A DNA stretch of 64,000 nucleotides, taken from Nonomuraea sp. NEAU-A123. Lineage in GTDB: Bacteria; Actinomycetota; Actinomycetes; Streptosporangiales; Streptosporangiaceae. Below are positions 1 to 64,000 of the stretch, piece after piece. Below the pieces are notes generated by a model. It ran no database searches. It was given only the letters and a program-made list of their open reading frames with translations, and had not been told where the DNA came from. The first letter of the stretch is position 1; every line of letters begins with the position of its first letter. Location of the stretch: NCBI RefSeq assembly GCF_018603905.1, contig NZ_JAHFZZ010000003.1, positions 434,001 to 498,000 on the forward strand, written 5' to 3'. Position numbers and translations under genes: made by a program.

Positions 1-87
1 GGCCCGGGCGAGTCGCTGACGCAACAGCCGGATCTCGAGCGCCATGCACTGCGCCTCGTCGAGCAACTTCTCGGGCGTGATCTCCAT
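1..87 (-). CDS. Partial small phage protein (5' end only)
   Basis: An ATG at 87-85 overlaps the stop of the upstream fibre gene by one base (TGATG arrangement) and opens a frame that continues past the left edge. The visible 29 codons begin MEITPEKLLDEAQ and are rich in Glu, Leu and Arg, looking helical. Probable late-operon gene downstream of the tail fibre; no function can be assigned from the fragment. Confidence 0.6.
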   Translation of the reverse strand, partial: MEITPEKLLDEAQCMALEIRLLRQRLARA

Positions 88-1082
88 CAGGCGATCCGGC
101 GGATCATGATGTACGACTCTCCGTAGACCGTGGTCAGCCCCACGTCGGAGGTGTTCTGCGCCCACTGGAGTCGCAGCGTGCCGGCGGTCGCGGCCGTCGA
201 CAGAACGCCGCGCTCTTGAATCGCGATCCCGCTGCTTATGGCCTGGTTGCTGTAGGGCGTCGCCGTGGTCCAGCCGTGGCAGCCCGACCGCATGGCGGTG
301 TTGGTTCGGTTGTCGAACCCGGGCGTGAGCGTGGCTTTGGCGTCCGGGGTCGGGCCCCAGCAGGCGCGCAGACCAGTCGCGCCGGCAGGGACGGTCCATG
401 CCGTCTTGAAGTCCCCCGCGGCCGGCCCATCGCCCATGATCATGGCGAGTACGTCGTACTTGGCGTTGGCGACCACGCTCACGAGTAGGGCGTCGTCGTC
501 CTGCAACACGGTCGAGCTAGCGATCGACTCGTTCGCGCCCTTGACGATCGTGCGTAGCTGTCCGATCCCGTTGACCTGGAGATCCCCACCGACGACAAAC
601 TTGCCGTCGGTGGTGAGCTCGGCGACGTTCGACCGGTACAGGGTCGTGTCACCGACCGCCGCGCCTGAGCCCCACAAGTGCTTGCCGTCGGCACTGATGA
701 TCAATCGCTGCTGAGCATCGGCCGTCAGCTTCACGCGCAGCGCGGGATCCGCGGCCAACGCCCGGTTGATGTCCAGCCGTGAGGAACTCAGCGTGAGATC
801 AGATGTGATCGTCGTCGGAACGTAGATGCCGCCGTCGCCGCCGAACGTGGCGAGGTTGGGGCCGTCAAGTGAGGTGAACGCGCGGATCCTGTTGAGCGCG
901 TCATCGTAGGTCAAGCCCTGGCCGAGGCCCGAACCGATGCAGTCTTGGATGCCCTCGCACGACAGGCCCCCGCCGGCCGTGATGACGTAGGGGTTAGTCG
1001 GCGATCCGGATCCGCTGATCGCGATTCCGTCGCCGGCGGCGAGCACGCATGAACATTGAGATGTGCAGCCACAGCGGCTCAC
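87..1082 (-). CDS. Minor tail / tail fibre-like protein
   Basis: 331 residues, GTG start. The N-terminus is Cys-rich (residues about 1-50) and followed by Gly/Ser/Thr-rich segments with many short beta-type stretches and the pattern LSSSRLDINRAL; the C-terminal 130 residues look like a compact beta domain. Position after tape measure and minor tail genes, and a conserved repeat 27 nt upstream of the start, place it in the late tail operon. Distal fibre or receptor-binding role is inference from position and composition; no catalytic motif is visible. Confidence 0.6.
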   Translation of the reverse strand: MSRCGCTSQCSCVLAAGDGIAISGSGSPTNPYVITAGGGLSCEGIQDCIGSGLGQGLTYDDALNRIRAFTSLDGPNLATFGGDGGIYVPTTITSDLTLSSSRLDINRALAADPALRVKLTADAQQRLIISADGKHLWGSGAAVGDTTLYRSNVAELTTDGKFVVGGDLQVNGIGQLRTIVKGANESIASSTVLQDDDALLVSVVANAKYDVLAMIMGDGPAAGDFKTAWTVPAGATGLRACWGPTPDAKATLTPGFDNRTNTAMRSGCHGWTTATPYSNQAISSGIAIQERGVLSTAATAGTLRLQWAQNTSDVGLTTVYGESYIMIRRIA

Positions 1083-1108
1083 GGGTCGGCCTTCCTCGTC
1101 TGAAAGGG

Positions 1109-1130
1109 GCCCGGCCCATAGCGCAGCGGC
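1109..1130 (-). promoter_or_regulatory. Late-gene repeat copy L1 (upstream of fibre gene)
   Basis: Minus-strand core CTATGGGCCGGGC within a longer consensus GCCGYYTGAGCTATGGGCCGGGC, 27 nt upstream of the fibre start codon. It is the least conserved of four copies (GCGC instead of GAGC before TATGGG). TATGGG could be a -10 element; no good -35 is seen, so it may be a phage-specific late promoter or a start-associated leader element. Confidence 0.6.
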
Positions 1131-1181
1131 TCACTGGTCAGCGTACCCCGCGGCCCCTGCCGATCCCCGGACGGCCGAGCC

Positions 1182-1382
1182 TTACGGCAGCGCGATCACG
1201 GTCGTCGTGCTGGTCGTCGTGTTTGTCGCGGTGAGCTGGCCGAGGCCGTTGACGGCGAGTAGGTAGGCGTTCGGCGGGATACCGATCACGTACTCGCTGC
1301 GCGTCTCCAATCGTCTGATGCGGTCGTCGAAGTCCTTCACGAGCTCCTCGGCCGTGCGGGGCCGTAGCTGTCGTTGCGTCAC
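1182..1382 (-). CDS. Small tail-operon protein of unknown function
   Basis: 66 residues. The N-terminal half is charged and helical (TAEELVKDFDDRIRRLETR, resembling a short coiled coil); the C-terminal half is Thr-rich (TNTTTSTTT). It lies 13 nt after the stop of the preceding minor tail gene. The helix-plus-beta layout is seen in small fibre-attachment or trimerisation proteins, but this is only a guess; not recognised as a named family. Confidence 0.55.
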   Translation of the reverse strand: MTQRQLRPRTAEELVKDFDDRIRRLETRSEYVIGIPPNAYLLAVNGLGQLTATNTTTSTTTVIALP

Positions 1383-1395
1383 GTCGAGGCCTCTC

Positions 1396-2442
1396 TCAGG
1401 CGATGGTGTCGATGCCGGTCGGCACGAGGGTGACTTGTACTTTCTCGCTGGCGTCCGGGGTGAACGTGACCTTGACGCGCTGCAATCGCAGTTCGGCCGC
1501 GACCGTGCGGCACGTCTGCTCGGACGCGACCGGGATAATCACGCCGGGCACGAGGTCGTTGATGCCGACCTGCGCCTCGGGGGCGAGCTGCGCCTCGTCG
1601 GGGATCTCCAGGTACAGCGGCGCCGGGTCGCCGGCGGCGACGAGCGCATCGGCCTCGGCCTGCGCCGAGGCGAGGTCGGTGATCTCGTCCTCGGTCACGA
1701 GTCGCTCGAGCAGCCCGCACGAGCCAATGCCGCCGGCCGTGGCGAGCACGCCCTTGCCGATGACGCTCGAGGCGGTGACGGCTGCGGCCCCGTCCTCGAT
1801 CACCTTTAGCTCGCCGATGAAATCGTCGTCGGTCAGACCGACCAGGCGAGCGAGCTGCGTCTCGCCCGAGATGATCAGCCGGTGGCCAATGGCCGTGTAG
1901 TCGATCCCGGTTCGGGCGAGCTCTTGCAGCGCGTCGCCCACGTACCCGCTGTTGGGCTTGTACTGGCGCTCGCCCACGATGCCCGAAGCGAACACGAGCA
2001 GGAAGTCGAGTACGCCCGGGTCGTCTTGGCCGTATCCGTGTCGTATGAGGGCCTCGGCGATGAACGCGAGGTCGAGCGAGCCGGCACCCATGTAGGACAA
2101 CAGCGCCTTGATCTTGCGCCGGAACAGCCACGCGACGACGTCTTTGGCGTAGATGGTCGTCTCGTCGCGGCCGTACACGATCTTGATGATCGGGCCCTGC
2201 CACACCTTGATGCCGTCACGGAAGAACGTCAGGTCATTGCACCACGAGCGCGTCTCGTTGAGCAGTCGGCAGCACTCGGTACTCTCGCCCTCGCGCGGAA
2301 TCGTCACCTCGGCTTCGCTCACGTCGTCGAGCACGCGGCCCCACGTCAACGACGAGGGCTCGACCTGCCCTCGCTCGACCCCGCCCGTGCGGTCATGGAC
2401 GGCGACGACGTACTCGTCGGCGCACCCCAGCGGCCCCGCCAT
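1396..2442 (-). CDS. Minor tail protein, ReqiPepy6 Gp37-like
   Basis: 348 residues. The N-terminal region (VVAVHDRTGG, then LTWGRVLDDVSEAEVTI) matches what I recall of the actinophage Gp37-like minor tail family, in which a beta-rich N-terminal domain resembles distal tail or hub proteins. It is located between the second minor tail gene (2453-3775, 10 nt away) and the fibre region, as expected for a baseplate component. Function in tail-tip assembly is inferred from family and synteny. Confidence 0.6.
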   Translation of the reverse strand: MAGPLGCADEYVVAVHDRTGGVERGQVEPSSLTWGRVLDDVSEAEVTIPREGESTECCRLLNETRSWCNDLTFFRDGIKVWQGPIIKIVYGRDETTIYAKDVVAWLFRRKIKALLSYMGAGSLDLAFIAEALIRHGYGQDDPGVLDFLLVFASGIVGERQYKPNSGYVGDALQELARTGIDYTAIGHRLIISGETQLARLVGLTDDDFIGELKVIEDGAAAVTASSVIGKGVLATAGGIGSCGLLERLVTEDEITDLASAQAEADALVAAGDPAPLYLEIPDEAQLAPEAQVGINDLVPGVIIPVASEQTCRTVAAELRLQRVKVTFTPDASEKVQVTLVPTGIDTIA

Positions 2443-2452
2443 GGATCCCTCC

Positions 2453-3775
2453 TCAGCTCTCGCGCACGACAGTGCGCAACGTCACCGCGGCGTCCGCCGC
2501 GATCGTCGCGGCGTCAGCCTCGACGCACATCACGTAGGGCACCGCGCACTCGAGCACTGGCCACGAGAACGGGCGCCCCGCCGGCCCGAACACCACGCCG
2601 CCGGCGGGCGTCTCGGCCCGGCCCGGGCACTGCACGGTCGCCCGACGGCGCGTGCCGTCGAGCCGTAGCAGCGACGAGGCCGGCAGATACGAGATGTTGA
2701 TCTCCGAGCAGAAACCGCACGGGTCGAGCTCGTCGACCGGCAGACCGGCGGGGTTCGGGTACAGCCGGATCCGCACGCCCCTCAGCGGCGACTCGCCGGT
2801 GTACAACTCAAGGTCGGTCACCTGGTCGGCCCATAGAGGCGCCGCGTCGGCAGGAATGTCGATGCACAGCCGGCGCCGCTCGAGCGGCTCGCAGTAGCAG
2901 GGGTTCGCCGGAACCGGGATCGCGGGGATCACCGGCGGGGGACAGTGCGGGTCGATCAGGCAGTCGGCCGCCTCGAGGGCCTCGCACGCGGCGATCTCCG
3001 AGACGCATTCCGGATCCGTCGACCACTCAATGCATGTGACGTCGGCGTCGTCGAGGTCCCAGTGCACATCATCGGCCACCATGACAGGGCCGCGAAGTGC
3101 GTGCGGCCGGCCCGCGGTCAAAGTGAACGTGACCTCGTACATGCTCGATCCGCCGCACCCGCCGGCGCTGTCCCCGATGCGGTTGGTGATCTGCGGTTCG
3201 GTCGTCATGGCGACCTCGCGCAGCGTCCGGAACACGCGGGCCGCGCACTCGGGGTAGCTCGTGAAATCTGGGCTGTCCTCGCAGATCTCGGGGCAGCACG
3301 TCATGTAGTCGAGGTCGTCGCCCGCGCAGCTCGCCCCGGGTGCGCACGGCAGCGCGCCGGCGAGAGCCGAGGTGAGCCAGCGTAGGCCGTAGTCGACCGC
3401 GCACGGCGTTGCGCCGATGAGCAGCCCCGTCACGGTGATGACGCGCGGGCCGCGGCGAGCTCGGCCGATCACAGCGCCGTCGCCGATGCGGTCGGTTACC
3501 GAGCGCTGAACCGGTGCGTTGTCCAAACCGGAGATGTCGGTGATCAGCAAGCCGGCGAAATCGTAGCTGTCCGGCTCGGCGTGATCGACCCATGCGGCGC
3601 CGTCGAGCAGCGGCGTACGGTACGGCTCGTCGTCGAGCATCAGTGCGAGGTCGGGACACGAACAGTCCTCGACGGTGGTCGTCGACGGCTTGAGTCCCTC
3701 CCGCATGTAGGCGATGGTCCGGGCCGCGTTGCTCAGCTCAACACCGCCCATGCAAAGCCAGTCGGTAGAGGCCAT
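2453..3775 (-). CDS. Minor tail protein (distal-tail-like, Cys-rich)
   Basis: 440 residues with more than twenty cysteines, unusual for a cytoplasmic virion protein. Contains DITDISGL-type and TDRIGDGAVIGRARRGPRVITVTG segments like those of distal tail (Dit-like) proteins that follow tape measure genes in actinophages. It starts 13 nt after the tape measure stop. A tail-tip structural role is inferred from position and general sequence style. The cysteine clusters (CCPEICED, CYCEPLERRRLC) may be disulphides in the extracellular virion. Confidence 0.6.
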   Translation of the reverse strand: MASTDWLCMGGVELSNAARTIAYMREGLKPSTTTVEDCSCPDLALMLDDEPYRTPLLDGAAWVDHAEPDSYDFAGLLITDISGLDNAPVQRSVTDRIGDGAVIGRARRGPRVITVTGLLIGATPCAVDYGLRWLTSALAGALPCAPGASCAGDDLDYMTCCPEICEDSPDFTSYPECAARVFRTLREVAMTTEPQITNRIGDSAGGCGGSSMYEVTFTLTAGRPHALRGPVMVADDVHWDLDDADVTCIEWSTDPECVSEIAACEALEAADCLIDPHCPPPVIPAIPVPANPCYCEPLERRRLCIDIPADAAPLWADQVTDLELYTGESPLRGVRIRLYPNPAGLPVDELDPCGFCSEINISYLPASSLLRLDGTRRRATVQCPGRAETPAGGVVFGPAGRPFSWPVLECAVPYVMCVEADAATIAADAAVTLRTVVRES

Positions 3776-3788
3776 GAGGGTCTGTCTC

Positions 3789-6700
3789 CTATCGGGTCGC
3801 GTCGGCGAGGCGGTCGAGGCGGGCGAGCACCGAATCGCCGGCCCTGCTCGGGTCGGGCGAGATCAGCGTGATCGGTGCGTGGATCGTGGTTTGCCGCGTG
3901 AGTCGCTCCGTGGCAGCCGCGCCCGCGCCGACCGAGCCCGCGGCCGGTGTGAGCCTCGCCGCGCGCCGTACGGCGTCGGTCGGCCGTACGGCGTCGATCA
4001 TGGTCGCGCGTACCCGGGCCGCGGTCGCGCGTAGTCCGTCGATGTAGCCGCGCAGCGTGTCGACCGCATCGGCCCGAAGCACCCGAGACGGCGATTTGAT
4101 CTTGAGTGTCTTGCGGACTGTCGTCGACACGCTCTTGGCGATCTCGGTCATCAGAGCGACGATCTCGGCCCGCTGCGACTTGAGACCGGTCAGGAACCCC
4201 TTGCCAGCCGCGGCGCCGGCGTCGAACAAGGTGTCGGTCACGCTGGTACCGAACGCGCTGCTCTGGCGGTCGATCCGCTGTTGCAACGACGTGATCTCAG
4301 CGAGCGCGGTCCGCGAGCCGGTCGCAAGGGTACGCGCGAGCTCGCCCGCCTGCTCGGGGCCGCCCTCGACGAGTTGCCGGATGATGCCCTTGTCGAGGCC
4401 CCGCCGAGTCAGCACTTGCACGTCGCGGGCGAAAGTCTTGATCTTGGCGAGGCGGTCGCGCAGCGTGGCCACGAGTTTCGCCGCGCTGCTCTTCTCCTCG
4501 TCGTCGAACCCGGTGAGCTCGGCGAACCCACGCGTCCGCTCGATTGTCGACGTGCGGAACTGCCTCGCCTCGGCGATCGTGTCGGCGAGCTGGTCACGCT
4601 TCTTGGCCGCCGCGGTGAGCCGATCGTTCACCACCTCGAGCCGCTTGATCAACCGGTCGTCGATCGTGGTCCGGATCCCCACAAACGCCGTCTTGATCTT
4701 CTTTTCGAGCGAGCGGATCGCGGTCGAGATCTCCGACGGAGAGCCGACCAGGGAGCGCGAGAGCTGCGCGCCGAGGGTGAGGCCGATCGCCTGAATCCGC
4801 TTGGCGAGGGCCTTCTCGACGCTCTTGGGCAGCTCCAGGCCCAACCGCAGGTTGATGGCGCCCTGGCCCGACACTCGGCCGCCGCTCGCGTACCCGCGTA
4901 TCGCGCCGACGAGTCCGCCGGCGGCGAAGCGGCCAGCGTTGAGCGCGTGCAGCAGTCCGAGGTACTTGCGGGTCTGCTTGGCGTTGATGACGTACTCGCC
5001 GTTGGACAGCAGTGCGGGAATCGAGTCCGACGTGCCGGTGCCCGGGCCGCGCACTCTTCCCGAGGGGCCGCCGGCGGCTCGCCGGATGAACCCTCGGGCG
5101 GGGTCGAGCATGCCGCCTGTGGCGCCGGCGTGAGCCTGTACACGGCTCCCCTTGACCTGTACAAACACGTCGATCACGCGGCCGGTGCTGTCCTTGATCA
5201 GCCGGTCGATCGCGCCGCGCGCCGGCGACGTGTCGGCTACGGCCTTCAGGCGGACGATCTTGCCATTCGGTAGTACCCGCACCGCGCGGCCGAATTTGTC
5301 GACGACCGTGATCGCGCCGGAAGCGTCCTCGCGGGCGCCGTCGAGCGAGCGAGCGAGGTTGAACACGGCGTCGCGGCCGGCCTTGCTATTGCCGGCCAGA
5401 CGAGACAGGGCGGGCAATAGCTTGAGCGTCTCGGCGGTGGTCTGCGCGGTCGAGCCGGTCGCGCGCTGCTCGGCGACGAGCTTGTCACGTAGGGCTGTGA
5501 CCTCTTTTGATAGCAATTGCTGACGGGCAAGGGCAGTGACGTTCCCATCCTTGAATGCCTTAGTGATCTCCTTCTGTACTTCCGTGAGATGGTTGGTCGC
5601 GTCCAGCACGGCGAGCGACGGATTCAAGAATCGGTTGAAAACCTCCTGCAAGGCGGCCGTCTGAGCCTCGAGGCCGATCGCCTCATCCTTCGCTCGGTGC
5701 CACGCGTCGGCGAGAACGATCGTTGAGTCGCCTGCCGTGGCGACCGAAGCGGAGTAGGTCGCGATCCGGGCGGCCGCGCTCGCGCTGATCGTGCCGTTCT
5801 CGTCCAAGGCCTTGGACAGGTCGACGCCGGCCGCGGTGGCGAGCCGAGTCGCCGACGCGACCGAGGGAGCGAAACCAGCGTTCACGAGTTGCTGTGCTGC
5901 GGAGGTAACGCGCTTGATCGCCGCGCGGTTGGCGTCCATGGCCGCGGTGATCGGAGCGCGTACGAAATTGTCGGCAGCGAGCGCCCCCTGTGCGAGTTGG
6001 AGGTTCGCGAACGTGGTCTCGCGGCCGACAGTTTTGGTCGAGGCGGCGAGACGTTGCTGTGTGGGGATCAACTTCGCTGCCAGGGCGGTATTCGCCGCCT
6101 TGTAACCCTTGATGTTGTTGCCGAACGCCTGGTTGACGCCGTTGATGCTGTTGATCGTCGAATCGAGCGCGCTCTTGGCATTCAGCGCTCGAATCGCGAA
6201 AAAGGCGATCGCCACACCGGCGGCGAGATAGAGGTTCGGGCCGGCGCCGGCAACCAGATTGAGCAGGCGGCCCGCACCGGCGGCCTTGCCCGCGCTGCCG
6301 GCGAACTTGCTCGCACTGCTGGCACCCTTGCTCAGCAAGGTGCCCACCGCCGACAGCGGCGAGCGAAGCGCGACACCGAGGACGACGAGCTGCGCGAGCT
6401 CCGGACTGACGTCGTTGAGCAGCGTGAGCAACCGCAGCAACCCGCCCACGAGACCGAGCACCGAACCGGCCAGCGGGGCGAGGGCCTGCACGCTCGAGGC
6501 GGACGCAGCGCCGAACTCAACGACGAGGTCTGTCAGTGAGTCGACGGCCGGCCCCGCGCTGCTCTGGAGGAAGGTGAAGAACTCCCGGGCTCTCGGACTG
6601 TCGAATCCTTGGCCGATCGTCTGCGTCGAGCGCTGCAACGCCTTGGCTGTCGTCTCGGCGAGCGGCTGTAGCCGCGGGAGGAGGCGGATGGTCTCGGCTG

Positions 6701-7595
6701 CGGTCGCGTTGTACAGCCTGAGAGATTCCGGCTCTACGGCCTTGCTCAGGGCCTTGTACCGGTCGATCAGCGTTCGCGTGGACGCGACCGCACTCCGTTG
6801 GTTCTTGGTCAGTCCGTCCCAGCGATCAGACAGCTCTTTCGTGCCCTTCACCACGGCGACGATGCTCGGGACCGACAGGGCGACCGCGGCGCCGATGCCT
6901 GCACCCGCGGCGATCAGCGGCGGCGCCGCGGCGGCGCCGGCGGCGATCGCCGAGGCCAGGATCGCGAGCCTTCCCGAGTAGCGATCGAGTTGCCCACGTG
7001 ACTTGTCGGCCCGCCGGCCTAGGTCGGTGACCTTCTCGCCGAGGTCCTCGACGCCAGCCGCCGTACCGGCGGCGTCGGGGTTGTTGAGGAAGATCCGGGC
7101 GAGGGCGGCCCGGGCCCGGCCTGCGGCGCCGACGAGCCGGCCGCGCAGCGACGCTGCGGCCTTGTCGCTCTCGGTGGTGATGCGCTCGATCTCGACCGTG
7201 TCAAGATCGAAAAGCGACTGTTGAACATTCTCGACGGCGTGGTTCAGCTTGACGACGCCCGACTCGTCGATGTCGAACAAGGTGTCGCCGGCCGCACTGG
7301 CGAGCCGCTCAACCGCGTCGGCCGTATCGCCTGCGGCCCGGGCCGCCTTGCCGAGCTCGACCTTGGCCGCTACCGTGACGCGCTTGAGCTTGGCGCCCGC
7401 CTTATCCGCTCCCCCGCCGACGCGCTTTTCGATCGTGTCGCCGAGAGCCGCGGCGGCCTTCTCGGTCGCGGTGAGCTCGGCCTGAGCGACCTTCGCCGCC
7501 TTGCGTACGCGGGCCTCGAGACCTTTCTTGACGTCCTCGTCGAGGTTGTCGAAATCTACCTCGAGGCGGACCTCTGCGGTTGCGAGTTCGCTCAC
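3789..7595 (-). CDS. Tape measure protein
   Basis: About 1,268 residues, the longest gene of the element. It is Ala/Lys/Arg/Leu-rich with long helical stretches, hydrophobic segments near residues 210-250 and 445-470, and a later region with GGPSGRVRGPGTGTSDSIPALLSNGEYVI, a motif widely seen in actinophage tape measure proteins. It should set tail length and may span the cell envelope during DNA entry. Two GTG codons are possible (7604, 7595). I prefer 7595 because GGGAG sits 8 nt upstream and the late repeat then has the same spacing as at other late genes. Confidence 0.92.
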   Translation of the reverse strand: MSELATAEVRLEVDFDNLDEDVKKGLEARVRKAAKVAQAELTATEKAAAALGDTIEKRVGGGADKAGAKLKRVTVAAKVELGKAARAAGDTADAVERLASAAGDTLFDIDESGVVKLNHAVENVQQSLFDLDTVEIERITTESDKAAASLRGRLVGAAGRARAALARIFLNNPDAAGTAAGVEDLGEKVTDLGRRADKSRGQLDRYSGRLAILASAIAAGAAAAPPLIAAGAGIGAAVALSVPSIVAVVKGTKELSDRWDGLTKNQRSAVASTRTLIDRYKALSKAVEPESLRLYNATAAETIRLLPRLQPLAETTAKALQRSTQTIGQGFDSPRAREFFTFLQSSAGPAVDSLTDLVVEFGAASASSVQALAPLAGSVLGLVGGLLRLLTLLNDVSPELAQLVVLGVALRSPLSAVGTLLSKGASSASKFAGSAGKAAGAGRLLNLVAGAGPNLYLAAGVAIAFFAIRALNAKSALDSTINSINGVNQAFGNNIKGYKAANTALAAKLIPTQQRLAASTKTVGRETTFANLQLAQGALAADNFVRAPITAAMDANRAAIKRVTSAAQQLVNAGFAPSVASATRLATAAGVDLSKALDENGTISASAAARIATYSASVATAGDSTIVLADAWHRAKDEAIGLEAQTAALQEVFNRFLNPSLAVLDATNHLTEVQKEITKAFKDGNVTALARQQLLSKEVTALRDKLVAEQRATGSTAQTTAETLKLLPALSRLAGNSKAGRDAVFNLARSLDGAREDASGAITVVDKFGRAVRVLPNGKIVRLKAVADTSPARGAIDRLIKDSTGRVIDVFVQVKGSRVQAHAGATGGMLDPARGFIRRAAGGPSGRVRGPGTGTSDSIPALLSNGEYVINAKQTRKYLGLLHALNAGRFAAGGLVGAIRGYASGGRVSGQGAINLRLGLELPKSVEKALAKRIQAIGLTLGAQLSRSLVGSPSEISTAIRSLEKKIKTAFVGIRTTIDDRLIKRLEVVNDRLTAAAKKRDQLADTIAEARQFRTSTIERTRGFAELTGFDDEEKSSAAKLVATLRDRLAKIKTFARDVQVLTRRGLDKGIIRQLVEGGPEQAGELARTLATGSRTALAEITSLQQRIDRQSSAFGTSVTDTLFDAGAAAGKGFLTGLKSQRAEIVALMTEIAKSVSTTVRKTLKIKSPSRVLRADAVDTLRGYIDGLRATAARVRATMIDAVRPTDAVRRAARLTPAAGSVGAGAAATERLTRQTTIHAPITLISPDPSRAGDSVLARLDRLADATR

Positions 7596-7622
7596 GGGCA
7601 GCACTCCCAGCGTGCGGGGTCT

Positions 7623-7645
7623 GCCCGGCCCATAGCTCAGACGGC
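7623..7645 (-). promoter_or_regulatory. Late-gene repeat copy L2 (upstream of tape measure)
   Basis: Minus-strand copy of GCCGTCTGAGCTATGGGC followed by CGGGC, 28 nt upstream of the preferred tape measure start at 7595. It lies in the short gap after the tail chaperone gene. The same element precedes the capsid, major tail and fibre genes. Confidence 0.65.
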
Positions 7646-7652
7646 GTCGATC

Positions 7653-8234
7653 TCAGGCTACGGCTGTACTGACTCGGCCGCCCTTCGTTGCGGCCACCGC
7701 TGCCATGAACGCCGCGGCGGCTTCCTCATCGGAGACGGGTGGCGTCTCGACGACGTCGACGCCGCCGGGCGGCCTGTCGAGCTTCGCCTCGAATATGCGC
7801 CGCTCCCCATCGCCGGCGCCCTCGGCGAGGTAGGCGTGCACGACGTTGCACAGGTACGCCGGCCGGTCGAGCATCGCGACCAGGTCGAGCCCGCGTAGCG
7901 CCCATCGCCCCTCGAGCTCTGACCAAGCCGCGGCCACGTGGCCGTACAACTTCTGCGCGACCCACCAGCGGCGGCCGGTAGCCGCCTCGACGAGCTGCTC
8001 GGCCACCCGGTCGACGTCGTCGAGCTCGAGAGGATCGTCGTCGTCGTCGAGCCGGTCGTCGAGCACGTCGAGGTCCTCGGGGTCGACCAGCGCGTACAAC
8101 AACTCGAGCTGCCAGTCGACCAGCGTGAGCACGTCGAGCAGCACCGACCACGAGCCGACGAGCTCGTACACCTCGCCGTCGAGCTCGAACGAGCGGGGCG
8201 GCCCGTCCAGCGACGGCCGCCACTGCTCGGCCAC
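7653..8234 (-). CDS. Tail assembly chaperone, second ORF (T-like)
   Basis: 193 residues, GTG start directly abutting the TAG stop of the preceding chaperone ORF and in the same frame. Acidic cluster LDDRLDDDDDPLELDDVDRV near residues 58-77, then a Trp-rich helical region. Position immediately before the tape measure is that of the T half of the G/GT chaperone pair of long-tailed phages. In most phages the GT fusion arises by -1 frameshifting; here a fusion would instead need read-through of one amber codon. No clear ribosome binding site precedes the GTG, so coupling or read-through is likely. Confidence 0.75.
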   Translation of the reverse strand: MAEQWRPSLDGPPRSFELDGEVYELVGSWSVLLDVLTLVDWQLELLYALVDPEDLDVLDDRLDDDDDPLELDDVDRVAEQLVEAATGRRWWVAQKLYGHVAAAWSELEGRWALRGLDLVAMLDRPAYLCNVVHAYLAEGAGDGERRIFEAKLDRPPGGVDVVETPPVSDEEAAAAFMAAVAATKGGRVSTAVA

Positions 8235-8756
8235 CTAGCGCCGGCCGCGCGCCCGGGCCCGCGCCTTGTTCGCCGGCACGCTGCTCGCCCGGGCGTTGGC
8301 GCCCATCTTCTCCATGACCTTGACGAGGATGTCGTAAAGATCTTCCTCGCGGAACTTGTCGTTGTCGTCGTTGAGCCGCTCGTTCAGTCTGCGAATCGAG
8401 TCAGGCTGCAATACCCGGTCGAGGAACTCCTCGCCCGCCCACAGCGCATCGGCGGTCGACGCGCGCCGCGACGTCGAAGCGATCAGCCGGCGCATCACCT
8501 CGGGGAACTTCTTCGGCCTGATGATCTTGTAGATCTCGCCGTCGATCTCGAATGCGATGGTCCGCTCGGCCTCGGGTGTGTCGTCCTCGTCGTCACGGTC
8601 GGGCGTCGTGAACACGAGATCGGGGTCGACGACGACGGTCCCCTCGATCGGCTCGTCGTCGACGAGCTCGGCCTCGGCCGGCACCTCGTCGGCCTCGGCC
8701 GGCGGATTGCGCTTGGTCGGTTTGGTGCTGCGTACCCGTGCGGGCGCGTTCCCCAT
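8235..8756 (-). CDS. Tail assembly chaperone, first ORF (G-like)
   Basis: 173 residues. Acidic N-terminal region (residues 15-65), a folded middle (FEIDGEIYKIIRPKKFPEVMRRL, typical of actinophage tail chaperones with an X-F-P-E helix) and a basic C-terminal tail (NKARARARGRR). Ends with TAG at 8237-8235, then the T-like ORF continues without a gap in the same frame. Expected to coat or guide the tape measure during tail assembly. Confidence 0.78.
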   Translation of the reverse strand: MGNAPARVRSTKPTKRNPPAEADEVPAEAELVDDEPIEGTVVVDPDLVFTTPDRDDEDDTPEAERTIAFEIDGEIYKIIRPKKFPEVMRRLIASTSRRASTADALWAGEEFLDRVLQPDSIRRLNERLNDDNDKFREEDLYDILVKVMEKMGANARASSVPANKARARARGRR

Positions 8757-8777
8757 GTGCTCCCCCGTATGTGCGAA

Positions 8778-9227
8778 TCAGATCTTGCGCTCGCGCACAG
8801 GGTACGGGCACGCCTCTTGGAAAGCGTCGCGTAGCCATCGCGTCGGCTTCACGCCCTTGACGCTGCGGGCGAAGACGACCGGCCGCGAGCCTTTCGCCGC
8901 GGTGCCCGACTTGACCTCGAACCGTAGGAATTTCCGGTGCACGGGCACGATCGGCTTGCGCTTCGGGCCGTAGATCCCGGTCCCGATGTCCTGCCAGTAC
9001 ATGTACTGGAGAGGCGAGCCGGCCCGCAGGATGATCCGCCCGGATCCGATCTCGATCACGTGGTCGATGCTCGTGCGGCCGACGCCGTCGTCGACCGGAG
9101 CCCGCCTCTTGGCGGCGTTCACGGTCCGCCGGCCGATCTTGTCGGCGTGCCGTACGACCTCGCGCGACCGCGATGTCGTCAACCGTCGGAGTTCTGTCTC
9201 GTTGATCCGTACCCGCACGCTCGCCAC
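8778..9227 (-). CDS. HK97 gp10-like head-tail / tail completion protein
   Basis: 149 residues. Basic N-terminal helix (KIGRRTVNAAKRRAPVDDGVGRTSI) followed by QYMYWQDIGTGIYGPKRKPIVPV, the pattern of HK97 gp10-family proteins (APVDTGxLRxSI and YAxxVExGT elements). The family acts at the head-tail or tail-terminator junction. Located just upstream of the tail chaperones, where gp10-like genes normally lie. Confidence 0.8.
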   Translation of the reverse strand: MASVRVRINETELRRLTTSRSREVVRHADKIGRRTVNAAKRRAPVDDGVGRTSIDHVIEIGSGRIILRAGSPLQYMYWQDIGTGIYGPKRKPIVPVHRKFLRFEVKSGTAAKGSRPVVFARSVKGVKPTRWLRDAFQEACPYPVRERKI

Positions 9228-9241
9228 GGCTCCCCCTCTGC

Positions 9242-9271
9242 GCGCCCTCAGGCGCCCTCAGGCGCCCTCAG
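9242..9271. repeat. Three tandem copies of a 10-bp unit
   Basis: GCGCCCTCAG occurs three times back to back on the plus strand, overlapping the stop of the 9268-9546 gene and the leader of the gp10-like gene. Probably slipped-strand expansion; copy-number change would alter the intergenic spacing only. Confidence 0.85.
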
Positions 9272-9546
9272 GCAGCGTCGTCGAACTCCGGCGTCGCCTT
9301 GAGCCGCAACTTGGGCTCTGGAGCGTCCTCGTGCCGCTCTCGGTCCACGTACGGGCCCGTGCGCGGCGCCTCCTCATCGTCGTCGGAGGGGGGACCGTCC
9401 GGTGACGCTGCGGCGTCCGACTCGACAAGAGTCAGACGGCCCCCCGCGATCACGGCGCGGATGAACGGAGTGTCCTCGGTCACGACCTCCTCGCCCGGTC
9501 GCATCCCGAGTGCTGCCGTCTCTGCCCGAACAGTGATCTCTCCCAC
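9268..9546 (-). CDS. Small acidic head-tail region protein
   Basis: 92 residues from a GTG at 9546. An upstream extension of the frame would run through a strong hairpin and looks non-coding, so this start is chosen. The N-terminal 55 residues look folded (ITVRAETAALGMRPGEEVV, IRAVIAGGRLTLVE); the rest is an acidic, Pro-rich tail. No recognised family. Position between a terminator hairpin and the gp10-like gene suggests a small connector or assembly protein. Confidence 0.6.
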   Translation of the reverse strand: MGEITVRAETAALGMRPGEEVVTEDTPFIRAVIAGGRLTLVESDAAASPDGPPSDDDEEAPRTGPYVDRERHEDAPEPKLRLKATPEFDDAA

Positions 9547-9566
9547 ATGGCAAGGATCGCATGACA

Positions 9567-9596
9567 AAGGCCCCAGGGCAGGTACCCCGGGGCCTT
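9567..9596 (-). terminator. Hairpin terminator after the accessory genes
   Basis: AAGGCCCC and GGGGCCTT are 8-bp perfect arms around a 14-nt loop, followed on the minus strand by TTTGTC. It sits between the stop at 9656 and the next start at 9546, so it could end transcripts from the accessory island. The U-tract is weak. Confidence 0.55.
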
Positions 9597-9655
9597 GGCC
9601 TTTCCGCACACGTGTCGGCGAGCCTACTCGCTGTCGACCGGACCAGTCAGCGCGA

Positions 9656-10366
9656 TCATGTCGTGCTCTGCAAGCCAGCGATGCGAATCGTCGTACCGCG
9701 GCCATTGCGCGTGAGCCTCACCGCGGGCAGCGACCACGGCGAGCTCATACGCGTGACCTTCTGACTAGGCCAGGTGTCGGCCTTCTCAACGCTGGTCTTG
9801 ATCCACGACTCGAGGCTCATCGTCGACATGAACTCGAAGAGCTGCGTTTCGGCGATCACGCCGGCCACGACGAGCACGTCGTCGCGCACCTCGGCCTCGC
9901 GCACCTCGCCGATCACGAGGCCCTTGTCGTCGAGCAGCCGCACGGGCAGTGAGCCGTCTCGGGCCTGGTACTGGTACGGCGGGAGCATGCAACCCATCTC
10001 CTCGCCAGTGCTGTCGAACCTGAGCAGATCGCCGCACCACTCGACCGACGGGTCACCCGGGCGCCACAACACGCGGCCAGCGTCCAACTCCCCGAGCGGG
10101 TCGTTCGCGGGGGTGCCCATCGCGATGGACACGCACTGTTTGACGCGCCCCCGGTACGCCCCCTGATCCTTCTCCGACACCCTGCCCACCACGATCCCGC
10201 GGCGGGCGAATAGCTCGATCGCGTCGTCGAGGTCGGCCTCGGCGCCCTCGAGCCGCACCTCGACCGATCCACGGATCCGCGGCTTGATCGCTTGGACGGT
10301 GTACCCGAGCTCGGCCGCCAATCGCTCGAGCTCGCCCATGCGTTCGCGACGCTCGTCGGGAGTCAA
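9656..10366 (-). CDS. Unknown protein with A-type repeat domain
   Basis: About 236 residues if translation starts at the TTG (10366), which has AGGAGG 8 nt upstream and overlaps the stop of the previous gene. Residues 5-80 (ELERLAAELGYTVQAIKP, then GSVEVRLEGAEADLDDAIEL) are clearly related to the N-terminal domain of the 10689-11582 protein. The C-terminal two thirds (LLDDKGLVIGEVREAEVRDD) are different and not recognised. The domain looks like a small beta-alpha-beta module. Function unknown. Confidence 0.6.
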   Translation of the reverse strand: MTPDERRERMGELERLAAELGYTVQAIKPRIRGSVEVRLEGAEADLDDAIELFARRGIVVGRVSEKDQGAYRGRVKQCVSIAMGTPANDPLGELDAGRVLWRPGDPSVEWCGDLLRFDSTGEEMGCMLPPYQYQARDGSLPVRLLDDKGLVIGEVREAEVRDDVLVVAGVIAETQLFEFMSTMSLESWIKTSVEKADTWPSQKVTRMSSPWSLPAVRLTRNGRGTTIRIAGLQSTT

Positions 10367-10692
10367 TCTCTGTCCTCCTCTCGCACGTGGTCGGGGAGTA
10401 CACCGCACCGACGGTCGACGAACCGGTACACCGTACCGGCGTAGGTGTCTCGGTTCAGATCCGAGCTCAACGCCGTGTTCGTGGCCCAGTCATCGAATGC
10501 CAAGACCATGGTGTGTAGCTGGTCCATGAACGCGCCGAAGCTGCCCGGCTTCTCGTCTTCGGTGTTGAGGCCAGCCTCCCGAGCGAGCTCGTCGGCCCTG
10601 GTCAGGTGGAGCAACATCGCTTTTGCGTTCTGACCGATGCGTTGTGCGGTCTTGGGGTCGATGGGACGCACCGGGGGGTCGAGGTCGTTCAC
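10363..10692 (-). CDS. Unknown protein consisting of a B-type domain
   Basis: 109 residues, GTG start overlapping the upstream stop (GTGA). The central part (NAKAMLLHLTRADELAREAGL, KPGSFGAFMDQLHTMVLAFDDWA) aligns along its length with the C-terminal domain of the neighbouring 10689-11582 protein (HAKAVLLHFHMVEDLAERAGL, TPGSVGAFLHDVDHMVEALDGWA). It is thus a stand-alone paralogue of that domain, probably all-helical. No family or function recognised; start and stop overlaps imply a translationally coupled operon. Confidence 0.65.
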   Translation of the reverse strand: MNDLDPPVRPIDPKTAQRIGQNAKAMLLHLTRADELAREAGLNTEDEKPGSFGAFMDQLHTMVLAFDDWATNTALSSDLNRDTYAGTVYRFVDRRCGVLPDHVREEDRD

Positions 10693-11582
10693 TTGCCCTC
10701 CCTCCCAGTTTCGTCGACCGGCAGCATGCCGCCGGGCTTGTGGCACCAGTTCTCGACGTTCGCGTACACACCGTTCTGGCGGGTGAGCCCCCCCGACCGG
10801 CCCGCGGTGTTGATCGCCCACCCGTCGAGCGCCTCGACCATGTGGTCGACGTCGTGCAGGAACGCCCCCACGCTGCCCGGGGTCCTGCCGTTGACGTCGA
10901 GACCGGCCCGTTCGGCGAGGTCCTCGACCATGTGGAAGTGCAGCAGTACGGCCTTGGCGTGCCGCGCGAGCTGCCGCGCGAGGTCGCGGTCGATCGGTAC
11001 GTCGTCGGGGATGACCGCGGCTACCACGTCGCCGGTGGTGGTGTCATTGTCGGCACTGTGCACGACGCGCGCCGTGTGCGCGCGAGCCGCCGCGACTGTG
11101 TCGACCGTGAGGTACTGCCGACCGGTGACGCGGTTGCGGTCCATGTCGATTACGCTCACGCGCTCAACCGGCATCGTCTCGCGCAGGATCGTCAGCACGA
11201 TCTCGATGTCGGTCGGTGTGCCGCGTAGCCGTAGCCGCACTTCGCCGCCCTCGCTTGGCTGGTCGTCGACTACGGGTGGGGCGGATGGACCGCGGCGGTG
11301 CAGGTCGATCACGGCTGTACAGCGGGCGCCCCACGAAGTCTCGCGCGGCGCCGAGAGGTCGTCGAGGTGGATCCCGCGCTCGGCGAGCACGTCGACGGCC
11401 TCGGCGACGTCGAGGCCGTGCCCGTCGAGCTGAACGCGCACGGGCCCGCGTACGGGCCGGTCAGGGGCGAGCACGACCAGCCCGAGGGCCTCGGCCTGTC
11501 GCATGAGCGCGGCGCGCTGATCCTCGAGCGAGGCCTCGGCGAGGTCGGCCGCGGCCGACTTGTCGAACCTGGACTCGCTCAT
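10689..11582 (-). CDS. Unknown multidomain protein (A-A-B architecture)
   Basis: 297 residues. Residues about 25-90 form an A-type module (GPVRVQLDGHGLDVAEAVDVL), residues about 110-160 a second divergent copy (GEVRLRLRGTPTDIEIVLTIL), and residues about 200-290 the B domain. The A modules resemble, from memory, small beta-alpha-beta domains found in Streptomyces mobile-element proteins, but no named family is certain. Both neighbouring downstream genes encode paralogues of its parts, so the locus arose by duplication and splitting. Start overlaps the previous stop (ATGA). Confidence 0.65.
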   Translation of the reverse strand: MSESRFDKSAAADLAEASLEDQRAALMRQAEALGLVVLAPDRPVRGPVRVQLDGHGLDVAEAVDVLAERGIHLDDLSAPRETSWGARCTAVIDLHRRGPSAPPVVDDQPSEGGEVRLRLRGTPTDIEIVLTILRETMPVERVSVIDMDRNRVTGRQYLTVDTVAAARAHTARVVHSADNDTTTGDVVAAVIPDDVPIDRDLARQLARHAKAVLLHFHMVEDLAERAGLDVNGRTPGSVGAFLHDVDHMVEALDGWAINTAGRSGGLTRQNGVYANVENWCHKPGGMLPVDETGREGK

Positions 11583-11875
11583 AGGGCCGCCTCGACGGCC
11601 CGCTCGATCTCGGGCGTACGGGTCTCTCGGGCGAGGTCAGCCCACGCCCTGCGGTTGTCGGCGTCGCCCGAGGCGAGGCCGGTTGAGATCGCCGTCGCAG
11701 CGGCGAAGTGGGCCCGGGCAATGCTCGAGCGCACCAGCGCAACGAGCTCGGTCTCCTCGGGGTCGGGGCCTTCCTCGGGAGTGCCCCGCGTGTTGACCGC
11801 CGCGTACGCCTCGTCGAGCGCCTCGACGCCGGCCCGGTAGTGCTCGGTCGGCGTAGCCGGGTACTGGTTCTCCAT
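11579..11875 (-). CDS. Small acidic protein of unknown function
   Basis: 98 residues, predicted mostly helical, rich in Ala and Glu, no motif recognised. Stop overlaps the start of the next gene by four bases. First gene of the coupled A/B-domain operon after a 57-nt gap downstream of the lipoprotein gene. Confidence 0.6.
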   Translation of the reverse strand: MENQYPATPTEHYRAGVEALDEAYAAVNTRGTPEEGPDPEETELVALVRSSIARAHFAAATAISTGLASGDADNRRAWADLARETRTPEIERAVEAAL

Positions 11876-11932
11876 GTGATCTTCCTCATTTCCGGTGGGA
11901 TTTATGGAACCGCTCGGGGAAGCCCGAACGGG

Positions 11933-12445
11933 TTAGGTGGTCGCAGCAAGCGCGGTCTCGACGAGCTCGAGAGCCTCCGAGGTGTTGCCGCGCCCCGGGA
12001 ACGGCAGCTCACCGCTACCGGCGACGAGGCCGGCGGCGATGTGCTGCGAGCCGACCGCCTCGACGGCGTTCCGGAACGCCGGGCCCGCGTTGCGGCTCTG
12101 GCTTGAGCAGTCCAACAGCGCCGACTCGACGGTCGGACTCTCGAGCATCGACCAGGCGTTGACGACACGCTCGGCGCCGGCGGTGACGTCGGCCGGCGAG
12201 GCGCCGACCAACATCGCCTTGAAACCCTCGCGGGCCGACATGAGCGGCCCCCCGATCTGCACGAACGCGTGCCGGCAGTCCTCGGGCAGCGTGGACGGGA
12301 CCGTGACGGGCTTGCCGTCAGGCCCGGGCACGGTCGAGAACGGCGCGTCGGCCGCCGGCGTCGACGCCGCGGTGCCGACGGGCGACGAGCATCCGCCGAG
12401 CAGCAAGGCGGCGGCGATGATCGGGGGGATCGTGATTCGTCTCAT
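11933..12445 (-). CDS. Prophage-encoded lipoprotein
   Basis: 170 residues from ATG 12445; the longer upstream frame is not used because a clear lipoprotein signal peptide begins here: MRRI, hydrophobic AAALLLGGCSS with Cys about residue 19. The mature part begins with a Thr/Ala/Pro linker and a globular helical domain. It should be anchored outside the membrane. Possible lysogenic conversion or superinfection exclusion protein by analogy with other prophage lipoproteins; no family match recognised. Confidence 0.7.
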   Translation of the reverse strand: MRRITIPPIIAAALLLGGCSSPVGTAASTPAADAPFSTVPGPDGKPVTVPSTLPEDCRHAFVQIGGPLMSAREGFKAMLVGASPADVTAGAERVVNAWSMLESPTVESALLDCSSQSRNAGPAFRNAVEAVGSQHIAAGLVAGSGELPFPGRGNTSEALELVETALAATT

Positions 12446-12512
12446 GGCGGGATAGTGGCCTATCTGACCGTCCGCGAGTGACCGAATGCAGTCACACGCG
12501 GACGGTAGGTGA

Positions 12513-13364
12513 TCAGAACGGGGGTTCGTCGGAGAACTCGGAGTCGCGCACCCGCCCGTACGGCATGTCTGTGTGCCGGGACAGTTCGCGGGCAAGCTCG
12601 TCGTCGTACGCGATCGTGATGCGCGTGAGCGACCGGTACGCCGCGGCGATGCGGTCGAGGTCCTCCTCGGCGTCTCGATGGTCGACGCCGAGCGGGATGT
12701 CGCTCTCGGCAGTTGCCTCGCCGACCTGGTCGACCAGCTTCCGTATTTGCCGCTCGAGGTCGCGCAGCTTGAGCAGTTCCGGCGCAAGGTGATGCTTGAT
12801 CAGCTTCTTTGCACCGATCATCATGTCGACGTAGTCGCGGCGACCGGCGCACTCGCAACCGGAGTCCGCGCAGCGCGCACACCGCGGGCCCAAGCTGGTC
12901 AGCCCGTCGAGCGCGACCCATCCGGCAGCGCGGCCGGCCTCGGCCGCGGCCTCGGCGGTCGGGAAGTGCAGACACCCGCCCGGGTCGGGTCCGTCCTCGC
13001 TCGCGTACTCGTTGGTCTGCTCGGTCGCGTCGTACGGCAGCGAGCAGCACGCGCACACGAGCACCGAGCACGCATGTTCGCGCTGCACGACACGGATCGA
13101 GTCGCGCAGTTCGGCGGGGCGGTACGTCGCCCGGATCTTGTGGCCGTGCAGCTCGAGGCCGAAGTGAGCCGAGTTGGGCAGCTCGTCGCCCTGCTCGTCG
13201 ACCAGGAGCCAGCACCGGTAAGGCAAGGCCCCGTTCTTGAGCGGGGCACCGCGGCGAGCCTGGTCGAGCAGTTCCTCGAACGCCATCGCGACCGAACCGC
13301 GGATGTTGCCGTTCTTGAGGCCGGCCTCGATCAGCGCCATCGCTGAAGTGTGATCGATCGTCAC
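12513..13364 (-). CDS. Unknown protein with paired-cysteine clusters
   Basis: 283 residues from GTG 13364, chosen because GAGG precedes it at proper spacing. Contains CACC near residue 100 and CARCADSGCEC near residue 165, plausible zinc-binding knuckles, then a helical C-terminal third (ELLKLRDLERQIRKLVDQVGEA). Similar Cys-knuckle plus helix proteins are common in actinobacterial mobile elements but I do not recognise the family. No function assigned. Confidence 0.6.
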   Translation of the reverse strand: MTIDHTSAMALIEAGLKNGNIRGSVAMAFEELLDQARRGAPLKNGALPYRCWLLVDEQGDELPNSAHFGLELHGHKIRATYRPAELRDSIRVVQREHACSVLVCACCSLPYDATEQTNEYASEDGPDPGGCLHFPTAEAAAEAGRAAGWVALDGLTSLGPRCARCADSGCECAGRRDYVDMMIGAKKLIKHHLAPELLKLRDLERQIRKLVDQVGEATAESDIPLGVDHRDAEEDLDRIAAAYRSLTRITIAYDDELARELSRHTDMPYGRVRDSEFSDEPPF

Positions 13365-13437
13365 GTGTCCTCTTCTCGGGATCGAGGGTTGCGGGAGATG
13401 GTGACTGCCTGGCTCTCCGAGGCCCGGGCGCCGCCCG

Positions 13438-13821
13438 TCATCCCTTGTACTCACTCAGGTAGGGATGGCCCTGCTCTCGCAGGTAGAGGCCGACCAGACG
13501 GTGCAGTCGGCGGGCCCGCCAGTACGGCGCGCTGTCGCCATCGCCGAACGCGGCGTCGGTGCCGAGGTCGAGCTCGGCGCCCTGTACGCCGATGTACGCC
13601 TGCCATCCGAGGTGCTCGCTCAACGTCTGCTCGCGCTCGAACGCGGTGATCCCGTCAGAGATCACGGCCAGGTTGCGCTGTGCCCTGGCGAGCTCCTCGG
13701 CCGCCTCCTTGCGCAGCTTCTCGAGCTCGTCGCGGATCGCCGGGCGGGCCTCGTCGTTCTCCTCGGGGGTGAGCGGTGCCGGCCCCTGCTCGGCGCCGCG
13801 TCCCCGCTTGCGGCTGGTCAC
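13438..13821 (-). CDS. Helical protein of unknown function
   Basis: 127 residues; residues 20-65 are a strongly charged helix (RDELEKLRKEAAEELARAQRN), likely coiled coil. The C-terminal part contains YWRARRLHRLVGLYLREQGHPYLSEY. Starts by four-base overlap with the 13818-14303 stop. Not recognised. Confidence 0.6.
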   Translation of the reverse strand: MTSRKRGRGAEQGPAPLTPEENDEARPAIRDELEKLRKEAAEELARAQRNLAVISDGITAFEREQTLSEHLGWQAYIGVQGAELDLGTDAAFGDGDSAPYWRARRLHRLVGLYLREQGHPYLSEYKG

Positions 13822-14303
13822 GCGTTCTCGCCGACGATGGCCCGCAGCTTGTCGAGTCCCTCGAGGGTGCGCACCATCCGGTACGCGGTCACGAGGCCCG
13901 GGAATCCCGCGGCGAGCTTGTCGAGGTTGTGCGCATCACCGGTGTCCATCGCGGCGAGCAGCATCTTTCGGAATGTGCTCGGTGTCCAGCCCTCGCCACG
14001 GGCGTGGAACAGTACGTGAGCGGCGTCCTCTTCGCTGATCTCGACCGCGAACGTCTTGCCCGCGGCGATCGCCTGGAGCTTGGCCGTGCCGCCCTCGACG
14101 TGCTGCGCGAGGTTGACCGCGGACACGTAGCCGGCGAACCCCTCGGCGAAGCGGGCGCGGTTGGTGGGGCTGGACCGCGCGATCAGGTTCACGAGGTCGG
14201 TGGTGTAGTCGCCCCCCTGGAATCCGCCCGGGCTCCGGAAGTGAAACAGGACGTGTCGCGCCTGCTCGGCCGTGATCTTGCTTTCGTCAATGAAACGTGT
14301 CAT
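13818..14303 (-). CDS. Protein with two tandem ~65-residue repeats
   Basis: 161 residues from ATG 14303. Two internal copies align: ARHVLFHFRS...RFAEGFAGYVSAVNL and AAHVLFHARGEGWTP...KLAAGFPGLVTAYRM, each ending with KLQAI or KLRAI. The whole protein is a tandem duplication of one helical module. No catalytic motif seen. It lies between the TGT/DpdA-like gene and a coiled-coil protein gene, coupled to the latter. Confidence 0.7.
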   Translation of the reverse strand: MTRFIDESKITAEQARHVLFHFRSPGGFQGGDYTTDLVNLIARSSPTNRARFAEGFAGYVSAVNLAQHVEGGTAKLQAIAAGKTFAVEISEEDAAHVLFHARGEGWTPSTFRKMLLAAMDTGDAHNLDKLAAGFPGLVTAYRMVRTLEGLDKLRAIVGENA

Positions 14304-14398
14304 GCGGGTATCGCTGTCCTTCCGTGACGGTGATCGACTTGTTAGAGGGGGTGAGCAGTGCGGGGGATCAACTGATCGCGCCCCCGCAGATCTGAGGG

Positions 14399-15166
14399 TT
14401 ACGCCGCGAAGAGGCTGAGTTGATCGACCTCGGCCGCTGGCCGCGCCGAGGTGAACCGGCCGCGGTGCCGCCCGGGCCGGTCCGGGTTGAACCCGTTGAC
14501 TTCCTCGAACGCGGGCTCGTCGACGCCGAACAGCGCGTCGACGTCGGCCGCGGCGAGGATCCGGTCGCGCCAACGCATGATCCGCTCGACGTTCTTCGGG
14601 GCAACGGTGCACATGGTTCCGTCGACCGAGTCGACGCCCATCCGGGCGGCGATCAGGTAGCGGCCCCACGTGTTCACGCGGCCCATGTGGGTCCACTTGC
14701 CGAGGCTGTTAGCGATGTCGACGAGCTCGGCGACCGCGGCCGACTCTTTCCAGTCGTCGCCGCCCCCGATGAAAAGCGCGTCAATGTCGTTCCACAAGTC
14801 CCACGCGTCGTACTCGATGCCGGGCTGAGCGACGAACGCGACACTGAACCCGCGCTCGCGGATCCGGGGAAGCATGTCCCAGCTCGCGTTCTTGGTGGCC
14901 CAGTGGTTCCCGACGACGTCGGGAGCGACGACGAACGCGAACTCGTCGGCGAGGCCCGCGGCGGCGAGCTCGTCGAGGCCCGCGAGGTATGCCTCGTCGC
15001 CCCGATAGTGCCCACCGAAAACGCCGTTGTCGCGGCACTTGACGACGCCCGGGATGGGGCGGTTCCCCTGTGCCGGGGTGGTGATCATGCCTAGGTCGCC
15101 GGCGAGCATCGCATCGACGATGCGCTCGTCACCACACGGCGGCGTCATGTAGAGGGGCGCGTGCAT
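14399..15166 (-). CDS. tRNA-guanine transglycosylase / DpdA-like protein
   Basis: 255 residues from ATG 15166 (GAGG 9 nt upstream). Segments FVVAPDVVGN (about residues 81-90) and HMGRVNTWGRYLIAARMGVDSVDGT (about 165-190) resemble the substrate-pocket Asp and nucleophile Asp regions of the TGT TIM barrel. Residues DALFIGGGDDWK fit the central GG motif. The usual TGT zinc site is absent, as in phage DpdA-type proteins. Such enzymes exchange guanine for a 7-deazaguanine in DNA or tRNA. No preQ0 pathway genes are in view, so the base would have to come from the host. The family call is from remembered motifs, not a search. Confidence 0.6.
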   Translation of the reverse strand: MHAPLYMTPPCGDERIVDAMLAGDLGMITTPAQGNRPIPGVVKCRDNGVFGGHYRGDEAYLAGLDELAAAGLADEFAFVVAPDVVGNHWATKNASWDMLPRIRERGFSVAFVAQPGIEYDAWDLWNDIDALFIGGGDDWKESAAVAELVDIANSLGKWTHMGRVNTWGRYLIAARMGVDSVDGTMCTVAPKNVERIMRWRDRILAAADVDALFGVDEPAFEEVNGFNPDRPGRHRGRFTSARPAAEVDQLSLFAA

Positions 15167-15167
15167 C

Positions 15168-15302
15168 TCAGACCTCGCCCAGCTCGAACAGGCCCTCGGC
15201 ACCGGTGGCCGCGTGCTCGTCGAACAGGGTCTCGGCGACCGGCTTGAACGTGGGGTCGAACGCGGTCGGTCCGAGGTCGAGCCAGGTCTGAGCGTGGTTC
15301 AC
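15168..15302 (-). CDS. 44-residue protein, first gene after early promoter 1
   Basis: GTG 15302 with AAGGGAG upstream; 44 codons to TGA at 15170, one base before the spacer to the TGT-like gene. Sequence starts MNHAQTWLDLGPTAFDPTF and is acidic and aromatic. High third-position GC and a good ribosome site support it. It is the first reading frame after promoter/operator element 1. No function recognised. Confidence 0.6.
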   Translation of the reverse strand: MNHAQTWLDLGPTAFDPTFKPVAETLFDEHAATGAEGLFELGEV

Positions 15303-15328
15303 GGGGGACTCCCTTGCGGTCTTGGCGG

Positions 15329-15382
15329 TGCAAGACAGACCGTACACCTATGTTAATAGACATTGCAAGGGAGTCCGTACAT
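15329..15382 (-). promoter_or_regulatory. Early promoter/operator element 1
   Basis: Minus strand: TTGCAA (15368-15363), 18-nt spacer, TACGGT (15344-15339). Two direct copies of TGTACGGWCTSYCTTGCA lie in it, one at the -35 side and one covering the -10. The same composite occurs at 35231, 36678 and 50073. It should drive the 44-residue gene and the TGT-like gene and be controlled by a protein binding the direct repeats, most simply the phage repressor. Confidence 0.7.
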
Positions 15383-15613
15383 CTAAGCCGTGGGCGCCCG
15401 TTCTCTCGAGGGTCTCGGCACGTGCCGGATCCGACCGCGCACCTCAGCCAGCGACCCCCGCCCGTACGCGAGGTGCTGCGCCACCTCCGGCCGGCAGTTG
15501 GGGCACGGCTCGACATACTCGCGGCCGTTGCCGTCGACGAGGTCGAGCCATCCGGCCACGCATCCGATGTGCAGGCAAGTGCACACGGATGGCCACGGGC
15601 AAGCGAGCCTCAT
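15383..15613 (-). CDS. Small zinc-ribbon-like protein
   Basis: 76 residues, ATG 15613 with AGGTGGTGAAGC upstream. Cysteines in CTCLHIGC (residues 11-18) and EPCPNC (36-41) form two C-x2/x4-C pairs suitable for one zinc ion. Basic C-terminus. Similar small Cys-ribbon proteins are common in actinomycete phages and integrative elements; role unknown, possibly nucleic-acid binding. Ends immediately before promoter element 1. Confidence 0.65.
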   Translation of the reverse strand: MRLACPWPSVCTCLHIGCVAGWLDLVDGNGREYVEPCPNCRPEVAQHLAYGRGSLAEVRGRIRHVPRPSRERAPTA

Positions 15614-15963
15614 GCTTCACCACCTAGTTGGGCGCACTACGTAACGCGCCCGTATAGGTCGATGATAAATGATCTCTCGAATTGAGGTACGGCGACGCTG
15701 TTGCGCAGCTACCGTTGGTGCTGGCAGTCACGCGCGAACCGGGTGGAACTTCCCAGGCTTTAGCCCGGCGTACCAAACACCTGATCGGCGCCGTTTCAAG
15801 GGCCGTGTGTAAGACCTGCGATAGACGGCGATCGGGCAGAGGGAAAACTCGATGTCTGGGGACTGCCCGCCGGGCGCCTCGTGGATCTGACGGGGCGCCC
15901 GACGCTTGTCCGGCGCACTGCTCAACGCTCATGGGTAGCTGGCAGTGCGACACGGCGACATAG
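15614..15963. other. 350-bp stretch without a convincing gene
   Basis: A 65-codon minus-strand frame (15925-15728, TTG start, no ribosome site) has a plausible C-terminus (SGVWYAGLKPGKF) but no other support. Overlapping plus-strand frames look like shadows. No tRNA or strong repeat was found. Confidence 0.5.
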
Positions 15964-15997
15964 CAGCGCCCCGCAGGTCGAGACCTGCGGGGCGCTG
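15964..15997 (-). terminator. Strong hairpin terminator after methyltransferase gene
   Basis: CAGCGCCCCGCAGGTC and its exact complement are separated by two bases, giving a 16-bp GC-rich stem starting 8 nt after the methyltransferase stop. It lacks a T-run, as is frequent in actinobacteria. It closes the peptide-methyltransferase cassette. Confidence 0.75.
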
Positions 15998-16004
15998 TTG
16001 GAGT

Positions 16005-17153
16005 TCAGGCCTGATACGGCCCTCGACGAGGGCCGATGGTGGCCTGCGGAGCATCGAGCCAGAGCTGTTGCCCCTCGGGAGTGACGGTCATGCCGAACCG
16101 ATCGAGGCCCGGCTCGCCACAGCCCACCCACTCGAAGTACGCGCCTGTCACCTCCTCCCAGAGGTGGCGGTCGCCGAGCTCGTACACCCATGGCTCGTCG
16201 TCAGGCTCGTAAAGGGCTGCGCCCCATTGGCCGGGGTCGCCGGGATCAACGAGGAACAGCCGTTGCTCGTCGTCGAGGCGCATGCGTAGGCCGGTGAGGG
16301 CCGACATCATCAGGCCGGCGCCGGCCGGCGCGTAGGCGATCGTGCGGGGGTCTACCGCGGTGTTGAACCGTCGACCGCTTCCGTCGTCGGGATTGCCCGG
16401 TGTAGCGCCCTGAGAACGCATCATCATGTACGAGGTGTAGCCCGGGAACCGCCCGACGGCGCTGCCGTCGGGCATGGCGACGAGCCGTAGCGACTGGTCA
16501 GTGTCGAACCCGGGCGAGTACGGCGTGACGATGACCGCGCCCGGGCGGCATTGCTCGATCCACGCGTACGGAACGGTGTGGACTGCGCACGTGACGTGCA
16601 CGCGGTCGTACGGCGCTCTCTCTGGCCAGCCATCCGCCCCGTCACCGACGATCAGGTGCGGGTGTACCTCGGCTGCGGCCAGCGTCTTTGCCGCCTGCTC
16701 GGCGAGCGCCGGGTCGACCTCGATGGACGTCACCCGGGAAGCGTCGCCGATCAGGTGGGACAACAGGGCGGCTGTCCACCCGGTACCGGTGCCCACCTCG
16801 AGTACGCGGTGCCCCGGCTCGGGGTCGAGCTGCGTGAGCAGGTCGACCACTGTGCCCGGGGCCGAGTTCGACGAGGTGTAGCGGCCTTCCACAGTGCGGA
16901 TGTCCGTCGCGCCTTTGTCGAGCTGCGTCACGATGGCGGCCGTCCCGTACACGGCCGCCCACCACGCCTCGGGGTCGCAACCCCGGTCGATCAGCTCGGG
17001 GCCGGCGTCGGTCAGAGCAACTGCCACCGAGGGCACGAACATGTGCCTTGGCACCGCGTGTAGCGCGTTGGTGATCGTGCCGCTTATCGGGGCGCGAGTC
17101 CCACTGATCGCGGCGATCATGCCGTCGACGCTAGCGTCGAGGTCGGGCGTCAC
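16005..17153 (-). CDS. PCMT-family methyltransferase (RiPP-associated type)
   Basis: 382 residues, GTG start overlapping the stop of the 40-residue peptide gene (GTGA). Residues 90-130 hold YTSSNSAPGTVVDLL and VLEVGTGTGWTAALL, the substrate loop and SAM-binding motif I of protein-L-isoaspartate methyltransferases. It has a C-terminal extension of about 150 residues ending near VTPEGQQLWLDAP, similar to the extension of PCMT homologues in lasso peptide, graspetide, lanthipeptide and imiditide clusters. Predicted to methylate an Asp of the upstream peptide and so form aspartimide; the methylation domain is clear, the partner is inferred from overlap. Own promoter and terminator flank the pair. 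Confidence 0.85.
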   Translation of the reverse strand: MTPDLDASVDGMIAAISGTRAPISGTITNALHAVPRHMFVPSVAVALTDAGPELIDRGCDPEAWWAAVYGTAAIVTQLDKGATDIRTVEGRYTSSNSAPGTVVDLLTQLDPEPGHRVLEVGTGTGWTAALLSHLIGDASRVTSIEVDPALAEQAAKTLAAAEVHPHLIVGDGADGWPERAPYDRVHVTCAVHTVPYAWIEQCRPGAVIVTPYSPGFDTDQSLRLVAMPDGSAVGRFPGYTSYMMMRSQGATPGNPDDGSGRRFNTAVDPRTIAYAPAGAGLMMSALTGLRMRLDDEQRLFLVDPGDPGQWGAALYEPDDEPWVYELGDRHLWEEVTGAYFEWVGCGEPGLDRFGMTVTPEGQQLWLDAPQATIGPRRGPYQA

Positions 17154-17272
17154 TTTCCCTTTCCGCCCCCCTCGTGCTTGCCACCGCTGCCGTCCCCATC
17201 GCCCGTGTTCTTGTCATGCTTCGGGAGCTCGAGCGGTTTCGACTTGGGCTTTTCGCCCTCGTGCTTGCCCAT
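17150..17272 (-). CDS. 40-residue Lys/Gly/Asp-rich peptide, candidate RiPP (imiditide-type) precursor
   Basis: ATG 17272 with AGGAAGG 9 nt upstream; TGA overlaps the methyltransferase GTG. The N-terminal half is lysine-rich (MGKHEGEKPKSKPLELPKHD), then NTGDGDGSGG with two Asp-Gly steps, then GKHEGGGKGK. Asp-Gly is the most aspartimide-prone dipeptide and positive charge is a feature of known imiditide precursors, which bind their PCMT by charge. No Cys, no signal peptide. The frame upstream of this ATG is not coding. A precursor role is inference from gene overlap and composition. Confidence 0.65.
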   Translation of the reverse strand: MGKHEGEKPKSKPLELPKHDKNTGDGDGSGGKHEGGGKGK

Positions 17273-17313
17273 GCGGTGAGCCCTTCCTCGCCTTGAAACG
17301 AACGGTCTCCGCG

Positions 17314-17342
17314 ACCATATGACTACCGATCGTGACCGACAA
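17314..17342 (-). promoter_or_regulatory. Promoter of peptide-methyltransferase cassette
   Basis: Minus strand TTGTCG (17342-17337), exactly 17 nt, TATGGT (17319-17314), 42 nt before the peptide start. With the terminator at 15964-15997 this makes the pair an independently transcribed cassette inside the virion operon, the usual layout of a moron. Confidence 0.6.
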
Positions 17343-17391
17343 GAGGCCAATCGGTTAGGTGGGGTAGGCCATCGAGCGATGCGATACCGCG

Positions 17392-17916
17392 TTACGGGCA
17401 ACAGGTGTACGCCTGCACGGTCACGCGCATGACCCCGCCGGCGCACCCGCCGTTCGGGGGGATCGGGCTCCACTCGCCAGGCACGAGGATCCGACCGCCG
17501 TCCTGGGCGCGGAAGCAGCACACCGCGGCGCGCATCGCGGCGGCGTCGTCGACCTGTACCTCGACGTCACGGGTCGTGGCCTCGCACGAGGGCGGGTCGC
17601 CGGCGTCGTCGAGCGTGGCCACGCACCGGTAAGCGCCGAGCTCGAGCTCGACGGCGTAGGCGGCCGACTGCCCGCACCGAACCAGCTCGTTGGTACGTGC
17701 GGGGAATTTCGACGACGGAAAGATCGCGACGACGCGTACCCATGCCTGCCCCGAGGCGCCGCTTGGGCACTCACAGCAGAAGTCGGCCGGCGGGGGGCCG
17801 ACCGCGAGGCAGCAGTGACAGGGCGAACCGCCCGTGCTGCCCTCGAGAGCCGAGCAGAAGCAGGCGAGCAGCGCGTTCGCGAGCCCGAGCGCCATCTTGT
17901 CGAGGTTCACGGCCAT
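17392..17916 (-). CDS. Cys-rich head-tail region protein
   Basis: 174 residues from ATG 17916; overlaps the end of the connector gene by 10 nt. Many cysteines (CFCSALEG, CHCCLAV, FCCECPSG, VCCFRAQ) in a 175-residue protein; the region 60-170 looks beta-rich (WVRVVAIFPSS, YRCVATLDDAGD). Position after the connector suggests a neck or tail-terminator role. Not a recognised family. Confidence 0.6.
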   Translation of the reverse strand: MAVNLDKMALGLANALLACFCSALEGSTGGSPCHCCLAVGPPPADFCCECPSGASGQAWVRVVAIFPSSKFPARTNELVRCGQSAAYAVELELGAYRCVATLDDAGDPPSCEATTRDVEVQVDDAAAMRAAVCCFRAQDGGRILVPGEWSPIPPNGGCAGGVMRVTVQAYTCCP

Positions 17917-18695
17917 GTCTGCACCCGTGGCGGCCGGCGGTCCGGTGAGTAGACGCGAGCGCCCTGTCGCAGCCCGTTCGGGTTCACGGCCGAGAGCCAC
18001 GCGTCGACCTCGTACAGCCCCGTACGGCCCTTGTCGAGCATGTCCATCGGGTCGAGCAGCGCCAGCGTCACGCCCTCGCGCGTGATCGAGGTCACGCGCT
18101 TGGGTAGCCGGCAAGTCTGCCCCATGCACGCCTTGAGCAGCTCACAGGCATACACGCCGGCGGCGAGTTGGCCGGCGCGCGGTACGGGGATGCCCTGACG
18201 GTAGGTGACCGCGAACGTGCCGACCTCGGACGGTGGCAGGGTGAGGTCTTGGCAGGTAGGCCAGCACGCCGCGGTGTCGCGCCGGACTAGTTTCCGGTGG
18301 TCGTACACCAAGTAGTCCGCCGCGCTCACGATGTCGCCGTCGAGTCGGACCTCGACCACGCTGTCGACGGGCCCGGGGAGCACGATCTCGCACATCGGGC
18401 CGCAAGAGCAGTCGGTGAGGCACTCGCCACACCCGTTGATCCACGAACCGTCGACCATGTGAGGCCAGTACGAGCCCCCGCCATACAACGGAGTGAGCCC
18501 CACCATCGGCGTGCACGGAGCTCGACACGGCCGGACGGTGATCGTGCAAAGTCCAAACTGTCGGCCGCTGAGATTCCACATGATCTCGGTCGCGACGTCA
18601 GTCGCGAGCTGCCGTAGTTCGGCCGCCGCGTTCTCCCAGCTCGAACAGCACGTCATGTCGAGGTTCCACTCGCACGCCGTCGTGCGGATCGCCAC
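17907..18695 (-). CDS. Head-tail connector-like protein
   Basis: 262 residues. Pattern VVEVRLDGDIVSAADYLVYDHRKLVR and FAVTYRQGIPVPRAGQLAAGVYACELLKACMG is typical of actinophage head-tail connector (gp6/adaptor) proteins, with helical N-terminus (ENAAAELRQLATDVATEIMWNLSGRQFG). Cys-rich N-terminal half. Lies after the major tail gene, an unusual order, since connectors normally precede it. Confidence 0.65.
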   Translation of the reverse strand: MAIRTTACEWNLDMTCCSSWENAAAELRQLATDVATEIMWNLSGRQFGLCTITVRPCRAPCTPMVGLTPLYGGGSYWPHMVDGSWINGCGECLTDCSCGPMCEIVLPGPVDSVVEVRLDGDIVSAADYLVYDHRKLVRRDTAACWPTCQDLTLPPSEVGTFAVTYRQGIPVPRAGQLAAGVYACELLKACMGQTCRLPKRVTSITREGVTLALLDPMDMLDKGRTGLYEVDAWLSAVNPNGLRQGARVYSPDRRPPRVQTWP

Positions 18696-18729
18696 GTCTC
18701 CCCCTCTCCCCCGGCTCTACAGAGACGAC

Positions 18730-18761
18730 GGGCCCACGTGTACGGGGTGACACGCGGGCCC
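18730..18761 (-). terminator. Hairpin after major tail protein gene
   Basis: GGGCCCACGTGT and ACACGCGGGCCC form a 12-bp stem with one mismatch around an 8-nt loop, 22 nt after the major tail stop. Probably attenuates transcription after the highly expressed tail tube gene. Confidence 0.6.
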
Positions 18762-18783
18762 TGATCGCGGGCGACCTGCCGCT

Positions 18784-19467
18784 CTACGCCGCCAGGGCGA
18801 CGCAACCACACACGGGCGCCGGCGGGGCGACAGTCGTCGCGTGTAGGTCGAGATGGTCGTTCGGGCCGATGGGCGTGAGCAGCGGCCCGGGCGTGGCAGG
18901 GACCGCGGTCGGGTCGACATCGTACGGGCCGACGTCCCAGCCCCCGCCGAGCTTGGTCCGTGCGGTCAGTTCAAACGAGGCGGCGTCGTTTTCGAGCGTG
19001 AACCCCGTCAAAACCGCGTTGGTGACCCAAGGCGCGAGGAAGTAGCCGTACAGTCGCGCGGTCTCCGAGCAGTCCTGACCGGAGATGTCCGACCACACCT
19101 CGAGGGCGAACCCGCCGTTGCACAGGACGTTCTTGCTGATGCGGTTACCGACGGCCTTGCCGGTATGGTCGAGAACCGTCTGATTGCCTGTCATGAGGGA
19201 GAACGCGTCAGGGTCGACGTTGCAGAAGGTCGCCGTGAGGTTGATCCACTTGATCTCGTCGCACGCCTTGTCGCTGACGCACAGCGCACCATTGGCCTTG
19301 ACGACCTCGATCTCTGTGCCCTCTTTGAGTTCGCTCGCGTAGGCGATCGATACGAACCCGTCGCTCGTGACGGTCGAGCAGGCGCCGATCACGGGAACAC
19401 CGCACGAGTCGAGCCGTGTGAGACGTAGAACTTTGCCGTAGATGCTTGACCAGCAAGTAGCAGGCAC
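18784..19467 (-). CDS. Major tail protein
   Basis: 227 residues, GTG start. Beta-rich tube-type sequence with IKWINLTATFCNVDPDAFSLMTGNQTVLD, a pattern common in actinophage major tail subunits, and a C-terminal PxxTPIGPND tail. Preceded by late repeat L3 at 28 nt and followed by a hairpin, consistent with an abundant structural protein. Confidence 0.8.
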   Translation of the reverse strand: MPATCWSSIYGKVLRLTRLDSCGVPVIGACSTVTSDGFVSIAYASELKEGTEIEVVKANGALCVSDKACDEIKWINLTATFCNVDPDAFSLMTGNQTVLDHTGKAVGNRISKNVLCNGGFALEVWSDISGQDCSETARLYGYFLAPWVTNAVLTGFTLENDAASFELTARTKLGGGWDVGPYDVDPTAVPATPGPLLTPIGPNDHLDLHATTVAPPAPVCGCVALAA

Positions 19468-19492
19468 CGGGCCGCCCCTTCTGTGCAGAGTG

Positions 19493-19520
19493 GCGCCCGG
19501 CCCATAGCTCAGCGGCGATC
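19493..19520 (-). promoter_or_regulatory. Late-gene repeat copy L3 (upstream of major tail protein)
   Basis: Minus strand GCCGCTGAGCTATGGGCC then GGGCGCC, 28 nt before the major tail start. Nearly identical to L4 including flanking GATC and GCGCC. Confidence 0.68.
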
Positions 19521-19605
19521 AGATGATGTCAGCGTAACCGCCGGACGCCGCGGCACCGGGGAACGGGGTGTCGCGGCGCACAGGGGGAGTCGTACGTACG
19601 TTCTC

Positions 19606-19974
19606 CTACGCCTCCACGCGGGGCCCTCGAGAGACCACGGCCGCGGCCTGGAGTCCGGGAGCCCAGCGGGCGAGTAGATCCATGAGGTCGATCACCGACT
19701 CGACGTAGAGCTCATCCGGGTAGCTCGACTCTTGACCGTCGATCGAGATGTAGAACGTCGGCGTCGCATAAATCCGCTTGTAGATCGTGAACGCAATGGG
19801 ATCGACGACACCGAGCTCGGTATCGCCGATCCTTGTCCAGACCTCGAAGCCCAGAGCCCTCAGACCTTCGTCGGAGTCTCCATCGGCGGCCTCGCATGCC
19901 TTTGTCATCTCGGCATGGGCTTCGGCGGCATCCAGCCATTCGCCGTTTTTGAACAGCATTGGTTTGTAATCCAT
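19606..19974 (-). CDS. Unknown protein, possible moron
   Basis: 122 residues, ATG 19974 with GGAG upstream. Acidic, mixed alpha/beta (LRALGFEVWTRIGDTELGVVDPIAF; TPTFYISIDGQESSYP). An independent promoter is possible in the 100-nt gap upstream: TTGGTA, 16 nt, TACGGA on minus, within an inverted repeat GTTGGT/ACCAAC. No family recognised. Confidence 0.55.
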   Translation of the reverse strand: MDYKPMLFKNGEWLDAAEAHAEMTKACEAADGDSDEGLRALGFEVWTRIGDTELGVVDPIAFTIYKRIYATPTFYISIDGQESSYPDELYVESVIDLMDLLARWAPGLQAAAVVSRGPRVEA

Positions 19975-20076
19975 CGATCACGCTCCGTACGTTGGTGTGG
20001 CGCAATACCAACACAAGATCACGAAGCGGCGCGGCCGATTCTCGTAGCTGGATGAACACGCAATACCCGCGGTCCC

Positions 20077-20484
20077 CTACTTCCGTCGGCCGCGGGCCAG
20101 CCGCGTCACCCCCGACGCATCCGCATCGCCGACGACCCGCTCGTCGACCGGCTGCTCAATGTGGAGGGCCTCGCCTCCGGGGCTCTCGGCATCCGGGCCC
20201 GGAGCATCCTCGGGGCCGCCCGAGGGCACCACGGCGTCGGCGTCCGGGTCGACGTCCTCGGCGACCAGCAGGTCGGCGTCCTCGGCCACCCACCGCGGCA
20301 CTCGGAACCCGTGGCTCGTGGTGAGCACGAGATACGGATCAACAACCGCGGCGGCGAGCAGCTTGCGAGCGACGTCGGCGCGCTCGGTTACGTCGACGAG
20401 CAGGGTCACCCACTCGTTGCGCCGGTCGAGCTCGGTCTCATCGGTGGTGATCTCGACGGGCGGCGTGTCGGTCTCAGACATCAT
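20077..20484 (-). CDS. Head-region protein of unknown function
   Basis: 135 residues. The first 75 residues look folded (EWVTLLVDVTERADVARKLL, YLVLTTSHGFRVPRWV); the rest is acidic and Pro/Ala-rich, ending in basic RLARGRRK. Lies between the head protein gene and the tail module, as small neck proteins do. Start ambiguous between two adjacent ATG codons. Confidence 0.55.
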   Translation of the reverse strand: MMSETDTPPVEITTDETELDRRNEWVTLLVDVTERADVARKLLAAAVVDPYLVLTTSHGFRVPRWVAEDADLLVAEDVDPDADAVVPSGGPEDAPGPDAESPGGEALHIEQPVDERVVGDADASGVTRLARGRRK

Positions 20485-20496
20485 GATCCTTTCAGG

Positions 20497-21360
20497 TCAG
20501 GCGGGCTCAGGTAGGTCGAGGTCGGCGAGCACCGCGGCGTGTACGCAGTCCCAGCCGACGACGTACTCACGCTCGGCGATCATGAGCACTTCGTTCGTGG
20601 CGCGGTTGAACCCGGCCTCGACCGCGTTCGGGATGATCAGCGCGGGCCCGCTGCGGATGAACACCGCGCCCGTGACGTACAACCACGCCGTACCGGCCGG
20701 TGCGGTCGATCCGTCGGGGCCCGTGTTCGGCGAGCCCGAGTAGAAGGCGATCGCATTGCCGAGCAGAGTGCGAATCGTCGCCCCCGCCGGCGCGGCGAGC
20801 TGCGCGTGCGCGATATGCGCAGCCGCGAGGCGCGGCGCGTGGATCACGCCCCGGCCCCCGTAGTTGGCGCCGAGGTATGCCTCGAGCGCAGCGATCGCGG
20901 CCGGCAGCGAGAGCGCGTCAGCCGCGGTCGGCACGGGCACCGCGTTGAGCACGACGGCCGCCGGGTCCGCGAGGTGGGGGTCGACCGTCTGCGTGCCCGC
21001 CTCGCCGGTCCACACGACGCGCTCGACGAGTCGTTGCTCGCCGAGCTTGAGCTGAGTCTCGGCGCGGTCGCGGATCTCGGCCTCATCCGGCCGGCCCGGG
21101 AGCCGGCACAGATAGCCGTCGTGCACGCTGAACGAGTCGGCCTCGGCCAGTGGCACGCCGTCGCGGATGCTCTTTTCCTGCTCAGGGTCGTCGCACTGGT
21201 CGCCGTAGGCGTCGCCGGCGTCGCATGCGTACGGTTCCCAGCGCACGCCGCATCGCCAGTGCGCCCCCTCGGGGGCGGGTCTCTGAGCGACGCTGAACAG
21301 CCCATACTCGGCCGGCTCGACGGTCGGCGCGTCCACGATGGGCTTTGGGCACATGGGCAT
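20497..21360 (-). CDS. Phage head structural protein
   Basis: 287 residues. Contains LKLGEQRLVERVVWTGEAG, ALEAYLGANYGGRGVIHAPRLAAAHIA and a C-terminal beta part with LIIPNAVEAGFNRATNEVLMIAEREYVVGWD. From memory such proteins follow the major capsid gene in Streptomyces phages and are annotated as capsid or head proteins; the exact role is unknown. Located directly downstream of the major capsid gene. Confidence 0.6.
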   Translation of the reverse strand: MPMCPKPIVDAPTVEPAEYGLFSVAQRPAPEGAHWRCGVRWEPYACDAGDAYGDQCDDPEQEKSIRDGVPLAEADSFSVHDGYLCRLPGRPDEAEIRDRAETQLKLGEQRLVERVVWTGEAGTQTVDPHLADPAAVVLNAVPVPTAADALSLPAAIAALEAYLGANYGGRGVIHAPRLAAAHIAHAQLAAPAGATIRTLLGNAIAFYSGSPNTGPDGSTAPAGTAWLYVTGAVFIRSGPALIIPNAVEAGFNRATNEVLMIAEREYVVGWDCVHAAVLADLDLPEPA

Positions 21361-21444
21361 GATGCGGCCCCTCTCTGAGAACGGGTGCCCCGCCCCCCGC
21401 CGTGTAGTGGACGGCAGGGAACGGGGCCCCGGGCCTGGTCAGGG

Positions 21445-23157
21445 TCAGATCGACGGGCACGTGACGGCGATCTGCTCGGCCGAGGCGCCGTTCGCACAGA
21501 TCGGAATCGTGACGACACGCGAGTCGTAGCAGCGCTGCATCATCGCGAGGCCTTCCTCGCTGAACATCGCGTTGTACCTGTTGAGGCGGATGTTCGTCGA
21601 GTCATAGAGGGTATTGAGCGTCAGAATGTCCTGAGTCGCGCGCACCCAGACGCCGGCGGCGTAGATCAGGACCTTGACCGAGGCTGGCCACACGGTCGGC
21701 GCGGTCGGCGCACCGATCGTCGCCGCACCGTCAACGAAACGATCTTGCCAGTTGTACACCCACTGCGGAGCGAACCCGCGCAGCGTCAGCCACGCATTGA
21801 TCTCGGCGTTGCTGACGTCGAGAGCGTTGTCGTAGCCGTTGCGCTTGGCCAGGTCCGAACGCAACACGCCGAGCAACCAGTACGGCGCGATCAGTTCGAG
21901 TGTCGCGTCGGGGTCGAGCCTCTGCCCGTATCGGTAGTCCCACGCCTGCAACTCGAGCGAGCCGAGCAGGTCGACCGAGGCCGAGAACGGGGCCGCCGGC
22001 AGCGCGACCGCCGTCGAGCCGGCCACCATGCGAGCGATCGTCGAGGCGGCGTACCGGTGAGCGTGAGCCGTCAACGCGCCGCGGATGAACCTCGCGACCA
22101 TCTCGGGATAGGCCCTGTTGGTGAGGATGCCCGCGGACAGACAGAACCCGATGGCGTCGAGGCGGACCTCGTTGAACGCGGCGCACGGGATCTCGAAACA
22201 TGGCTTCTGCGTTGCGGCCTCGGCCTGAGCCTCGGTCTGTATGAAGTTCCCAGTGTGGTTGTAGATCGTCCGGAAGTCCGGGCCACGAGTCCACTGGAAG
22301 CCGCCGCGGGTCGCGACGATCTCGGGCACGGAGATGAGGCCCGCCGTGGTCTCGGGCTCGCACAGGTCATAAAGGATTTCCGACGGTGCGCACCAGCCAC
22401 CCGCGGCCGTGAGAGAGCCGCCCTTGAGCTTGCTCTGATCAACGGCGGTCTTGAGGGCCTCCTCGATCTGCTCCTCTCCTCCGCTCGCGAGTACGCCCTC
22501 CTCGAACTCCTTACGGATCACGGCAAGCTGGCCAGACGCGCGGCCGTCGGCGCCCGGGGTCGGGTAGCTCGCGAACGTCGCGATCGCGGCCTCGGCGATG
22601 TGCGTCACGTCGCGATACCGCGCGCCGGCGCCGATGCCGGGCACGTTCGCCGCGGCGATCAGCGCCGGGCCGCTCGCCTTGTCGTTCGGGCCGCCGGCGG
22701 GCTTGCGCGACCGCGCGGCGATCGCCGACAGGTCGACCGGCGGCCGGCGCCGTCCGCCGGACGCTGCGACCGGCTCGAGCGCCGGCTCGTCGACAGGCGC
22801 GTCGGTCGGCGCCTGGTCGTCGACGGGCGCCGGCTCGTCGTCGGCGAGCTCGTCGGCCGGTGCCGGCGGGGTGATGCGTGCGGCGATCGCATCGACGGCC
22901 GCCGCCTGGTCTGCTGCGGCCTGGTCTCGGCGAGCGCCCTCGCTGCGCAGCGCTTCGACGCCCTCGGCGAGCTGCTCGAGCGCGGCGACGTCCTCGCCCG
23001 ACAGGCCCTCGCCCTGACGTGCGCGAATCTCCTGGAACATCTCGAGAGCCGCGGCCTCAAGGGCGCCGAGGTCGAGGTCGTCGCGGGCGAGCAAGGCGGC
23101 GAGCTTGTCGGCGTCGCCAAGCGCCTTCAAAAGATCTTGGAGTGTGACCGGATCCAC
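21445..23157 (-). CDS. Major capsid protein with N-terminal scaffold-like region
   Basis: 570 residues, GTG 23157 with GGAGG 7 nt upstream. Residues 1-110 are helical and charged (coiled-coil scaffold-like delta domain), 110-170 a Pro/Ala-rich linker, and residues about 200-570 an HK97-type coat domain (GGWCAPSEILYDLCEPETTAGLISVPEI; TQKPCFEIPCAAFNEVRLDAIGF; RYNAMFSEEGLAMMQRCYD). The N-terminal part would be removed by the MuF-linked protease during maturation. Late repeat L4 lies 30 nt upstream. Confidence 0.88.
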   Translation of the reverse strand: MDPVTLQDLLKALGDADKLAALLARDDLDLGALEAAALEMFQEIRARQGEGLSGEDVAALEQLAEGVEALRSEGARRDQAAADQAAAVDAIAARITPPAPADELADDEPAPVDDQAPTDAPVDEPALEPVAASGGRRRPPVDLSAIAARSRKPAGGPNDKASGPALIAAANVPGIGAGARYRDVTHIAEAAIATFASYPTPGADGRASGQLAVIRKEFEEGVLASGGEEQIEEALKTAVDQSKLKGGSLTAAGGWCAPSEILYDLCEPETTAGLISVPEIVATRGGFQWTRGPDFRTIYNHTGNFIQTEAQAEAATQKPCFEIPCAAFNEVRLDAIGFCLSAGILTNRAYPEMVARFIRGALTAHAHRYAASTIARMVAGSTAVALPAAPFSASVDLLGSLELQAWDYRYGQRLDPDATLELIAPYWLLGVLRSDLAKRNGYDNALDVSNAEINAWLTLRGFAPQWVYNWQDRFVDGAATIGAPTAPTVWPASVKVLIYAAGVWVRATQDILTLNTLYDSTNIRLNRYNAMFSEEGLAMMQRCYDSRVVTIPICANGASAEQIAVTCPSI

Positions 23158-23184
23158 CGTCGGGCCTCCGCACGGGTACGTATG

Positions 23185-23213
23185 GCGCCCGGCCCATAGC
23201 TCAAACGGCGATC
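23185..23213 (-). promoter_or_regulatory. Late-gene repeat copy L4 (upstream of major capsid)
   Basis: Minus strand GATCGCCGTTTGAGCTATGG then GCCGGGCGCC. The core GAGCTATGGGCCGGGC matches L2 and L3. 30 nt from the end of the core to the capsid start. Confidence 0.68.
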
Positions 23214-23219
23214 TGTAGG

Positions 23220-24095
23220 TCAGGGTACGGCATCCTTCGGCGGATCTTCAGGATCCTGCTTCAGAATGGTTTCGTAGTACTTTAACTCAAGATAACCAGG
23301 TACGGCCGAAGAGTTACTGTATTTCGTCGATTTGGGTGCGCCCTCAAGATATCTACGTCTAATGAGGAAGTTTGCAATTTCCCCTTGATCGGCAAGCGGA
23401 ACTCGATCCGCGCGTATGGCTTGTATCAATATGGAGTCCGCCTGAGCACGTTGCATTAAATAAGTCGAGCCGAGAAAGGTCGAGGCAAATAACAATACGG
23501 CCGCAAGGACGTGCGAGACCCTTACTACAGGAAGACTCAGAAACATCATCACAGGCGCAACGGCTGCTCTAAACTCCGCTTCGCTGTATGCGCGATCCCA
23601 CGCGTTATATATTTCCGGCTCTTTGCCCAATAGTCGCGAAGGAATCAGGGCAAGCAACGGCATTAGATATCGATGGAGATATATTGCTAATGTGCGAGGA
23701 TGGGGATCATCCCCCAGCATGCTCTTTAATTTCACACCCAGTTCACTCTTGCCGGTCTCCTTGTATTCTCGTTCAATGACATCGAAGACTATAGCCAGCA
23801 CTTCGCGATTACCGTTCAGCGAAAGAAATACTTGCTCATAGCAATTATTCGCGAACCATTGAACAGGAATATTTGCTAGCACTCCTATAAGGTAGGCAAC
23901 GAAACTCATCGCAATTCCTACCGCCGCGAGGCCAGCAGCATCACCGAGACGGTAGATCTCAGCGAGGACACCTTTAGCTTGCCCCGCTCGGGGAAGATCA
24001 ATTCCCCATGTCAGCCAGATGCCGGCCAGCCACATATATCCCGCTGCAAGCGGTGTGCGGATCTCACGAAGGCCAGGAAGTAGATTTGCAAGCAC
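23220..24095 (-). CDS. Multi-pass membrane protein, likely moron
   Basis: 291 residues. Hydrophobic segments at about residues 18-35, 55-82, 145-160 and 188-218 suggest four membrane spans; the loop 85-140 is charged (VLAIVFDVIEREYKETGKSE) and the C-terminus hydrophilic. Codon use and base composition are visibly AT-richer (ATA, TTT, AAT, AGA codons) than flanking virion genes, a sign of recent acquisition. GTG 24095 lacks a good ribosome site. No family recognised; a superinfection-exclusion or defence role is a possibility only. Confidence 0.65.
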   Translation of the reverse strand: MLANLLPGLREIRTPLAAGYMWLAGIWLTWGIDLPRAGQAKGVLAEIYRLGDAAGLAAVGIAMSFVAYLIGVLANIPVQWFANNCYEQVFLSLNGNREVLAIVFDVIEREYKETGKSELGVKLKSMLGDDPHPRTLAIYLHRYLMPLLALIPSRLLGKEPEIYNAWDRAYSEAEFRAAVAPVMMFLSLPVVRVSHVLAAVLLFASTFLGSTYLMQRAQADSILIQAIRADRVPLADQGEIANFLIRRRYLEGAPKSTKYSNSSAVPGYLELKYYETILKQDPEDPPKDAVP

Positions 24096-24172
24096 GCAAG
24101 GAGATCGGGATGACTCATGTTGAGTGTTACGAGATCTACTGCCGATCGCCAGGTGACCGTTCAGGGCTCGGC

Positions 24173-24207
24173 AACGCCCTCTCCCCGATGTGCGAGGTGA
24201 GGGCGTT
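24173..24207 (-). terminator. Hairpin terminator
   Basis: AACGCCCTC and GAGGGCGTT are 9-bp perfect arms 18 nt after the stop of the 24225-24740 gene. It separates the portal/MuF operon from the membrane protein gene. Confidence 0.6.
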
Positions 24208-24224
24208 CTATGTGGCGACGTTAG

Positions 24225-24740
24225 CTAGTCGCCTGGGCGGAGTACCGACGGGTGCGACGCCTGGTACGCCGAGCTCGGCGCGGCGGACCCGCCCGGACCT
24301 ACGCGCGGTGGCCAGTGCCATGTGCCGCCGGCGAGGTCCTCGTCGTGCCGTACGGCCTTGTGTGGGTGGATACCGCCGTCAGAGGTGAAGACCGTTAGCG
24401 AGACTGTGTCGCCGTCGACGATGCCGGTCACAAGGGCGGGCGAGTCCTTGGGCGGGAACTCGCCGCCCGGGGTGCCGTAGTGGCGGTACAGGACTATCCG
24501 GCAGGTGCTAATCGGCTGATCGGTGGTCAAGGTGTCCCCCGTTTCGTATTCGATGGTGAGCTGCTCGACGAGGTCGGCGAGCAGGTCGCGCAGCGCGCCG
24601 GCGATGTGCGCCGGCGCGGTGCGATCGTCGAGTGTGGTCGCGATGTTGATCTCGAGATCGCCGACGGCGAGCTCGTACTCGCGGCCGTTGAGCTCGGCCA
24701 CGAGCCGCACGGGCGCCGCGGTGGTGCCGAGCTCGCTCAC
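24225..24740 (-). CDS. Head-region protein of unknown function
   Basis: 171 residues, GTG start overlapping the previous stop (GTGA). Beta-rich centre (VRLVAELNGREYELAVGDLEINIATT; TDQPISTCRIVLYRHYG), C-terminus Gly/Pro/Ser-rich. Co-transcribed with MuF-protease and a 52-residue protein. Not recognised. Confidence 0.55.
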   Translation of the reverse strand: MSELGTTAAPVRLVAELNGREYELAVGDLEINIATTLDDRTAPAHIAGALRDLLADLVEQLTIEYETGDTLTTDQPISTCRIVLYRHYGTPGGEFPPKDSPALVTGIVDGDTVSLTVFTSDGGIHPHKAVRHDEDLAGGTWHWPPRVGPGGSAAPSSAYQASHPSVLRPGD

Positions 24741-24895
24741 CCCTTGACGACCTCGATCGGCCTGGTCGCGCCGGCTGTGGTTCGGGCGTTCTCGGCGTCG
24801 GCCTGGAGCATGTACGTTTTGGTCGTTCCGTCGTTAAAGGTGACCTTGTACTTCTTTCTGCTGGCGCTGGCGCTCTTGCCGCATCCGCACCCCAT
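24737..24895 (-). CDS. 52-residue phage protein, DUF7196-like
   Basis: ATG 24895 to TGA 24737. Starts MGCGCGKSASASRKKYKVTF and continues with a beta-strand NDGTTKTYMLQADAENA segment. Small Cys-start proteins of this kind sit beside capsid genes in many actinophages; the DUF name is from memory. Function unknown. Confidence 0.6.
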   Translation of the reverse strand: MGCGCGKSASASRKKYKVTFNDGTTKTYMLQADAENARTTAGATRPIEVVKG

Positions 24896-24921
24896 GACAT
24901 TCCCCCTTGATCGTGTCGGGT

Positions 24922-27900
24922 TTACAGCTGACCGATCCGGGCCGCGGCCAGGTCGACGCGCGAGGCGTCGTCGACACCAAGCCGGACAGCGAGCGCATCG
25001 GCCCGGGCCCCGCGGCTGTCCATCGCCCTCACCTCGCGGGCGACCTCGACAGCGAGCATCCGTGCCTCAATCGCCCGCCGACGCGGATCGCCGTTGTGGT
25101 TGCGTCGACGTAGGTCGCGGTGTGCGATACGGCGCATCTCTCGAGCGCCGGCCGCGACGAGTGAGGTCTGTACGCCGCCGGCCGCACTGGCGCGGATGTT
25201 GGGGAACCCGGGCACGTTGACCGAGCATGCGGCGACGAGCTCGAGGTTCCCGCCGATGCGGCGCCAGTCACCCGAGGGCGGGCATAGGAGGAACAACTCG
25301 AGGTCCTCGGTAGACACGTTCGGCAGGATCCGGCCGGCGACCCATATCCCGTGCTTGTCCTCGCCGGCGCGCACTGCGGCGATCGCGGTCGCCACGTCGT
25401 CGTAATGCTGCGTGGCCGGCCGGTACCCGATCTTCGGGTCGGCATGGCCACCGCCGAGCGTGAGTTTGCCGACGGGTAGCCGCCCGGCGTCCGTCGCGAT
25501 CTCGCCAAGGTGGAAGTACGCGTATGACGTAGCCGAGCGCGGCGCCATGACGCACGTGTCGCCGAACGAGATGTGACATTCGTTCCACGGGGCGATGTGC
25601 CCGTACACCCTGCCGTCGTCGGTGACCGTGAGCGGCGTCAACCGCTTGAGGCCCGGGTCGGCGAAGTGCTCAGCAGGGTAGGCGCGCGGCACCGGCGCGG
25701 CCTCGACGGCGAGGCCCGGGCCGGCCGCGGTCACCGCGTCGGCCGCCGGCTCGTAGTCGTACAACGCCTGGATTCTGGCCTCGTCGAACGCCGGAAACGG
25801 AGTCATGGTGGCGCCCATGAGGCGCCAATCGGTCATGACGGCGATCTCTTCCAGCTCGCCGGCGTCGAGCATCTCCCAGAACTCATCTTCGTCGAGGCTC
25901 TCGACGTCGACCTCAGCGCCATCCTTGGCGACCCATTTCCAGGTGAACGCGACCTCGTCGGGGTCGATGCTCAGACCGGTGAGGAAGCCGTCGCGTAGCA
26001 GGCGCGCGGCCTCGCGGCCATCCTCTCCCCCGAGATCGAGTGGCCCCTCGCCCATGACCACGCTCACGCCGTTGAGGTCCTCGACCCACGCCCGATCGGC
26101 GCGGCCGGCGATCACGCTGCCGTCGTGGCCCATGCCGGTTTCGCGCTGCCACATGATCGCGAGGGTGCCCTCGCGCATGCGCACGCCGTCGGGCGGTGTT
26201 GCCAAGATGCGGTTGTCGCCGGTGCGGATGTCGAGCGGCCCCATCACGCCGCGCCACCCTGTCGGCAGGTCCTCGGTATCGGGCATTTCTCCCCCTGATG
26301 CGATCACGGTGTCGGGACGCTGCGAGGCCCAGGCACGGACCCACAGCAGGCACAGCAACCCGTCGGCCGTCGGCCGGTACGGGCAGTCGACGAGCTCGGC
26401 GCCGGCCCGGCCCGCGGCGAGACCGGCGAACCACACGCGGGCGAGGTCGGCCCGCGAGTACGAGCGGCCGTTGCCGCCGGCCGCGCGCAGCGCGTCGGAC
26501 CGTTGCGGAATGATTCGGAACGGCGCCGAACGAGCCCGAACGCGGCCGGATGACGCGGGACCTTCCGGAACGATCTGGAACGCGCCGAGGATCTTCGCGC
26601 TGTTCTCCCGGGCTCGTCGCGCCGGCTCGCGGTACTTCTCGTCGCCGAGCTCTTGGTACAGCCACTCGACCTGTGTGAGCCGCGGGTGATCCCCCCACCA
26701 ACGGAGCAGCTCCTCAGAGGCGTACGCCCGGGCGGTACGGGCGTTGCCCGACCAGAGAGATCGCTCAGGCACGCCGGCCGCGAGCCCGGCTTTGGACAGC
26801 AGCACGCCGCGCGTAGCGTCCTCGGCCGCGAGGAACTGCATGTGCACCCAGTCGGCGTACGCGGCCTTGGCTGCGGCGAGGGTCTGTGCCCTGGTCTGCG
26901 ACTTCGGGATGCCGGCATGCTCGTAGTACGAGGTCGCGCCCGTGTACGGGTCCTCGTAGGCCACCCACCCCGCCGGCACGTCGAGGTCCTCGACCACGGC
27001 GTCGATGTCGACGTCGTATCGGTAGCCGGGCCCGGTGCCGATCGGGTCGGGCGGCCTCGCGCTGGTCGCCGCCCACGGCGCAAGGTCCTCGACGGCCTCG
27101 TCGTGGCCGGCGTGCCACGTGTCGTCGATCGCGCCCCATGCGTCGCGGGTCTGCTCGACCGCCGCGGCGACGTCGGGGGCCTCGACCATCGCCTCGACGA
27201 GCTCGTCGGCGCGCTCGGCCTCGGCCGCGTTGGCGAGCTGCTCGAGCTGGTCGGCCCGCTCAAGGATCCGCAGAGATCCTGCCTCGTCTACCGTGACGAA
27301 GCGCGGGTACGCCTCGAGCAGCTCGACCAGCGTGTACGGCTCGAGGTCGTCGGGCACCGCCGCGACCGTGCCGAGGTCGGCGACCGCGAGCTCGTCGGCG
27401 CCCTCGGCGGTGACCTCGAGTCCGTCGACGCCGGCGCCCTCGTCGACGTCGAGCTCGGCGCCGTCGTCGTCGGCGCCCTCGAGCTCGGCGAGCTGGTCGG
27501 GGTCGAGGTCCTCGGCATCCAGGAACAGGCTCGTACACCGGCAATTGATCGTCTCGTGCCCCGGCCCTGTTGGGTCACCCGGGAAGAGCAGGGGAAACCC
27601 GCCCACGAGGTACGGCGAGGTGAGGCGTTGGGCCTGCCCGTCGGCCTCGCGGTGCGTGAGCCTTGTGCGCTCGTCCTCGGTGCTCAACCACTGCTTGTAC
27701 AGGGTGTCGCCGAGGATCTCGGCTTTCGCCACGGCGCCCCAGTAGGCTCCGCCGTTCATCGCCCCGACGGTCTCGGTCCTCGTGATCCGGCGGGCCTTCC
27801 ACTGCCAACGACGCTGCGAGGCGTACAGATCGGGGTACAGCCGCGACCGCTCGGCCCGGAGGTCGGCCTCCTCATCCTGCGTGATGCCGCCGGCGTCGAG

Positions 27901-28461
27901 CCGCGTCTCGATCTGGTTGATCCGTGCCTGTAGCCGGCGCGTCTCTGCCTGCTCGCCCCGGGCGCCCACGGTGCCGTCAAAGTCGAGGATCGCCTCGATC
28001 CGCGACCGGATCCCGTCTGGCGTCTCCCCCTCGCTGATCGCCTCTTGGATCTCGGGGCGGATCTCCTCGAACTGCTCGCTCGGGAACAGCTTCAACCGGC
28101 TGAACACGTCGGCGATGTACTGCTCGCGGTACGGCTGAGCCGAGATCGTCGCCACGCGCGCCACGGCGAGGAACCTCTCGGCGAACAGGTCCTCGAGCGC
28201 GGGTATCACGATGCGCTCGAGGCCGCTCGACCAATCGCCCTCGGCGCCGGCGAACCCGCCGAGGTCCGGCGTCGACGCCGCGGTGATGACGGTGTCGTCG
28301 CCGAGCACGAGCCGGCGCACCGCGGCGAGCCACTGCTCGACGAGCTCGCGTACGGCGTCCTCGACGAGGGCCTCGGCCGCGATGAATGCGGTCGAGGCCT
28401 TGAGCCGCTCGGCGAGCCACGGGTCGTCAGCGTGCAGCGCACGTACGGCGTCGACGTCCAT
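24922..28461 (-). CDS. MuF-like head morphogenesis protein fused to capsid maturation protease
   Basis: 1,179 residues. Residues about 220-312 carry the MuF pattern RITRTETVGAMNGGAYWGA ... STEDERTRLTHREADGQ ... HETINCRC. An acidic linker (315-400) follows, then helical regions of unknown role (400-730), and from about 735 onward a protease-like domain with ILATPPDGVRMREG, RAWVEDLNGV and EDGREAARLLRDGFLTGLSID. MuF-protease fusions are known in Streptomyces phages; this copy is long. The C-terminal 100 residues are basic and helical. Predicted to bind the portal vertex and process capsid and scaffold. Confidence 0.82.
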   Translation of the reverse strand: MDVDAVRALHADDPWLAERLKASTAFIAAEALVEDAVRELVEQWLAAVRRLVLGDDTVITAASTPDLGGFAGAEGDWSSGLERIVIPALEDLFAERFLAVARVATISAQPYREQYIADVFSRLKLFPSEQFEEIRPEIQEAISEGETPDGIRSRIEAILDFDGTVGARGEQAETRRLQARINQIETRLDAGGITQDEEADLRAERSRLYPDLYASQRRWQWKARRITRTETVGAMNGGAYWGAVAKAEILGDTLYKQWLSTEDERTRLTHREADGQAQRLTSPYLVGGFPLLFPGDPTGPGHETINCRCTSLFLDAEDLDPDQLAELEGADDDGAELDVDEGAGVDGLEVTAEGADELAVADLGTVAAVPDDLEPYTLVELLEAYPRFVTVDEAGSLRILERADQLEQLANAAEAERADELVEAMVEAPDVAAAVEQTRDAWGAIDDTWHAGHDEAVEDLAPWAATSARPPDPIGTGPGYRYDVDIDAVVEDLDVPAGWVAYEDPYTGATSYYEHAGIPKSQTRAQTLAAAKAAYADWVHMQFLAAEDATRGVLLSKAGLAAGVPERSLWSGNARTARAYASEELLRWWGDHPRLTQVEWLYQELGDEKYREPARRARENSAKILGAFQIVPEGPASSGRVRARSAPFRIIPQRSDALRAAGGNGRSYSRADLARVWFAGLAAGRAGAELVDCPYRPTADGLLCLLWVRAWASQRPDTVIASGGEMPDTEDLPTGWRGVMGPLDIRTGDNRILATPPDGVRMREGTLAIMWQRETGMGHDGSVIAGRADRAWVEDLNGVSVVMGEGPLDLGGEDGREAARLLRDGFLTGLSIDPDEVAFTWKWVAKDGAEVDVESLDEDEFWEMLDAGELEEIAVMTDWRLMGATMTPFPAFDEARIQALYDYEPAADAVTAAGPGLAVEAAPVPRAYPAEHFADPGLKRLTPLTVTDDGRVYGHIAPWNECHISFGDTCVMAPRSATSYAYFHLGEIATDAGRLPVGKLTLGGGHADPKIGYRPATQHYDDVATAIAAVRAGEDKHGIWVAGRILPNVSTEDLELFLLCPPSGDWRRIGGNLELVAACSVNVPGFPNIRASAAGGVQTSLVAAGAREMRRIAHRDLRRRNHNGDPRRRAIEARMLAVEVAREVRAMDSRGARADALAVRLGVDDASRVDLAAARIGQL

Positions 28462-28464
28462 CGC

Positions 28465-29373
28465 TCAGCCCTCGGCCGCCGGCGCGGCGTCGGCGAGCTT
28501 GAGCGGCTCACTCATCACGCGCGTGATGTCGTCGACCTCGATCCGTCGGCCGTTGTCGATCGCGTTGTTCGCGAGCCCCTCGAGGCACTCGCGCGGCGCG
28601 TCGAACGCGGCCTCGGCCGCCTCGGGGGTGGCGTATTCGCCGGGAAGCCAGCCGGCGCGGTCGGTGGCCAGGTAGTAGCGGGCGCCGTCGGGGTCGGTGC
28701 CGAAGTACACGCGGCGGTCGCGGTTCTCGCTGTACAGGCCACGGGTGCGGCCGTCGCGCAGCTCGCCGCCGGCCTCGACGTAGGCCCGGGCCGCGGTGAG
28801 TAGCCCGTCGGGCACGTGGACGTCGACGCCGACCTCGGCGTGCACGGTCTCGTACAAGCCCGTGAGCAACATCTCGTACTCGAGGTCGCCGGGAGCGACG
28901 GGGCCGACCACGCGGGCGATGTCCTGAATCCGCTTGATCAGCCCGTGGCAGGCGACCGAGGTCTCGCGCGGCTTGCAGTCGCTCGCGCCGTAGGCGGCGG
29001 CGAGGTCGTGCCAGAGGTCGACGGCGACGTCGCGCAGCATCGCCCGCGGGTCGACGTCGCCGATCGGCGTCACACGCCATCCGCGATGCCCGCACCGGTT
29101 CGAGCAGACGATGCCCGTAACCTCTCCGCGGCCGTCGACGATGACCTCGATCGTGTGGCCGGTGAGCGAACACTCGCGTTGGGCGAGCTCGAGGCGGGCC
29201 TCGCCGAGGGTGTACAGCGGCTCGCCCTCGGCCGCGAGCCGCTCGGGGATGAGCAGCTTGCCGCCGTGCTCGCCGATCGGGATCGCCATCACGGGCGGCA
29301 TGGCAGTCATTGGGAACGGGCCGGCCTCGGCGAGGTCGGCCGGCGGCACCACATACGTACCTGACATGATCAT
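28465..29373 (-). CDS. Unknown protein in portal operon
   Basis: About 302 residues; ATG 29373 overlaps the portal stop (ATGA), while ATG 29367 has the better-spaced GGGGGA. Contains a Cys motif VCSNRCGHRGW near residue 95 and a C-terminal region with GLYSENRDRRVYFGTDPDGARYYLATDRAG. Lies between portal and MuF-protease. I do not recognise the family. Confidence 0.6.
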   Translation of the reverse strand: MIMSGTYVVPPADLAEAGPFPMTAMPPVMAIPIGEHGGKLLIPERLAAEGEPLYTLGEARLELAQRECSLTGHTIEVIVDGRGEVTGIVCSNRCGHRGWRVTPIGDVDPRAMLRDVAVDLWHDLAAAYGASDCKPRETSVACHGLIKRIQDIARVVGPVAPGDLEYEMLLTGLYETVHAEVGVDVHVPDGLLTAARAYVEAGGELRDGRTRGLYSENRDRRVYFGTDPDGARYYLATDRAGWLPGEYATPEAAEAAFDAPRECLEGLANNAIDNGRRIEVDDITRVMSEPLKLADAAPAAEG

Positions 29374-31208
29374 TCCCCCGTTGATAGAAGTCGCGCGAGG
29401 TACTGCGCCTCGTGCGCCGTGCTCGTTCTGAGCAGGTCTCGTACGTACTCGTCGAGCCGGTCGACGAGCGCCCGGGCGTTCGGCACCACGGCGAGCACGG
29501 GATCCCAAGCGCCGGCGAGCAGCCGGTCGAGTTCGTGCTCGGCCGCGGGGATGTGCACGTGCAGCGTGGTCGCCGGTGTGTGGTTGAGGTCGGGGCGGGT
29601 GGCCCGGTAGTGCCGCGTGAGCAGGCGCTTGCCGGCGAGCTCGAGGGCGCGTTGTACGGCGAGCTCGGCGACGTATGCGAGCTCGACGGGCGTGAGCGTG
29701 CCGGATGCCTGCACACTGTCGGGGGCGTTGTCGGGCGGCCCCTCGTCGCCCTGGTCGTCACCGGTGCCGATCGCGGGTGTCGGCGCGGCCGGTGGGGCGA
29801 GCTCGGGCACGTCGGCGACGCTCACGCCGAGGGCCTCGAGTAGCGCTCTCGGGTCGCTGATCCTGTCGACCAGCTTGAGCAAGATCATTTCCTTGAGCTC
29901 GGCCGATGTCGGCGCGTCCGACTCCTGAAAACCCGTCTCCCGACGCAGCGTGACCGGCCCGATCGCGTACCTGTCGTACAGGTCCTTGGCGGCCTCGGAC
30001 CGGTCGGGCGGAATCTCGAGCGTGCTCGTGTCGTACCAAACGACGAGCTGGTCAGCGTTGGGCACGCTGGCCGCGGCGAGCGCCGGCCGGTACCAGCCGA
30101 TGGTGAGGGCCCAGCAGATCACGCCGAGCAGGGGCGCCAAGTGGAGTTGGATCACGTCCCTGTCGATCGCCCAAGCGCTCCAATGATTGCTATCGGAGAG
30201 TCCGAGCATGACCTCGGGCGGCATGTCCATCGATCGGGCGAGGCGGGTAATAGCGCCCTCGCGGATCTCGTGGGAGCGGCCGTCGAGCTCGTTGAAAAAC
30301 TTGATGTGCTGCGCTTGGGCGATGTAGTCGCCCGGGGCAGTGACGATCAGCGGCACGACGGCCGAGGCGGTGCCTCGATCCTTGATCGGCGTGATCATGT
30401 AGTCGAGCAGGGTTTCGACGAACGATGCCTCGGCGCCGGCCTCGGTCTGCGCGCCTTGGCCGCGCAGCATCTCGAACTCCTGCGGGAGGACAAGCAGGCC
30501 GTTTCCCGCGAGGCGTGAGTCGATCTCGGCCATGATCCTTTGTGTGAGGCCGTGCACCTCACGCAGTACCGGCAGCGCGGAACCGACCGAGCTCTCGGCT
30601 TGAGTCCAGCGCCGCGGCGACGGCAGCCAGCATCGAAAGATCATGTCGTCGGCGCCGAGGTCGATAGCGCCGTCGCCGGGGTTCACCTGCCACCCGTTCG
30701 GGCCGTGCGTGGTCTCCTCGGTCGAGTAGGGGCGCCATTCTTCGGCGGGGCCGCCCGGGTCGATCTCGTCGGCCTCAAGGCGCCGGCCAACGAAATAGCT
30801 GTCGCCGGGCACGGTGAGGTGTTGAACGGCGCGCGTCAGGAAGGCGCCTTGCCCGCCTCGGCCGCCGGCGAAGTCTGCGACCAGGTCGGCCGGCACGCCG
30901 TCGTCGATGGGTTCGGGGTCGTCGATGCCGGGTGTCATGCGGCCGGCGACCAGCCGGCAACGGCTGATCGCGTTCGCGACCAGGTTGACGGCGAAACGCA
31001 TCTCGCCGACCTGGTCGTACATCTCCCACGCCTCGACCTGCCAGCCAGCCTGCACGCTGGTCGTCGCCGCGGCGGTGCGGGTGATGCGCCGGCCGGTGAG
31101 TACTTGTACGGCGGCCGTCAGGCTGCGCGTCTCTTTCGAGCCGGGCGCCGTGGTGGTGTGCTGGACCGTGTATATGCCGTTGCGCCGGCGCCTCGCCGAG
31201 ATGGCCAC
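29370..31208 (-). CDS. Portal protein
   Basis: About 612 residues from GTG 31208, two nt after the stop of the preceding gene remnant. Sequence features of SPP1/HK97-type portals of actinophages: WEMYDQVGEMRFAVNLVANAISRC near residue 45, a helical clip and stem region (RIMAEIDSRLAGNGLLVLPQEF), FFNELDGRSHEIREGAITRLARSMDMPPEVMLGLSDSNHWS (about 315-355). Forms the dodecameric vertex for DNA entry and exit and docks terminase. The C-terminal 120 residues carry a Pro-rich linker and a basic helical tail. Confidence 0.88.
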   Translation of the reverse strand: MAISARRRRNGIYTVQHTTTAPGSKETRSLTAAVQVLTGRRITRTAAATTSVQAGWQVEAWEMYDQVGEMRFAVNLVANAISRCRLVAGRMTPGIDDPEPIDDGVPADLVADFAGGRGGQGAFLTRAVQHLTVPGDSYFVGRRLEADEIDPGGPAEEWRPYSTEETTHGPNGWQVNPGDGAIDLGADDMIFRCWLPSPRRWTQAESSVGSALPVLREVHGLTQRIMAEIDSRLAGNGLLVLPQEFEMLRGQGAQTEAGAEASFVETLLDYMITPIKDRGTASAVVPLIVTAPGDYIAQAQHIKFFNELDGRSHEIREGAITRLARSMDMPPEVMLGLSDSNHWSAWAIDRDVIQLHLAPLLGVICWALTIGWYRPALAAASVPNADQLVVWYDTSTLEIPPDRSEAAKDLYDRYAIGPVTLRRETGFQESDAPTSAELKEMILLKLVDRISDPRALLEALGVSVADVPELAPPAAPTPAIGTGDDQGDEGPPDNAPDSVQASGTLTPVELAYVAELAVQRALELAGKRLLTRHYRATRPDLNHTPATTLHVHIPAAEHELDRLLAGAWDPVLAVVPNARALVDRLDEYVRDLLRTSTAHEAQYLARLLSTGE

Positions 31209-31210
31209 GG

Positions 31211-31503
31211 CTACTCGCGCTCGAGGTTGGCGTCGGCGATCCCCACGAGGTACGAGATCGACAGGATCGACGTCACGAGGTACCACAGCACGCTGCCGGC
31301 GGCGAAGTAGGACACGGCACGACGATCAGCGCGACCCAGATCGACGCGCACCATGGACACGTCATCAGGTAGGCCGGTTTCGAGTCCTCACCGCACTTTC
31401 GCTCGACCCATGAGCGGAACGGTTCGGCGAGAACGTCAGCGTTCAGAAAGCGCGTGATCCTCAGGACCGCGCCGAGCGTCAACAACCATTGGTAGACCTG
31501 CAC
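31211..31503 (-). pseudogene. DUF1360-like small membrane protein, frameshifted
   Basis: GTG 31503 opens a frame with VLRITRFLNADVLAEPFRSW and YLMTCPWCASIWVALIVV, the pattern of DUF1360 proteins. The frame then becomes CPTSPPAACCGTS and stops at 31273. Reading one base back from about 31,317 gives AVSYFAAGSVLWYLVTSIL and ISYLVGIADANLERE ending at TAG 31211, exactly the expected second membrane half. One base (a G in GTGGCC on minus) seems to be missing. No slippery heptamer is seen, so mutation or sequencing error is likelier than programmed shifting. Two membrane segments; role of the family unknown. Confidence 0.75.
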
Positions 31504-31662
31504 GGACGAATGGTCACGTGCATAGGTGACGGCCCCTAGAGTGACGTGCCGTACTCACCCGAACCGAGGGGATTCGGAGGTACGGGGATGGCTGGTGCGT
31601 GATCAACGCATAGCCAGTAGTTGAGAAAGCGCCTGGTCGGCGTCGCACCGCACTTGATCAAG

Positions 31663-31917
31663 CTACGCGAAGAGATCAGCGCGGCGACCGGCCACGTGCA
31701 GGGCGTCGACCACTTGGGATGCATGAGGAACTCCCTCCTGAACCCCGGCTTGACCTGTAGAAACGTCGCCTCCTGCGCCCATTGCCATCAATATCAGCAG
31801 CGTCAGGAGCATCGCCCATATGCCGGTGATGAGCTGGTACAGGGTGTAGAGGAGGGCGGCGAGCGCGGCGAGTCCGGCCGTAGCGGCGACTATGCCGACG
31901 GCGGTAGAAAAACGCAT
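31663..31917 (-). CDS. Small two-pass membrane protein
   Basis: 84 residues from ATG 31917. Two hydrophobic stretches, residues 5-27 (VGIVAATAGLAALAALLYTLY) and 29-46 (GIWAMLLTLLILMAMG), then a polar tail. Size and topology fit a holin, but it is far from any lysin and such small proteins are common in actinomycete elements, so holin is only a possibility. Confidence 0.55.
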   Translation of the reverse strand: MRFSTAVGIVAATAGLAALAALLYTLYQLITGIWAMLLTLLILMAMGAGGDVSTGQAGVQEGVPHASQVVDALHVAGRRADLFA

Positions 31918-32017
31918 GATCAACTTACCTAATGGGGGTGCGTGCGGGTTGCAGCCCACCATACGAGGAAGGGGGACGCGTTCGATGAACGCGGCCCCCT
32001 TGGTTGTGTCGTGTCGG

Positions 32018-32794
32018 TCAGGATTCGATCGGCAGCGGTGCGCAATGCCACTGGTGCGCGTTCGGCATCTTGCGGAGACCGATCACGTGGCCGGCGCACA
32101 GCTCGGTAACGCCGCCCTCGGGATCGGTCACGCGGTAGGCGGCCGGCTCGGTGCACGGTTGCGCGGCGCGGTCGTAGTCCCACGTGCGCGGGCAGTCGCG
32201 ATCCCGGCAGCCGTACGCGACTTGGTGGCCCGAGCGTTCGATGTCAATCGTCGCGCCGTGTTCAGGGCACACACCCCATTCGGCGGGGCACGGGCGGGCC
32301 GGCCGCCGCGCCTGCCGCTCGAGGGTCGCTGCCGCCTTGCCGAGCTCGTGCTCGACCTCGGCCAACCACGAGCCGATGTCGCCCAGCGGCCCCAAGAACC
32401 GCCGTTCCCCCTCGGCCGCGCCGTCGCGAGCGGCACGGACCTCGCGGGCGAACTCGGCCGCCCGGGCGGCGAGCTGGTCGATCTCGACCGCGAGCGGCGA
32501 GGGCGCGTGCATCTTGGCGACCAGCCACAACGCGTCCTCGGCGGTGTGGCGGAACAGCGCCGTCTTGCCGTCGACCGTAGGCACGCGCCACACGATGCCG
32601 TTGCCGTCCCGGGCCACCATGACATTGATGGTGTGCGTCCAGCGGGCGCCCGAATCGGCCGAGGTCACCCAATACTGGCCGGTCCCGAGGTTCTCGGCCC
32701 GGGCCGTGAGCTCTACTCCCGTGACCACATGGCGGAACTCGTCTCCGATGCTCACGAGGTAGTGCTCGATCACCTGCCAGGCGTGCGGTGTCAC
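32018..32794 (-). CDS. Zinc-ribbon protein of unknown function
   Basis: 258 residues from GTG 32794, overlapping the upstream stop (GTGA). N-terminal alpha/beta part (TPHAWQVIEHYLVSIGDEFRHVVTG), a central helix, and a C-terminal Cys-rich part with CPAEWGVCPEHG, YGCRDRDCPRTW, PCTEPAAYR and LCAGHV, enough for two zinc sites. Proteins of this kind recur in actinomycete phages and ICEs. The long upstream frame is rejected as Arg-rich shadow. Confidence 0.6.
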   Translation of the reverse strand: MTPHAWQVIEHYLVSIGDEFRHVVTGVELTARAENLGTGQYWVTSADSGARWTHTINVMVARDGNGIVWRVPTVDGKTALFRHTAEDALWLVAKMHAPSPLAVEIDQLAARAAEFAREVRAARDGAAEGERRFLGPLGDIGSWLAEVEHELGKAAATLERQARRPARPCPAEWGVCPEHGATIDIERSGHQVAYGCRDRDCPRTWDYDRAAQPCTEPAAYRVTDPEGGVTELCAGHVIGLRKMPNAHQWHCAPLPIES

Positions 32795-33516
32795 CGAGCG
32801 GCCCCTTCCCGGTCGTCGCGGTTCGACTCGGCCGCGGTCCGGCCGGTGCATGCTTCGGCCTCCCGGGCGGCGAAGTAGGGCACAAGCAGCCCACGGGCGT
32901 TGTCCGCGGGGGTGAACTCGAGCAGACCCCCGCGGGCCGCCTCGCGCATCTTCTGGTTCTGCTCGAGCAGCACCGCGCACGCCGCCGCGGTGTCGGCCGA
33001 CAGCTCGGCCACCCGGCCCCATACGGCCGAGTCCCGGTCGGCCGCGAACACCATCGCGACGTTGTGGACGTGGTCGTGCACGGCGCCGACCTTGCGGATC
33101 ACGCCGGCGAGCTGCCCGAGCAACGTCGCGTAGTCCGCGTTCCACTGGTGGTGCCGGTCATTGAGCAGCATCTCGACTGTGTCGAGCAAGGCCTCGGCCC
33201 GGGCGACGAGCTCGATCGGGTCGACCTCCTCGGGCCAGTCCGACACGATCTCCTCGACAGCCGTATCGAGGTCTGGGCGCGCGAACTCGTGCGGCGCGTA
33301 GTTGCGGAGGGTGTAGCGCCACAGGACGCCCGCGGGGCCATCTGAGGCCGTCACAGAGCCGTACACGCGGCCCTCGTAGTCCTCAGCGCCGCACACGTCC
33401 CAGCGGTGCGGGCCGGTCGCCCTGAGCACGACCGTCTGTAGGTCGAGCTCGATCCGGTGCTCGGCGCCGAGGGACTCGGCCGCCGCGGTGAGCTGCGGAG
33501 ACATCGGAACGGACAT
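32791..33516 (-). CDS. Unknown early-region protein
   Basis: 241 residues. N-terminal beta region (HRIELDLQTVVLRATGPHRWDV), long helix with LVARAEALLDTVEMLLNDRHHQWNADYATLLGQL. No motif recognised. First of a four-gene run with short spacing (32018-34318). Confidence 0.55.
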   Translation of the reverse strand: MSVPMSPQLTAAAESLGAEHRIELDLQTVVLRATGPHRWDVCGAEDYEGRVYGSVTASDGPAGVLWRYTLRNYAPHEFARPDLDTAVEEIVSDWPEEVDPIELVARAEALLDTVEMLLNDRHHQWNADYATLLGQLAGVIRKVGAVHDHVHNVAMVFAADRDSAVWGRVAELSADTAAACAVLLEQNQKMREAARGGLLEFTPADNARGLLVPYFAAREAEACTGRTAAESNRDDREGAAR

Positions 33517-33530
33517 TCAGTGATCCTTTC

Positions 33531-33782
33531 CTAGCGGGGGGTTGCTGCGGTCGCGATGACCAAGAGCCATCCGGCCGTCAGTACGACGCCGTAGATCACG
33601 GCGACCGCGGAGAGGTAGACCAGAGCGCCGACGAGTGAGCAGAGCTCGGCGCGGATGGGGTCGTCGGGCGAGGCCTCGACGCGGTGCCACCACTCGACGA
33701 CCGCGCGGCGGCCGGCGGGCAGAACGAGCACGAAGCACCACACCGCGCACAAGTGCATGACGATGATCAAGTACGTGGTCAC
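33531..33782 (-). CDS. Small two-pass membrane protein
   Basis: 83 residues; hydrophobic segments at 3-23 (YLIIVMHLCAVWCFVLVLPAG) and 51-78 (VGALVYLSAVAVIYG...LVIAT) linked by a charged loop. Start shares a base with the stop of the next upstream gene. Function unknown. Confidence 0.6.
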   Translation of the reverse strand: MTTYLIIVMHLCAVWCFVLVLPAGRRAVVEWWHRVEASPDDPIRAELCSLVGALVYLSAVAVIYGVVLTAGWLLVIATAATPR

Positions 33783-34318
33783 TAGGCGCCGCCGGCGCGC
33801 TGCTCGTTCTGCCCCTTGAGTGCGTTCTCGGCCGAGAGGCCGAGGGTGGTCGCAGCGTGTATGAGGTGACCGACGGTGAAATCGGCGTACTCTGCGGCGT
33901 CGTTCCAGGCGTCCGACTTGAGGTCGTGGCCCATGTCGCCTGCGGTCTCAGCGCCGCCGTTGATGACCTCGACGACCGAGCCGCATGCATCCTTGAGATG
34001 CTCGAATACGGTCGCCCAATCGCCGTTGAAGGCATCGGCGACATCGCCCTCGTGCCGGTTGATCTGCTCGAGGCGCGCGGCGAGGCGGGAGATCTGCGCG
34101 GCGAGCCCGATCGGGTCGTGTGCGTCGTCAAGGCTGCGGTCGGCGTCGGCCTCGCGCACCAGCTCGCGTACAACCCGATGCACTTCCGATGGGGGCACAA
34201 GCTCGGCCGTGTGGAGCGTGCCGCTCTTGAGCGGGGAGAGAGTGAGCCAGACACCGCGGTCGTCCTGCGTAGCCGTGAGGCTGTAGCGGTCTGCGGCGAA
34301 TCCTGGGATCTCGTACAT
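33782..34318 (-). CDS. Unknown early-region protein
   Basis: 178 residues from ATG 34318 (AAGGGACGCCT upstream). N-terminal 60 residues look like an immunoglobulin-size beta domain (DRYSLTATQDDRGVWLTLS), the rest helical. Similar length and style to proteins of actinomycete integrative elements; no named family. Confidence 0.55.
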   Translation of the reverse strand: MYEIPGFAADRYSLTATQDDRGVWLTLSPLKSGTLHTAELVPPSEVHRVVRELVREADADRSLDDAHDPIGLAAQISRLAARLEQINRHEGDVADAFNGDWATVFEHLKDACGSVVEVINGGAETAGDMGHDLKSDAWNDAAEYADFTVGHLIHAATTLGLSAENALKGQNEQRAGGA

Positions 34319-34395
34319 AGGCGTCCCTTCTAGGTCCGGCGGTTCCGCCCGGCACCCGAGGTCGGTCCTCGGGTGCCGTACGCAACCTCCCGGGG

Positions 34396-34731
34396 CTAGT
34401 GCTTGTGGCGGCCGATGCGCTCGAGGAACCTCCTTGCGTCTTCCTCGGTAACCACACCGCGCACGGTGACAGCGACGTCGCAATCGCAGAGGAAGGTCAC
34501 CGATCTTGCGGTGAAGGTTTCGTGACGGTAGACCGCCTGCCATTCGCCGCGAGGCTCGCGATAGATGAGCTTGGCGTCAGGTACGTCGCCCTTGGCGACC
34601 TGCATTTCGTACGCCTGATAGACGCCATCGAGGGCGAGTGCGCGAGTTCGCTGCGGGATGTCGATGGTCTTGCCGTGGTGGTTGGTGAAGCGCACGCCGT
34701 ACTCGGTCCTGTCGCCCTCGATGATGGCCAT
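34396..34731 (-). CDS. Unknown early-region protein
   Basis: 111 residues, ATG with AGGAGGACATCCC upstream. Mixed alpha/beta (YGVRFTNHHGKTIDIPQ; EWQAVYRHETFTARSVTFLC; VVTEEDARRFLERIG). No recognised motif. Confidence 0.55.
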   Translation of the reverse strand: MAIIEGDRTEYGVRFTNHHGKTIDIPQRTRALALDGVYQAYEMQVAKGDVPDAKLIYREPRGEWQAVYRHETFTARSVTFLCDCDVAVTVRGVVTEEDARRFLERIGRHKH

Positions 34732-34767
34732 GGGATGTCCTCCTGATCTCCGGCTTGAGTACGGCTG

Positions 34768-35058
34768 CTAGATGTCGTCGGCGGCCTTGATCGGCGCGCA
34801 CTTGCCGTCGTCGTACGTCGTCTTGTGGGGCTCGCAGGCGTTGTACGTGGTCTCGGTGACCTCGAACTCGTTGGTCACGAATCCGGCGCGGATCGTGATC
34901 GCCCAGTGCCGGGTGTGGTTGCTGCTGATCACCCAATGCCGGTGATCGATCACGCGGCCGACGGTGATCTCAGCGGCGTCGGAATTGCCGATCTGGCACG
35001 CGGCGAGAGCGGGCATGGCGAGAGCGGCCGCGAGGACAAGGCCGGTGGTGCGGAGCAT
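34768..35058 (-). CDS. Second prophage lipoprotein
   Basis: 96 residues with signal peptide MLRTTGLVLAAALAMPALAAC, lipobox Cys 21. Short mature beta-rich domain (EITVGRVIDHRHWVISSNHTRHW; FVTNEFEVTETTYNACEPHK). It lies in the repressed or lysogenic-type region downstream of promoter element 2, so it could be made in lysogens and act at the cell surface. Confidence 0.72.
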   Translation of the reverse strand: MLRTTGLVLAAALAMPALAACQIGNSDAAEITVGRVIDHRHWVISSNHTRHWAITIRAGFVTNEFEVTETTYNACEPHKTTYDDGKCAPIKAADDI

Positions 35059-35140
35059 CGTCAGGTTGCCTTTCAGCGATCTTGGGGGTTACTACGCCGG
35101 CGCCTGGTCAGGGCGCCGGCGACCTAGATGCCGGGGGGCG

Positions 35141-35200
35141 TTACGCCCAGGAGGTTCCAGCGCGGGGGGCGGTCCACGTGACGGCGTTCGAGTTGGTCAT
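35141..35200 (-). CDS. 19-residue leader-type peptide after early promoter 2
   Basis: ATG 35200 with AAGGGG 7 nt upstream, 19 codons to TAA 35141. Encodes a Thr/Ala/Trp-containing peptide (MTNSNAVTWTAP...). It is the first frame after promoter element 2 and has a strong ribosome site. Either a genuine micro-protein or a translated leader for the lipoprotein gene. Confidence 0.45.
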   Translation of the reverse strand: MTNSNAVTWTAPRAGTSWA

Positions 35201-35230
35201 GAGTTTCCCCTTGTCAGGTTGAACTTGTGA

Positions 35231-35286
35231 TGCAAGACAGACCGTACACCTATGTCAATAGACATTGCAATGGAGTCCGTACACCT
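35231..35286 (-). promoter_or_regulatory. Early promoter/operator element 2
   Basis: Minus strand TTGCAA (35270-35265), 18 nt, TACGGT (35246-35241). Direct copies GTGTACGGACTCCATTGCA and GTGTACGGTCTGTCTTGCA lie 34-35 bp apart. The end of the 35250-36182 frame runs into it. Confidence 0.7.
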
Positions 35287-36182
35287 TCTTTGGGCTGCGG
35301 TCTGTGCGACCTGGCTGCGTGCGGCGTAGAGGTCGGCGACATAGGCGCGTACGCACGGCTCCAGGGCGAAGCGGGAGCACCTCGGCGGCGACCACGTCGA
35401 GCGCCAAGGTGGGCCAGCGGCCGAGGCCGCGCGGCGGTGCGCTGCGTCAGCACCCGGGCCGCCGGCACCCCCCAAGCGGCAAGGGTCTGCGCGGCCTCGA
35501 GGAGCTCCGCCGGGCCGGCGACCTGGTCGACGGCCTCGACGGGCTCGTCGACGTCCCACGGGGCGGGGCCGGCCGTCGTGATGACGTCGCCGAGGTCGTC
35601 GTCGCCGTAGTTGCGCGGCTCGTCGACGGCATAGATCGCGTCCCACGTCGAGTGGAAGCGGCGCGCGGAGAAGTCAGCGAGCCGTGCCGCTTGCCGCTCG
35701 GCCTCGACGCGCTCGGCCTCGGCGAGACGCACCTCGTTCTCGGCCCGCCAGGTTGCGAGGCGGGCCTCGAACTCGGCGATCCGGGCCTCGTATGCGGCGT
35801 ATCGTCGGGCGGCCTCTTCACCTCCGCTCAGCGGGGGCAGCTCGTCGAGCTCAACCTCGACCGAGGTGTCGACGTTGAGCGACCACGCCATGACGGCGTC
35901 GTAACCGTCGTTGGTGAGCGCGACCCGTGACCCTTCGAGGACGAGGAACCCACCAGCAATCAGAGCCTCGACCCGGGCCCGCTTGACCTGGCGGCCTCGG
36001 CCGCTGCGGAGGTTGATTTGCCGACCGCGACCCTGGCGTCGGGCGGGCAGGTGGTAACCGCGCTCGTCGAGGTACAGGCCGATCTCGTGTGCGTGCGCCA
36101 TGACCTGTCCCTGCTCGCGCGACCATTGCAGGGCGGTGGCCATCTCGCGGATTCGGTAGTCGGCGACGTACTGCTCGATCAT
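35250..36182 (-). CDS. Unknown early protein; 3' part frame-disrupted
   Basis: From ATG 36182 the first about 250 residues look coding: IEQYVADYRIREMATALQWS, an MAWSLNVDTSVEVELDELPPL segment, and a long Ala/Glu/Arg helix (YEARIAEFEARLATWRAE). After about 35,430 the open frame becomes Arg-rich with poor third-position GC, while the next frame (PTLALDVVAAEV) and, after about 35,372, the third frame (ALEPC, VRAYVADLYAARSQV) look coding. Two single-base insertions would explain this. The natural C-terminus is therefore uncertain. The start region resembles a DNA-binding replication or transcription accessory protein only vaguely. Confidence 0.5.
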   Translation of the reverse strand: MIEQYVADYRIREMATALQWSREQGQVMAHAHEIGLYLDERGYHLPARRQGRGRQINLRSGRGRQVKRARVEALIAGGFLVLEGSRVALTNDGYDAVMAWSLNVDTSVEVELDELPPLSGGEEAARRYAAYEARIAEFEARLATWRAENEVRLAEAERVEAERQAARLADFSARRFHSTWDAIYAVDEPRNYGDDDLGDVITTAGPAPWDVDEPVEAVDQVAGPAELLEAAQTLAAWGVPAARVLTQRTAARPRPLAHLGARRGRRRGAPASPWSRAYAPMSPTSTPHAARSHRPQPKEGVRTPLQCLLT

Positions 36183-36263
36183 GGGGGGTTGGGTCCTTTC
36201 GTTGGCCGGTCCGGTGGTTCCGCCCGGCACCCGCCCGTCGAGGTGAGCGGGTGCCGTACGCAG

Positions 36264-36656
36264 CTACAGGGCCGCGCGCTGCTGGTGCCAGGCATGCATT
36301 CCGTCGATGTAGGCGGCGAGCTCGTCGTCGGTGGCGTCGTCGAGGTCAGCCATCACCTGCGGGTCGCCCCCGCAGATGTCGGGGCACTGGTCGGCGATGT
36401 GGTCGAGCAGCTCGTCGCGGGTGCGGACGACGCTGTGCGTGCCAATCGGCCACGGGCCCGACGCCTTGCCGCTCGCGGTGCGGTGCAGGCCGAGGCGGAC
36501 CGAGTTGACGAGGTTATGCGCGGCCGTGCGGGCGGCCTTGTCGTCGCCACTGGCGAGCCGGGCGAGGCCGCCGCCCTTGGGGACCTCGACACCCTCGCCG
36601 TTGTGGATCTTGCAGGCGCAGCGGATGATCTCAACTTTGGTGATCAACTTTGGCAC
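36264..36656 (-). CDS. Unknown early protein after promoter element 3
   Basis: 130 residues, ATG 36656 with GAGGGAGTGCC upstream, 32 nt from the -10 of element 3. N-terminal IIRCACKIHNGEG, then a helical C-terminal half (RDELLDHIADQCPDICGGDPQVMADLDDATDDELAAYIDGMH). Could bind metal through its four cysteines; no family recognised. Confidence 0.6.
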   Translation of the reverse strand: MPKLITKVEIIRCACKIHNGEGVEVPKGGGLARLASGDDKAARTAAHNLVNSVRLGLHRTASGKASGPWPIGTHSVVRTRDELLDHIADQCPDICGGDPQVMADLDDATDDELAAYIDGMHAWHQQRAAL

Positions 36657-36677
36657 TCCCTCGCCTCGCTCCGTGCT

Positions 36678-36730
36678 TGCAAGATGGACCGTACACCTAT
36701 GTACATTGCCAATGCAAGAGAGTCCGTACA
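36678..36730 (-). promoter_or_regulatory. Early promoter/operator element 3
   Basis: Minus strand TTGCAT (36717-36712), 18 nt, TACGGT (36693-36688), with direct copies CTGTACGGACTCTCTTGCA and GTGTACGGTCCATCTTGCA. Located just after the terminase stop. Confidence 0.7.
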
Positions 36731-36758
36731 GGTTGGGCTGACGTGCTCAGACATCGGC

Positions 36759-38399
36759 TCACCTCACCCGCCGGCGATGGACCGGCGACGCACCGCTCGG
36801 CGATTTCCCGCCCGGGTTCGATACGACGGTCTCGGTCCCCGGGGGCCTAAGGAGGTTGAGCGACAGGTGCACCGCGGCGTCGATCCGGCCCGGGCTGTAC
36901 GCGCTCGTCGGCGTCCAGTCGAGCCACTCAGCGACGAGCTCGGGCAAGTGGTCGTCGAGCCATTGGCGGCCCTCGGCGAGCTGCTGAGCGACCGGTTCGG
37001 CCCGTAGCAACTTGCCGCGGCGGCTGACCTGCTCGACCAGGCGCGGTATGTGCGCGTACGGACACCGCGCGACGATCTGATCCCAGTGGGCCCGCCGCTT
37101 CGGTTCGCGCTCGGCGTCCGGCTCAGGGCCGGCGTGCTCGGCGATCCACTCGCGGCGTAGCGCGTCCCATGCCGTACGGATCGCGAAACGGATCATGCCC
37201 TTGCCGTAGTTCGACTCATAGATGATCCGGTCGGCGTCGATCTCGACGGCGAGCTCGCACGCAGCGCGGGCCCACTGGTCGACGCCCATCTCGGCCGAAC
37301 GGTCGTGCGTCCAATGGCAGTGCCCGAGGTCGTCGAGGTACCCGCCGATCACGCCGGCGACGTCGCGGCCCTCGCCCGATGGGTCGATCGACACGGCGAT
37401 GATCACGCGCTCGACGTTCGGATGACGTACGGTCTGCCGCTCGAGGATTGCCTCGGTTGTGAGGGCGCCGGCCGCGGCGACGGGGTCGCCCTGGTAGAGC
37501 GCTGCCCAGTCTCGGGCGCGCGAGCTCGCGCGTTTCTCCGCCCAGTAGGCGGTAAGGGCGGGCACGTCGTCGACGGGGATCCGCGGGTGCGGGCACGGAC
37601 CGCCGGCGGGGCGGCCGAGCGGGTCGGGGCCGAACCGTCCGGGGTCAGCGATGGCGGGAATATGGATCACGAGCCATCGGCCGCCGGCGCCGCGTCGGCC
37701 CTCGAGCTTGAGCCGTCGGCCGCCGAGGTCGAGCGGCGCCCATCTGGTTTGAATGATGAACACCGGGGCGCCCGGGGCCAAACGCGAGACGAAGTCGCCC
37801 GAGAACGACGCCTCGATCTTCTCGAGCAACTCAGGATTGTCGGCCTCCTCGCGGTTCTTGTGGGGGTCGTCGACGATCCCAAGGTCGGCCGGCCGGCCGG
37901 TGTAGCTGCCGCGGATCCCGGTCGATTTCATGCCGCCGCCTGAGGTGAGCTCCCAGTCGCCTTGTGCCTCGACGTCGCCGCGCAGCTCGAGCCCGTAGGG
38001 CATACCGAACTCTCTGACCAGTTCGCGCACGTCTCGGCCGCGCTTGACGGCGAGGTTGTCGGCGTAGGAAGTGAGTAGGACGCGGTGTCGCGGCCGGTGC
38101 GTGAGCCACCAGAACGGGAACCACACCGCGGCCCGCTCGCTCTTGCCGACCTGGGGCGGCGTGGTGATGAGCACACGGTCGACCTCGCCCGCGAGCACCC
38201 GCCGGCATGCGTCGTCGATGATCTCCAGGTGCGGGCGCTGCACGATGAACCGCGGCTTGAGCCGTACGGCGAGCGCGCCCGGGGTGGCGGCGTCGCCGAG
38301 GCCGATCCCCATGCGCGCCGAGGCGACCGCGGCCCGGTCGCGCAACTGTTGCTTGCGGTCGTCGGGGAGGCCGGCGAGTGCGGCCGGCAGTGCGGTCAC
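36759..38399 (-). CDS. Terminase large subunit
   Basis: 546 residues from GTG 38399, which overlaps the small subunit stop; the longer frame upstream is an Arg-rich shadow. Walker A TPPQVGKS (residues 81-87), Walker B LGIVDDPH (173-180), coupling motif FIIQTRW (215-220), nuclease Asp in VSIDPSGEG (about 339) and acidic residues near RIIYESNYGKG. ATPase that pumps DNA into the prohead and cuts concatemers. C-terminal tail basic. Confidence 0.93.
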   Translation of the reverse strand: MTALPAALAGLPDDRKQQLRDRAAVASARMGIGLGDAATPGALAVRLKPRFIVQRPHLEIIDDACRRVLAGEVDRVLITTPPQVGKSERAAVWFPFWWLTHRPRHRVLLTSYADNLAVKRGRDVRELVREFGMPYGLELRGDVEAQGDWELTSGGGMKSTGIRGSYTGRPADLGIVDDPHKNREEADNPELLEKIEASFSGDFVSRLAPGAPVFIIQTRWAPLDLGGRRLKLEGRRGAGGRWLVIHIPAIADPGRFGPDPLGRPAGGPCPHPRIPVDDVPALTAYWAEKRASSRARDWAALYQGDPVAAAGALTTEAILERQTVRHPNVERVIIAVSIDPSGEGRDVAGVIGGYLDDLGHCHWTHDRSAEMGVDQWARAACELAVEIDADRIIYESNYGKGMIRFAIRTAWDALRREWIAEHAGPEPDAEREPKRRAHWDQIVARCPYAHIPRLVEQVSRRGKLLRAEPVAQQLAEGRQWLDDHLPELVAEWLDWTPTSAYSPGRIDAAVHLSLNLLRPPGTETVVSNPGGKSPSGASPVHRRRVR

Positions 38400-38875
38400 G
38401 GCGTGTCGGCGAGTCGTGCGCGCTCGGCCTCGAGCTCGGCCCGCGCGGTGTCGAGTCGTGTGCGCTCTGCCTCGAGCAGCGTGTTCAAGAGCTGTTCGAT
38501 CTCGGCGTCGAGGTCGTTGCTCACGGTCTGTTCGAGTCGTTTCGGGTCGTACAGACGGTAAAGCTTCGCTTGCTCGGTGATCGCTCGCAGGATCGTCCGG
38601 GCCGAGGCGGCGTCGCCGGCCATGGCCTCGGGCCACATCGCGTACGTGATCTTTTCCAGGCGGGCGAGCAGTACGCGCCGCATCTCGGCGACGCCGCGGT
38701 CGACCTCGCCGAGATGCTGGTCGAGCAAGCGCGAGATGTCCTTGCATGCTGCCGAACGCGAGCTGTAGCCGAGGCGGTCGGCGATCTCCTGCCAAGTGGC
38801 GCCTCTTAGCTTCAGGTTGATCGCTTTCGCTCGACGTTCTGCGATCTCCGCGCGCTTCGTATTGCTCATGGCCAT
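38396..38875 (-). CDS. Terminase small subunit-like protein
   Basis: 159 residues. Basic N-terminus with an HTH (INLKLRGATWQEIADRLGYSSRSAACKDISRLLDQH, residues 20-55), then a helical oligomerisation core and a long acidic/basic helix (IEQLLNTLLEAERTRLDTARAELEAERARL). Overlap with the large subunit start (GTGA). Expected to recognise the packaging site, probably in the 38,876-39,375 gap. Confidence 0.8.
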   Translation of the reverse strand: MAMSNTKRAEIAERRAKAINLKLRGATWQEIADRLGYSSRSAACKDISRLLDQHLGEVDRGVAEMRRVLLARLEKITYAMWPEAMAGDAASARTILRAITEQAKLYRLYDPKRLEQTVSNDLDAEIEQLLNTLLEAERTRLDTARAELEAERARLADTP

Positions 38876-39375
38876 GTGAGTCCCCCGGGTGTGTCCCTCC
38901 GAATGTCCGCATTCGGCGATACACGATCATGGCGTACCACCTGGTCAGTCGGGCTTTCGCGCCGTTTCGGGAGCTGCCCGTGTTGGCGCTTGTGTGGGTT
39001 GTCACGTGGGAGGACCTACCCGGGCGCGTTCAGGAATGGATGAGGCCCCGCCCTACGGGGGTTGTGGGACTGCGAGGGCACGGGGGCGACCCAGGGCAGT
39101 CAGGGCGGGGCCTCGCCGGCGGGCCGACGTACTGCGCTTACGTCGGCCCGCCGGGGCACATGAGGGCGACTCGTCTAGCAGGAAAGAGGCAACCGGAATG
39201 TCAGTCGTCCGCGAATATCGGGGTGAGGGCGGGGCCGACCGCACGGGGTTTCCCGTTTGGATCCTGGGGGATCTCGACCTCGCCCTCTTCCCCCCAGAAA
39301 CATCCCCGAGCGGGGGGCCGACGTCGCTTGTGCGCGTCTTGCGACGTCTGGTTCTAGTGTGACGCTACTCGCGGC
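38876..39375. other. 500-bp gap with two perfect inverted repeats, candidate packaging (cos/pac) region
   Basis: IR1: GAGGCCCCGCCCT at 39042-39054 and its complement at 39102-39114. IR2: 16-bp perfect arms at 39116-39131 and 39139-39154 around a 7-nt loop. No convincing gene; a plus-strand 142-codon frame (38929) is low-complexity and a minus frame ending at 39199 lacks a start codon. Position directly before terminase small subunit is usual for cos or pac; a terminator for the 39376-41144 operon is the alternative. Confidence 0.5.
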
Positions 39376-39816
39376 CTATTCGTTGAGATGCAGCACCTTC
39401 TTGATGATGTTGGCTGCAACATCGATGTCTGTCCCGTGGGTGAGCCGCTGGAGGTCGCCGGCGCCGGCGCCGCGGAACTCACTCCCCCAGAGCAGGTACC
39501 AGGCGAAAGGCTCGCGGGCGAGTGCACTGCGGTCGGTCGCGAGCACGATTTCCTGCGATAGACCGGGTGCGGTGTAGATCGGGCTGTCGTGTACCTCGGT
39601 AGGTATGGCGGGCTGAGTCGCCTTGATCAGCATGTGGTCGTGTTGGCGTGAGGCGCGCACCATGAGTCCGCGCGCTCGTAGGGCGTCGATCATGGCTTGC
39701 GCGATCGGCCCGGGCTTGCTCGGGTCGAGAGGCGCCGGCCGCTGGTCTGGGACGGTCGGGGCCTCTCTGGTCGGGCCTCGGGGGGCGCTTGTCGGTACTC
39801 CCTCGGTCATGGTCAC
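39376..39816 (-). CDS. Small partner protein of XRE/TPR regulator
   Basis: 146 residues. Pro-rich N-terminus (1-35), then ALRARGLMVRASRQHDHMLIKATQP and a beta/helix C-terminus (AWYLLWGSEFRGAGAGDLQRLTHGTDIDVAANIIKKVL). Lies 93 nt downstream of the XRE/TPR gene, a pairing frequent in Streptomyces genomes. Function unknown. Confidence 0.6.
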   Translation of the reverse strand: MTMTEGVPTSAPRGPTREAPTVPDQRPAPLDPSKPGPIAQAMIDALRARGLMVRASRQHDHMLIKATQPAIPTEVHDSPIYTAPGLSQEIVLATDRSALAREPFAWYLLWGSEFRGAGAGDLQRLTHGTDIDVAANIIKKVLHLNE

Positions 39817-39908
39817 GTCGGTCTCTCGCTGTCGGTTGTCAGGTCCTCACTGAGCGTATAAACCTGACCACCCGCGCAAGGGGCAGGGTTTCTGCCCCTT
39901 ACTTTTGG

Positions 39909-41144
39909 CTACACCAAAAGTCCTATTCGGTCGGCGAGTATCCGTGCTCGAGGACGCAATGACTTGGGTCCCTCTGTGAGGTCCAGAACCATACGCCGCG
40001 CATATCCGTTGTATCTAATCGTTTCGGGCGCTGCCCCCTGGGCGAGCTCCAATGTCCCGAGTACGGCCTCGTTATCTCGCTGAAGTTGATGCGCACGCGC
40101 CGTTTCGATCAAATGCCGACCGCGGCGCGGGCGCGATGGGATTGGCTGTGATTCGGCGTTGACGACCTGTCGGGCCGATTCGCCCCCCTGGTGCAGCTCA
40201 ACGGCGACGGTGACCGCGTGCGCTTTCATGATCACATTTGAGAACGACGTCCACGGCTGGTAGTAGCCGCTGGGCAGGCGCTCGGCGATTCGGGCCGCGT
40301 CCTGCCAGTGCATCCATGCCTCTCCCGCGTCTCCCATGCGTGAGGCGGTGTATCCCAACTCGAACGTGAGGGCACCCCACATTGCTCGCAGGTTGACGTC
40401 AGCGCTATCCATGTGTGCCGACAGGGCCGTCATGACTGACCGGTTGATCGACATGGCCGCGTCCAGGTCGCCGGAGTCCCTGTGAGCTTGAGTCAGGAAC
40501 CATGCCGCCGCGGCCAGTGATAGCGGGTCTTCGGCTTCCTGAGCCGCTGCGAGTGCCCGGTCGGCTACGCGCCATAGGAGGTCCTGGGCGGGCTGGTAGG
40601 CAAGGTACATCTGTGAGAGTCCGTAGACCTCGGCCAGCAGGGCGAGCGCTCGTCGCCGGTCGGCGCCTTGATACAGGCGTGCGGCGAGTTGGGCGTCTCG
40701 GATCAGGTCGGGCAGGATCGCGCCGAGGGCCGTTCGGTGGTCGGGCGAGGCGTGCCGTGTCCGCCATGCGGAGTCGAGGCGAGCTCGCAGCGTCGCGAGT
40801 GGCTGCACGGTGCCGGTCGGCAGAAGGGGAACGGTGTTGATCGCGGTGCGGACGGCGTCCAATGCCGGGTGCCCCGGGCCGGTGAACATGCGGACCGGGA
40901 TCGACTGGCCGCCGGTCAGCTCAGCAAGATCTCTTACGCGCAGGACCTCTGCGAGTTGAATGAGAATCGGCAGACGGGGATTCTGTTGAATTATCCCGTT
41001 TTCGACTTGCTTAAGCCAAGACTCGGATTTTCCGACCAGACCCGCTAGAACCTCGCGGGTCATACCGCGCCTCTCGCGCAGATACTTTATGCGCTGCCCG
41101 ATGGTCAGTACCGGGCTCTCGTCTTCGTTGCTACCGTCGGTCAT
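39909..41144 (-). CDS. XRE-family regulator with TPR-like helical repeats
   Basis: 411 residues from ATG 41144. N-terminal HTH_3 (IGQRIKYLRERRGMTREVLAGLVGKSESWLKQVENG, residues 14-50), then helical hairpins of TPR type. The fold of N-terminal XRE plus TPR is common in actinomycete phage and ICE regulators. Candidate repressor or activator of the early promoters, but nothing in the sequence proves which sites it binds. Its start region contains the palindromic TTGAAGCTTC. Confidence 0.78.
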   Translation of the reverse strand: MTDGSNEDESPVLTIGQRIKYLRERRGMTREVLAGLVGKSESWLKQVENGIIQQNPRLPILIQLAEVLRVRDLAELTGGQSIPVRMFTGPGHPALDAVRTAINTVPLLPTGTVQPLATLRARLDSAWRTRHASPDHRTALGAILPDLIRDAQLAARLYQGADRRRALALLAEVYGLSQMYLAYQPAQDLLWRVADRALAAAQEAEDPLSLAAAAWFLTQAHRDSGDLDAAMSINRSVMTALSAHMDSADVNLRAMWGALTFELGYTASRMGDAGEAWMHWQDAARIAERLPSGYYQPWTSFSNVIMKAHAVTVAVELHQGGESARQVVNAESQPIPSRPRRGRHLIETARAHQLQRDNEAVLGTLELAQGAAPETIRYNGYARRMVLDLTEGPKSLRPRARILADRIGLLV

Positions 41145-41306
41145 AGCTGCCCCGCGTTCTCCTGGAAGCTTCAACAACTTCAGGCTAGGACGCGGGGCCG
41201 TTCCTATGCGAGGAAGTAGCGCGATTGCCGTTGCTGTCGAGAGGTCGGGCAGTGAGCGGGTACAGTCGGTGCGTCAGGTTGCCTCTCGGTTGGTCTCGAG
41301 AGCTCC

Positions 41307-41342
41307 AACGGCCCGGGTGCGCTTCTCGCCGCCCGGGCCGTT
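41307..41342 (+). terminator. Hairpin with plus-strand T-rich tail
   Basis: AACGGCCCGGG and CCCGGGCCGTT, 11-bp arms, 14-nt loop, followed by CTCGTTTCT on plus. No plus-strand gene precedes it, so it may end a short untranslated RNA or act on minus. Confidence 0.5.
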
Positions 41343-41368
41343 CTCGTTTCTAAGCCCGGGAACGACGA

Positions 41369-41398
41369 AACCCCGGGACCCTTGCGGACTCCGGGGTT
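41369..41398 (-). terminator. Terminator of the Tra/Spd-like operon
   Basis: AACCCCGG and CCGGGGTT, 8-bp arms, followed on minus by TCGTCGTTCC, 57 nt after the stop of the 41456-41734 gene. The 41145-41455 gap otherwise holds only the second hairpin and the XRE leader. Confidence 0.6.
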
Positions 41399-41455
41399 CA
41401 GTCGGTCTCATCGGGAGCTGCCGACATGGCAACCGACAGCCACTCGCCGGCGAGC

Positions 41456-41734
41456 CTAGGTGTCCTCGGCGCGCTTGGCCTCGCGACGCGCCCGCCTCGC
41501 CTCGAGGTCGGTGTTCGCCATGTACTGAATGTTGGATTTCTTCACTTTCAGGCGGCGGCCGATCTCGGTATGTCCCTCGCCGGCGGCGTCGAGAGCCTTG
41601 ACCGCCTCGTAATACCGGTCCATCTGCTCTTGGTACAGCCGCTCGAGGCGTTCGTACTCCGCCTTCTCCCGGGCCGCCACGTCGTACAGCTCGTCGACGG
41701 TGGGGCGCTCTCTCTCCTCGGGGCTGCTCGGCAT
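41456..41734 (-). CDS. Small HTH-like protein
   Basis: 92 residues from ATG 41734. Charged helix (VAAREKAEYERLERLYQEQMDRYYEAVKAL) followed by an HTH-like GHTEIGRRLKVKKSNIQYM and basic tail. Possibly a DNA-binding regulator or small accessory protein of the Tra module. A half copy of the early operator motif lies 9-26 nt upstream of its start, on the opposite strand orientation. Confidence 0.6.
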   Translation of the reverse strand: MPSSPEERERPTVDELYDVAAREKAEYERLERLYQEQMDRYYEAVKALDAAGEGHTEIGRRLKVKKSNIQYMANTDLEARRARREAKRAEDT

Positions 41735-41742
41735 GATCGGAG

Positions 41743-41760
41743 TGTACGGCCTCTCTTGCA
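41743..41760 (+). promoter_or_regulatory. Single copy of early operator motif
   Basis: TGTACGGCCTCTCTTGCA on plus, matching the consensus TGTACGGWCTSYCTTGCA except at one place. Unlike the four complete elements it is inverted relative to transcription and has no -35. Likely a lone repressor site. Confidence 0.55.
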
Positions 41761-41776
41761 CCCTGAGCACCTGCCG

Positions 41777-43171
41777 TCACTGCCCCTCGGGGCGTTTCCC
41801 GTTGCCGGACTCCTCGCCGGCGGGGGCCTCGGCGGCCTCGTCGTCGACCTTGCCGGCGACCACGAACGGGGGAACCTCGGCCATGCGTAGCTGTCCCCAG
41901 CGATCGCCGCGGTCGTACGCCTCACCGATCGTCTTACCCGTGATCGGGATGTTCGCCAACCGTGCGGCCCTGATCGTGCGGCGTGCGGCCTCTTGCAACT
42001 CGGCCTTGCTCATCGACTCCTGCTCGTCGAGCGAGGGCACCTCGGGCAGCACATGTACGCCGGCGGGTTCGTCGTCTTGTTCGTCGACGCGGTCGCGCTC
42101 TTTCGCCTCGAGGGCCTTGAGTGCGGCGGCGTGCGAACGCTCGAGCTCGGCTCGTTCGGCTTGTGCGGTGTCATTCGCGTCGAGGGCCGAAACGTACGCC
42201 TCGGCGACCGCAGCAAGATCGGAGCGTGCGGCGTCGAGCGCACGCTCGAGCTCGGCCCGGTCAGGGTCGGCCGCGGCGAGCTCGCGGGCCCGGGCCTTGT
42301 CCTCCTGCCGTTGCTCGTACGCGAGAGCCGCGACGTTCGGGTCGGATTCGCCCGTGCGGATCGCGAGGCGCACGGTTCCGAACGTGGAGGGGAACCACAG
42401 AATCCAGCGCGTTTTCATAAAGTGCGGGGCGCGCGGGAGGGGCCGCCCCTCAGCGCGACGCTTCGCGGCATATGTCTTTCTGGTGTAGGCGTGCAGCAGC
42501 CACGGGGCGATGGCCGAGCAGCCGGTGAAGAGAGCCGCCTCGGGGGTCGGCGTCCAGTCCTTTGACCAGTGCCAATAGTTGAGCATCGCGACGTACAGGG
42601 CAACGCCGTACGCGCTGGCCTGCAATCCGCCGGCGGGCTCGTCATCGAGCGTCGCCTCGTGCGCGAGCCACCCGAGGGCGAGCCCGATCGCCTCGACCAC
42701 GAGCGAGACGGCGACCGCGGCGATCGGCCACCATTGCGCCCCGATGGCGTACGAGACGGATTGCCCGCCGAACGCGACCAACGAGACACCGGCGAACGCC
42801 ACGGCGACCAGACGCCGGCGGATCAAGGCGCGTACCGCGACCTCACGCCGTGCGGCGGCCGTTCGGGACTGTTCGGCCTCGGCCGCATCGTTCGCCGCAC
42901 GAGCCGCAATCGTGCGGGTGCGTTCGTCTTCGGCCTGCGCGGCGGCGATCCGCTCCGCTTCGGCCTCGAGTGGTGCGAGCCTAATCGCCGCCCTGAGTTC
43001 GCGCTCACGGGCGGTGGCGTCGGCACGCTCGCGTACGGCCGCAAGGTCGGCGTTCGCTCGTTCGGTGTCGACGAGCGCACGGATCTCGCGCTGTTTCGCC
43101 TCGGCGGCCTCGGCCGCGAGCTGAGCCGCACGAACCGAATCCTCGCGGGGACGCCGTAGGAAATTGATCAC
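41777..43171 (-). CDS. DUF2637 / Spd-like membrane protein
   Basis: 464 residues from GTG 43171. Residues 1-115 are a long charged helix (AQLAAEAAEAKQREIRALVD), then four hydrophobic segments (LVAVAFAGVSLVAFGGQSVSYAIG; WWPIAAVAVSLVVEAIGLALGWL; SAYGVALYVAMLNYWHW; ALFTGCSAIAPWLLHAYTRK) as in DUF2637 proteins and SpdB-type spread proteins of actinomycete plasmids. The C-terminal half is a charged helix and a short DNA-binding-like end (LANIPITGKTIGEAYDRGDRWGQLRM). Operon position after an FtsK-like translocase supports a role in intramycelial spread. Confidence 0.68.
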   Translation of the reverse strand: MINFLRRPREDSVRAAQLAAEAAEAKQREIRALVDTERANADLAAVRERADATARERELRAAIRLAPLEAEAERIAAAQAEDERTRTIAARAANDAAEAEQSRTAAARREVAVRALIRRRLVAVAFAGVSLVAFGGQSVSYAIGAQWWPIAAVAVSLVVEAIGLALGWLAHEATLDDEPAGGLQASAYGVALYVAMLNYWHWSKDWTPTPEAALFTGCSAIAPWLLHAYTRKTYAAKRRAEGRPLPRAPHFMKTRWILWFPSTFGTVRLAIRTGESDPNVAALAYEQRQEDKARARELAAADPDRAELERALDAARSDLAAVAEAYVSALDANDTAQAERAELERSHAAALKALEAKERDRVDEQDDEPAGVHVLPEVPSLDEQESMSKAELQEAARRTIRAARLANIPITGKTIGEAYDRGDRWGQLRMAEVPPFVVAGKVDDEAAEAPAGEESGNGKRPEGQ

Positions 43172-43188
43172 TTGCGAGCCTTTCGGGG

Positions 43189-43830
43189 TCAGGAGAACAG
43201 AGCGAGCACGCCCACGACGACGCCGGCGGCGAGGGCGAGAGCCGCGCAGGCGCAGACCGTCAGGATCGCGGCCGTACCGAGGGCCGAATTGGTGGGCGAC
43301 TCCTCGAGCCAGGACCGGCGGCCGAGCTCGAGCACGGCCGCGCTGTAGGCGGCGATCAGCAACCAGCCGAACGGGCCGGTGAGGGGGGCGAACGCCGCGG
43401 CGACGACGCCGGCGAGGGCGAGGCCAGCAGCCCACATGACGATCATGAACGCGCAGATCAAAACGGCACGCTTGTCGATCATGAAGGGCGGCGCCTCCTC
43501 CTCGTACTCCTCGTAAGGCTCCTCGACGAACGGGGCGGCCGGCTCCTGGTCGAGGTTGTCGATCATGGTCCGGGATGGCAGCGCGGTCATGAAGCGGCGC
43601 GCAGCCGGCGGGGTCGAGTCGCTCTCGTCGGCCCACGTCGCCGGCAGGGGGGGACCCGGAATGTAGGTCACCGCGCCGTCGGGCTCGACGCGGAGATCGT
43701 TGATCGAGTGATCTTCGGCAAGGTCGCCGTCGGGGTCGTCGGCGACCTGGTCGCCGAGGGCGTCGAGGTCGAGATCGAGATCAGCCGCGGGTGCCTCGTG
43801 GATCTTGTCGGTCGGGTGGTGCGTGGTCAT
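43189..43830 (-). CDS. Membrane protein, Spd-like
   Basis: 213 residues. Acidic cytoplasmic N-terminus (1-120), then hydrophobic segments about 125-145 (AVLICAFMIVMWAAGLALAGVV), 150-165 and 185-212. Sits between the repeat array and the DUF2637-like gene. Spread accessory protein is inferred from operon context; no family recognised. Confidence 0.6.
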   Translation of the reverse strand: MTTHHPTDKIHEAPAADLDLDLDALGDQVADDPDGDLAEDHSINDLRVEPDGAVTYIPGPPLPATWADESDSTPPAARRFMTALPSRTMIDNLDQEPAAPFVEEPYEEYEEEAPPFMIDKRAVLICAFMIVMWAAGLALAGVVAAAFAPLTGPFGWLLIAAYSAAVLELGRRSWLEESPTNSALGTAAILTVCACAALALAAGVVVGVLALFS

Positions 43831-43894
43831 GTCAGGGCCTTTCGTGATCTTCCTTGGTTACTCTCCGTGCGCGGCCGTCTGGCCTTGCGAGGGC

Positions 43895-44040
43895 TGTTTG
43901 ACGGGTCTCAGCGCGTTGTTTGGCGGGCTGTTTGACGCCGCGATTCCTTAAGAGAGCGAGCGGGGGAGCGGGGGAAATGTCTGTTTAACAAGGCCCGCAA
44001 GATCGTCAAACAACGCGACCAAACAGGCCTGATGTTTGGT
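43895..44040. repeat. Seven TGTTTGRC-like 8-bp repeats, candidate transfer locus (clt)
   Basis: TGTTTGAC 43895, TGTTTGGC 43917, TGTTTGAC 43929, TGTTTAAC 43982, inverted copies at 44005 and 44018, and TGTTTGGT 44033, within a non-coding gap of 209 bp between the translocase stop and the next gene. The last two form a hairpin with 9-bp arms. In Streptomyces plasmids the clt locus holds 8-bp TraB recognition repeats near traB. Alternatives: operator array or replication iterons. Confidence 0.6.
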
Positions 44041-46406
44041 CACTTTCTGTAGTCATCGAGGTCGTCGGCCTCGGGGTCGCAACCGGGGAGCACGATGTAC
44101 TTGCCGCGCTTCTCGGTCTGGTCGATCCAGCCGCGAGCGAGCATGATCGGGAGCTGCTGACGGAACCATGTGTCAGCCTTGCCGACGCGCTCGGCGAGCG
44201 GCCCGTACACGTTCTTGGGCCCGAACTCCTCGCCCTCACCGATCACGGTCCACAGCACCTCGCGAGCGATCGCGAGGGCCTCGGCCCGGCTCGCGGGCGG
44301 GGGCTTGTCGTCGACGAGCTCGGGGGCGTCCGGCGCGTCATGTACCAGCGTGCCGAGGTCGGTCGGTAGATCGACGTCGTCGACCTCGCTGTACTCGAAC
44401 GGCTCGTCGGCATCGCCATCGGGTGTGCCGAGCATCCGCTCGGCGAGGGTCCGCAACTGCTCGCCGTCGACGTCGTCGCCGGCGAGTTGCTCGAACTCGT
44501 TGAGCACCTCGTCGGCCGCGACGTCCGCGATCCCGGCGAGCTGCTCGCGAGACAGCTCGTCGGGCGCCTGGTCGGCGTCGAGCTCGCGCGGCTCGCCGTC
44601 GAGCGGCTCGTCGCCGGGGGCCGGCGGCGTCGGGGGGACACGCACCGCGGCGGCCGGCGCCATAGCGGGGGCCGTCGGCCGCGGCGCAGTGTCGGTGACG
44701 ACCGTGCGGTGCGGGGCGACGGTGGCGGGGATCGGCGGTGCGGTGGAGAACATGACCGGCTCGCGGCCACGCCGGCGGGCGCGGTCGGCCCGGTACTTCT
44801 CGTACGCAGGCCCCCAGCTCGCCGCAGTGATGGGGTCGACCGGGTTCATCAGGTGCCGATACTCGGCGATCGCGGCCTCGATATCGCTGCCGTCGCGGGC
44901 GTGACGCGCGAACCGCGCGGGCATCGCCGCGAGGCTCTCAGGGATCCCGGGCGCCTCGTAATAGATCTTGCCGGGGTACTCGGGACCCCACGCCGACGGG
45001 GTCACGCCGAGTTGCATGAGCCGCGGCGAGAGCACCATCGCGGCGTCTCCGTCGTCGTCGCATGCGAACGCGATGCCGGCGGCGTTGTTCGCGCGCATGG
45101 TCGTGTCGACGCGGTCGTGTGAGGCGCGTTGCAGCTCGATCCGCAGCTCGATTCCCACCGAGGCGGCGCGCTCGGAGACGAGCAGCAGGGTTTGCACTCC
45201 GTACAGTGCGGCGCCCTCGGCGATGTACACGGTGATCCACGTGAGCCCGCATCCCGGCTCCCACTCGCGTAGGCGCTTGCCGAGAGGGTTGCGGTTGGGG
45301 TTGCCGAGGTAGGCGGCCCGGGCGGGGATCGTCTTGTACACGAGCCGCCACAGAAAGTTTTTGATCTTCGCTTCGGTGTCGAGCACGTAGCAGCACGCGC
45401 CCTCGATCGCGCCGACGGACTGATCGGCCTTGACCGCGTCGCAGAACACGACCCCTGCGTCGCCCCGTAGACCGATGTTCACCATCGCGAGCTCGCCGGC
45501 CGCGGACTTGCCGATACGGGTCCGGCCGACCATCTTCGTGTGCGCGACTACGCTGAGCAGCCCGTTCGGAAGCTCCGTGTGCGGGATCAACATGCGTAGG
45601 TCGAGCTTGTTGCGGTAGATGCCGAGGCCCTCGATCGTCTCGGCGATCGACTCGCCCGGGCCCGACGGTCCGGCCCACTGCATGCCGAGGTCGAGTGGAT
45701 CCTTGCGGGTGGCGGTGATGAGCACGCGGTCGTGCTTGGCCCCGACCTGCATGTCGGTGCCCCCTCTGATCGCACCGAAGTACGTGCCGATCTCCTCGAG
45801 CAGGTTGCCGACGATCCCCACGGTCTTGCCCAAGGGGAGCCACATGCCGGCGACGGCACGCTCGGGGCTGTCTTCGATCACGTCGATCCGTGAGCCGGCG
45901 AGTGCGGTGAGCTCGGTCTTGGTGAAGTCGTCCCAGCTTCCGCGCTGCTCGGAGACGGCGAGCTCGCCGGCGGCGTGCCGGATGTGCCGTCGGTTCCACA
46001 GGTAGGCCAGCCCGACACCGACCGTGGCCGCGGGGATGAGGAACTCGGGCCGCACGCCGTATTCGAGGGTGTAGGCGATCACGGTCGGCGGTGCGGCGGT
46101 GTTGAGGGCCTCGATGACGCGGCCGAAGCCTCGCCGCTCGCGCGTGAGATGAAAGGAGACGCCGGTGAGTACCGCGGCGAGCAAGGCGAAGCACACGGCC
46201 GTGAGCCGCGTGTATGGGGTGAGCGAGGGCGTGAGGGCGAACGCGTTGCGGGCGACGAAGGCCAGGGCCAGCGTGCTGCCAAGCAGCGCCCACGGCGCGA
46301 CCAGCCTGATCGCCTCGTTGAACTCAGAACTGTCGCGGTCACGCGGGGTCTTGGTCCACTTGGACGCGCGCCGTGCCTCGCGCTTGAGGGTTGCCGTAGG
46401 GTCCAT
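44040..46406 (-). CDS. FtsK/TraB-like DNA translocase
   Basis: 788 residues from ATG 46406. Membrane segments at about 36-56, 66-86 and 107-137; ATPase with Walker A GRTRIGKS (294-301) and a Walker B-like TWITVYIAEGAAL near 400. A Pro/Asp-rich linker (590-710) precedes a C-terminal winged-helix region (ALAIAREVLWTVIGEGEEFGPKNVYGPLAERVGKADTWFRQQLPIML). This order, membrane anchor, motor, winged helix, is that of TraB conjugative translocases of Streptomyces. FtsK-like proteins of some actinophages are an alternative. Upstream and downstream are small membrane proteins as in tra-spd operons. Confidence 0.78.
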   Translation of the reverse strand: MDPTATLKREARRASKWTKTPRDRDSSEFNEAIRLVAPWALLGSTLALAFVARNAFALTPSLTPYTRLTAVCFALLAAVLTGVSFHLTRERRGFGRVIEALNTAAPPTVIAYTLEYGVRPEFLIPAATVGVGLAYLWNRRHIRHAAGELAVSEQRGSWDDFTKTELTALAGSRIDVIEDSPERAVAGMWLPLGKTVGIVGNLLEEIGTYFGAIRGGTDMQVGAKHDRVLITATRKDPLDLGMQWAGPSGPGESIAETIEGLGIYRNKLDLRMLIPHTELPNGLLSVVAHTKMVGRTRIGKSAAGELAMVNIGLRGDAGVVFCDAVKADQSVGAIEGACCYVLDTEAKIKNFLWRLVYKTIPARAAYLGNPNRNPLGKRLREWEPGCGLTWITVYIAEGAALYGVQTLLLVSERAASVGIELRIELQRASHDRVDTTMRANNAAGIAFACDDDGDAAMVLSPRLMQLGVTPSAWGPEYPGKIYYEAPGIPESLAAMPARFARHARDGSDIEAAIAEYRHLMNPVDPITAASWGPAYEKYRADRARRRGREPVMFSTAPPIPATVAPHRTVVTDTAPRPTAPAMAPAAAVRVPPTPPAPGDEPLDGEPRELDADQAPDELSREQLAGIADVAADEVLNEFEQLAGDDVDGEQLRTLAERMLGTPDGDADEPFEYSEVDDVDLPTDLGTLVHDAPDAPELVDDKPPPASRAEALAIAREVLWTVIGEGEEFGPKNVYGPLAERVGKADTWFRQQLPIMLARGWIDQTEKRGKYIVLPGCDPEADDLDDYRK

Positions 46407-46807
46407 CAGACCTCGACCCCCAGAACGGGAGTCTTCCGCTCGGGCTTGCGCTTGATCTGTTTGCCATACTTGCGGGTGCGGAACCCGTCGAGCTCGGCCG
46501 CGCACTCCTTCTCGAGGTTCTCGTGCACGCTGCGGACCGCGCGGCGGGCGATGATGCACGAGACGTGCGCGGTGGAGTAGCCGAACGCGATACGGATCGC
46601 GCGGAACCAGGGGTTTTTACCGTCGCCGAATCCAAGCTTGTGCGCGGCTTTGATCAGCCCGATCACCTGTGCTCGGGTCTCGCCGGCGCGAAAGTCCATC
46701 TCGGCGCTTAGGTCGCGGAACACCCTCTCAGCCGACCGGCCGTAGAGCTTGATTTGCTCAGTCGACCTGTGGGGGAGTCCTGCAAGGTCCTGGTTGGTGG
46801 CGGTCAT
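46406..46807 (-). CDS. Small HTH-type protein of tra operon
   Basis: 133 residues. Helical, with VIGLIKAAHKLGFGDGKNPWFRAIRIAFGYSTAHVSCIIARRAVRS suggesting an HTH near residues 55-95 and a basic C-terminus (RKYGKQIKRKPERK). Starts by GTGA/ATGA-type overlap with neighbours. Possibly a DNA-binding component of transfer. Confidence 0.55.
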   Translation of the reverse strand: MTATNQDLAGLPHRSTEQIKLYGRSAERVFRDLSAEMDFRAGETRAQVIGLIKAAHKLGFGDGKNPWFRAIRIAFGYSTAHVSCIIARRAVRSVHENLEKECAAELDGFRTRKYGKQIKRKPERKTPVLGVEV

Positions 46808-47277
46808 ACGTCGATCTCCGCTCGGTAGGTCTCAGGGCGGCCGTAGGGGGTGTCAGGGTCGGGCTCGAGGTCGACGTCGCCGTCGACGACCCGCCGGTCG
46901 AACGGGCCGTCGCCAAGCTCGATCAGGTACTCGATGCGGCCGTCTTCGCTCGGGCTGGTCGTCGGCTCGACGCGGATCGCGGCCCGGTTGGCGATGTACC
47001 AGAGCAGGGCGAACCCTCCGACGACGAGCAGCGCGACGCCAAGGGCGAGCACGATGCCGAGGCCGGCGACCGATGCGACGAGCACGAGCACCGCGGCGAG
47101 CAGCACACGGCCGGTCCGGCGCCACACCGCTACCGGCCGCCGGTACATGCGCTGCTCGCGCCACCACAGGCGGCGTGTGGCGCCTTCCCACGGCCGCCGG
47201 CGCGAGGCGAGGGCGCCGAGGGCGAGCAGCGCGGCGGCGAGCAGCCACCCGCCCGCGGTCGTCGGAAGTGTGATCAC
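46804..47277 (-). CDS. Membrane protein, Spd-like
   Basis: 157 residues from GTG 47277 (GTGA overlap). Hydrophobic helices at about 8-24 and 60-95 (VLLAAVLVLVASVAGLGIVL, LLVVGGFALLWYI), acidic C-terminal domain with ELGDGPFDRRVVDGDVD. Function inferred only from operon. Confidence 0.58.
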   Translation of the reverse strand: MITLPTTAGGWLLAAALLALGALASRRRPWEGATRRLWWREQRMYRRPVAVWRRTGRVLLAAVLVLVASVAGLGIVLALGVALLVVGGFALLWYIANRAAIRVEPTTSPSEDGRIEYLIELGDGPFDRRVVDGDVDLEPDPDTPYGRPETYRAEIDV

Positions 47278-47795
47278 CGAGCTGCCTTGGGTGTGATGTA
47301 CCGGCCGACGGCGTGCCGGAAGGCTCGCCATAGCGGCCACACGACGCCGCCCGAGCAGATGCCGCCCACGTAGCCGGCGATCACAAAGGCGATGGATTTG
47401 TCGAGGCCGAGGAGCTCGCGGGCAAGCCAGTAGCCGCCGAACGCGAGGAGCACCGCGGCGACGATGGCGCCGAGGGCGATCTCGCCGCCCTTACGGCCGC
47501 GGCCGGTCGACCGGCCGCGGGGCTTGCCTGCCGTCGTCGTGCGTGTGCGGGCCGCAGGCCGTCCGCCGGCGGGCTGGCGCCGCGCGCTCATCGTGCGACG
47601 CCGCTCGAGCTCGGCGAGCTCACCAGCGTCGAGGGGGTACTCGTCGTCGACGTGCCCGGGGGCGTGTTCGTCGAGGCGGATACCGCGGTCGGCGTCGGGG
47701 GCGCCGATCTGTACGCCCGGGCCGTAGTTGGCGGCGTACTCGTCGGGCTCGAGCTCGAACGGGTGTGGGGGTCTGTCATTGGATCGCTCCTGCAT
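47274..47795 (-). CDS. Membrane protein, first gene of tra-like operon
   Basis: 173 residues from ATG 47795. Acidic N-terminus, basic Arg/Thr-rich middle (ARTRTTTAGKPRGRSTGRG), then two hydrophobic helices (ALGAIVAAVLLAFGGYWL; IAFVIAGYVGGICSGGVVW). No ribosome binding site precedes it; a -10 hexamer ends 6 nt before the ATG, implying a leaderless mRNA. Confidence 0.62.
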   Translation of the reverse strand: MQERSNDRPPHPFELEPDEYAANYGPGVQIGAPDADRGIRLDEHAPGHVDDEYPLDAGELAELERRRTMSARRQPAGGRPAARTRTTTAGKPRGRSTGRGRKGGEIALGAIVAAVLLAFGGYWLARELLGLDKSIAFVIAGYVGGICSGGVVWPLWRAFRHAVGRYITPKAAR

Positions 47796-47801
47796 AGGTG
47801 G

Positions 47802-47831
47802 AAGATAGCAGACAGTCAACTATTCCTGTCT
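47802..47831 (-). promoter_or_regulatory. Leaderless promoter with inverted-repeat operator
   Basis: Minus strand TATCTT (47807-47802) six nt before ATG 47795. The inverted repeat AGACAG/CTGTCT (47810-47815 and 47826-47831) overlaps the spacer. Its TGTCTAG half site recurs in the dyad at 48682-48720. A regulator common to both promoters is inferred. Confidence 0.5.
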
Positions 47832-47877
47832 AGCGTGAGCAGGAAAAGACCACAAGCGGTATGGCCTCGGAAATGCC

Positions 47878-47913
47878 GAACGCCCCGCGCTTGCATACAA
47901 GCGCGGGGCGTTC
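47878..47913 (-). terminator. Perfect 16-bp hairpin terminator
   Basis: GAACGCCCCGCGCTTG and its exact complement around CATA. It lies between the 48041 stop and the 47795 start, so it separates the two leftward operons. No T-run on minus. Confidence 0.72.
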
Positions 47914-48040
47914 ATCGCCGGTTCTCGACTACCGAAGGGGCCCGGGAAGACTCCCAGCTCAAGGCTATCGCCCGAGTGGAATCCTCACCGCCGAACGAGC
48001 CCCTCAGGCACCCCTGTGCGTGACCGCACCCTCCCCAGGG

Positions 48041-48280
48041 CTACAGGGCGTCGAGGAGTTCCGGCGGCTGGTGCCGGCGCCTGCCCCCCAGCCGGCGCCG
48101 GCGGTCTTCACGGATGAGCTCGCGCCATCGGGCCCGGTAGGGCGCGCACACGCGGCACCCGCGGTGCGCCCGCGGGAACAGCACGCCGAACCAGTGGTGC
48201 GCAGCGTGGCCGGCCCCCGCCGGCTCCCACACGACGAGCGTGTGCGGCGTCATCGGCCACGGCCACCCGGCGAGCTGCAC
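48041..48280 (-). CDS. Small basic protein
   Basis: 79 residues from GTG 48280 or 70 from ATG 48253. Contains HRGCRVCAPYRARWRELIREDRRRRLGGRRR, with one Cys pair and many Arg, like small actinomycete mobile-element proteins. Four nt downstream of the previous stop. Function unknown. Confidence 0.5.
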   Translation of the reverse strand: MQLAGWPWPMTPHTLVVWEPAGAGHAAHHWFGVLFPRAHRGCRVCAPYRARWRELIREDRRRRLGGRRRHQPPELLDAL

Positions 48281-48283
48281 GGC

Positions 48284-48646
48284 CTACGCCGGTCGCGAGC
48301 CGCTGGATACGGCCGCCGCGGCGGCCCCCTCTATCGGCTGACGACTCGGGGGCACCGGGGCCGGCCTCATCGCGCCCTGATCGGCCGCCTGCGCGACGGC
48401 GACGTCGACACCGCTCGGCACCGGGGTAAGTCCCGGTCGACCGGCTTCCGCAACCGTAGCCGCATACCCGCTCGTCTCGATTTCGCGAACCAGATGAAAC
48501 ACGAAGGCCCGAATTTCGCGGCCGTCCTCGCTGAGGAACCGCACGAAATTCGCCGCGGGATCGGTCTCGTATCGGGCGGCGACGAACACCGTGTCGTCGA
48601 GATCGGCATCGGTGTACCGCACGGTGAATACGAACGCTGTTGACAT
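48284..48646 (-). CDS. Unknown small protein
   Basis: 120 residues from ATG 48646 with GAGGGAAAGAA upstream. N-terminal 60 residues alpha/beta (FVFTVRYTDADLDDTVFVAARYETD), C-terminus Ala/Pro-rich and disordered. Behind a large dyad operator. Confidence 0.6.
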   Translation of the reverse strand: MSTAFVFTVRYTDADLDDTVFVAARYETDPAANFVRFLSEDGREIRAFVFHLVREIETSGYAATVAEAGRPGLTPVPSGVDVAVAQAADQGAMRPAPVPPSRQPIEGAAAAAVSSGSRPA

Positions 48647-48681
48647 TTCTTTCCCTCGTTTTTGGAAGTCCCGAGCGCAGT

Positions 48682-48720
48682 ACCTAGACATGCGCGCTTC
48701 TGATATGCGCGTGTCTAGGT
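48682..48720. promoter_or_regulatory. Dyad operator upstream of 48646 gene
   Basis: ACCTAGACATGCGC and GCGCGTGTCTAGGT, 14-bp arms with one mismatch, 11-nt centre. A second, weaker dyad ACGCTAG/CTAGCGT follows at about 48,727-48,760. Shares TGTCTAG with the 47.8-kb promoter. Confidence 0.55.
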
Positions 48721-48773
48721 GCCGCCACGCTAGCGACCCGTCACCCATCGTGACTAGCGTTCGCCGAAACAAG

Positions 48774-48799
48774 GGGGCCCGGATGTGCTACCGGGCCCC
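48774..48799 (-). terminator. Hairpin terminator
   Basis: GGGGCCCGG and CCGGGCCCC, 9-bp perfect arms, 8-nt loop, 23 nt after the stop of the 48822-49658 gene; ends the operon that starts at promoter element 4. Confidence 0.65.
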
Positions 48800-48821
48800 T
48801 CCTCACCGATGACTGTGCCGT

Positions 48822-49658
48822 TCAGGGCGTCGGCGCCGGCATCGCGAGCGTGTCGGCCGTTGCCGCCTGGTACGGCTCGCGCCCCGCCCGGGCCTCGGCC
48901 TGCTCATGCGGTCGGCGGCTGGCGACGAGCACGTCGAGCTCGGCATCGACCGGCAGTGTCGGCCCGGTCGACGGGCCTGCGTCGACCGGCTCGGATCGCA
49001 CCAGTGGGGGCGTCGGCGTGGCGGACGCGGCGGCCCACAGCGCGCCGGCAAGCTGCGCACGGGCGAGCGCACTCTCAGGCTGGTCGGGCACGTGCAAGCC
49101 CATCGCACGGGCGATGCCCATCGGGCCGAATGGCAGCTCGAGGGGGCCGAGGTCGATCCGCGCGCCGATCCCGCCCTCGGTCGGATGCGAGTCGTAACAC
49201 GCGGCCCATCCTTGGGCGTAGCCAGCCATGGCGCCGGCCGCGAATGAGGTGACGTCGATCTGCCCCATCAGCGGACATGGATGCCCGTTGCGCCTGAGGA
49301 ACTCGCGCAGGAACTCGATCTCACGGTCGTTGCCGAGGGTCACGGCGTAGGACTCGAGCAGCGCGCCGGCGAGCCGACTCGCCACGCCGCGTCGCGAGGT
49401 CGGCGTCGTGGTGCCGAGGGTCGGGTCGATCTTGACGACCGGCTCGCCGTTGTGCTCCCAGGACTCGCGCCGCTCGAGGTAGCGATTCCGTCGCAGCTCG
49501 TCGGCGCTGGCGTGCTCGAGGTTCTCGGGCCTTATGTGCCAATAGCGGGTGACGTCGCCTTGTCCGGGACGACGAAGGATGGCCGCGACCTCGACGACCT
49601 CGTGCCAATTGGGGTCGGCACCGGTGCGGCTGATGGCGAGAAACACGAAGTTGGTCAC
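48822..49658 (-). CDS. DEDDh exonuclease-like protein lacking catalytic residues
   Basis: 278 residues. The N-terminus FVFLAISRTGADPNWHEVVEVAAILR aligns by eye with the DEDDh pattern FLDTETTGLDP..HEVWEV, but the two catalytic acids are replaced (A and S). YWHIRPENLEHASADELRRNRYLERRE matches the following family segment, and the ALARAQ near residue 205 replaces HxALxDA. So a pseudo-exonuclease. Such 3'-5' exonuclease-like genes are frequent in actinomycete elements. C-terminal 80 residues disordered. Confidence 0.6.
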   Translation of the reverse strand: MTNFVFLAISRTGADPNWHEVVEVAAILRRPGQGDVTRYWHIRPENLEHASADELRRNRYLERRESWEHNGEPVVKIDPTLGTTTPTSRRGVASRLAGALLESYAVTLGNDREIEFLREFLRRNGHPCPLMGQIDVTSFAAGAMAGYAQGWAACYDSHPTEGGIGARIDLGPLELPFGPMGIARAMGLHVPDQPESALARAQLAGALWAAASATPTPPLVRSEPVDAGPSTGPTLPVDAELDVLVASRRPHEQAEARAGREPYQAATADTLAMPAPTP

Positions 49659-49924
49659 GATACCTCCGTGGTGATGAGGGATAGGTGCCCGCGGGCCCTG
49701 GTGGGCTGCACGCGGATCATGCGCGTGACGTCGAGTTCGAGCGTGGCGGGATGGACGGCGCGGATCAGCGTCCCCGAGGCGAGGCGGCCGACCACGCGCA
49801 CGCTGCCGGGACTGGCGTCCTCGAAGCCGACGACCATCATGGGCGCGAGGCCGTCGTGCACGTAGTCGCGTACGCGCAGCCGTTCGGCCTTGCGTGGACG
49901 CCGGTCGGCGTAGCGATGGCTCAT
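49655..49924 (-). CDS. Unknown small beta-rich protein
   Basis: 89 residues from ATG 49924; overlaps both neighbours by four bases. Beta pattern PMMVVGFEDASPGSVRVVGRLASGTLIRAVHPATLELDVTRMIRV. Upstream extension of the frame is not coding. No family recognised. Confidence 0.6.
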   Translation of the reverse strand: MSHRYADRRPRKAERLRVRDYVHDGLAPMMVVGFEDASPGSVRVVGRLASGTLIRAVHPATLELDVTRMIRVQPTRARGHLSLITTEVS

Positions 49925-50046
49925 GACGTCTTGAGCCACTCGATCCAGTCGGCGGTGTCGCGCGGCTCTGGGCTGTTGGCCGCCCACATGGCCGGCGAGC
50001 CGTCGTCGATGTCGGACCGTTCGCGGTCGTAGCCGTCGTCGAACAT
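49921..50046 (-). CDS. 41-residue acidic protein, first gene after early promoter 4
   Basis: ATG 50046 with AGAGGAG 6 nt upstream; 41 codons, stop overlapping the next ATG. Contains many Asp and a Trp-rich C-terminus (ADWIEWLKTS). Its ribosome site lies in the 3' arm of a hairpin. Function unknown. Confidence 0.6.
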   Translation of the reverse strand: MFDDGYDRERSDIDDGSPAMWAANSPEPRDTADWIEWLKTS

Positions 50047-50053
50047 GATCACT

Positions 50054-50081
50054 CCTCTTGCAGATGTCAGGCTGCAAGAGG
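50054..50081 (-). promoter_or_regulatory. Hairpin covering ribosome binding site
   Basis: CCTCTTGCAG and CTGCAAGAGG, 10-bp perfect arms, 8-nt loop, between the -10 of element 4 and ATG 50046. On minus the AAGAGG of the ribosome site is in the stem. It may restrain translation or be a palindromic operator. Confidence 0.5.
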
Positions 50082-50112
50082 GACCGTACGCCTGTGTACT
50101 GAGACATTGCAA
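50073..50112 (-). promoter_or_regulatory. Early promoter/operator element 4
   Basis: Minus strand TTGCAA (50112-50107), 18 nt, TACGGT (50088-50083). The downstream direct repeat GCGTACGGTCCCTCTTGCA is conserved, the upstream one degenerate (only CCTTGCAATG). Drives the 50046-48822 operon. Confidence 0.65.
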
Positions 50113-50154
50113 GGCGATCGGGTGATGTTGGAGATCACGCCAGGAAAGCAAAGA

Positions 50155-50185
50155 GCCGCGAAGATCTATAAAAGATCTTCGCGGC
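50155..50185 (-). terminator. Rho-independent terminator
   Basis: GCCGCGAAGATCT and AGATCTTCGCGGC, 13-bp perfect arms, 5-nt loop, followed on minus by TCTTTGCTTTCC. It ends the integrase-side transcript after the 59-residue gene. Confidence 0.85.
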
Positions 50186-50201
50186 CCGCGTGTGTTGTCC
50201 G

Positions 50202-50381
50202 TCAGGCGGCAGATGGTTCAGCAGCCTCACGGAAGATCCCACCGAGGATCTCGGCCGCATGCTCGACCTGCTCGTCGCGTAGCTCCCACGTCGCCGGAGT
50301 GGTGCCCCCCGACTGTTCGAGCTCGTCGAGGATTGCTCGCTCGAGCTCGTCGATCGTGAATGCGGAACTGACGTTATTCAA
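50202..50381 (-). CDS. 59-residue acidic protein next to integrase
   Basis: TTG 50381 with GAAAGG 8 nt upstream gives MNNVSSAFTIDELERAILDELEQ and a helical acidic rest; longer starts lack a ribosome site. It lies downstream of the integrase on the same strand. Small proteins near serine integrases are sometimes recombination directionality factors, but nothing specific shows it here. Confidence 0.5.
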   Translation of the reverse strand: MNNVSSAFTIDELERAILDELEQSGGTTPATWELRDEQVEHAAEILGGIFREAAEPSAA

Positions 50382-50520
50382 ATTTTGTACCTTTCGCCCC
50401 CAACCGCGCACGGCGCAGCGTGATCCCCCAGGATCGCGAGGTCCGGTTACGGTCGCACGGGTTCGGGGTGCGAGGCTAGCTCATTTTACCGTTTTGTTAT
50501 TGAACTTTCACTTAGGGTAT

Positions 50521-52038
50521 TTACCGCCAAACGTACGTCAACCGGTCTTTATCGAGCCCTCGAAAACCGGGCCTAGTGGAAGGATGTACGACAATATGGT
50601 CAATAACCGTGAGGATAAGGCCGCGCCGTTCCTCGATTTCGGCTGCCGCCCACCATGCGGCGAGAGATTTCGGTGTCACCATTTCCGGCAAGGCGGTCGA
50701 CCGCTGTGCCTGCTTGAGGCGGCCCTTGACGTCGTTCACCTGAGCCGCGAGCGACTTGTTCGCCTCGAGGAACGCCCCTCGAGACATGGGGATCATCGGG
50801 TCGGCGTAGTCGCGGCCGAGCTGCTCGAGCTTCTCCTCGAGATCGGCGAGCTCGTTCCCGAGGGTCACGTCACCGCCAGGCGAGGCGGCCTCGGCGAGCC
50901 GCTTGCGCACGACCGGCGAGGCGTAGCGGGCGAGCACGCGACTGGCGACGTCGAGCTCGAGCGGGCCGGCGGCAATGCGAATTTTCGCGCATCCGCCGTA
51001 CGGCGCCGTCTTCCGGCAGTGGTATCCGGGCAAGCCGGAATTCGCACGATGCCCGGTGAGGGGTCGTCCGCACAAGCCGCATATGAGAATGCCACCCGAT
51101 AGAAGGTATTTGCGCTTATTCGAGCCACCGGGGTTAGTGGTGCGATCTGGGTCTTTGAGGATAACTCGCAGCCTTCGCCGCTCATCATCGGTGATGATCG
51201 CGGGCCAGCAGTCGCGGGCGACGATGAATGCGTCGGGCTCTTTTTCCTTAGTGACAGTTATCTCTTGTTTTGTGCCGTCAGGCTTGTCGACCTCGATCCG
51301 CTTCTCGTCGCCGTACGTCCGGTGCCCCGCCATTGCCGGATTCAGGAGCAGTCGAACAATGGCGCGCGATGCCCATCTATTGCCTTGACTTGTGCGGTGA
51401 TCGTTGTCGCCGAGCCAAGTTACAAGGGAATTTACAGAGCCACCCTTGAGTACATGTTCGACCATATGACGAACGACTTTTTGTTCTTCCGGCCGGATTG
51501 TAATGCCGTCGGAATCATAGCCGTAGCGTCTCACGCCACATCCCCAAGCCTTTCCTTCCAAGGCGCGTTGCAGGTAAGCCGCCTTCTGCCTCTCGGCTTT
51601 GTGCTCCACCTCCCCTTGCGACACGGCCCCCAAGATTCGGGCGACCATGCGCCCGGTGTAGGTGCCGAGGTCGACATCACCAGAAACGCATGCGAATTGA
51701 GCTTTGGTCGCCTCGACCAGGTCGACAATCCGCTCAAGCTCTGCGTTGCGCCTGGTCAGGCGATCAATATGCCATACCGCGAAAGCGTTTATACGGCCGC
51801 TTTCGAGGTCTGCGATCATCCTTTCGTAGTCAGGCCTTCTTTTCTTCTTGCTCGCCGACATATCGTTATCGATATAGATGTCGACGATTACGCCTGATGG
51901 GTCGATATAGGTAATCTTCTTGGTTACCTCATCGACCTGTCTCTCTACGCCGAGGCCTGAGCCCTCGCGGTCTTTCGATAGGCGGGCGTAAATCCCCCAT
52001 CGACGTCCCCCGAGGGCGGCCTCGAGTAGTCGGCTCAC
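50521..52038 (-). CDS. Large serine integrase
   Basis: 505 residues, start overlapping the previous stop. Catalytic Ser 21 in GIYARLSKDREGSGLG; the resolvase core continues with VDIYIDNDMSASKKKRRPDYERMIADLESGRINAFAVWHIDRLTRR. Recombinase domain near 160-270, zinc ribbon with CGLCGRPLTGH and YHCRKTAPYGGC (about 318-355), coiled coil about 390-450. Codon use is less GC-biased than neighbouring genes. Integrates the element by attP x attB recombination; target is the host metallopeptidase gene. Confidence 0.93.
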   Translation of the reverse strand: MSRLLEAALGGRRWGIYARLSKDREGSGLGVERQVDEVTKKITYIDPSGVIVDIYIDNDMSASKKKRRPDYERMIADLESGRINAFAVWHIDRLTRRNAELERIVDLVEATKAQFACVSGDVDLGTYTGRMVARILGAVSQGEVEHKAERQKAAYLQRALEGKAWGCGVRRYGYDSDGITIRPEEQKVVRHMVEHVLKGGSVNSLVTWLGDNDHRTSQGNRWASRAIVRLLLNPAMAGHRTYGDEKRIEVDKPDGTKQEITVTKEKEPDAFIVARDCWPAIITDDERRRLRVILKDPDRTTNPGGSNKRKYLLSGGILICGLCGRPLTGHRANSGLPGYHCRKTAPYGGCAKIRIAAGPLELDVASRVLARYASPVVRKRLAEAASPGGDVTLGNELADLEEKLEQLGRDYADPMIPMSRGAFLEANKSLAAQVNDVKGRLKQAQRSTALPEMVTPKSLAAWWAAAEIEERRGLILTVIDHIVVHPSTRPGFRGLDKDRLTYVWR

Positions 52039-52580
52039 GCCTCGTTGTTATTGGCGCGGCGCCTGTTCCCCTCTTCCTGTTGCTGCTGGCCTACCTCGGC
52101 GGTGTAACGCTCCTCGGCACGGGCGAGCTCGTTGAATATGTTGAATATGGCTTTGTTGAGCGGGCTCGTGAGTTCGGCTGGTTCTCCGTTGCCGACCAAT
52201 CCGCGGAGAATCCACAGCGCCGCGGCGTGCCCGTCGAATGCATCGACCCAGAGTGCGACGTCCTCGACCAGTCGGCCGAGACGGTCGAGCTGAACGACGA
52301 CGACGCGGTCGACCTCGCCGGCCTCGACGAGCTCGAACGCACGGTCGCGGTCACGTCGGCTACGGCCGAGGTCGACCAGCTCGGCGACCACGTGGACGCC
52401 ATGCCGTTCCGCGTATGCCCGAAGTGCTACTAGCTGTCCGTTTGCCTGGTCACGTACGGCGCCTCCAGAACGCGCGTAGAGCGCCCAACGGGGGCGCGGT
52501 GCTGCATCGCCCCCGGGCACGTGGTGCTCGTCGCTCTGTGAGCCGCTCGGCGCCGTCTGGGGGTCACGAGGTTCGATCAC
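52035..52580 (-). CDS. Resolvase-domain protein without canonical catalytic Ser
   Basis: 181 residues, GTG 52580 with GGAG 8 nt upstream; stop overlaps integrase start. Residues 31-130 resemble a serine recombinase catalytic domain: WALYARSGGAVRDQANGQLVALRAYAERHGVHVV and VVVVQLDRLGRLVEDV. The usual YxRVS serine is replaced: YARSGG puts Gly at that place and Ser one residue earlier. No zinc ribbon or recombinase domain; ends in a Gln/Asn/Arg tail. Perhaps a regulatory partner of the integrase, or a fragment. Confidence 0.65.
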   Translation of the reverse strand: MIEPRDPQTAPSGSQSDEHHVPGGDAAPRPRWALYARSGGAVRDQANGQLVALRAYAERHGVHVVAELVDLGRSRRDRDRAFELVEAGEVDRVVVVQLDRLGRLVEDVALWVDAFDGHAAALWILRGLVGNGEPAELTSPLNKAIFNIFNELARAEERYTAEVGQQQQEEGNRRRANNNEA

Positions 52581-52660
52581 TGCATCTCCACTTTCGCGAG
52601 TCGCGGAGTGGGACAGCCAGAGCGTAGGCGGCCGAACGTAGGCATGCCCAGCTCACAAAG

Positions 52661-52752
52661 CGGTCCCCCTAGGTCTGCGCGGCCTCCTGACGGACCGCGC
52701 CGGCTCAGGGTAGCGCCTTGACCTATGTACAGACATTCCTTAGGGGGGACCG
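52661..52752. other. Right attachment junction (attR region)
   Basis: Arms CGGTCCCCCTA (52661-52671) and TAGGGGGGACCG (52741-52752) are inverted repeats with one extra G. Downstream the host metallopeptidase frame resumes ([13 protein letters not shown]). A degenerate copy of the early element (ACCTATGTACAGACATTCC, minus-directed) lies at about 52,722. The exact crossover cannot be set without attL or an empty site; it is most likely within the G-run. Confidence 0.6.
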
Positions 52753-53109
52753 TTCGCGCAGGCGTATGTGATCGCCCACGAGTACGGCCACCACACCCAG
52801 GACCTGCTGGGCGCGCTCTCCGAGGGCAACTCGGTGGCCACGGAGCTGCAAGCCGACTGCTACGCGGGGGTGTGGGCCAAGCACGCGGTCGACACCGGCT
52901 TCTACGAAAAGCCGTTCACCACCTCGGAGTTCGCCGAGGCGCTCGACGCGGCGGCGGCGGTCGGCGACGACCGGATCCAGCAACGCACTCAGGGCAGGAT
53001 CGACCCGGAGTCGTTCACGCACGGCAGCTCGGAGCAACGCGTCAACGCGCTGAATCGCGGTTACAAGACCGGCGACCCAGCCAAATGTGCGCAATCTGAT
53101 CTTCTATAA
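52744..53109 (+). pseudogene. C-terminal fragment of neutral zinc metallopeptidase (YpfJ-like)
   Basis: An open frame after TAG 52741 encodes [23 protein letters not shown] (split here as HEYGHH, the HExxH zinc motif), then [21 protein letters not shown], with the third ligand Glu in LQADC-type context, to stop 53107-53109. The N-terminal roughly half of the protein, with its membrane anchor, is missing because the element integrated here. Excision would restore the gene. Without a start codon at the right place it is probably not translated. Confidence 0.85.
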
Positions 53110-53157
53110 CAGCCCCGAAGAACACGAGTAATCGGATTCTCTCCTAAAATCATTGGG

Positions 53158-53454
53158 GTGATCTTTAAGCTCGTCGGTGACGGCCGCCCTTATCCCGACC
53201 ATGGTCTGACCCCCAGAGAGTGGGCGCAGATCCCCCCACGGCAGGTCCGGCTCGACTCGTTGATCACCACGAAGGCCATGCTGGACCTGCATTCCCTGCT
53301 CGCCGCCGACTCCACGTTCTACGGCGACCTCTTCCCGCACGTGGTGCAGTGGCAGGGCCAGCTCTATCTGGAGGACGGGCTGCACCGGGCTCTCCGGGCG
53401 GCCCTGCACCAGCGATCGATCCTGCACGCCAGGGTCCTGGAGCTGCCCAGCTGA
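53158..53454 (+). CDS. ParB-like small protein (VapB-annotated family)
   Basis: 98 residues. RQVRLDSLITTKAMLDLHSLL and YLEDGLHRALRAALHQRSILHARVLEL follow the ParB/sulphiredoxin-like pattern (E/D-G-x-H-R). In Streptomyces this conserved neighbour of metallopeptidase genes is often labelled a VapB-family antitoxin, without evidence I know of. No toxin gene is adjacent. Confidence 0.65.
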   Translation: MIFKLVGDGRPYPDHGLTPREWAQIPPRQVRLDSLITTKAMLDLHSLLAADSTFYGDLFPHVVQWQGQLYLEDGLHRALRAALHQRSILHARVLELPS

Positions 53455-53490
53455 AAAAGAAATGTCAGCCTCCTCGGGCAGGATGCCTCC

Positions 53491-53940
53491 ATGGTCTTTT
53501 TTCAGTTGGTGATCGACTGCGCCGACCCCGATCGGCTGGCGCGCTTCTGGGCTGACGGCTTGGGTTACGAGCCGGAGGAGCCGCCGGGCCACTTCGACAC
53601 CTGGCGCGACTACTGGCAGAGCATCGGCGTGCCGGAGGAGGAGCTCGGCGACGGAGACTGTTCCGACAGCATCGTCGACCCGGAGGGCGCGGGCCCGCGG
53701 ATCTGGTTCCAGCGGGTCCCGGAGGGCAAAGTGGTGAAAAACCGCTTTCACCTCGACATCAAGGTGGGCGGCAAGCGGGAGGAGGTTCCGCTGGCGACCC
53801 GCAGAGCCCGCGTCGACGCCGAGGTGGAGCGGCTGGTCCGCGCGGGTGCCTCCGTCGTACGCGTGCTCGCGGAGCCGGGGTTGGACCATTACGCGGTGGC
53901 CATGGCGGATCCGGAGGGCAACGAGTTCGACGTCGTCTGA
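53491..53940 (+). CDS. VOC / glyoxalase-like protein
   Basis: 149 residues, ATG 53491. FQLVIDCADPDRLARFWADGLGYEPEE and FHLDIKVGG ... DHYAVAMADPEGNEFDVV are the two beta-alpha-beta-beta-beta halves of a VOC fold, with metal ligand-like H and E. Substrate not predictable. Confidence 0.85.
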   Translation: MVFFQLVIDCADPDRLARFWADGLGYEPEEPPGHFDTWRDYWQSIGVPEEELGDGDCSDSIVDPEGAGPRIWFQRVPEGKVVKNRFHLDIKVGGKREEVPLATRRARVDAEVERLVRAGASVVRVLAEPGLDHYAVAMADPEGNEFDVV

Positions 53941-53951
53941 GAGTTGGTTCG

Positions 53952-54365
53952 ATGGACGAGGCCACGGCCCGATCGAAGTTCCTGACGGCACGCAGCGCCA
54001 GGCTGGCCACCGTGGACGGACAAGGGGTGCCGCACCTGGTGCCCATCGTCTTCGCCGTCGAGGGCGACGTGATCGTGTTCGCCGTGGATCACAAACCGAA
54101 GCGCGCCACCGACCTCCGCAGGCTGCGCAACATCGCGGCCAACGACCGCGTATGCGTCCTGGCCGACCACTACTCCGACGACTGGCGGCACCTGTGGTGG
54201 GCACGAGCCGATGGCACCGCGGCGCTCGCCGAGGACGACACCACCCGCCGGCACTGGCTCGACCGCCTGGCCGAACGCTACGAACAGTACGCGGAGCGAC
54301 GTCCTGAGGGCCCGGTGGTGGTGATCACCGTCGAGCGCTGGAGCGGCTGGGCCTACAACGAGTAG
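53952..54365 (+). CDS. TIGR03668-type PPOX F420-dependent oxidoreductase
   Basis: 137 residues. ARSARLATVDGQGVPHLVPIVFAVEGDVIVFAVDHKPKR is the split-barrel flavin/F420 fold; RVCVLADHYSDDWRHLWWARADGTA matches the TIGR03668 pattern. Uses F420 in actinobacteria. Starts 11 nt after the VOC stop, same operon. Confidence 0.85.
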   Translation: MDEATARSKFLTARSARLATVDGQGVPHLVPIVFAVEGDVIVFAVDHKPKRATDLRRLRNIAANDRVCVLADHYSDDWRHLWWARADGTAALAEDDTTRRHWLDRLAERYEQYAERRPEGPVVVITVERWSGWAYNE

Positions 54366-54405
54366 CCGGGCCCACCAGCGAAAGCGAATAAGCGGAGGGG
54401 ACAGC

Positions 54406-55407
54406 GTGGCAGCGCCGTACAGGAACCGGCTTCGTCTCGGCGCCTGCCTGTCGCTGTCCGGCAAGTACGCGCGCTTCGGCGGCCAGGCCCGGCTCGCCCT
54501 GGACATCTGGCGATCCACGACCGACGCGGTCGACCTCCTCATCGAGGACGACGGCAGTGACCCCGAGCGGGTGGACGCCCTCCTCCCCAGGTTGTCGGCG
54601 GAGTGCGACCTCCTGCTCGGCCCCTATTCCACGCTGCTCATGCGCAGAGCGGGCACCATCGCCGCGGCCATGGGCCGCCTGATCTGGAACCACGGCGGAT
54701 CAGGCGACGACGTCGAGACAGCTCACCCCGGTCACGTCGTCTCCGTGCTCACGCCCGCGAGCCGCTACGCGGAGCCCTTCGTCCGGCACCTCGCCACCCA
54801 GCAGGACCCCCGCCCGCTCCGGATCGTTCAGGGCAAGGGCAGCTTCGCCCGTCAGGTCGCCGGCGGCGCCGAGCGCCTGGCGCACGCCCTCGGGCTGCGC
54901 ACCGTCAGCTCACCGACGCCGGAGGCGTGGGATCTCTTCTGCGCCGGCTCCTTCGAAGACGACGTGCGGGCCGTCACCTACGCCAGGTCGCTGCCGATGC
55001 CCCCGCGGAGCGTGTGCGCCGTGGCGGCGGGCGTCCGCGAGTTCGGCGAGGCCGTCGGCGATCCTGTGGGCGTCTACGGCGTCGGGCAGTGGTTTCCCGG
55101 CGGAGGCGACCGCGTCGAGCTGTCCATGGCCGAGGACGACTTCCTGACCGCCTACCGGGAGCGCGCCGGTTCGCTCCCGGACTATCCGGCCGTGCAAGCC
55201 GTCGCCGCCGCGGCCATCGCGACACATTGCGCCCGGCAAGCCGGCAGTACGGCACGTGCGGAGCTGTGGTCCGCCGCCACGGCGTTGGAGACCACCACCC
55301 TGTTCGGGGCCTTCAAGGTGGATCCCCGCACCGGAGCTCAAGTCGGGCACCAGACGGCCTTCATCAGGTGGGACGCCGAAGGTCCAGCCATAACAGAAGG
55401 CCCCTGA
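54406..55407 (+). CDS. Periplasmic-binding-protein type I-like (Leu/Ile/Val family)
   Basis: 333 residues from GTG 54406. LRLGACLSLSGKYARFGGQARLALDIW and LLLGPYSTLLMRRAGTIAA resemble LivK-type ABC binding proteins. No signal peptide or lipobox and no ABC genes nearby, so probably a cytoplasmic ligand-binding or regulatory protein. Confidence 0.7.
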   Translation: MAAPYRNRLRLGACLSLSGKYARFGGQARLALDIWRSTTDAVDLLIEDDGSDPERVDALLPRLSAECDLLLGPYSTLLMRRAGTIAAAMGRLIWNHGGSGDDVETAHPGHVVSVLTPASRYAEPFVRHLATQQDPRPLRIVQGKGSFARQVAGGAERLAHALGLRTVSSPTPEAWDLFCAGSFEDDVRAVTYARSLPMPPRSVCAVAAGVREFGEAVGDPVGVYGVGQWFPGGGDRVELSMAEDDFLTAYRERAGSLPDYPAVQAVAAAAIATHCARQAGSTARAELWSAATALETTTLFGAFKVDPRTGAQVGHQTAFIRWDAEGPAITEGP

Positions 55408-55429
55408 CCCGATCAGACAGGTCAGAGGC
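55398..55429. terminator. Bidirectional hairpin between binding-protein gene and tRNA-Ser
   Basis: GGCCCCTGACC and AGGTCAGAGGCC form an imperfect stem with an 8-9 nt loop; TTCTGTT follows on minus, directly downstream of the tRNA. Confidence 0.6.
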
Positions 55430-55437
55430 CCAAAGAG

Positions 55438-55527
55438 TGGCGGTGGTGGTGGGATTTGAACCCACGGATGAGTTGCCCCATCACACGCTTTCGAGGCGTG
55501 CGCCCTCGGCCACTAGGCGACACCACC
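55438..55527 (-). tRNA. tRNA-Ser (anticodon CGA)
   Basis: Acceptor GGTGGTG pairs with CACCACC, discriminator G, encoded CCA. Anticodon loop CTCGAAA, long variable arm GATGGGGCAACTCATC, T-arm GTGGG-TTCAAAT-CCCAC. The long variable arm and CGA anticodon give serine (UCG). Confidence 0.95.
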
Positions 55528-55537
55528 GTCGACGAGC

Positions 55538-55993
55538 TTACCGGATCCGCCGAGTGCCAAAGAACTCCTTTAGTACGGCAGCGCACTCCTCACCCAGCAC
55601 CCCCATGACGACCTCGGGCCGGTGGTTGAGCCTGCGGTCCCGGACCACGTCCCACAGTGACCCCACGGCCCCGCCTTTCTCGTCGACGGCCCCGTACACG
55701 ACGCGGTCGACCCGGGCCAGCACCGCCGCGCCCGCGCACATCGTGCACGGCTCCAGCGTGACCACCAGCGTGCAGCCGTCCAGCCGCCACCGCCCGAGCG
55801 ACCGGGCGGCCTGCCGGAGGGCCAGGACCTCCGCGTGGGCGGTCGGATCGAAGGAAGCCTCGCGGGAGTTGCCGGCGGACGCGAGCACCTCGCCCAGCGG
55901 GCCGAGCACGACCGCGCCGACGGGGACCTCGCCGCGGGCGCCGGCCGCGACGGCCTCGGACAGGGCCAGGCGCATCGCGTCGGCGTGGTTCAC
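55538..55993 (-). CDS. tadA: tRNA-specific adenosine deaminase TadA
   Basis: 151 residues. HAE zinc/proton motif (His 53, Glu 55) and PCTMC (Cys 83, Cys 86). Makes inosine at the wobble position of tRNA-Arg(ACG). Neighbour genes encode associated proteins, a conserved actinobacterial set. Confidence 0.93.
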   Translation of the reverse strand: MNHADAMRLALSEAVAAGARGEVPVGAVVLGPLGEVLASAGNSREASFDPTAHAEVLALRQAARSLGRWRLDGCTLVVTLEPCTMCAGAAVLARVDRVVYGAVDEKGGAVGSLWDVVRDRRLNHRPEVVMGVLGEECAAVLKEFFGTRRIR

Positions 55994-56472
55994 CGCAACC
56001 GGTCGAGCTCGTCGGCGAAGGACAGCCGCTCGGCGATCACGGAGAGGATGTCGGCGGGCAGCACGCCCTCTTCCATGCTCAGCTCCAGCAGCTCCTCCGA
56101 GCTCACGCCCAGGTCGCTGAGGAGTTCGAAGTCACCGGCCGGCTTGACGCCCAGCCCGTTGCTCTCCTTGTCGGGGGCCACCCCGGCGAACTCCGCGAAC
56201 AGCTCGCCGAGCGTGTCGGACAGGATCGCGTGCGCGTCGGAGAGGAAGACACGCGGCTCCTCGTCACCGCGGTAGCGGACGATGGCGAACCACTCGTCCT
56301 CCACCTCGACGCAGAGCAGGGCGAGCTCGTCGCCGGACAGGCCGAGGGCCTCGGTCACCGCGTCGCCGAAGTCGTCGACGATCTCGGCGTCACCGAGATC
56401 GACCTCGGCGCCGCTCCAGCCGCCGGGGATCTTGACGAAGGCCGCGGAAAAGGTGTTGGACGCCATGTCCAT
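55990..56472 (-). CDS. tRNA adenosine deaminase-associated protein (copy 1)
   Basis: 160 residues, stop overlapping tadA start. Very acidic; alpha/beta (ALLCVEVEDEWFAIVRYRGDEEPRVFLSDAHAIL). Paralogue of the next gene. Family known from synteny with tadA; mechanism unknown. Confidence 0.75.
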   Translation of the reverse strand: MDMASNTFSAAFVKIPGGWSGAEVDLGDAEIVDDFGDAVTEALGLSGDELALLCVEVEDEWFAIVRYRGDEEPRVFLSDAHAILSDTLGELFAEFAGVAPDKESNGLGVKPAGDFELLSDLGVSSEELLELSMEEGVLPADILSVIAERLSFADELDRLR

Positions 56473-56481
56473 GCTCCAGGG

Positions 56482-56991
56482 TCAGCCGAAGACCGATTCG
56501 ATGGCCCGCTCGAACGGCTCGGAGAAACCGAGCCGCGCGGCGATGCTGGACAGCACGTCCTCCGGGAGGAGTTCGATGTCGCCGGAGAGTATGCCCAGCT
56601 CCATCTCGTCGAGTCCCAGGTCCGCGAAGATCGACAGATCGCCTGCGGGGAGCACCGTCTCCTCGTCCTGGAGGATCTCGTCGAGCTCCTCCTCGTCGGG
56701 GATCGGCACGTCGAGGAAATCGAGAACCTGCTCGGCCAGCGGGAAGTCCCAGGACGCGGCGATGTCGGACAGGAAGACATCAACGCGATCACCGAGGACC
56801 CGCAGCGCCACGAAGAACTCGTCCCCCACGGCGACCAGGCCAATCGTGCCACTCTCGCTCGGCTGCTGGCGCAGAGCCTTGATCAGGCCGTGCAGATCGG
56901 ACGTCAGCGCGACCGGCAGCAGCCCGGCGTCCCAGCATTCATCCTCGCGATAGACCACGATGGCGAAGTCGAGCGCATCTTCTTCTGTCAT
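56482..56991 (-). CDS. tRNA adenosine deaminase-associated protein (copy 2)
   Basis: 169 residues from ATG 56991. Same fold and [22 protein letters not shown] segment as copy 1, also acidic, with repeated [17 protein letters not shown]-type C-terminus. Tandem duplicate nine nt upstream of copy 1. Confidence 0.75.
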
Positions 56992-57131
56992 CGTCCACCC
57001 CACGACGTGGCCACTTCGGCTTCCAATCGTTCCAGACCCGACCACCCCCCGCGTGCTGCTCCGACCAAATTGTGATCAAAACCGATGACGCGGCGTGCCG
57101 GTTCGTTGCACACAAGATAGCGTTGTCCCTT

Positions 57132-57770
57132 ATGGAAACCCTCGTCGTCGACCATCCTCTCGTAGCACACAAGCTCACCACGCTACGTGATGTCCGGACG
57201 GACTCGCCGACGTTCCGCCGGCTGGCGGACGAGCTGGTGACCCTGCTGGCATACGAGGCGACCCGCGATGTCCGGGTCATCGACGTGACCGTGCAGACCC
57301 CGGTCGCCGAGGCTCACGGAGTGCGGATGGCCAAGCCGTCCCCGCTGGTCGTGCCGATCCTGCGGGCGGGTCTCGGCATGCTCGACGGCATGACCAGGCT
57401 GCTGCCCACGGCCGAGGTCGGCTTCCTCGGCATGATCCGCAACGAGTCGACGCTGCAGGCCGAGACCTACGCCACCCGGCTGCCCGACGACCTGTCCGGG
57501 CGCCAGTGCTACGTGGTCGACCCCATGCTGGCCACCGGCGGCACGCTCGCCGCGGCCGTGCGGTTCCTGTTCGACCGCGGGGCGGTCGACGTCACGGCGA
57601 TCTGCCTGCTCGCGGCGCCCGAGGGGCTGGCCTACATGGACAAGGTGTTCGCCAACTCCGGCAAGCCGCTCCGCGTCGTGACCGCCGCCCTCGACGAACG
57701 GCTGAACGAGAACGGTTACATCGTTCCAGGACTGGGCGACGCCGGAGATCGACTCTACGGAGTTGTCTGA
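57132..57770 (+). CDS. upp: Uracil phosphoribosyltransferase
   Basis: 212 residues from ATG 57132. [13 protein letters not shown] and the PRPP loop [17 protein letters not shown] are typical. Converts uracil and PRPP to UMP. Earlier in-frame starts lack support. Confidence 0.95.
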
Positions 57771-57865
57771 CCAGCCACGCTGCGCACTCGCTTCGTTACA
57801 TACTGTTGCCACCGGGGTATGAAGTGAGGGGAAGGCAACTTCCGCACGCGCGTGGGGGGAGCACG

Positions 57866-57901
57866 ATGAGCGATTTTCCGATTACCGAGGTGTTCTCGTG
57901 A
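57866..57901 (+). CDS. 11-residue upstream ORF
   Basis: ATG 57866 with GGGGGGAG upstream, encodes MSDFPITEVFS; TGA overlaps the GTG of the next gene. Possible leader peptide coupling translation of 57898-58122. Confidence 0.4.
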   Translation: MSDFPITEVFS

Positions 57902-58122
57902 GTGAGCACACCGAGGCGGAGTCAAGTCCGTACGCGGACGTGGAGACGGCGCTCCGCGAGGAGTTCGCCGGCATCCACTCCGCGGTCACCGTAACGCGCT
58001 GCGTCGAAGCGGCGCACTACGGCGCGCTGGAGGTCACGGGCTACGCCCATCCGAGTCTCGTCGAGCGGATCGCGCGCAAGCACCTTCACGTCCTGGCTCT
58101 GGTGGCCAGCGAACGTGGCTAA
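57898..58122 (+). CDS. Small protein, three-helix-bundle-like
   Basis: 74 residues, GTG start by four-base overlap with the 11-codon ORF. VETALREEFAGIHSAVTVTRCVEAAHYGALEVTGYAHPSLVERIARKHLHVL is predicted three helices, similar to three-helix bundle dimerisation domain proteins of actinobacteria. Role unknown. Confidence 0.6.
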   Translation: MSEHTEAESSPYADVETALREEFAGIHSAVTVTRCVEAAHYGALEVTGYAHPSLVERIARKHLHVLALVASERG

Positions 58123-58151
58123 GCAAGATCAAAAGTAACCCGCAAAGTTAC

Positions 58152-58179
58152 CTTTACCCCGGCATTGCGGTGGGTAAAG
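58152..58179. promoter_or_regulatory. Inverted repeat in promoter region
   Basis: CTTTACCC and GGGTAAAG, 8-bp arms, 12-nt centre, just before TATACG (58,180-58,185) and 40 nt upstream of the 58219 gene. Likely operator or promoter dyad. Confidence 0.45.
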
Positions 58180-58218
58180 TATACGGCGGGTGTAGAAGGT
58201 AGTGGTACGGAGGCGACA

Positions 58219-58377
58219 GTGCAGGTCAAAAAGGTCTTCACATACGGGGGTATCGCTTTTGTGGCGTACTACCTGTTCGCACGACCAACCGATGCCGCTG
58301 ACGCGGTCAGAGGGGCGTTCGACACCATGATCAACGCGGCTGACCAACTGGCCCAATTCGTGAACGTTCTCGCATGA
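58219..58377 (+). CDS. Small membrane protein
   Basis: 52 residues from GTG 58219 (GGAGG 5 nt upstream). VQVKKVFTYGGIAFVAYYLFARPTDAADAVRGAFDTM: one hydrophobic span then amphipathic helix. Stop overlaps the next gene start (ATGA). Confidence 0.6.
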   Translation: MQVKKVFTYGGIAFVAYYLFARPTDAADAVRGAFDTMINAADQLAQFVNVLA

Positions 58378-58904
58378 GACTTGTGACCCACGGAGACTCT
58401 GCTCCGGCGTCGGTCAACCGCTACCTACTCCCCCACGAACAACAGGTCATCATGGTACGGCGTCACCCAGCCGTGCTGCTTCGCCCGGTCGCCGAGGTCT
58501 TCGGCGGCCTGATCGTCGCCGGGCTGCTCAGCAAGATCTTCGGCGGCGAGGGGAGCAGCACGGCTCTGGTCGTCGTGTGGTGGCTCTGGCTGCTGCTGTT
58601 GATCCGTTTTGTATGGAAAGTCGCGGAGTGGTCGGTTGACTACTTTGTGGTTACCTCAAAGCGGATGTTGCTCACCACAGGCCTCATCACCCGCAAAGTC
58701 GCGATGATGCCTTTGGGCAAGGTCACCGACATGAGCTTCCAGCGATCTCTGCTTGGGCGCATGCTCGGCTACGGTGAGTTCATCCTCGAATCCGCTGGTC
58801 AGGATCAGGCGCTGTCAACAGTCGAGTACATTCCGTATCCGGAGACCTTGTACCTCGAGGTCTGCCAGATGCTTTTCCCCAGCAAGGACGACAGCGACGA
58901 TTAA
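58374..58904 (+). CDS. PH-domain membrane protein (bPH2, YdbS-like)
   Basis: 176 residues. Two hydrophobic segments (VFGGLIVAGLLSKIF; ALVVVWWLWLLLLIRFVW) followed by YFVVTSKRMLLTTGLITRKVAMMPLGKVTDMSFQRSLLGRMLGYGEFILESAG, the bacterial PH pattern. Membrane-anchored, function unknown. Confidence 0.85.
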   Translation: MRLVTHGDSAPASVNRYLLPHEQQVIMVRRHPAVLLRPVAEVFGGLIVAGLLSKIFGGEGSSTALVVVWWLWLLLLIRFVWKVAEWSVDYFVVTSKRMLLTTGLITRKVAMMPLGKVTDMSFQRSLLGRMLGYGEFILESAGQDQALSTVEYIPYPETLYLEVCQMLFPSKDDSDD

Positions 58905-59001
58905 TCCTTGGCACGGGGAATTCTTCACGTGGGGATACCCGATTGCGCCACTTCATGCAATCATTGCGGAGTGTTGACCCTTCCCCGCCTTGAGAGATGA
59001 G

Positions 59002-60345
59002 ATGCCGAGTCAGGGAACCATCGGTGACCGCGTCCGAGGACTGCGGCTAAACAGGCGGATGTCTCAGGCCCAACTGGCCGGACCCGACCTATCTGACAGT
59101 TATGTCTCGCTCATCGAGTCGGGCAAGCGGACACCGACTCCGGTTGTAGCAAGACTCCTGGCCGAGCGCCTGGGGTGCACCACCGAGTTCCTCCTGCATG
59201 GGATCGAGCCTCGGCAGCGCATCGATACCGAGCTCGGCCTGCGCCACGCGGAGCTGGAGCTACAGCACGGCGACCCCGTCGTCGCGGCCGACCGCTTCAC
59301 TGAGATCGTGAAGGCGTCCGACGAGGAAAACGCGCTGCTGACCGCGCACGCCCGCTTCGGCAGGGCGCGCGCCCTCGAAGCACAGGGGCGGCTCGGCCAG
59401 GCGGTCGAGGCGTTCGAACGGCTGCGCAGAGAGGCGGCGGCGCATCCCGAGCGTCTGGCCGATCTGCCGCTCGCCGTGTCGCTGAGCCGCTGCTACCAGC
59501 GGGCGGGCGACCGCCTGCGGGCTCGAGACCTGGCCGCGCACGCGCTGGAGCAGGCGGAACGGCTGGCGATCACGCAAGGCGAGATCGCCATCGACCTGGC
59601 CGCCGCACTGGTTGAGGCGCGCAGCGGACGCGAGGGCGACTCCCCCGAGCTCGACTATGTCCGGAGGGTGCTCGACGCCAGCGGCGTGCCTGACATTGTG
59701 GACCGTTCCGCTGAGATCCACACCCTCTGGCAGGCCAGTGTGGCCGCGGCCGGTGGCGAGGACTCCGCGCTGGCCGTACGGCTGGCCGACGACGCGATCA
59801 TGGCAGGCCGGCCCGCCAGGCTGGCGCTCCAGCTCGCCCGGGCGGCCATGCACTGGGCCAGGCTCGACTCGTCGCCGCTCGCCGAGGCCGACCTGTGGGC
59901 CGGGGCGGCGACTCGCGCGTTCGCGAGCACCGCGGGCAGCACGCAGGAGCACGGTGAGAGCCTCATCGCGCACGCCAGGGTCAAGCTGCGGGCGCAGGAC
60001 GCCGTGCGGGCAGGTGAGCTGGCCACGTCGGCGCTCGACCTGGTGCACGACGCCCCGGGCACGACACCGGCCGAGGCCCACCTGGTGCTCGCCACCGTCG
60101 CGCTCGCGCTCGACGCCGACACGGCGCGGCACCTGGGCGCGGCCCAGGAGCTGCTCGACACGCTCAACCATCCGGTGTTCGGCTCCGACAGGCAGGCCGC
60201 ACGCTGCTGGCGAGAGCTGGGCGACCTTTACGGCAGATCAGGCGACAAGGCACAGCAGACCCGCGCCTATCGCAAGGCGCTGGAAGCAGCCGGAGTCCAT
60301 TCCGCACTGGCAGGGGTGAAGATCGACACTTCTGTGTCCCGCTAG
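59002..60345 (+). CDS. XRE-family regulator with TPR repeats
   Basis: 447 residues from ATG 59002. HTH_3 at residues 6-50 (IGDRVRGLRLNRRMSQAQLAGPDLSDSYVSLIESG), then helical TPR hairpins to the end. Host regulator, not close in sequence to the phage XRE protein beyond fold. Confidence 0.85.
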   Translation: MPSQGTIGDRVRGLRLNRRMSQAQLAGPDLSDSYVSLIESGKRTPTPVVARLLAERLGCTTEFLLHGIEPRQRIDTELGLRHAELELQHGDPVVAADRFTEIVKASDEENALLTAHARFGRARALEAQGRLGQAVEAFERLRREAAAHPERLADLPLAVSLSRCYQRAGDRLRARDLAAHALEQAERLAITQGEIAIDLAAALVEARSGREGDSPELDYVRRVLDASGVPDIVDRSAEIHTLWQASVAAAGGEDSALAVRLADDAIMAGRPARLALQLARAAMHWARLDSSPLAEADLWAGAATRAFASTAGSTQEHGESLIAHARVKLRAQDAVRAGELATSALDLVHDAPGTTPAEAHLVLATVALALDADTARHLGAAQELLDTLNHPVFGSDRQAARCWRELGDLYGRSGDKAQQTRAYRKALEAAGVHSALAGVKIDTSVSR

Positions 60346-60395
60346 CCTCCGGGAGCTCCAGATTTGGTTTTTGAGTCTGGAATAATTAGGGTCTA

Positions 60396-60422
60396 CCAGT
60401 CATTGACTCATGGGATGACTGG
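60396..60422. promoter_or_regulatory. Operator of GntR gene
   Basis: CCAGTCAT and ATGACTGG, 8-bp arms, 11-nt centre, 21 nt before the GntR start. Likely autoregulatory site. Confidence 0.6.
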
Positions 60423-60443
60423 CACCCCCAGAGGAGGCGGACT

Positions 60444-61121
60444 GTGAGTCTGCGTACGGCTCAACGAGCTTCGCTCGTCGACCAGGTGATCGATCAACTC
60501 AAGGAGCAGATCACCTCAGGGTTGTGGCAGATGAACGGCAAGATTCCTACTGAGACGGTGCTCGCTGAGCAGCTCGGGGTGGGGCGCAACACCGTACGCG
60601 AGGCCGTACGCGCGCTCACTCACGCCGGGCTGCTGGAGTGCCGCCAGGGCGACGGGACCTATGTCCGCGCCACGAGCGAGCTCTCCGGCGCGATGCTCAG
60701 GCGCCTGCGCCAGGCGGAGCAGCTGGAGATCCTCGAGGTGCGGCGCGCGCTGGAGGTCGAATCGGCCCGCCTGGCCGCGACCAGGCGCACTGACGAGGAC
60801 ATCGTGCGCATCGAGGCGGCGCTGGCCGAGCGCGACCGCGCCTGGGAGCTGGACGACCCGGACGCCTTCGTCGAGGCCGACCTGGCCTTCCACATGTCGG
60901 TGGCGCACGCCACGCACAACCTCGTGCTGATCGACCTCTATGAGGACTTCTCGGCGGCGCTGCGGGCCAGCATCACGGCCGCGGGCACGTCGCTGAACAA
61001 GAGCTACATCCCCCACGACGCCATCGCGCGCGCCATCTTCTCGGGCGACGCCACCGCCGCCGAGCGCGCCGGCCACGCCTGCATGGAGCACATTCTCATC
61101 GCGCTCACCGAAGGCGATTGA
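60444..61121 (+). CDS. GntR/FadR-type transcriptional regulator
   Basis: 225 residues. Winged-helix N-terminus (SGLWQMNGKIPTETVLAEQLGVGRNTVREAVRAL), FCD domain with metal-type D..FHMSVAHATHN and AGHACMEH. Effector unknown. GAGGAGG 7 nt upstream of GTG 60444. Confidence 0.9.
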   Translation: MSLRTAQRASLVDQVIDQLKEQITSGLWQMNGKIPTETVLAEQLGVGRNTVREAVRALTHAGLLECRQGDGTYVRATSELSGAMLRRLRQAEQLEILEVRRALEVESARLAATRRTDEDIVRIEAALAERDRAWELDDPDAFVEADLAFHMSVAHATHNLVLIDLYEDFSAALRASITAAGTSLNKSYIPHDAIARAIFSGDATAAERAGHACMEHILIALTEGD

Positions 61122-61130
61122 TCCAGCGGC

Positions 61131-62237
61131 TCAGCCGAGACGCAGCGACATCACCAAATAGCGGAAGCTGGGCTGCGCGTCACCCGGAACGTCCTGGATC
61201 AGCGCGGCCCTGGTCGGTGACTCCATGTTGAGCCGGGCCAGGTCGGTGTCGATGCCGGTCAGGCCGTCGAGCAGGAACTGCGACTGGAAGGCGATCTGGA
61301 TGTCGTCGCCGCGCAGCTCGCACTCGACCACCTCGGAGCCGCGGCCGATGTCGCCGCCGCCGGCCTGGATGCGTACGTGGCCCTGGGTGAACGACAGCCG
61401 GATCGCGGTGTTGCGCTCGGCCACCAGCGCCACCCGCTTGATGGCGTTGACGAACGCCGTCACCGGCACATCGGCCCTGATCGACCAGTCGGCGGTCAGC
61501 CTGGTGCGGTAGTCGATGAACTGCTCGTCGAGCAGGCGGACCGTGGTGCTGCGGCCGACGCTCTCGAAGCCCGCGACGCCGTCGCCCAGCGCCACCGCCA
61601 CCTCGCCCCCGCGTAGCGTCTTGGCCACGTCGACCAGCACGCGGGCGGGCACCATGGCGGACACGGCGACGTCGGGCGACACCGGGCGCCAGGCCAGGTC
61701 GCGGGCCGCGATGCGGTAGCGGTCGGTGGCCGCCATCGTCACCGACTCGCCCTCGATGTCGACCCTGATGCCGGTGAGCATCGGCAGCGTGTCGTCGCGG
61801 CTGGCCGCGGGCGCGACCTGGCCCACGGCCGAGGCGAAGACGCCACCGCCGATGGCGCCGATGCTCGGCGGCATCGTGGGCATGGTCGGGAAGTCTTCGA
61901 CGGGCATCGTGATCAGGCCGAACTCGGCGCTGCCACAGGTCAGGACCGCCTCTTGCCCCTCGGTGACGATCTCGACGTCCTCGGCGGGCAGGCTGCGGCT
62001 GATCTCCGCCAGCAGGCGGCCGGGGATGAGCACCTGGCCCGCCTCGGCCACGTCGGCCTCGATCCTGGCCTGCGCCGAGACGTCGTAGTCGAACGCGGAC
62101 AGGGTCAATTCCTCATCGGCCCCCAGCAGCAAGCCGGAGAGCACGGGCACCACAGGGCGACTTGGCAGGACCCTGGCGGCCCATGCCACCGCGTCCGCCA
62201 GAACATCGCGGTTTACCCGGATCTTCACCTGACCCAC
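61131..62237 (-). CDS. dnaN: DNA polymerase III beta-clamp paralogue
   Basis: 368 residues with three clamp-fold thirds: MGQVKIRVNRDVLADAVAWAARVLP; the DYDVSAQARIEADV segment; SRDDTLPMLTGIRVDIEG. It is not beside dnaA or recF, so it is probably a second dnaN rather than the oriC copy; functional partition of the two copies is unknown. Confidence 0.85.
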   Translation of the reverse strand: MGQVKIRVNRDVLADAVAWAARVLPSRPVVPVLSGLLLGADEELTLSAFDYDVSAQARIEADVAEAGQVLIPGRLLAEISRSLPAEDVEIVTEGQEAVLTCGSAEFGLITMPVEDFPTMPTMPPSIGAIGGGVFASAVGQVAPAASRDDTLPMLTGIRVDIEGESVTMAATDRYRIAARDLAWRPVSPDVAVSAMVPARVLVDVAKTLRGGEVAVALGDGVAGFESVGRSTTVRLLDEQFIDYRTRLTADWSIRADVPVTAFVNAIKRVALVAERNTAIRLSFTQGHVRIQAGGGDIGRGSEVVECELRGDDIQIAFQSQFLLDGLTGIDTDLARLNMESPTRAALIQDVPGDAQPSFRYLVMSLRLG

Positions 62238-62290
62238 CCTTCGTGTCGCTGCCTCCTATGAAAGGTAGCCGGTGTCACCGACAATGCGGA

Positions 62291-62941
62291 CTATCTGCTG
62301 TTGAGGTAGGCGAGCACCGCCAGGACGCGGCGGTTGTCGTCGTCGGAAGGCGCCAGACCCAGCTTGGCGAAGATGCCGGCCGTGTGCTTGGCCACCGCGC
62401 TCTCGCTGAGGTAGTGCCGCTGGGAGATGGCGGCGTTGGACCTCCCTTCGGCCATCGCCTCCAGCACCTCCCGTTCGCGTGGCGTGAGGGCGGCCAGCGG
62501 CTCGTGCCTGGCGTTGCTGGCCAGCAGCTTGGCGATCACCTCGGGGTCCATCGCGGTGCCGCCCTCGGCGACCCGGTGAACGGCGTCGATGAACTGCTCG
62601 GCGTTGAACACCCGGTCCTTGAGCAGGTAACCGATCGCGCCCGACCCGTCGGCCAGCAGTTCGCGCGCGTAGAGCTGCTCGACGTGCTGCGACAGCACCA
62701 GGATCGGCAGCCCGGGCACCTGCTTGCGCGCTGCCAGCGCGGCCTGCAGGCCCTCGTCGGTGAAGGTGGGCGGCAGCCGTACGTCCACGATCGAGACGTC
62801 GGGGCGCAGCTCGATCAGGCCCTTGAGCAGCTCGGGTCCGCTCTCCACGGCGGCTACGACCGTGAAGCCGTGCGCCTGGAGCAGGTGAACCAGGCCGTCC
62901 CTGAGCAGGTAGAGGTCTTCGGCGATGAGAACGCGGTTCAT
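62291..62941 (-). CDS. LuxR-type response regulator
   Basis: 216 residues from ATG 62941. Receiver with phospho-acceptor Asp 53 (VSIVDVRLPP), C-terminal LuxR HTH (PLAALTPREREVLEAMAEGRSNAAISQRHYLSESAVAKHTAGIFAKLGL). Partner of the kinase. Confidence 0.93.
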   Translation of the reverse strand: MNRVLIAEDLYLLRDGLVHLLQAHGFTVVAAVESGPELLKGLIELRPDVSIVDVRLPPTFTDEGLQAALAARKQVPGLPILVLSQHVEQLYARELLADGSGAIGYLLKDRVFNAEQFIDAVHRVAEGGTAMDPEVIAKLLASNARHEPLAALTPREREVLEAMAEGRSNAAISQRHYLSESAVAKHTAGIFAKLGLAPSDDDNRRVLAVLAYLNSR

Positions 62942-64000
62942 CGGTTGAACCATAGGCGGCGGGGCGTCGCCTCGGCCAGCCAGCGCTCCTTGTTGTGGCA
63001 GGCCGGGAGCAGGACGGCGGTCAAATACATGGCGGAGCCCAGCGTGATCATGAACAGGATGACCGGCCACTGCCACGGCTCGGGCAGGTACAGCGCGAGG
63101 AACCACGACTTCTCGTCGAGGCCGAAGACCTTGAAGATGCCCGCCACGATGCCTTGCGGGAACAGCGGGCACCAGGACGTCAGCCAGAGCGCGGCCACCA
63201 CGGCGGCCTTCCAGCGCGGCAGTTTGGGCAGGCTGCCCGCCCAGTGCTGCGGCAGGACCCTGGGCATGCTCATGGTCACCGTGGTCGGCCCGCCGGGCGG
63301 GCTGCTCAGGGCCAGCACGCCGTCGAAGGCCGCGAGCCGTCGCTCGATGCCCATCAGGCCGGTGCCCTTGCTCGGGTCGGCGCCGCCCATGCCGTCGTCG
63401 GTCACGGAGATCCGCAGGTCGGGGCCGTTGCTGCTGATGTCGATCGTGGCCGTGGCGGCGCCGCCGTGCCTGGCGGCATTGGACAGCAGCTCGCTGACCG
63501 CGAAGTAGGCGGCGGCCTCCACCGGCGGCTCCGGCCGGTGCGCCAGGTCGACGTCCACGCTCGCCCGTAACGGGCTGTCGATGGCCAGGGCTCGAACGGC
63601 GTCGCCAAGCCCGCGTTCGGCCAGGACCGGCGGATGGATGCCGCGGATCACCGTGCGCAGCTCGGTCAGCGTCTCTGAGGACGCCTCCCTGGCCTTGGCG
63701 AGCAGGGCCTTGGCCGCGGCGGGATCGGTGTCGACGAGCTGCTCGACGGCCCCGAGCGTCATGCCGATCGCCACCAGCCTGGCCTGCGTGCCGTCGTGCA
63801 GGTCGCGTTCGATCCTGCGCATCTCGGCGGCTTGCGTGTCGACGGCGAGGTTGCGTACGCGCTGGAGGTGGTTGACCTGCCCGGCCAGGCGGCTCGCGGC
63901 GGTCGCGGCCAGCGTCAGCTCGCTCCACAGGCTGTAGAGGCGCAGTCCGCGGTCGGGCAGCAGCAGGAACATCGGCAGCAGAGCCAGCTTGACCACCGGG
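62938..64000 (-). CDS. Sensor histidine kinase, NarL-type partner (5' end beyond window)
   Basis: Stop overlaps the regulator start. RIERDLHDGTQARLVAIGMTLG is the HisKA_3 dimerisation box with phospho-His; SELLSNAARHGG and DDGMGGADPSKGTGLMGIERRLAAFDG are the N and G boxes. C-terminal 110 residues contain two to three membrane helices, an uncommon C-terminal position. The N-terminus continues past 64,000. Confidence 0.9.
   Translation of the reverse strand, partial: PVVKLALLPMFLLLPDRGLRLYSLWSELTLAATAASRLAGQVNHLQRVRNLAVDTQAAEMRRIERDLHDGTQARLVAIGMTLGAVEQLVDTDPAAAKALLAKAREASSETLTELRTVIRGIHPPVLAERGLGDAVRALAIDSPLRASVDVDLAHRPEPPVEAAAYFAVSELLSNAARHGGAATATIDISSNGPDLRISVTDDGMGGADPSKGTGLMGIERRLAAFDGVLALSSPPGGPTTVTMSMPRVLPQHWAGSLPKLPRWKAAVVAALWLTSWCPLFPQGIVAGIFKVFGLDEKSWFLALYLPEPWQWPVILFMITLGSAMYLTAVLLPACHNKERWLAEATPRRLWFNR

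Follow-up and report, generated by a model that had tools for sequence, protein, structure and literature searches.

A two-gene imiditide-type cassette as probable cargo of a temperate phage in Nonomuraea

Two described systems stand closest to the locus analyzed here. SpaA/SpaM of Streptomyces sparsogenes is described (PMC10787088) as a type I pamtide from a two-gene cluster, in which a peptide L-aspartyl O-methyltransferase (PAMT) acts on a linear precursor of approximately 45 aa rich in Gly, Pro and Asp, and that description reports no phage context. For NmaA/NmaM of Nonomuraea maritima, a 2026 review (PMC13001092) gives an acidic loop DEDGD in NmaM, which is required for modification there, and an Asp followed by His in NmaA; it also defines the WXXXGXP motif of the RiPP enzymes. 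The words phage, prophage and virus do not occur in the main texts of these two papers. The N. maritima locus of our survey (L055) was taken to be NmaA/NmaM because its enzyme carries DEDGD and its 46-aa precursor has Asp-His in the alignment column of Asp25 discussed below; this identity rests on the species, the loop and the Asp-His.

The pair of genes described here lies in the window, i.e. the whole 64,000-nucleotide stretch of Nonomuraea sp. NEAU-A123 DNA that was analyzed. It resembles SpaA/SpaM as described, and shares with NmaA/NmaM the restriction to two genes, a linear charged precursor with a conserved Asp in the same alignment column and a PAMT with a C-terminal domain and the WXXXGXP motif, the enzymes being 55% identical. 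It differs from the latter in its location inside a prophage, in having Gly instead of His after the Asp, and in an acidic loop shortened to LDDEQR. The graspetide methyltransferases (TIGR04188) and graspimiditides have the same enzyme superfamily and C-terminal domain in common with it, but no ATP-grasp gene was seen alongside the pair, and with 272 bits the enzyme (residues 26–363) stays below the model's cut-off of 380, in keeping with a non-graspetide enzyme, while a PAMT of the same genome (L013) beside an ATP-grasp-like gene (named by eye) scored 419 bits. Finally, the phrog_13505 O-methyltransferase of the Austintatiousvirus phages is likewise a PAMT carried by phages and directly preceded by a small MSGKH... 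peptide gene; the records annotate the two merely as a methyltransferase and a hypothetical protein. These enzymes differ in being only about 40% identical, their pair stands beside lysis genes outside the virion operon, the peptide is Gly/Ser-rich, and the family promoter was not found there.

The gene pair and its family

The initial annotation had proposed an imiditide-like pair consisting of a 40-residue Lys/Gly-rich peptide with two Asp-Gly sites and an overlapping PCMT homologue with a C-terminal extension. On translation, the peptide (MGKHEGEKPKSKPLELPKHDKNTGDGDGSGGKHEGGGKGK) contains D20 and the two Asp-Gly sites D25-G26 and D27-G28, and the four nucleotides GTGA are common to its stop and the enzyme start (Table 1). 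It consists of 27.5% Gly, 22.5% Lys, 7.5% Pro and 7.5% Asp, has a Lys-rich C-terminus and contains no Cys. A precursor of the same type precedes the enzyme in 84 of 113 loci according to a composition-based criterion with five preset rows (window, L010, L011, L012 and L055), the remaining 29 having no accepted peptide; composition figures are biased, because the precursor finder picks by composition. The gene calls at the loci came from our own script, and near-duplicates (L023, L024, L025, L027, L109, L112, L114 and L115) and the loci above L137, save L143, had been omitted before counting.

Table 1. Features of the cassette and its immediate surroundings (positions in the window)
Feature	Coordinates	Strand	Evidence
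PAMT, PCMT homologue, 382 aa (GTG start at 17153, stop at 16005)	16005..17153	-	Pfam, TIGRFAM model, PHROGs, tree, structure model
Predicted RiPP-type C-terminal domain of PAMT, ~residues 262-382	16005..16370	-	structure model
WXXXGXP motif, WVGCGEP, residues 342-348	16110..16130	-	motif search
Putative imiditide (type I pamtide) precursor, 40 aa (ATG start at 17272, 40 codons, stop at 17150)	17150..17272	-	translation, precursor alignment, dN/dS
Codon of Asp25, predicted modification site (Asp-Gly)	17198..17200	-	inferred from alignment column
Ribosome-binding site GAGGAAGG ahead of precursor	17282..17289	-	read from sequence
Family promoter TTGTCG-17-TATGGT, extended form TTGYY-N11-GTAGYCRTAYNRT	17314..17342	-	conservation upstream of relatives
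16-bp inverted repeat just past PAMT stop, possible terminator	15964..15997	-	fold and z-score
Upstream phage genes: phrog_810 protein and head-tail adaptor (phrog_783)	17392..18395	-	PHROGs
Downstream phage genes: 44-aa ORF and phrog_15826 protein	14399..15302	-	PHROGs; 44-aa ORF from own gene-calling script only

In the alignment of the 84 precursors, 79 have Asp in the Asp25 column, the presumed NmaA with its Asp-His among them, while G, K and H near the N-terminus are kept in 75, 60 and 77, respectively. This conservation points to Asp25 as the modified residue, with Asp27 as a possible alternative, given the two adjoining Asp-Gly sites. The ten pairs among the window, L028, L108, L029 and L030 gave dN/dS values (Nei-Gojobori) of 0.17–0.50 for the peptide, which are rough at about 40 codons, and 0.16–0.32 for the enzyme. 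For the pair of the window and N. guangzhouensis L028, whose precursors are identical in 38 of 40 residues, the values were 0.17 (seven differences only) and 0.16, respectively. As judged from these ratios, both genes are under purifying selection and the small ORF is a real gene. In N. wenchangensis (L031:7870-8004) the precursor frame is broken relative to its own GKH start, by either decay or a sequencing error, and four PAMT genes with the family promoter (L165, L168, L170 and L176) have no recognised precursor between promoter and enzyme; decay or loss thus happens in the family.

The enzyme matched PF01135 (PCMT) over residues 92–230 (E 7e-32) and phrog_13505 'methyltransferase' (E 4e-98). 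In its AlphaFold model (mean pLDDT 93.4, pTM 0.91) the claimed C-terminal extension is predicted to fold as an extra domain from about residue 261, with its elements in the published order. The best Foldseek match was the Thermotoga maritima PIMT 1DL5 (E 1.5e-21), and VIA-align superposed 307 residues of the two (model residues 8–368, reaching through the C-terminal domain; Z 27.4, rmsd 6.4), the methyltransferase domain alone being covered in most rows of the VIA-align listing. BFVD contained no full-length structural match, the best one covering 210 columns to a 219-aa protein. The C-terminal RiPP-type motif, which the initial annotation had suggested looking for, was located as WVGCGEP. WXXXGXP occurs in 103 of the 146 extracted proteins (duplicates and partial ones counted), but it is not a strict marker, because the motif search did not find it in the own-genome paralogue L012 or in the Austintatiousvirus enzymes.

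Three chromosomal paralogues, L010 (60% identity), L011 (60%) and L012 (47%), are present in the 12.7-Mb genome, and all of them overlap the gene of such a precursor, approximately 40–50 aa long. A scan of one genome each from 84,980 species produced 287 relatives, and the 80 best ones were retained. The tree was computed by a quick method without a mixture model from 88 of the 146 extracted proteins, after removal of duplicate and short rows and of roughly half the chromosomal ones, and the labels PIMT, graspetide neighbour and phage contig were assigned by us. It placed the window enzyme in a clade of six (SH-aLRT 100), nested in a clade of 33 (100) that contains L055, so grouping it with the RiPP enzymes rather than the PIMTs. 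Four PIMT-like rows branched off at SH-aLRT 99; two of them are the best PCMT-model hits of the own genome and two come from viral contigs, their repair function is presumed only, and the tree program warned of long branches meeting among them. Clustering with repair enzymes that lack the extension, named beforehand as the outcome that would speak against the proposal, was not seen.

Apart from the tree, the predicted C-terminal domain and WXXXGXP, the assignment draws on the peptide, which corresponds to the approximately 45-aa Gly/Pro/Asp/Lys-rich type with a conserved Asp near Gly or Pro, although it is 40 aa long, and on the arrangement of an overlapping pair with no primary enzyme of another RiPP class adjoining, the scanned neighbours being phage genes. 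On these sequence-derived grounds, the window pair is classified as a type I pamtide/imiditide, in agreement with the original proposal. Testing of other classes produced negative results: a repair PIMT was rejected with the PIMT-like rows falling outside the window's clade, a cysimiditide/type II pamtide with the precursor lacking Cys and hence the CXXCXGXG motifs, a graspetide methyltransferase on the TIGR04188 score given above and the phage-gene neighbours, and an FxLD lanthipeptide methyltransferase on 132 bits to TIGR04364 (cut-off 320). The only PADLOC match, to the mads_2 methyltransferase domain (E 5e-15), was not taken as defence.

Several further PAMT loci were noted in passing. The same genome has two beside ATP-grasp-like genes (L013 and L014) and two (L015 and L017) preceded by ORFs that resemble radical-SAM proteins, all these names being given by eye. 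Imiditide-like pairs were seen at L043 and L067 (Spongiactinospora; contig labelled plasmid), PAMT matches were present in 478 of 72,556 plasmid records, 85 of them over at least 80% of the PAMT, and another genome of the genus has a pair whose precursor is identical to that of N. guangzhouensis L028.

Promoter and hairpin of the cassette

The cassette had been credited with its own promoter, TTGTCG-17-TATGGT. A generic sigma-70 scan does not call this site, in which 8 of the 12 bases agree with the consensus, yet relatives have conserved it: an alignment of six upstream regions (window, L028, L029, L030, L031 and L108) shows conservation at the -35 TTG and in the -10 region and more variation elsewhere. 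Of 83 family loci, 30 have the relaxed pattern TTG-N19 to N21-TA-N3-T upstream, against an average of 1.06 and at most 4 in 100 rounds of shuffling, and 27 of these 30 sites begin 62–71 nt ahead of the start codon. From the 30 sites a refined motif, TTGYY-N11 or N12-GTAGYCRTAYNRT, was derived by eye. It had three exact matches in the own genome: this cassette, L010 and L011, whereas L012 had no exact site. Allowing one mismatch added one further site, before an unrelated gene, with 1 and 6 sites in the backward control for the two spacings; for the motif with the 18-nt spacer, 3 one-mismatch sites against 6 in the control were not above the control. Only exact matches are informative, because of these control sites.

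A search of 54 genomes of the genus with the N11 form gave 13 exact sites in 11 genomes (1 in the control), 9 of them directly upstream of PAMT genes. Four of the 13 (window, L169, L171 and L174) belong to the set from which the motif was derived, so the independent score is five of nine before PAMT genes. The four exact sites that are not ahead of PAMT genes (L166, L172, L173 and L175) include two preceding very similar 348-aa substrate-binding-lipoprotein-like proteins, one before an nSTAND-like gene (by eye) and one before nothing clear. With this distribution of sites, the phage copy thus looks to have kept a promoter largely dedicated to imiditide loci. An own promoter within a phage operon is one mark of a moron, and it was recognized here by conservation only.

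A 16-bp terminator had also been claimed behind the enzyme gene. A strong 16-bp inverted repeat is indeed present (69-nt stretch, -37.4 kcal/mol, z -4.7), but it has no T run after it and the terminator scan did not call an intrinsic terminator at this place. It is followed by a gap of approximately 660 bp in the virion operon (15303–15963), in which our own script called no gene and which may hold a late promoter or a decayed gene; a 109-aa minus-strand ORF in it had no Pfam match, and Rfam gave nothing at gathering thresholds within 14900–17600.

Prophage slot, chromosomal relatives and other viral copies

The location inside a virion operon, as first annotated, was borne out by PHROG scans of 30 window genes, which recognized on the same strand minor tail protein, tape measure, neck, head-tail adaptor, major tail, major head, portal, terminase and serine integrase. 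Beyond the window (L159:10806-11717) there is a neutral zinc metallopeptidase gene (PF04228) of full length, and its 3' part occurs a second time in the window, from about 52754 to about 53109, with 60% identity over 115 aa. The two copies have a common 13-bp word at the edge of similarity and a longer shared word of 16 bp further inside the gene. From this duplication we infer a prophage of approximately 61.4 kb with an approximate crossover, and the cassette is situated well inside its inferred ends. The prophage seems to sit in the metallopeptidase gene and to supply a replacement 3' end, with the host gene staying full length.

The head-tail adaptor was found in 8 of 297 family genomes searched (own included). 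None of six related prophage stretches has the PAMT. Two of them, L154 and L155, keep both flanks, while the others are partial, remnant-like or more distant. Where the window has the cassette, between the genes for phrog_810 and neck, L154 contains an ACT-GNAT gene with others and L155 a lipoprotein-like gene; on this comparison, the cassette occupies a variable slot of the virion operon.

The closest relatives of the cassette are chromosomal copies in other Nonomuraea. The DNA is 87% similar to N. guangzhouensis L028 between 17350 and 16017, a stretch that begins at the promoter and reaches almost to the stop codon, and the similarity goes no further. None of the four closest chromosomal copies (L028 to L031) has neighbours resembling the window's phage genes, and their neighbourhoods differ mutually except for a NUDIX-like gene (by eye) common to L028 and L029. 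It lies on the upstream side (77% over 150 nt), adjoining the cassette in L028 and about 7 kb off in L029, so the contexts of these two are not wholly different. Together, the conserved own promoter, the similarity limited to the cassette and the different slot contents in two related prophages favor the prophage moron of the initial annotation, at the level of sequence comparison.

A survey of viral sequences for the pair, which had been suggested there for prophages, revealed its recurrence. One case is L108, from a 19.7-kb viral contig of the same clade. It has a 76% identical PAMT together with its precursor and the promoter of the family, and genes for terminase, portal, protease and major head protein come next. 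In the phage collection, 12 of 50,697 records matched the PAMT, and the 8 matching over at least 80% of its length represent five Austintatiousvirus phages on Streptomyces venezuelae: PapayaSalad, Alderaan, Austintatious, Bioscum and Ididsumtinwong. Their MSGKH... peptide gene and PAMT gene are placed between lysis genes and regulators. The fetched stretches of PapayaSalad, Ididsumtinwong and Bioscum have an annotated integrase, while Alderaan was reported without one (PMC7650747). Sharing of at least 80% of the tail query was found in 13 records (eight phages), of which 8 carry the pair; the five without it are SV1, Picard and Mojorita (genus Picardvirus), with regulators and other genes in that region, so the pair follows the genus in this set.

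Scanning of the viral contigs with the window protein alone gave no relative, such relatives being found only with alignments. The broad-alignment search recovered 53 viral contigs, 21 of them with a precursor-like partner (three being Austintatiousvirus copies or near copies), while the 32 without a partner include 17 that are preceded by an ATP-grasp signature and 3 that have a CXXCXGXG peptide. Among the contigs with a partner, PHROGs recognized structural, packaging or lysis genes near the pair in L108, L116, L117, L120 and L123. Four contigs are not firm as phage because of weak or chromosomal contexts: L118 and L110 have an integrase and no structural, packaging or lysis gene among the scanned ORFs, L111 has a DNA methyltransferase only, and L109 coincides with part of a Spongiactinospora chromosome (L040). 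L113 is placed among tail and lysis genes, and no precursor was found there. The starred branches of the tree require the label 'phage contig' to have changed five times or more; contigs that may hold host flank are among those so labelled. As read from these contexts, carriage of imiditide-type pairs by actinophages is recurrent.

Competing readings and meaning

Taking the evidence together, the two-gene imiditide (type I pamtide) cassette is probably accessory cargo of a temperate phage of a Nonomuraea-like host, although the shortened loop LDDEQR counts against the main imiditide reading. An acidic loop of the enzyme and a basic C-terminus of the precursor are the elements of charge-based recognition in imiditides; in this pair the precursor ends Lys-rich, and the loop is there in its shortened form. 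By analogy with the family, the PAMT would recognize the linear charged precursor with the aid of its C-terminal domain and methylate the side chain of Asp25 with SAM; the methyl ester would collapse to an aspartimide (-18 Da), which would later hydrolyse to isoAsp or Asp. With less confidence, we suppose that the cassette, having retained the promoter found at chromosomal imiditide loci of the host, might be expressed in the lysogen as they are, and the phage would then add a further imiditide to the host's set.

The most serious challenge to a cargo function comes from the chromosomal copies: with L028 and L031 in chromosomal contigs away from window-like phage genes and all three own-genome paralogues chromosomal as well, a chromosomal cassette might have been inserted into a resident prophage by chance, with no role for the phage. 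We regard this as possible, though rather unlikely, since a different phage contig of the same clade (L108) has its own copy with the same promoter, and five Streptomyces phages of one genus keep the pair beside lysis genes. The broken L031 frame and the promoter-bearing PAMT genes with no recognised precursor could suggest instead that the pair is a decaying silent relic, which is very improbable with both window frames intact, the low dN/dS values to L028 and an exact match of the window promoter to the motif. Membership in the PCMT superfamily and a seat among virion genes are what a repair or virion-protein methyltransferase would also present, the small ORF being merely a coupling leader; that is hardly credible in view of the conserved precursor with its Asp column and dN/dS values, the position of the PIMT-like rows outside, and the occurrence of the same pair outside phages.

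While the chemistry and the family were already known, what appears new is that phages carry such pairs, that they do so repeatedly, and that the family has a conserved promoter: a literature search among open-licence papers found none on phage-borne imiditides, and the word methyltransferase is not present in the Alderaan genome paper. Phages tend to retain cargo that pays. A more general scenario, which we consider quite unlikely, is that prophages take up imiditides together with the dedicated promoter of the host loci and use them in the lysogen as a recurrent currency between actinobacteria and temperate phages, for example to exclude competing phages or to bias the competition of lysogens with non-lysogens. 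A lead for the function of imiditides is provided by certain actinobacterial lanthipeptides that defend against phages (PMC12360287), and the linking of aspartimide peptides to a biological function is named as the bigger challenge ahead (PMC13001092). Through the five sequenced S. venezuelae phages with pairs, these puzzling peptides gain a host that can be handled in the laboratory and phenotypes that can be sought, and infection RNA-seq data for Alderaan are already published (GSE213718, PMC10117723). The conserved promoter offers a handle on the regulation of imiditide loci, and the recurrence of the pairs in actinobacterial viruses may help to reveal what imiditides do.
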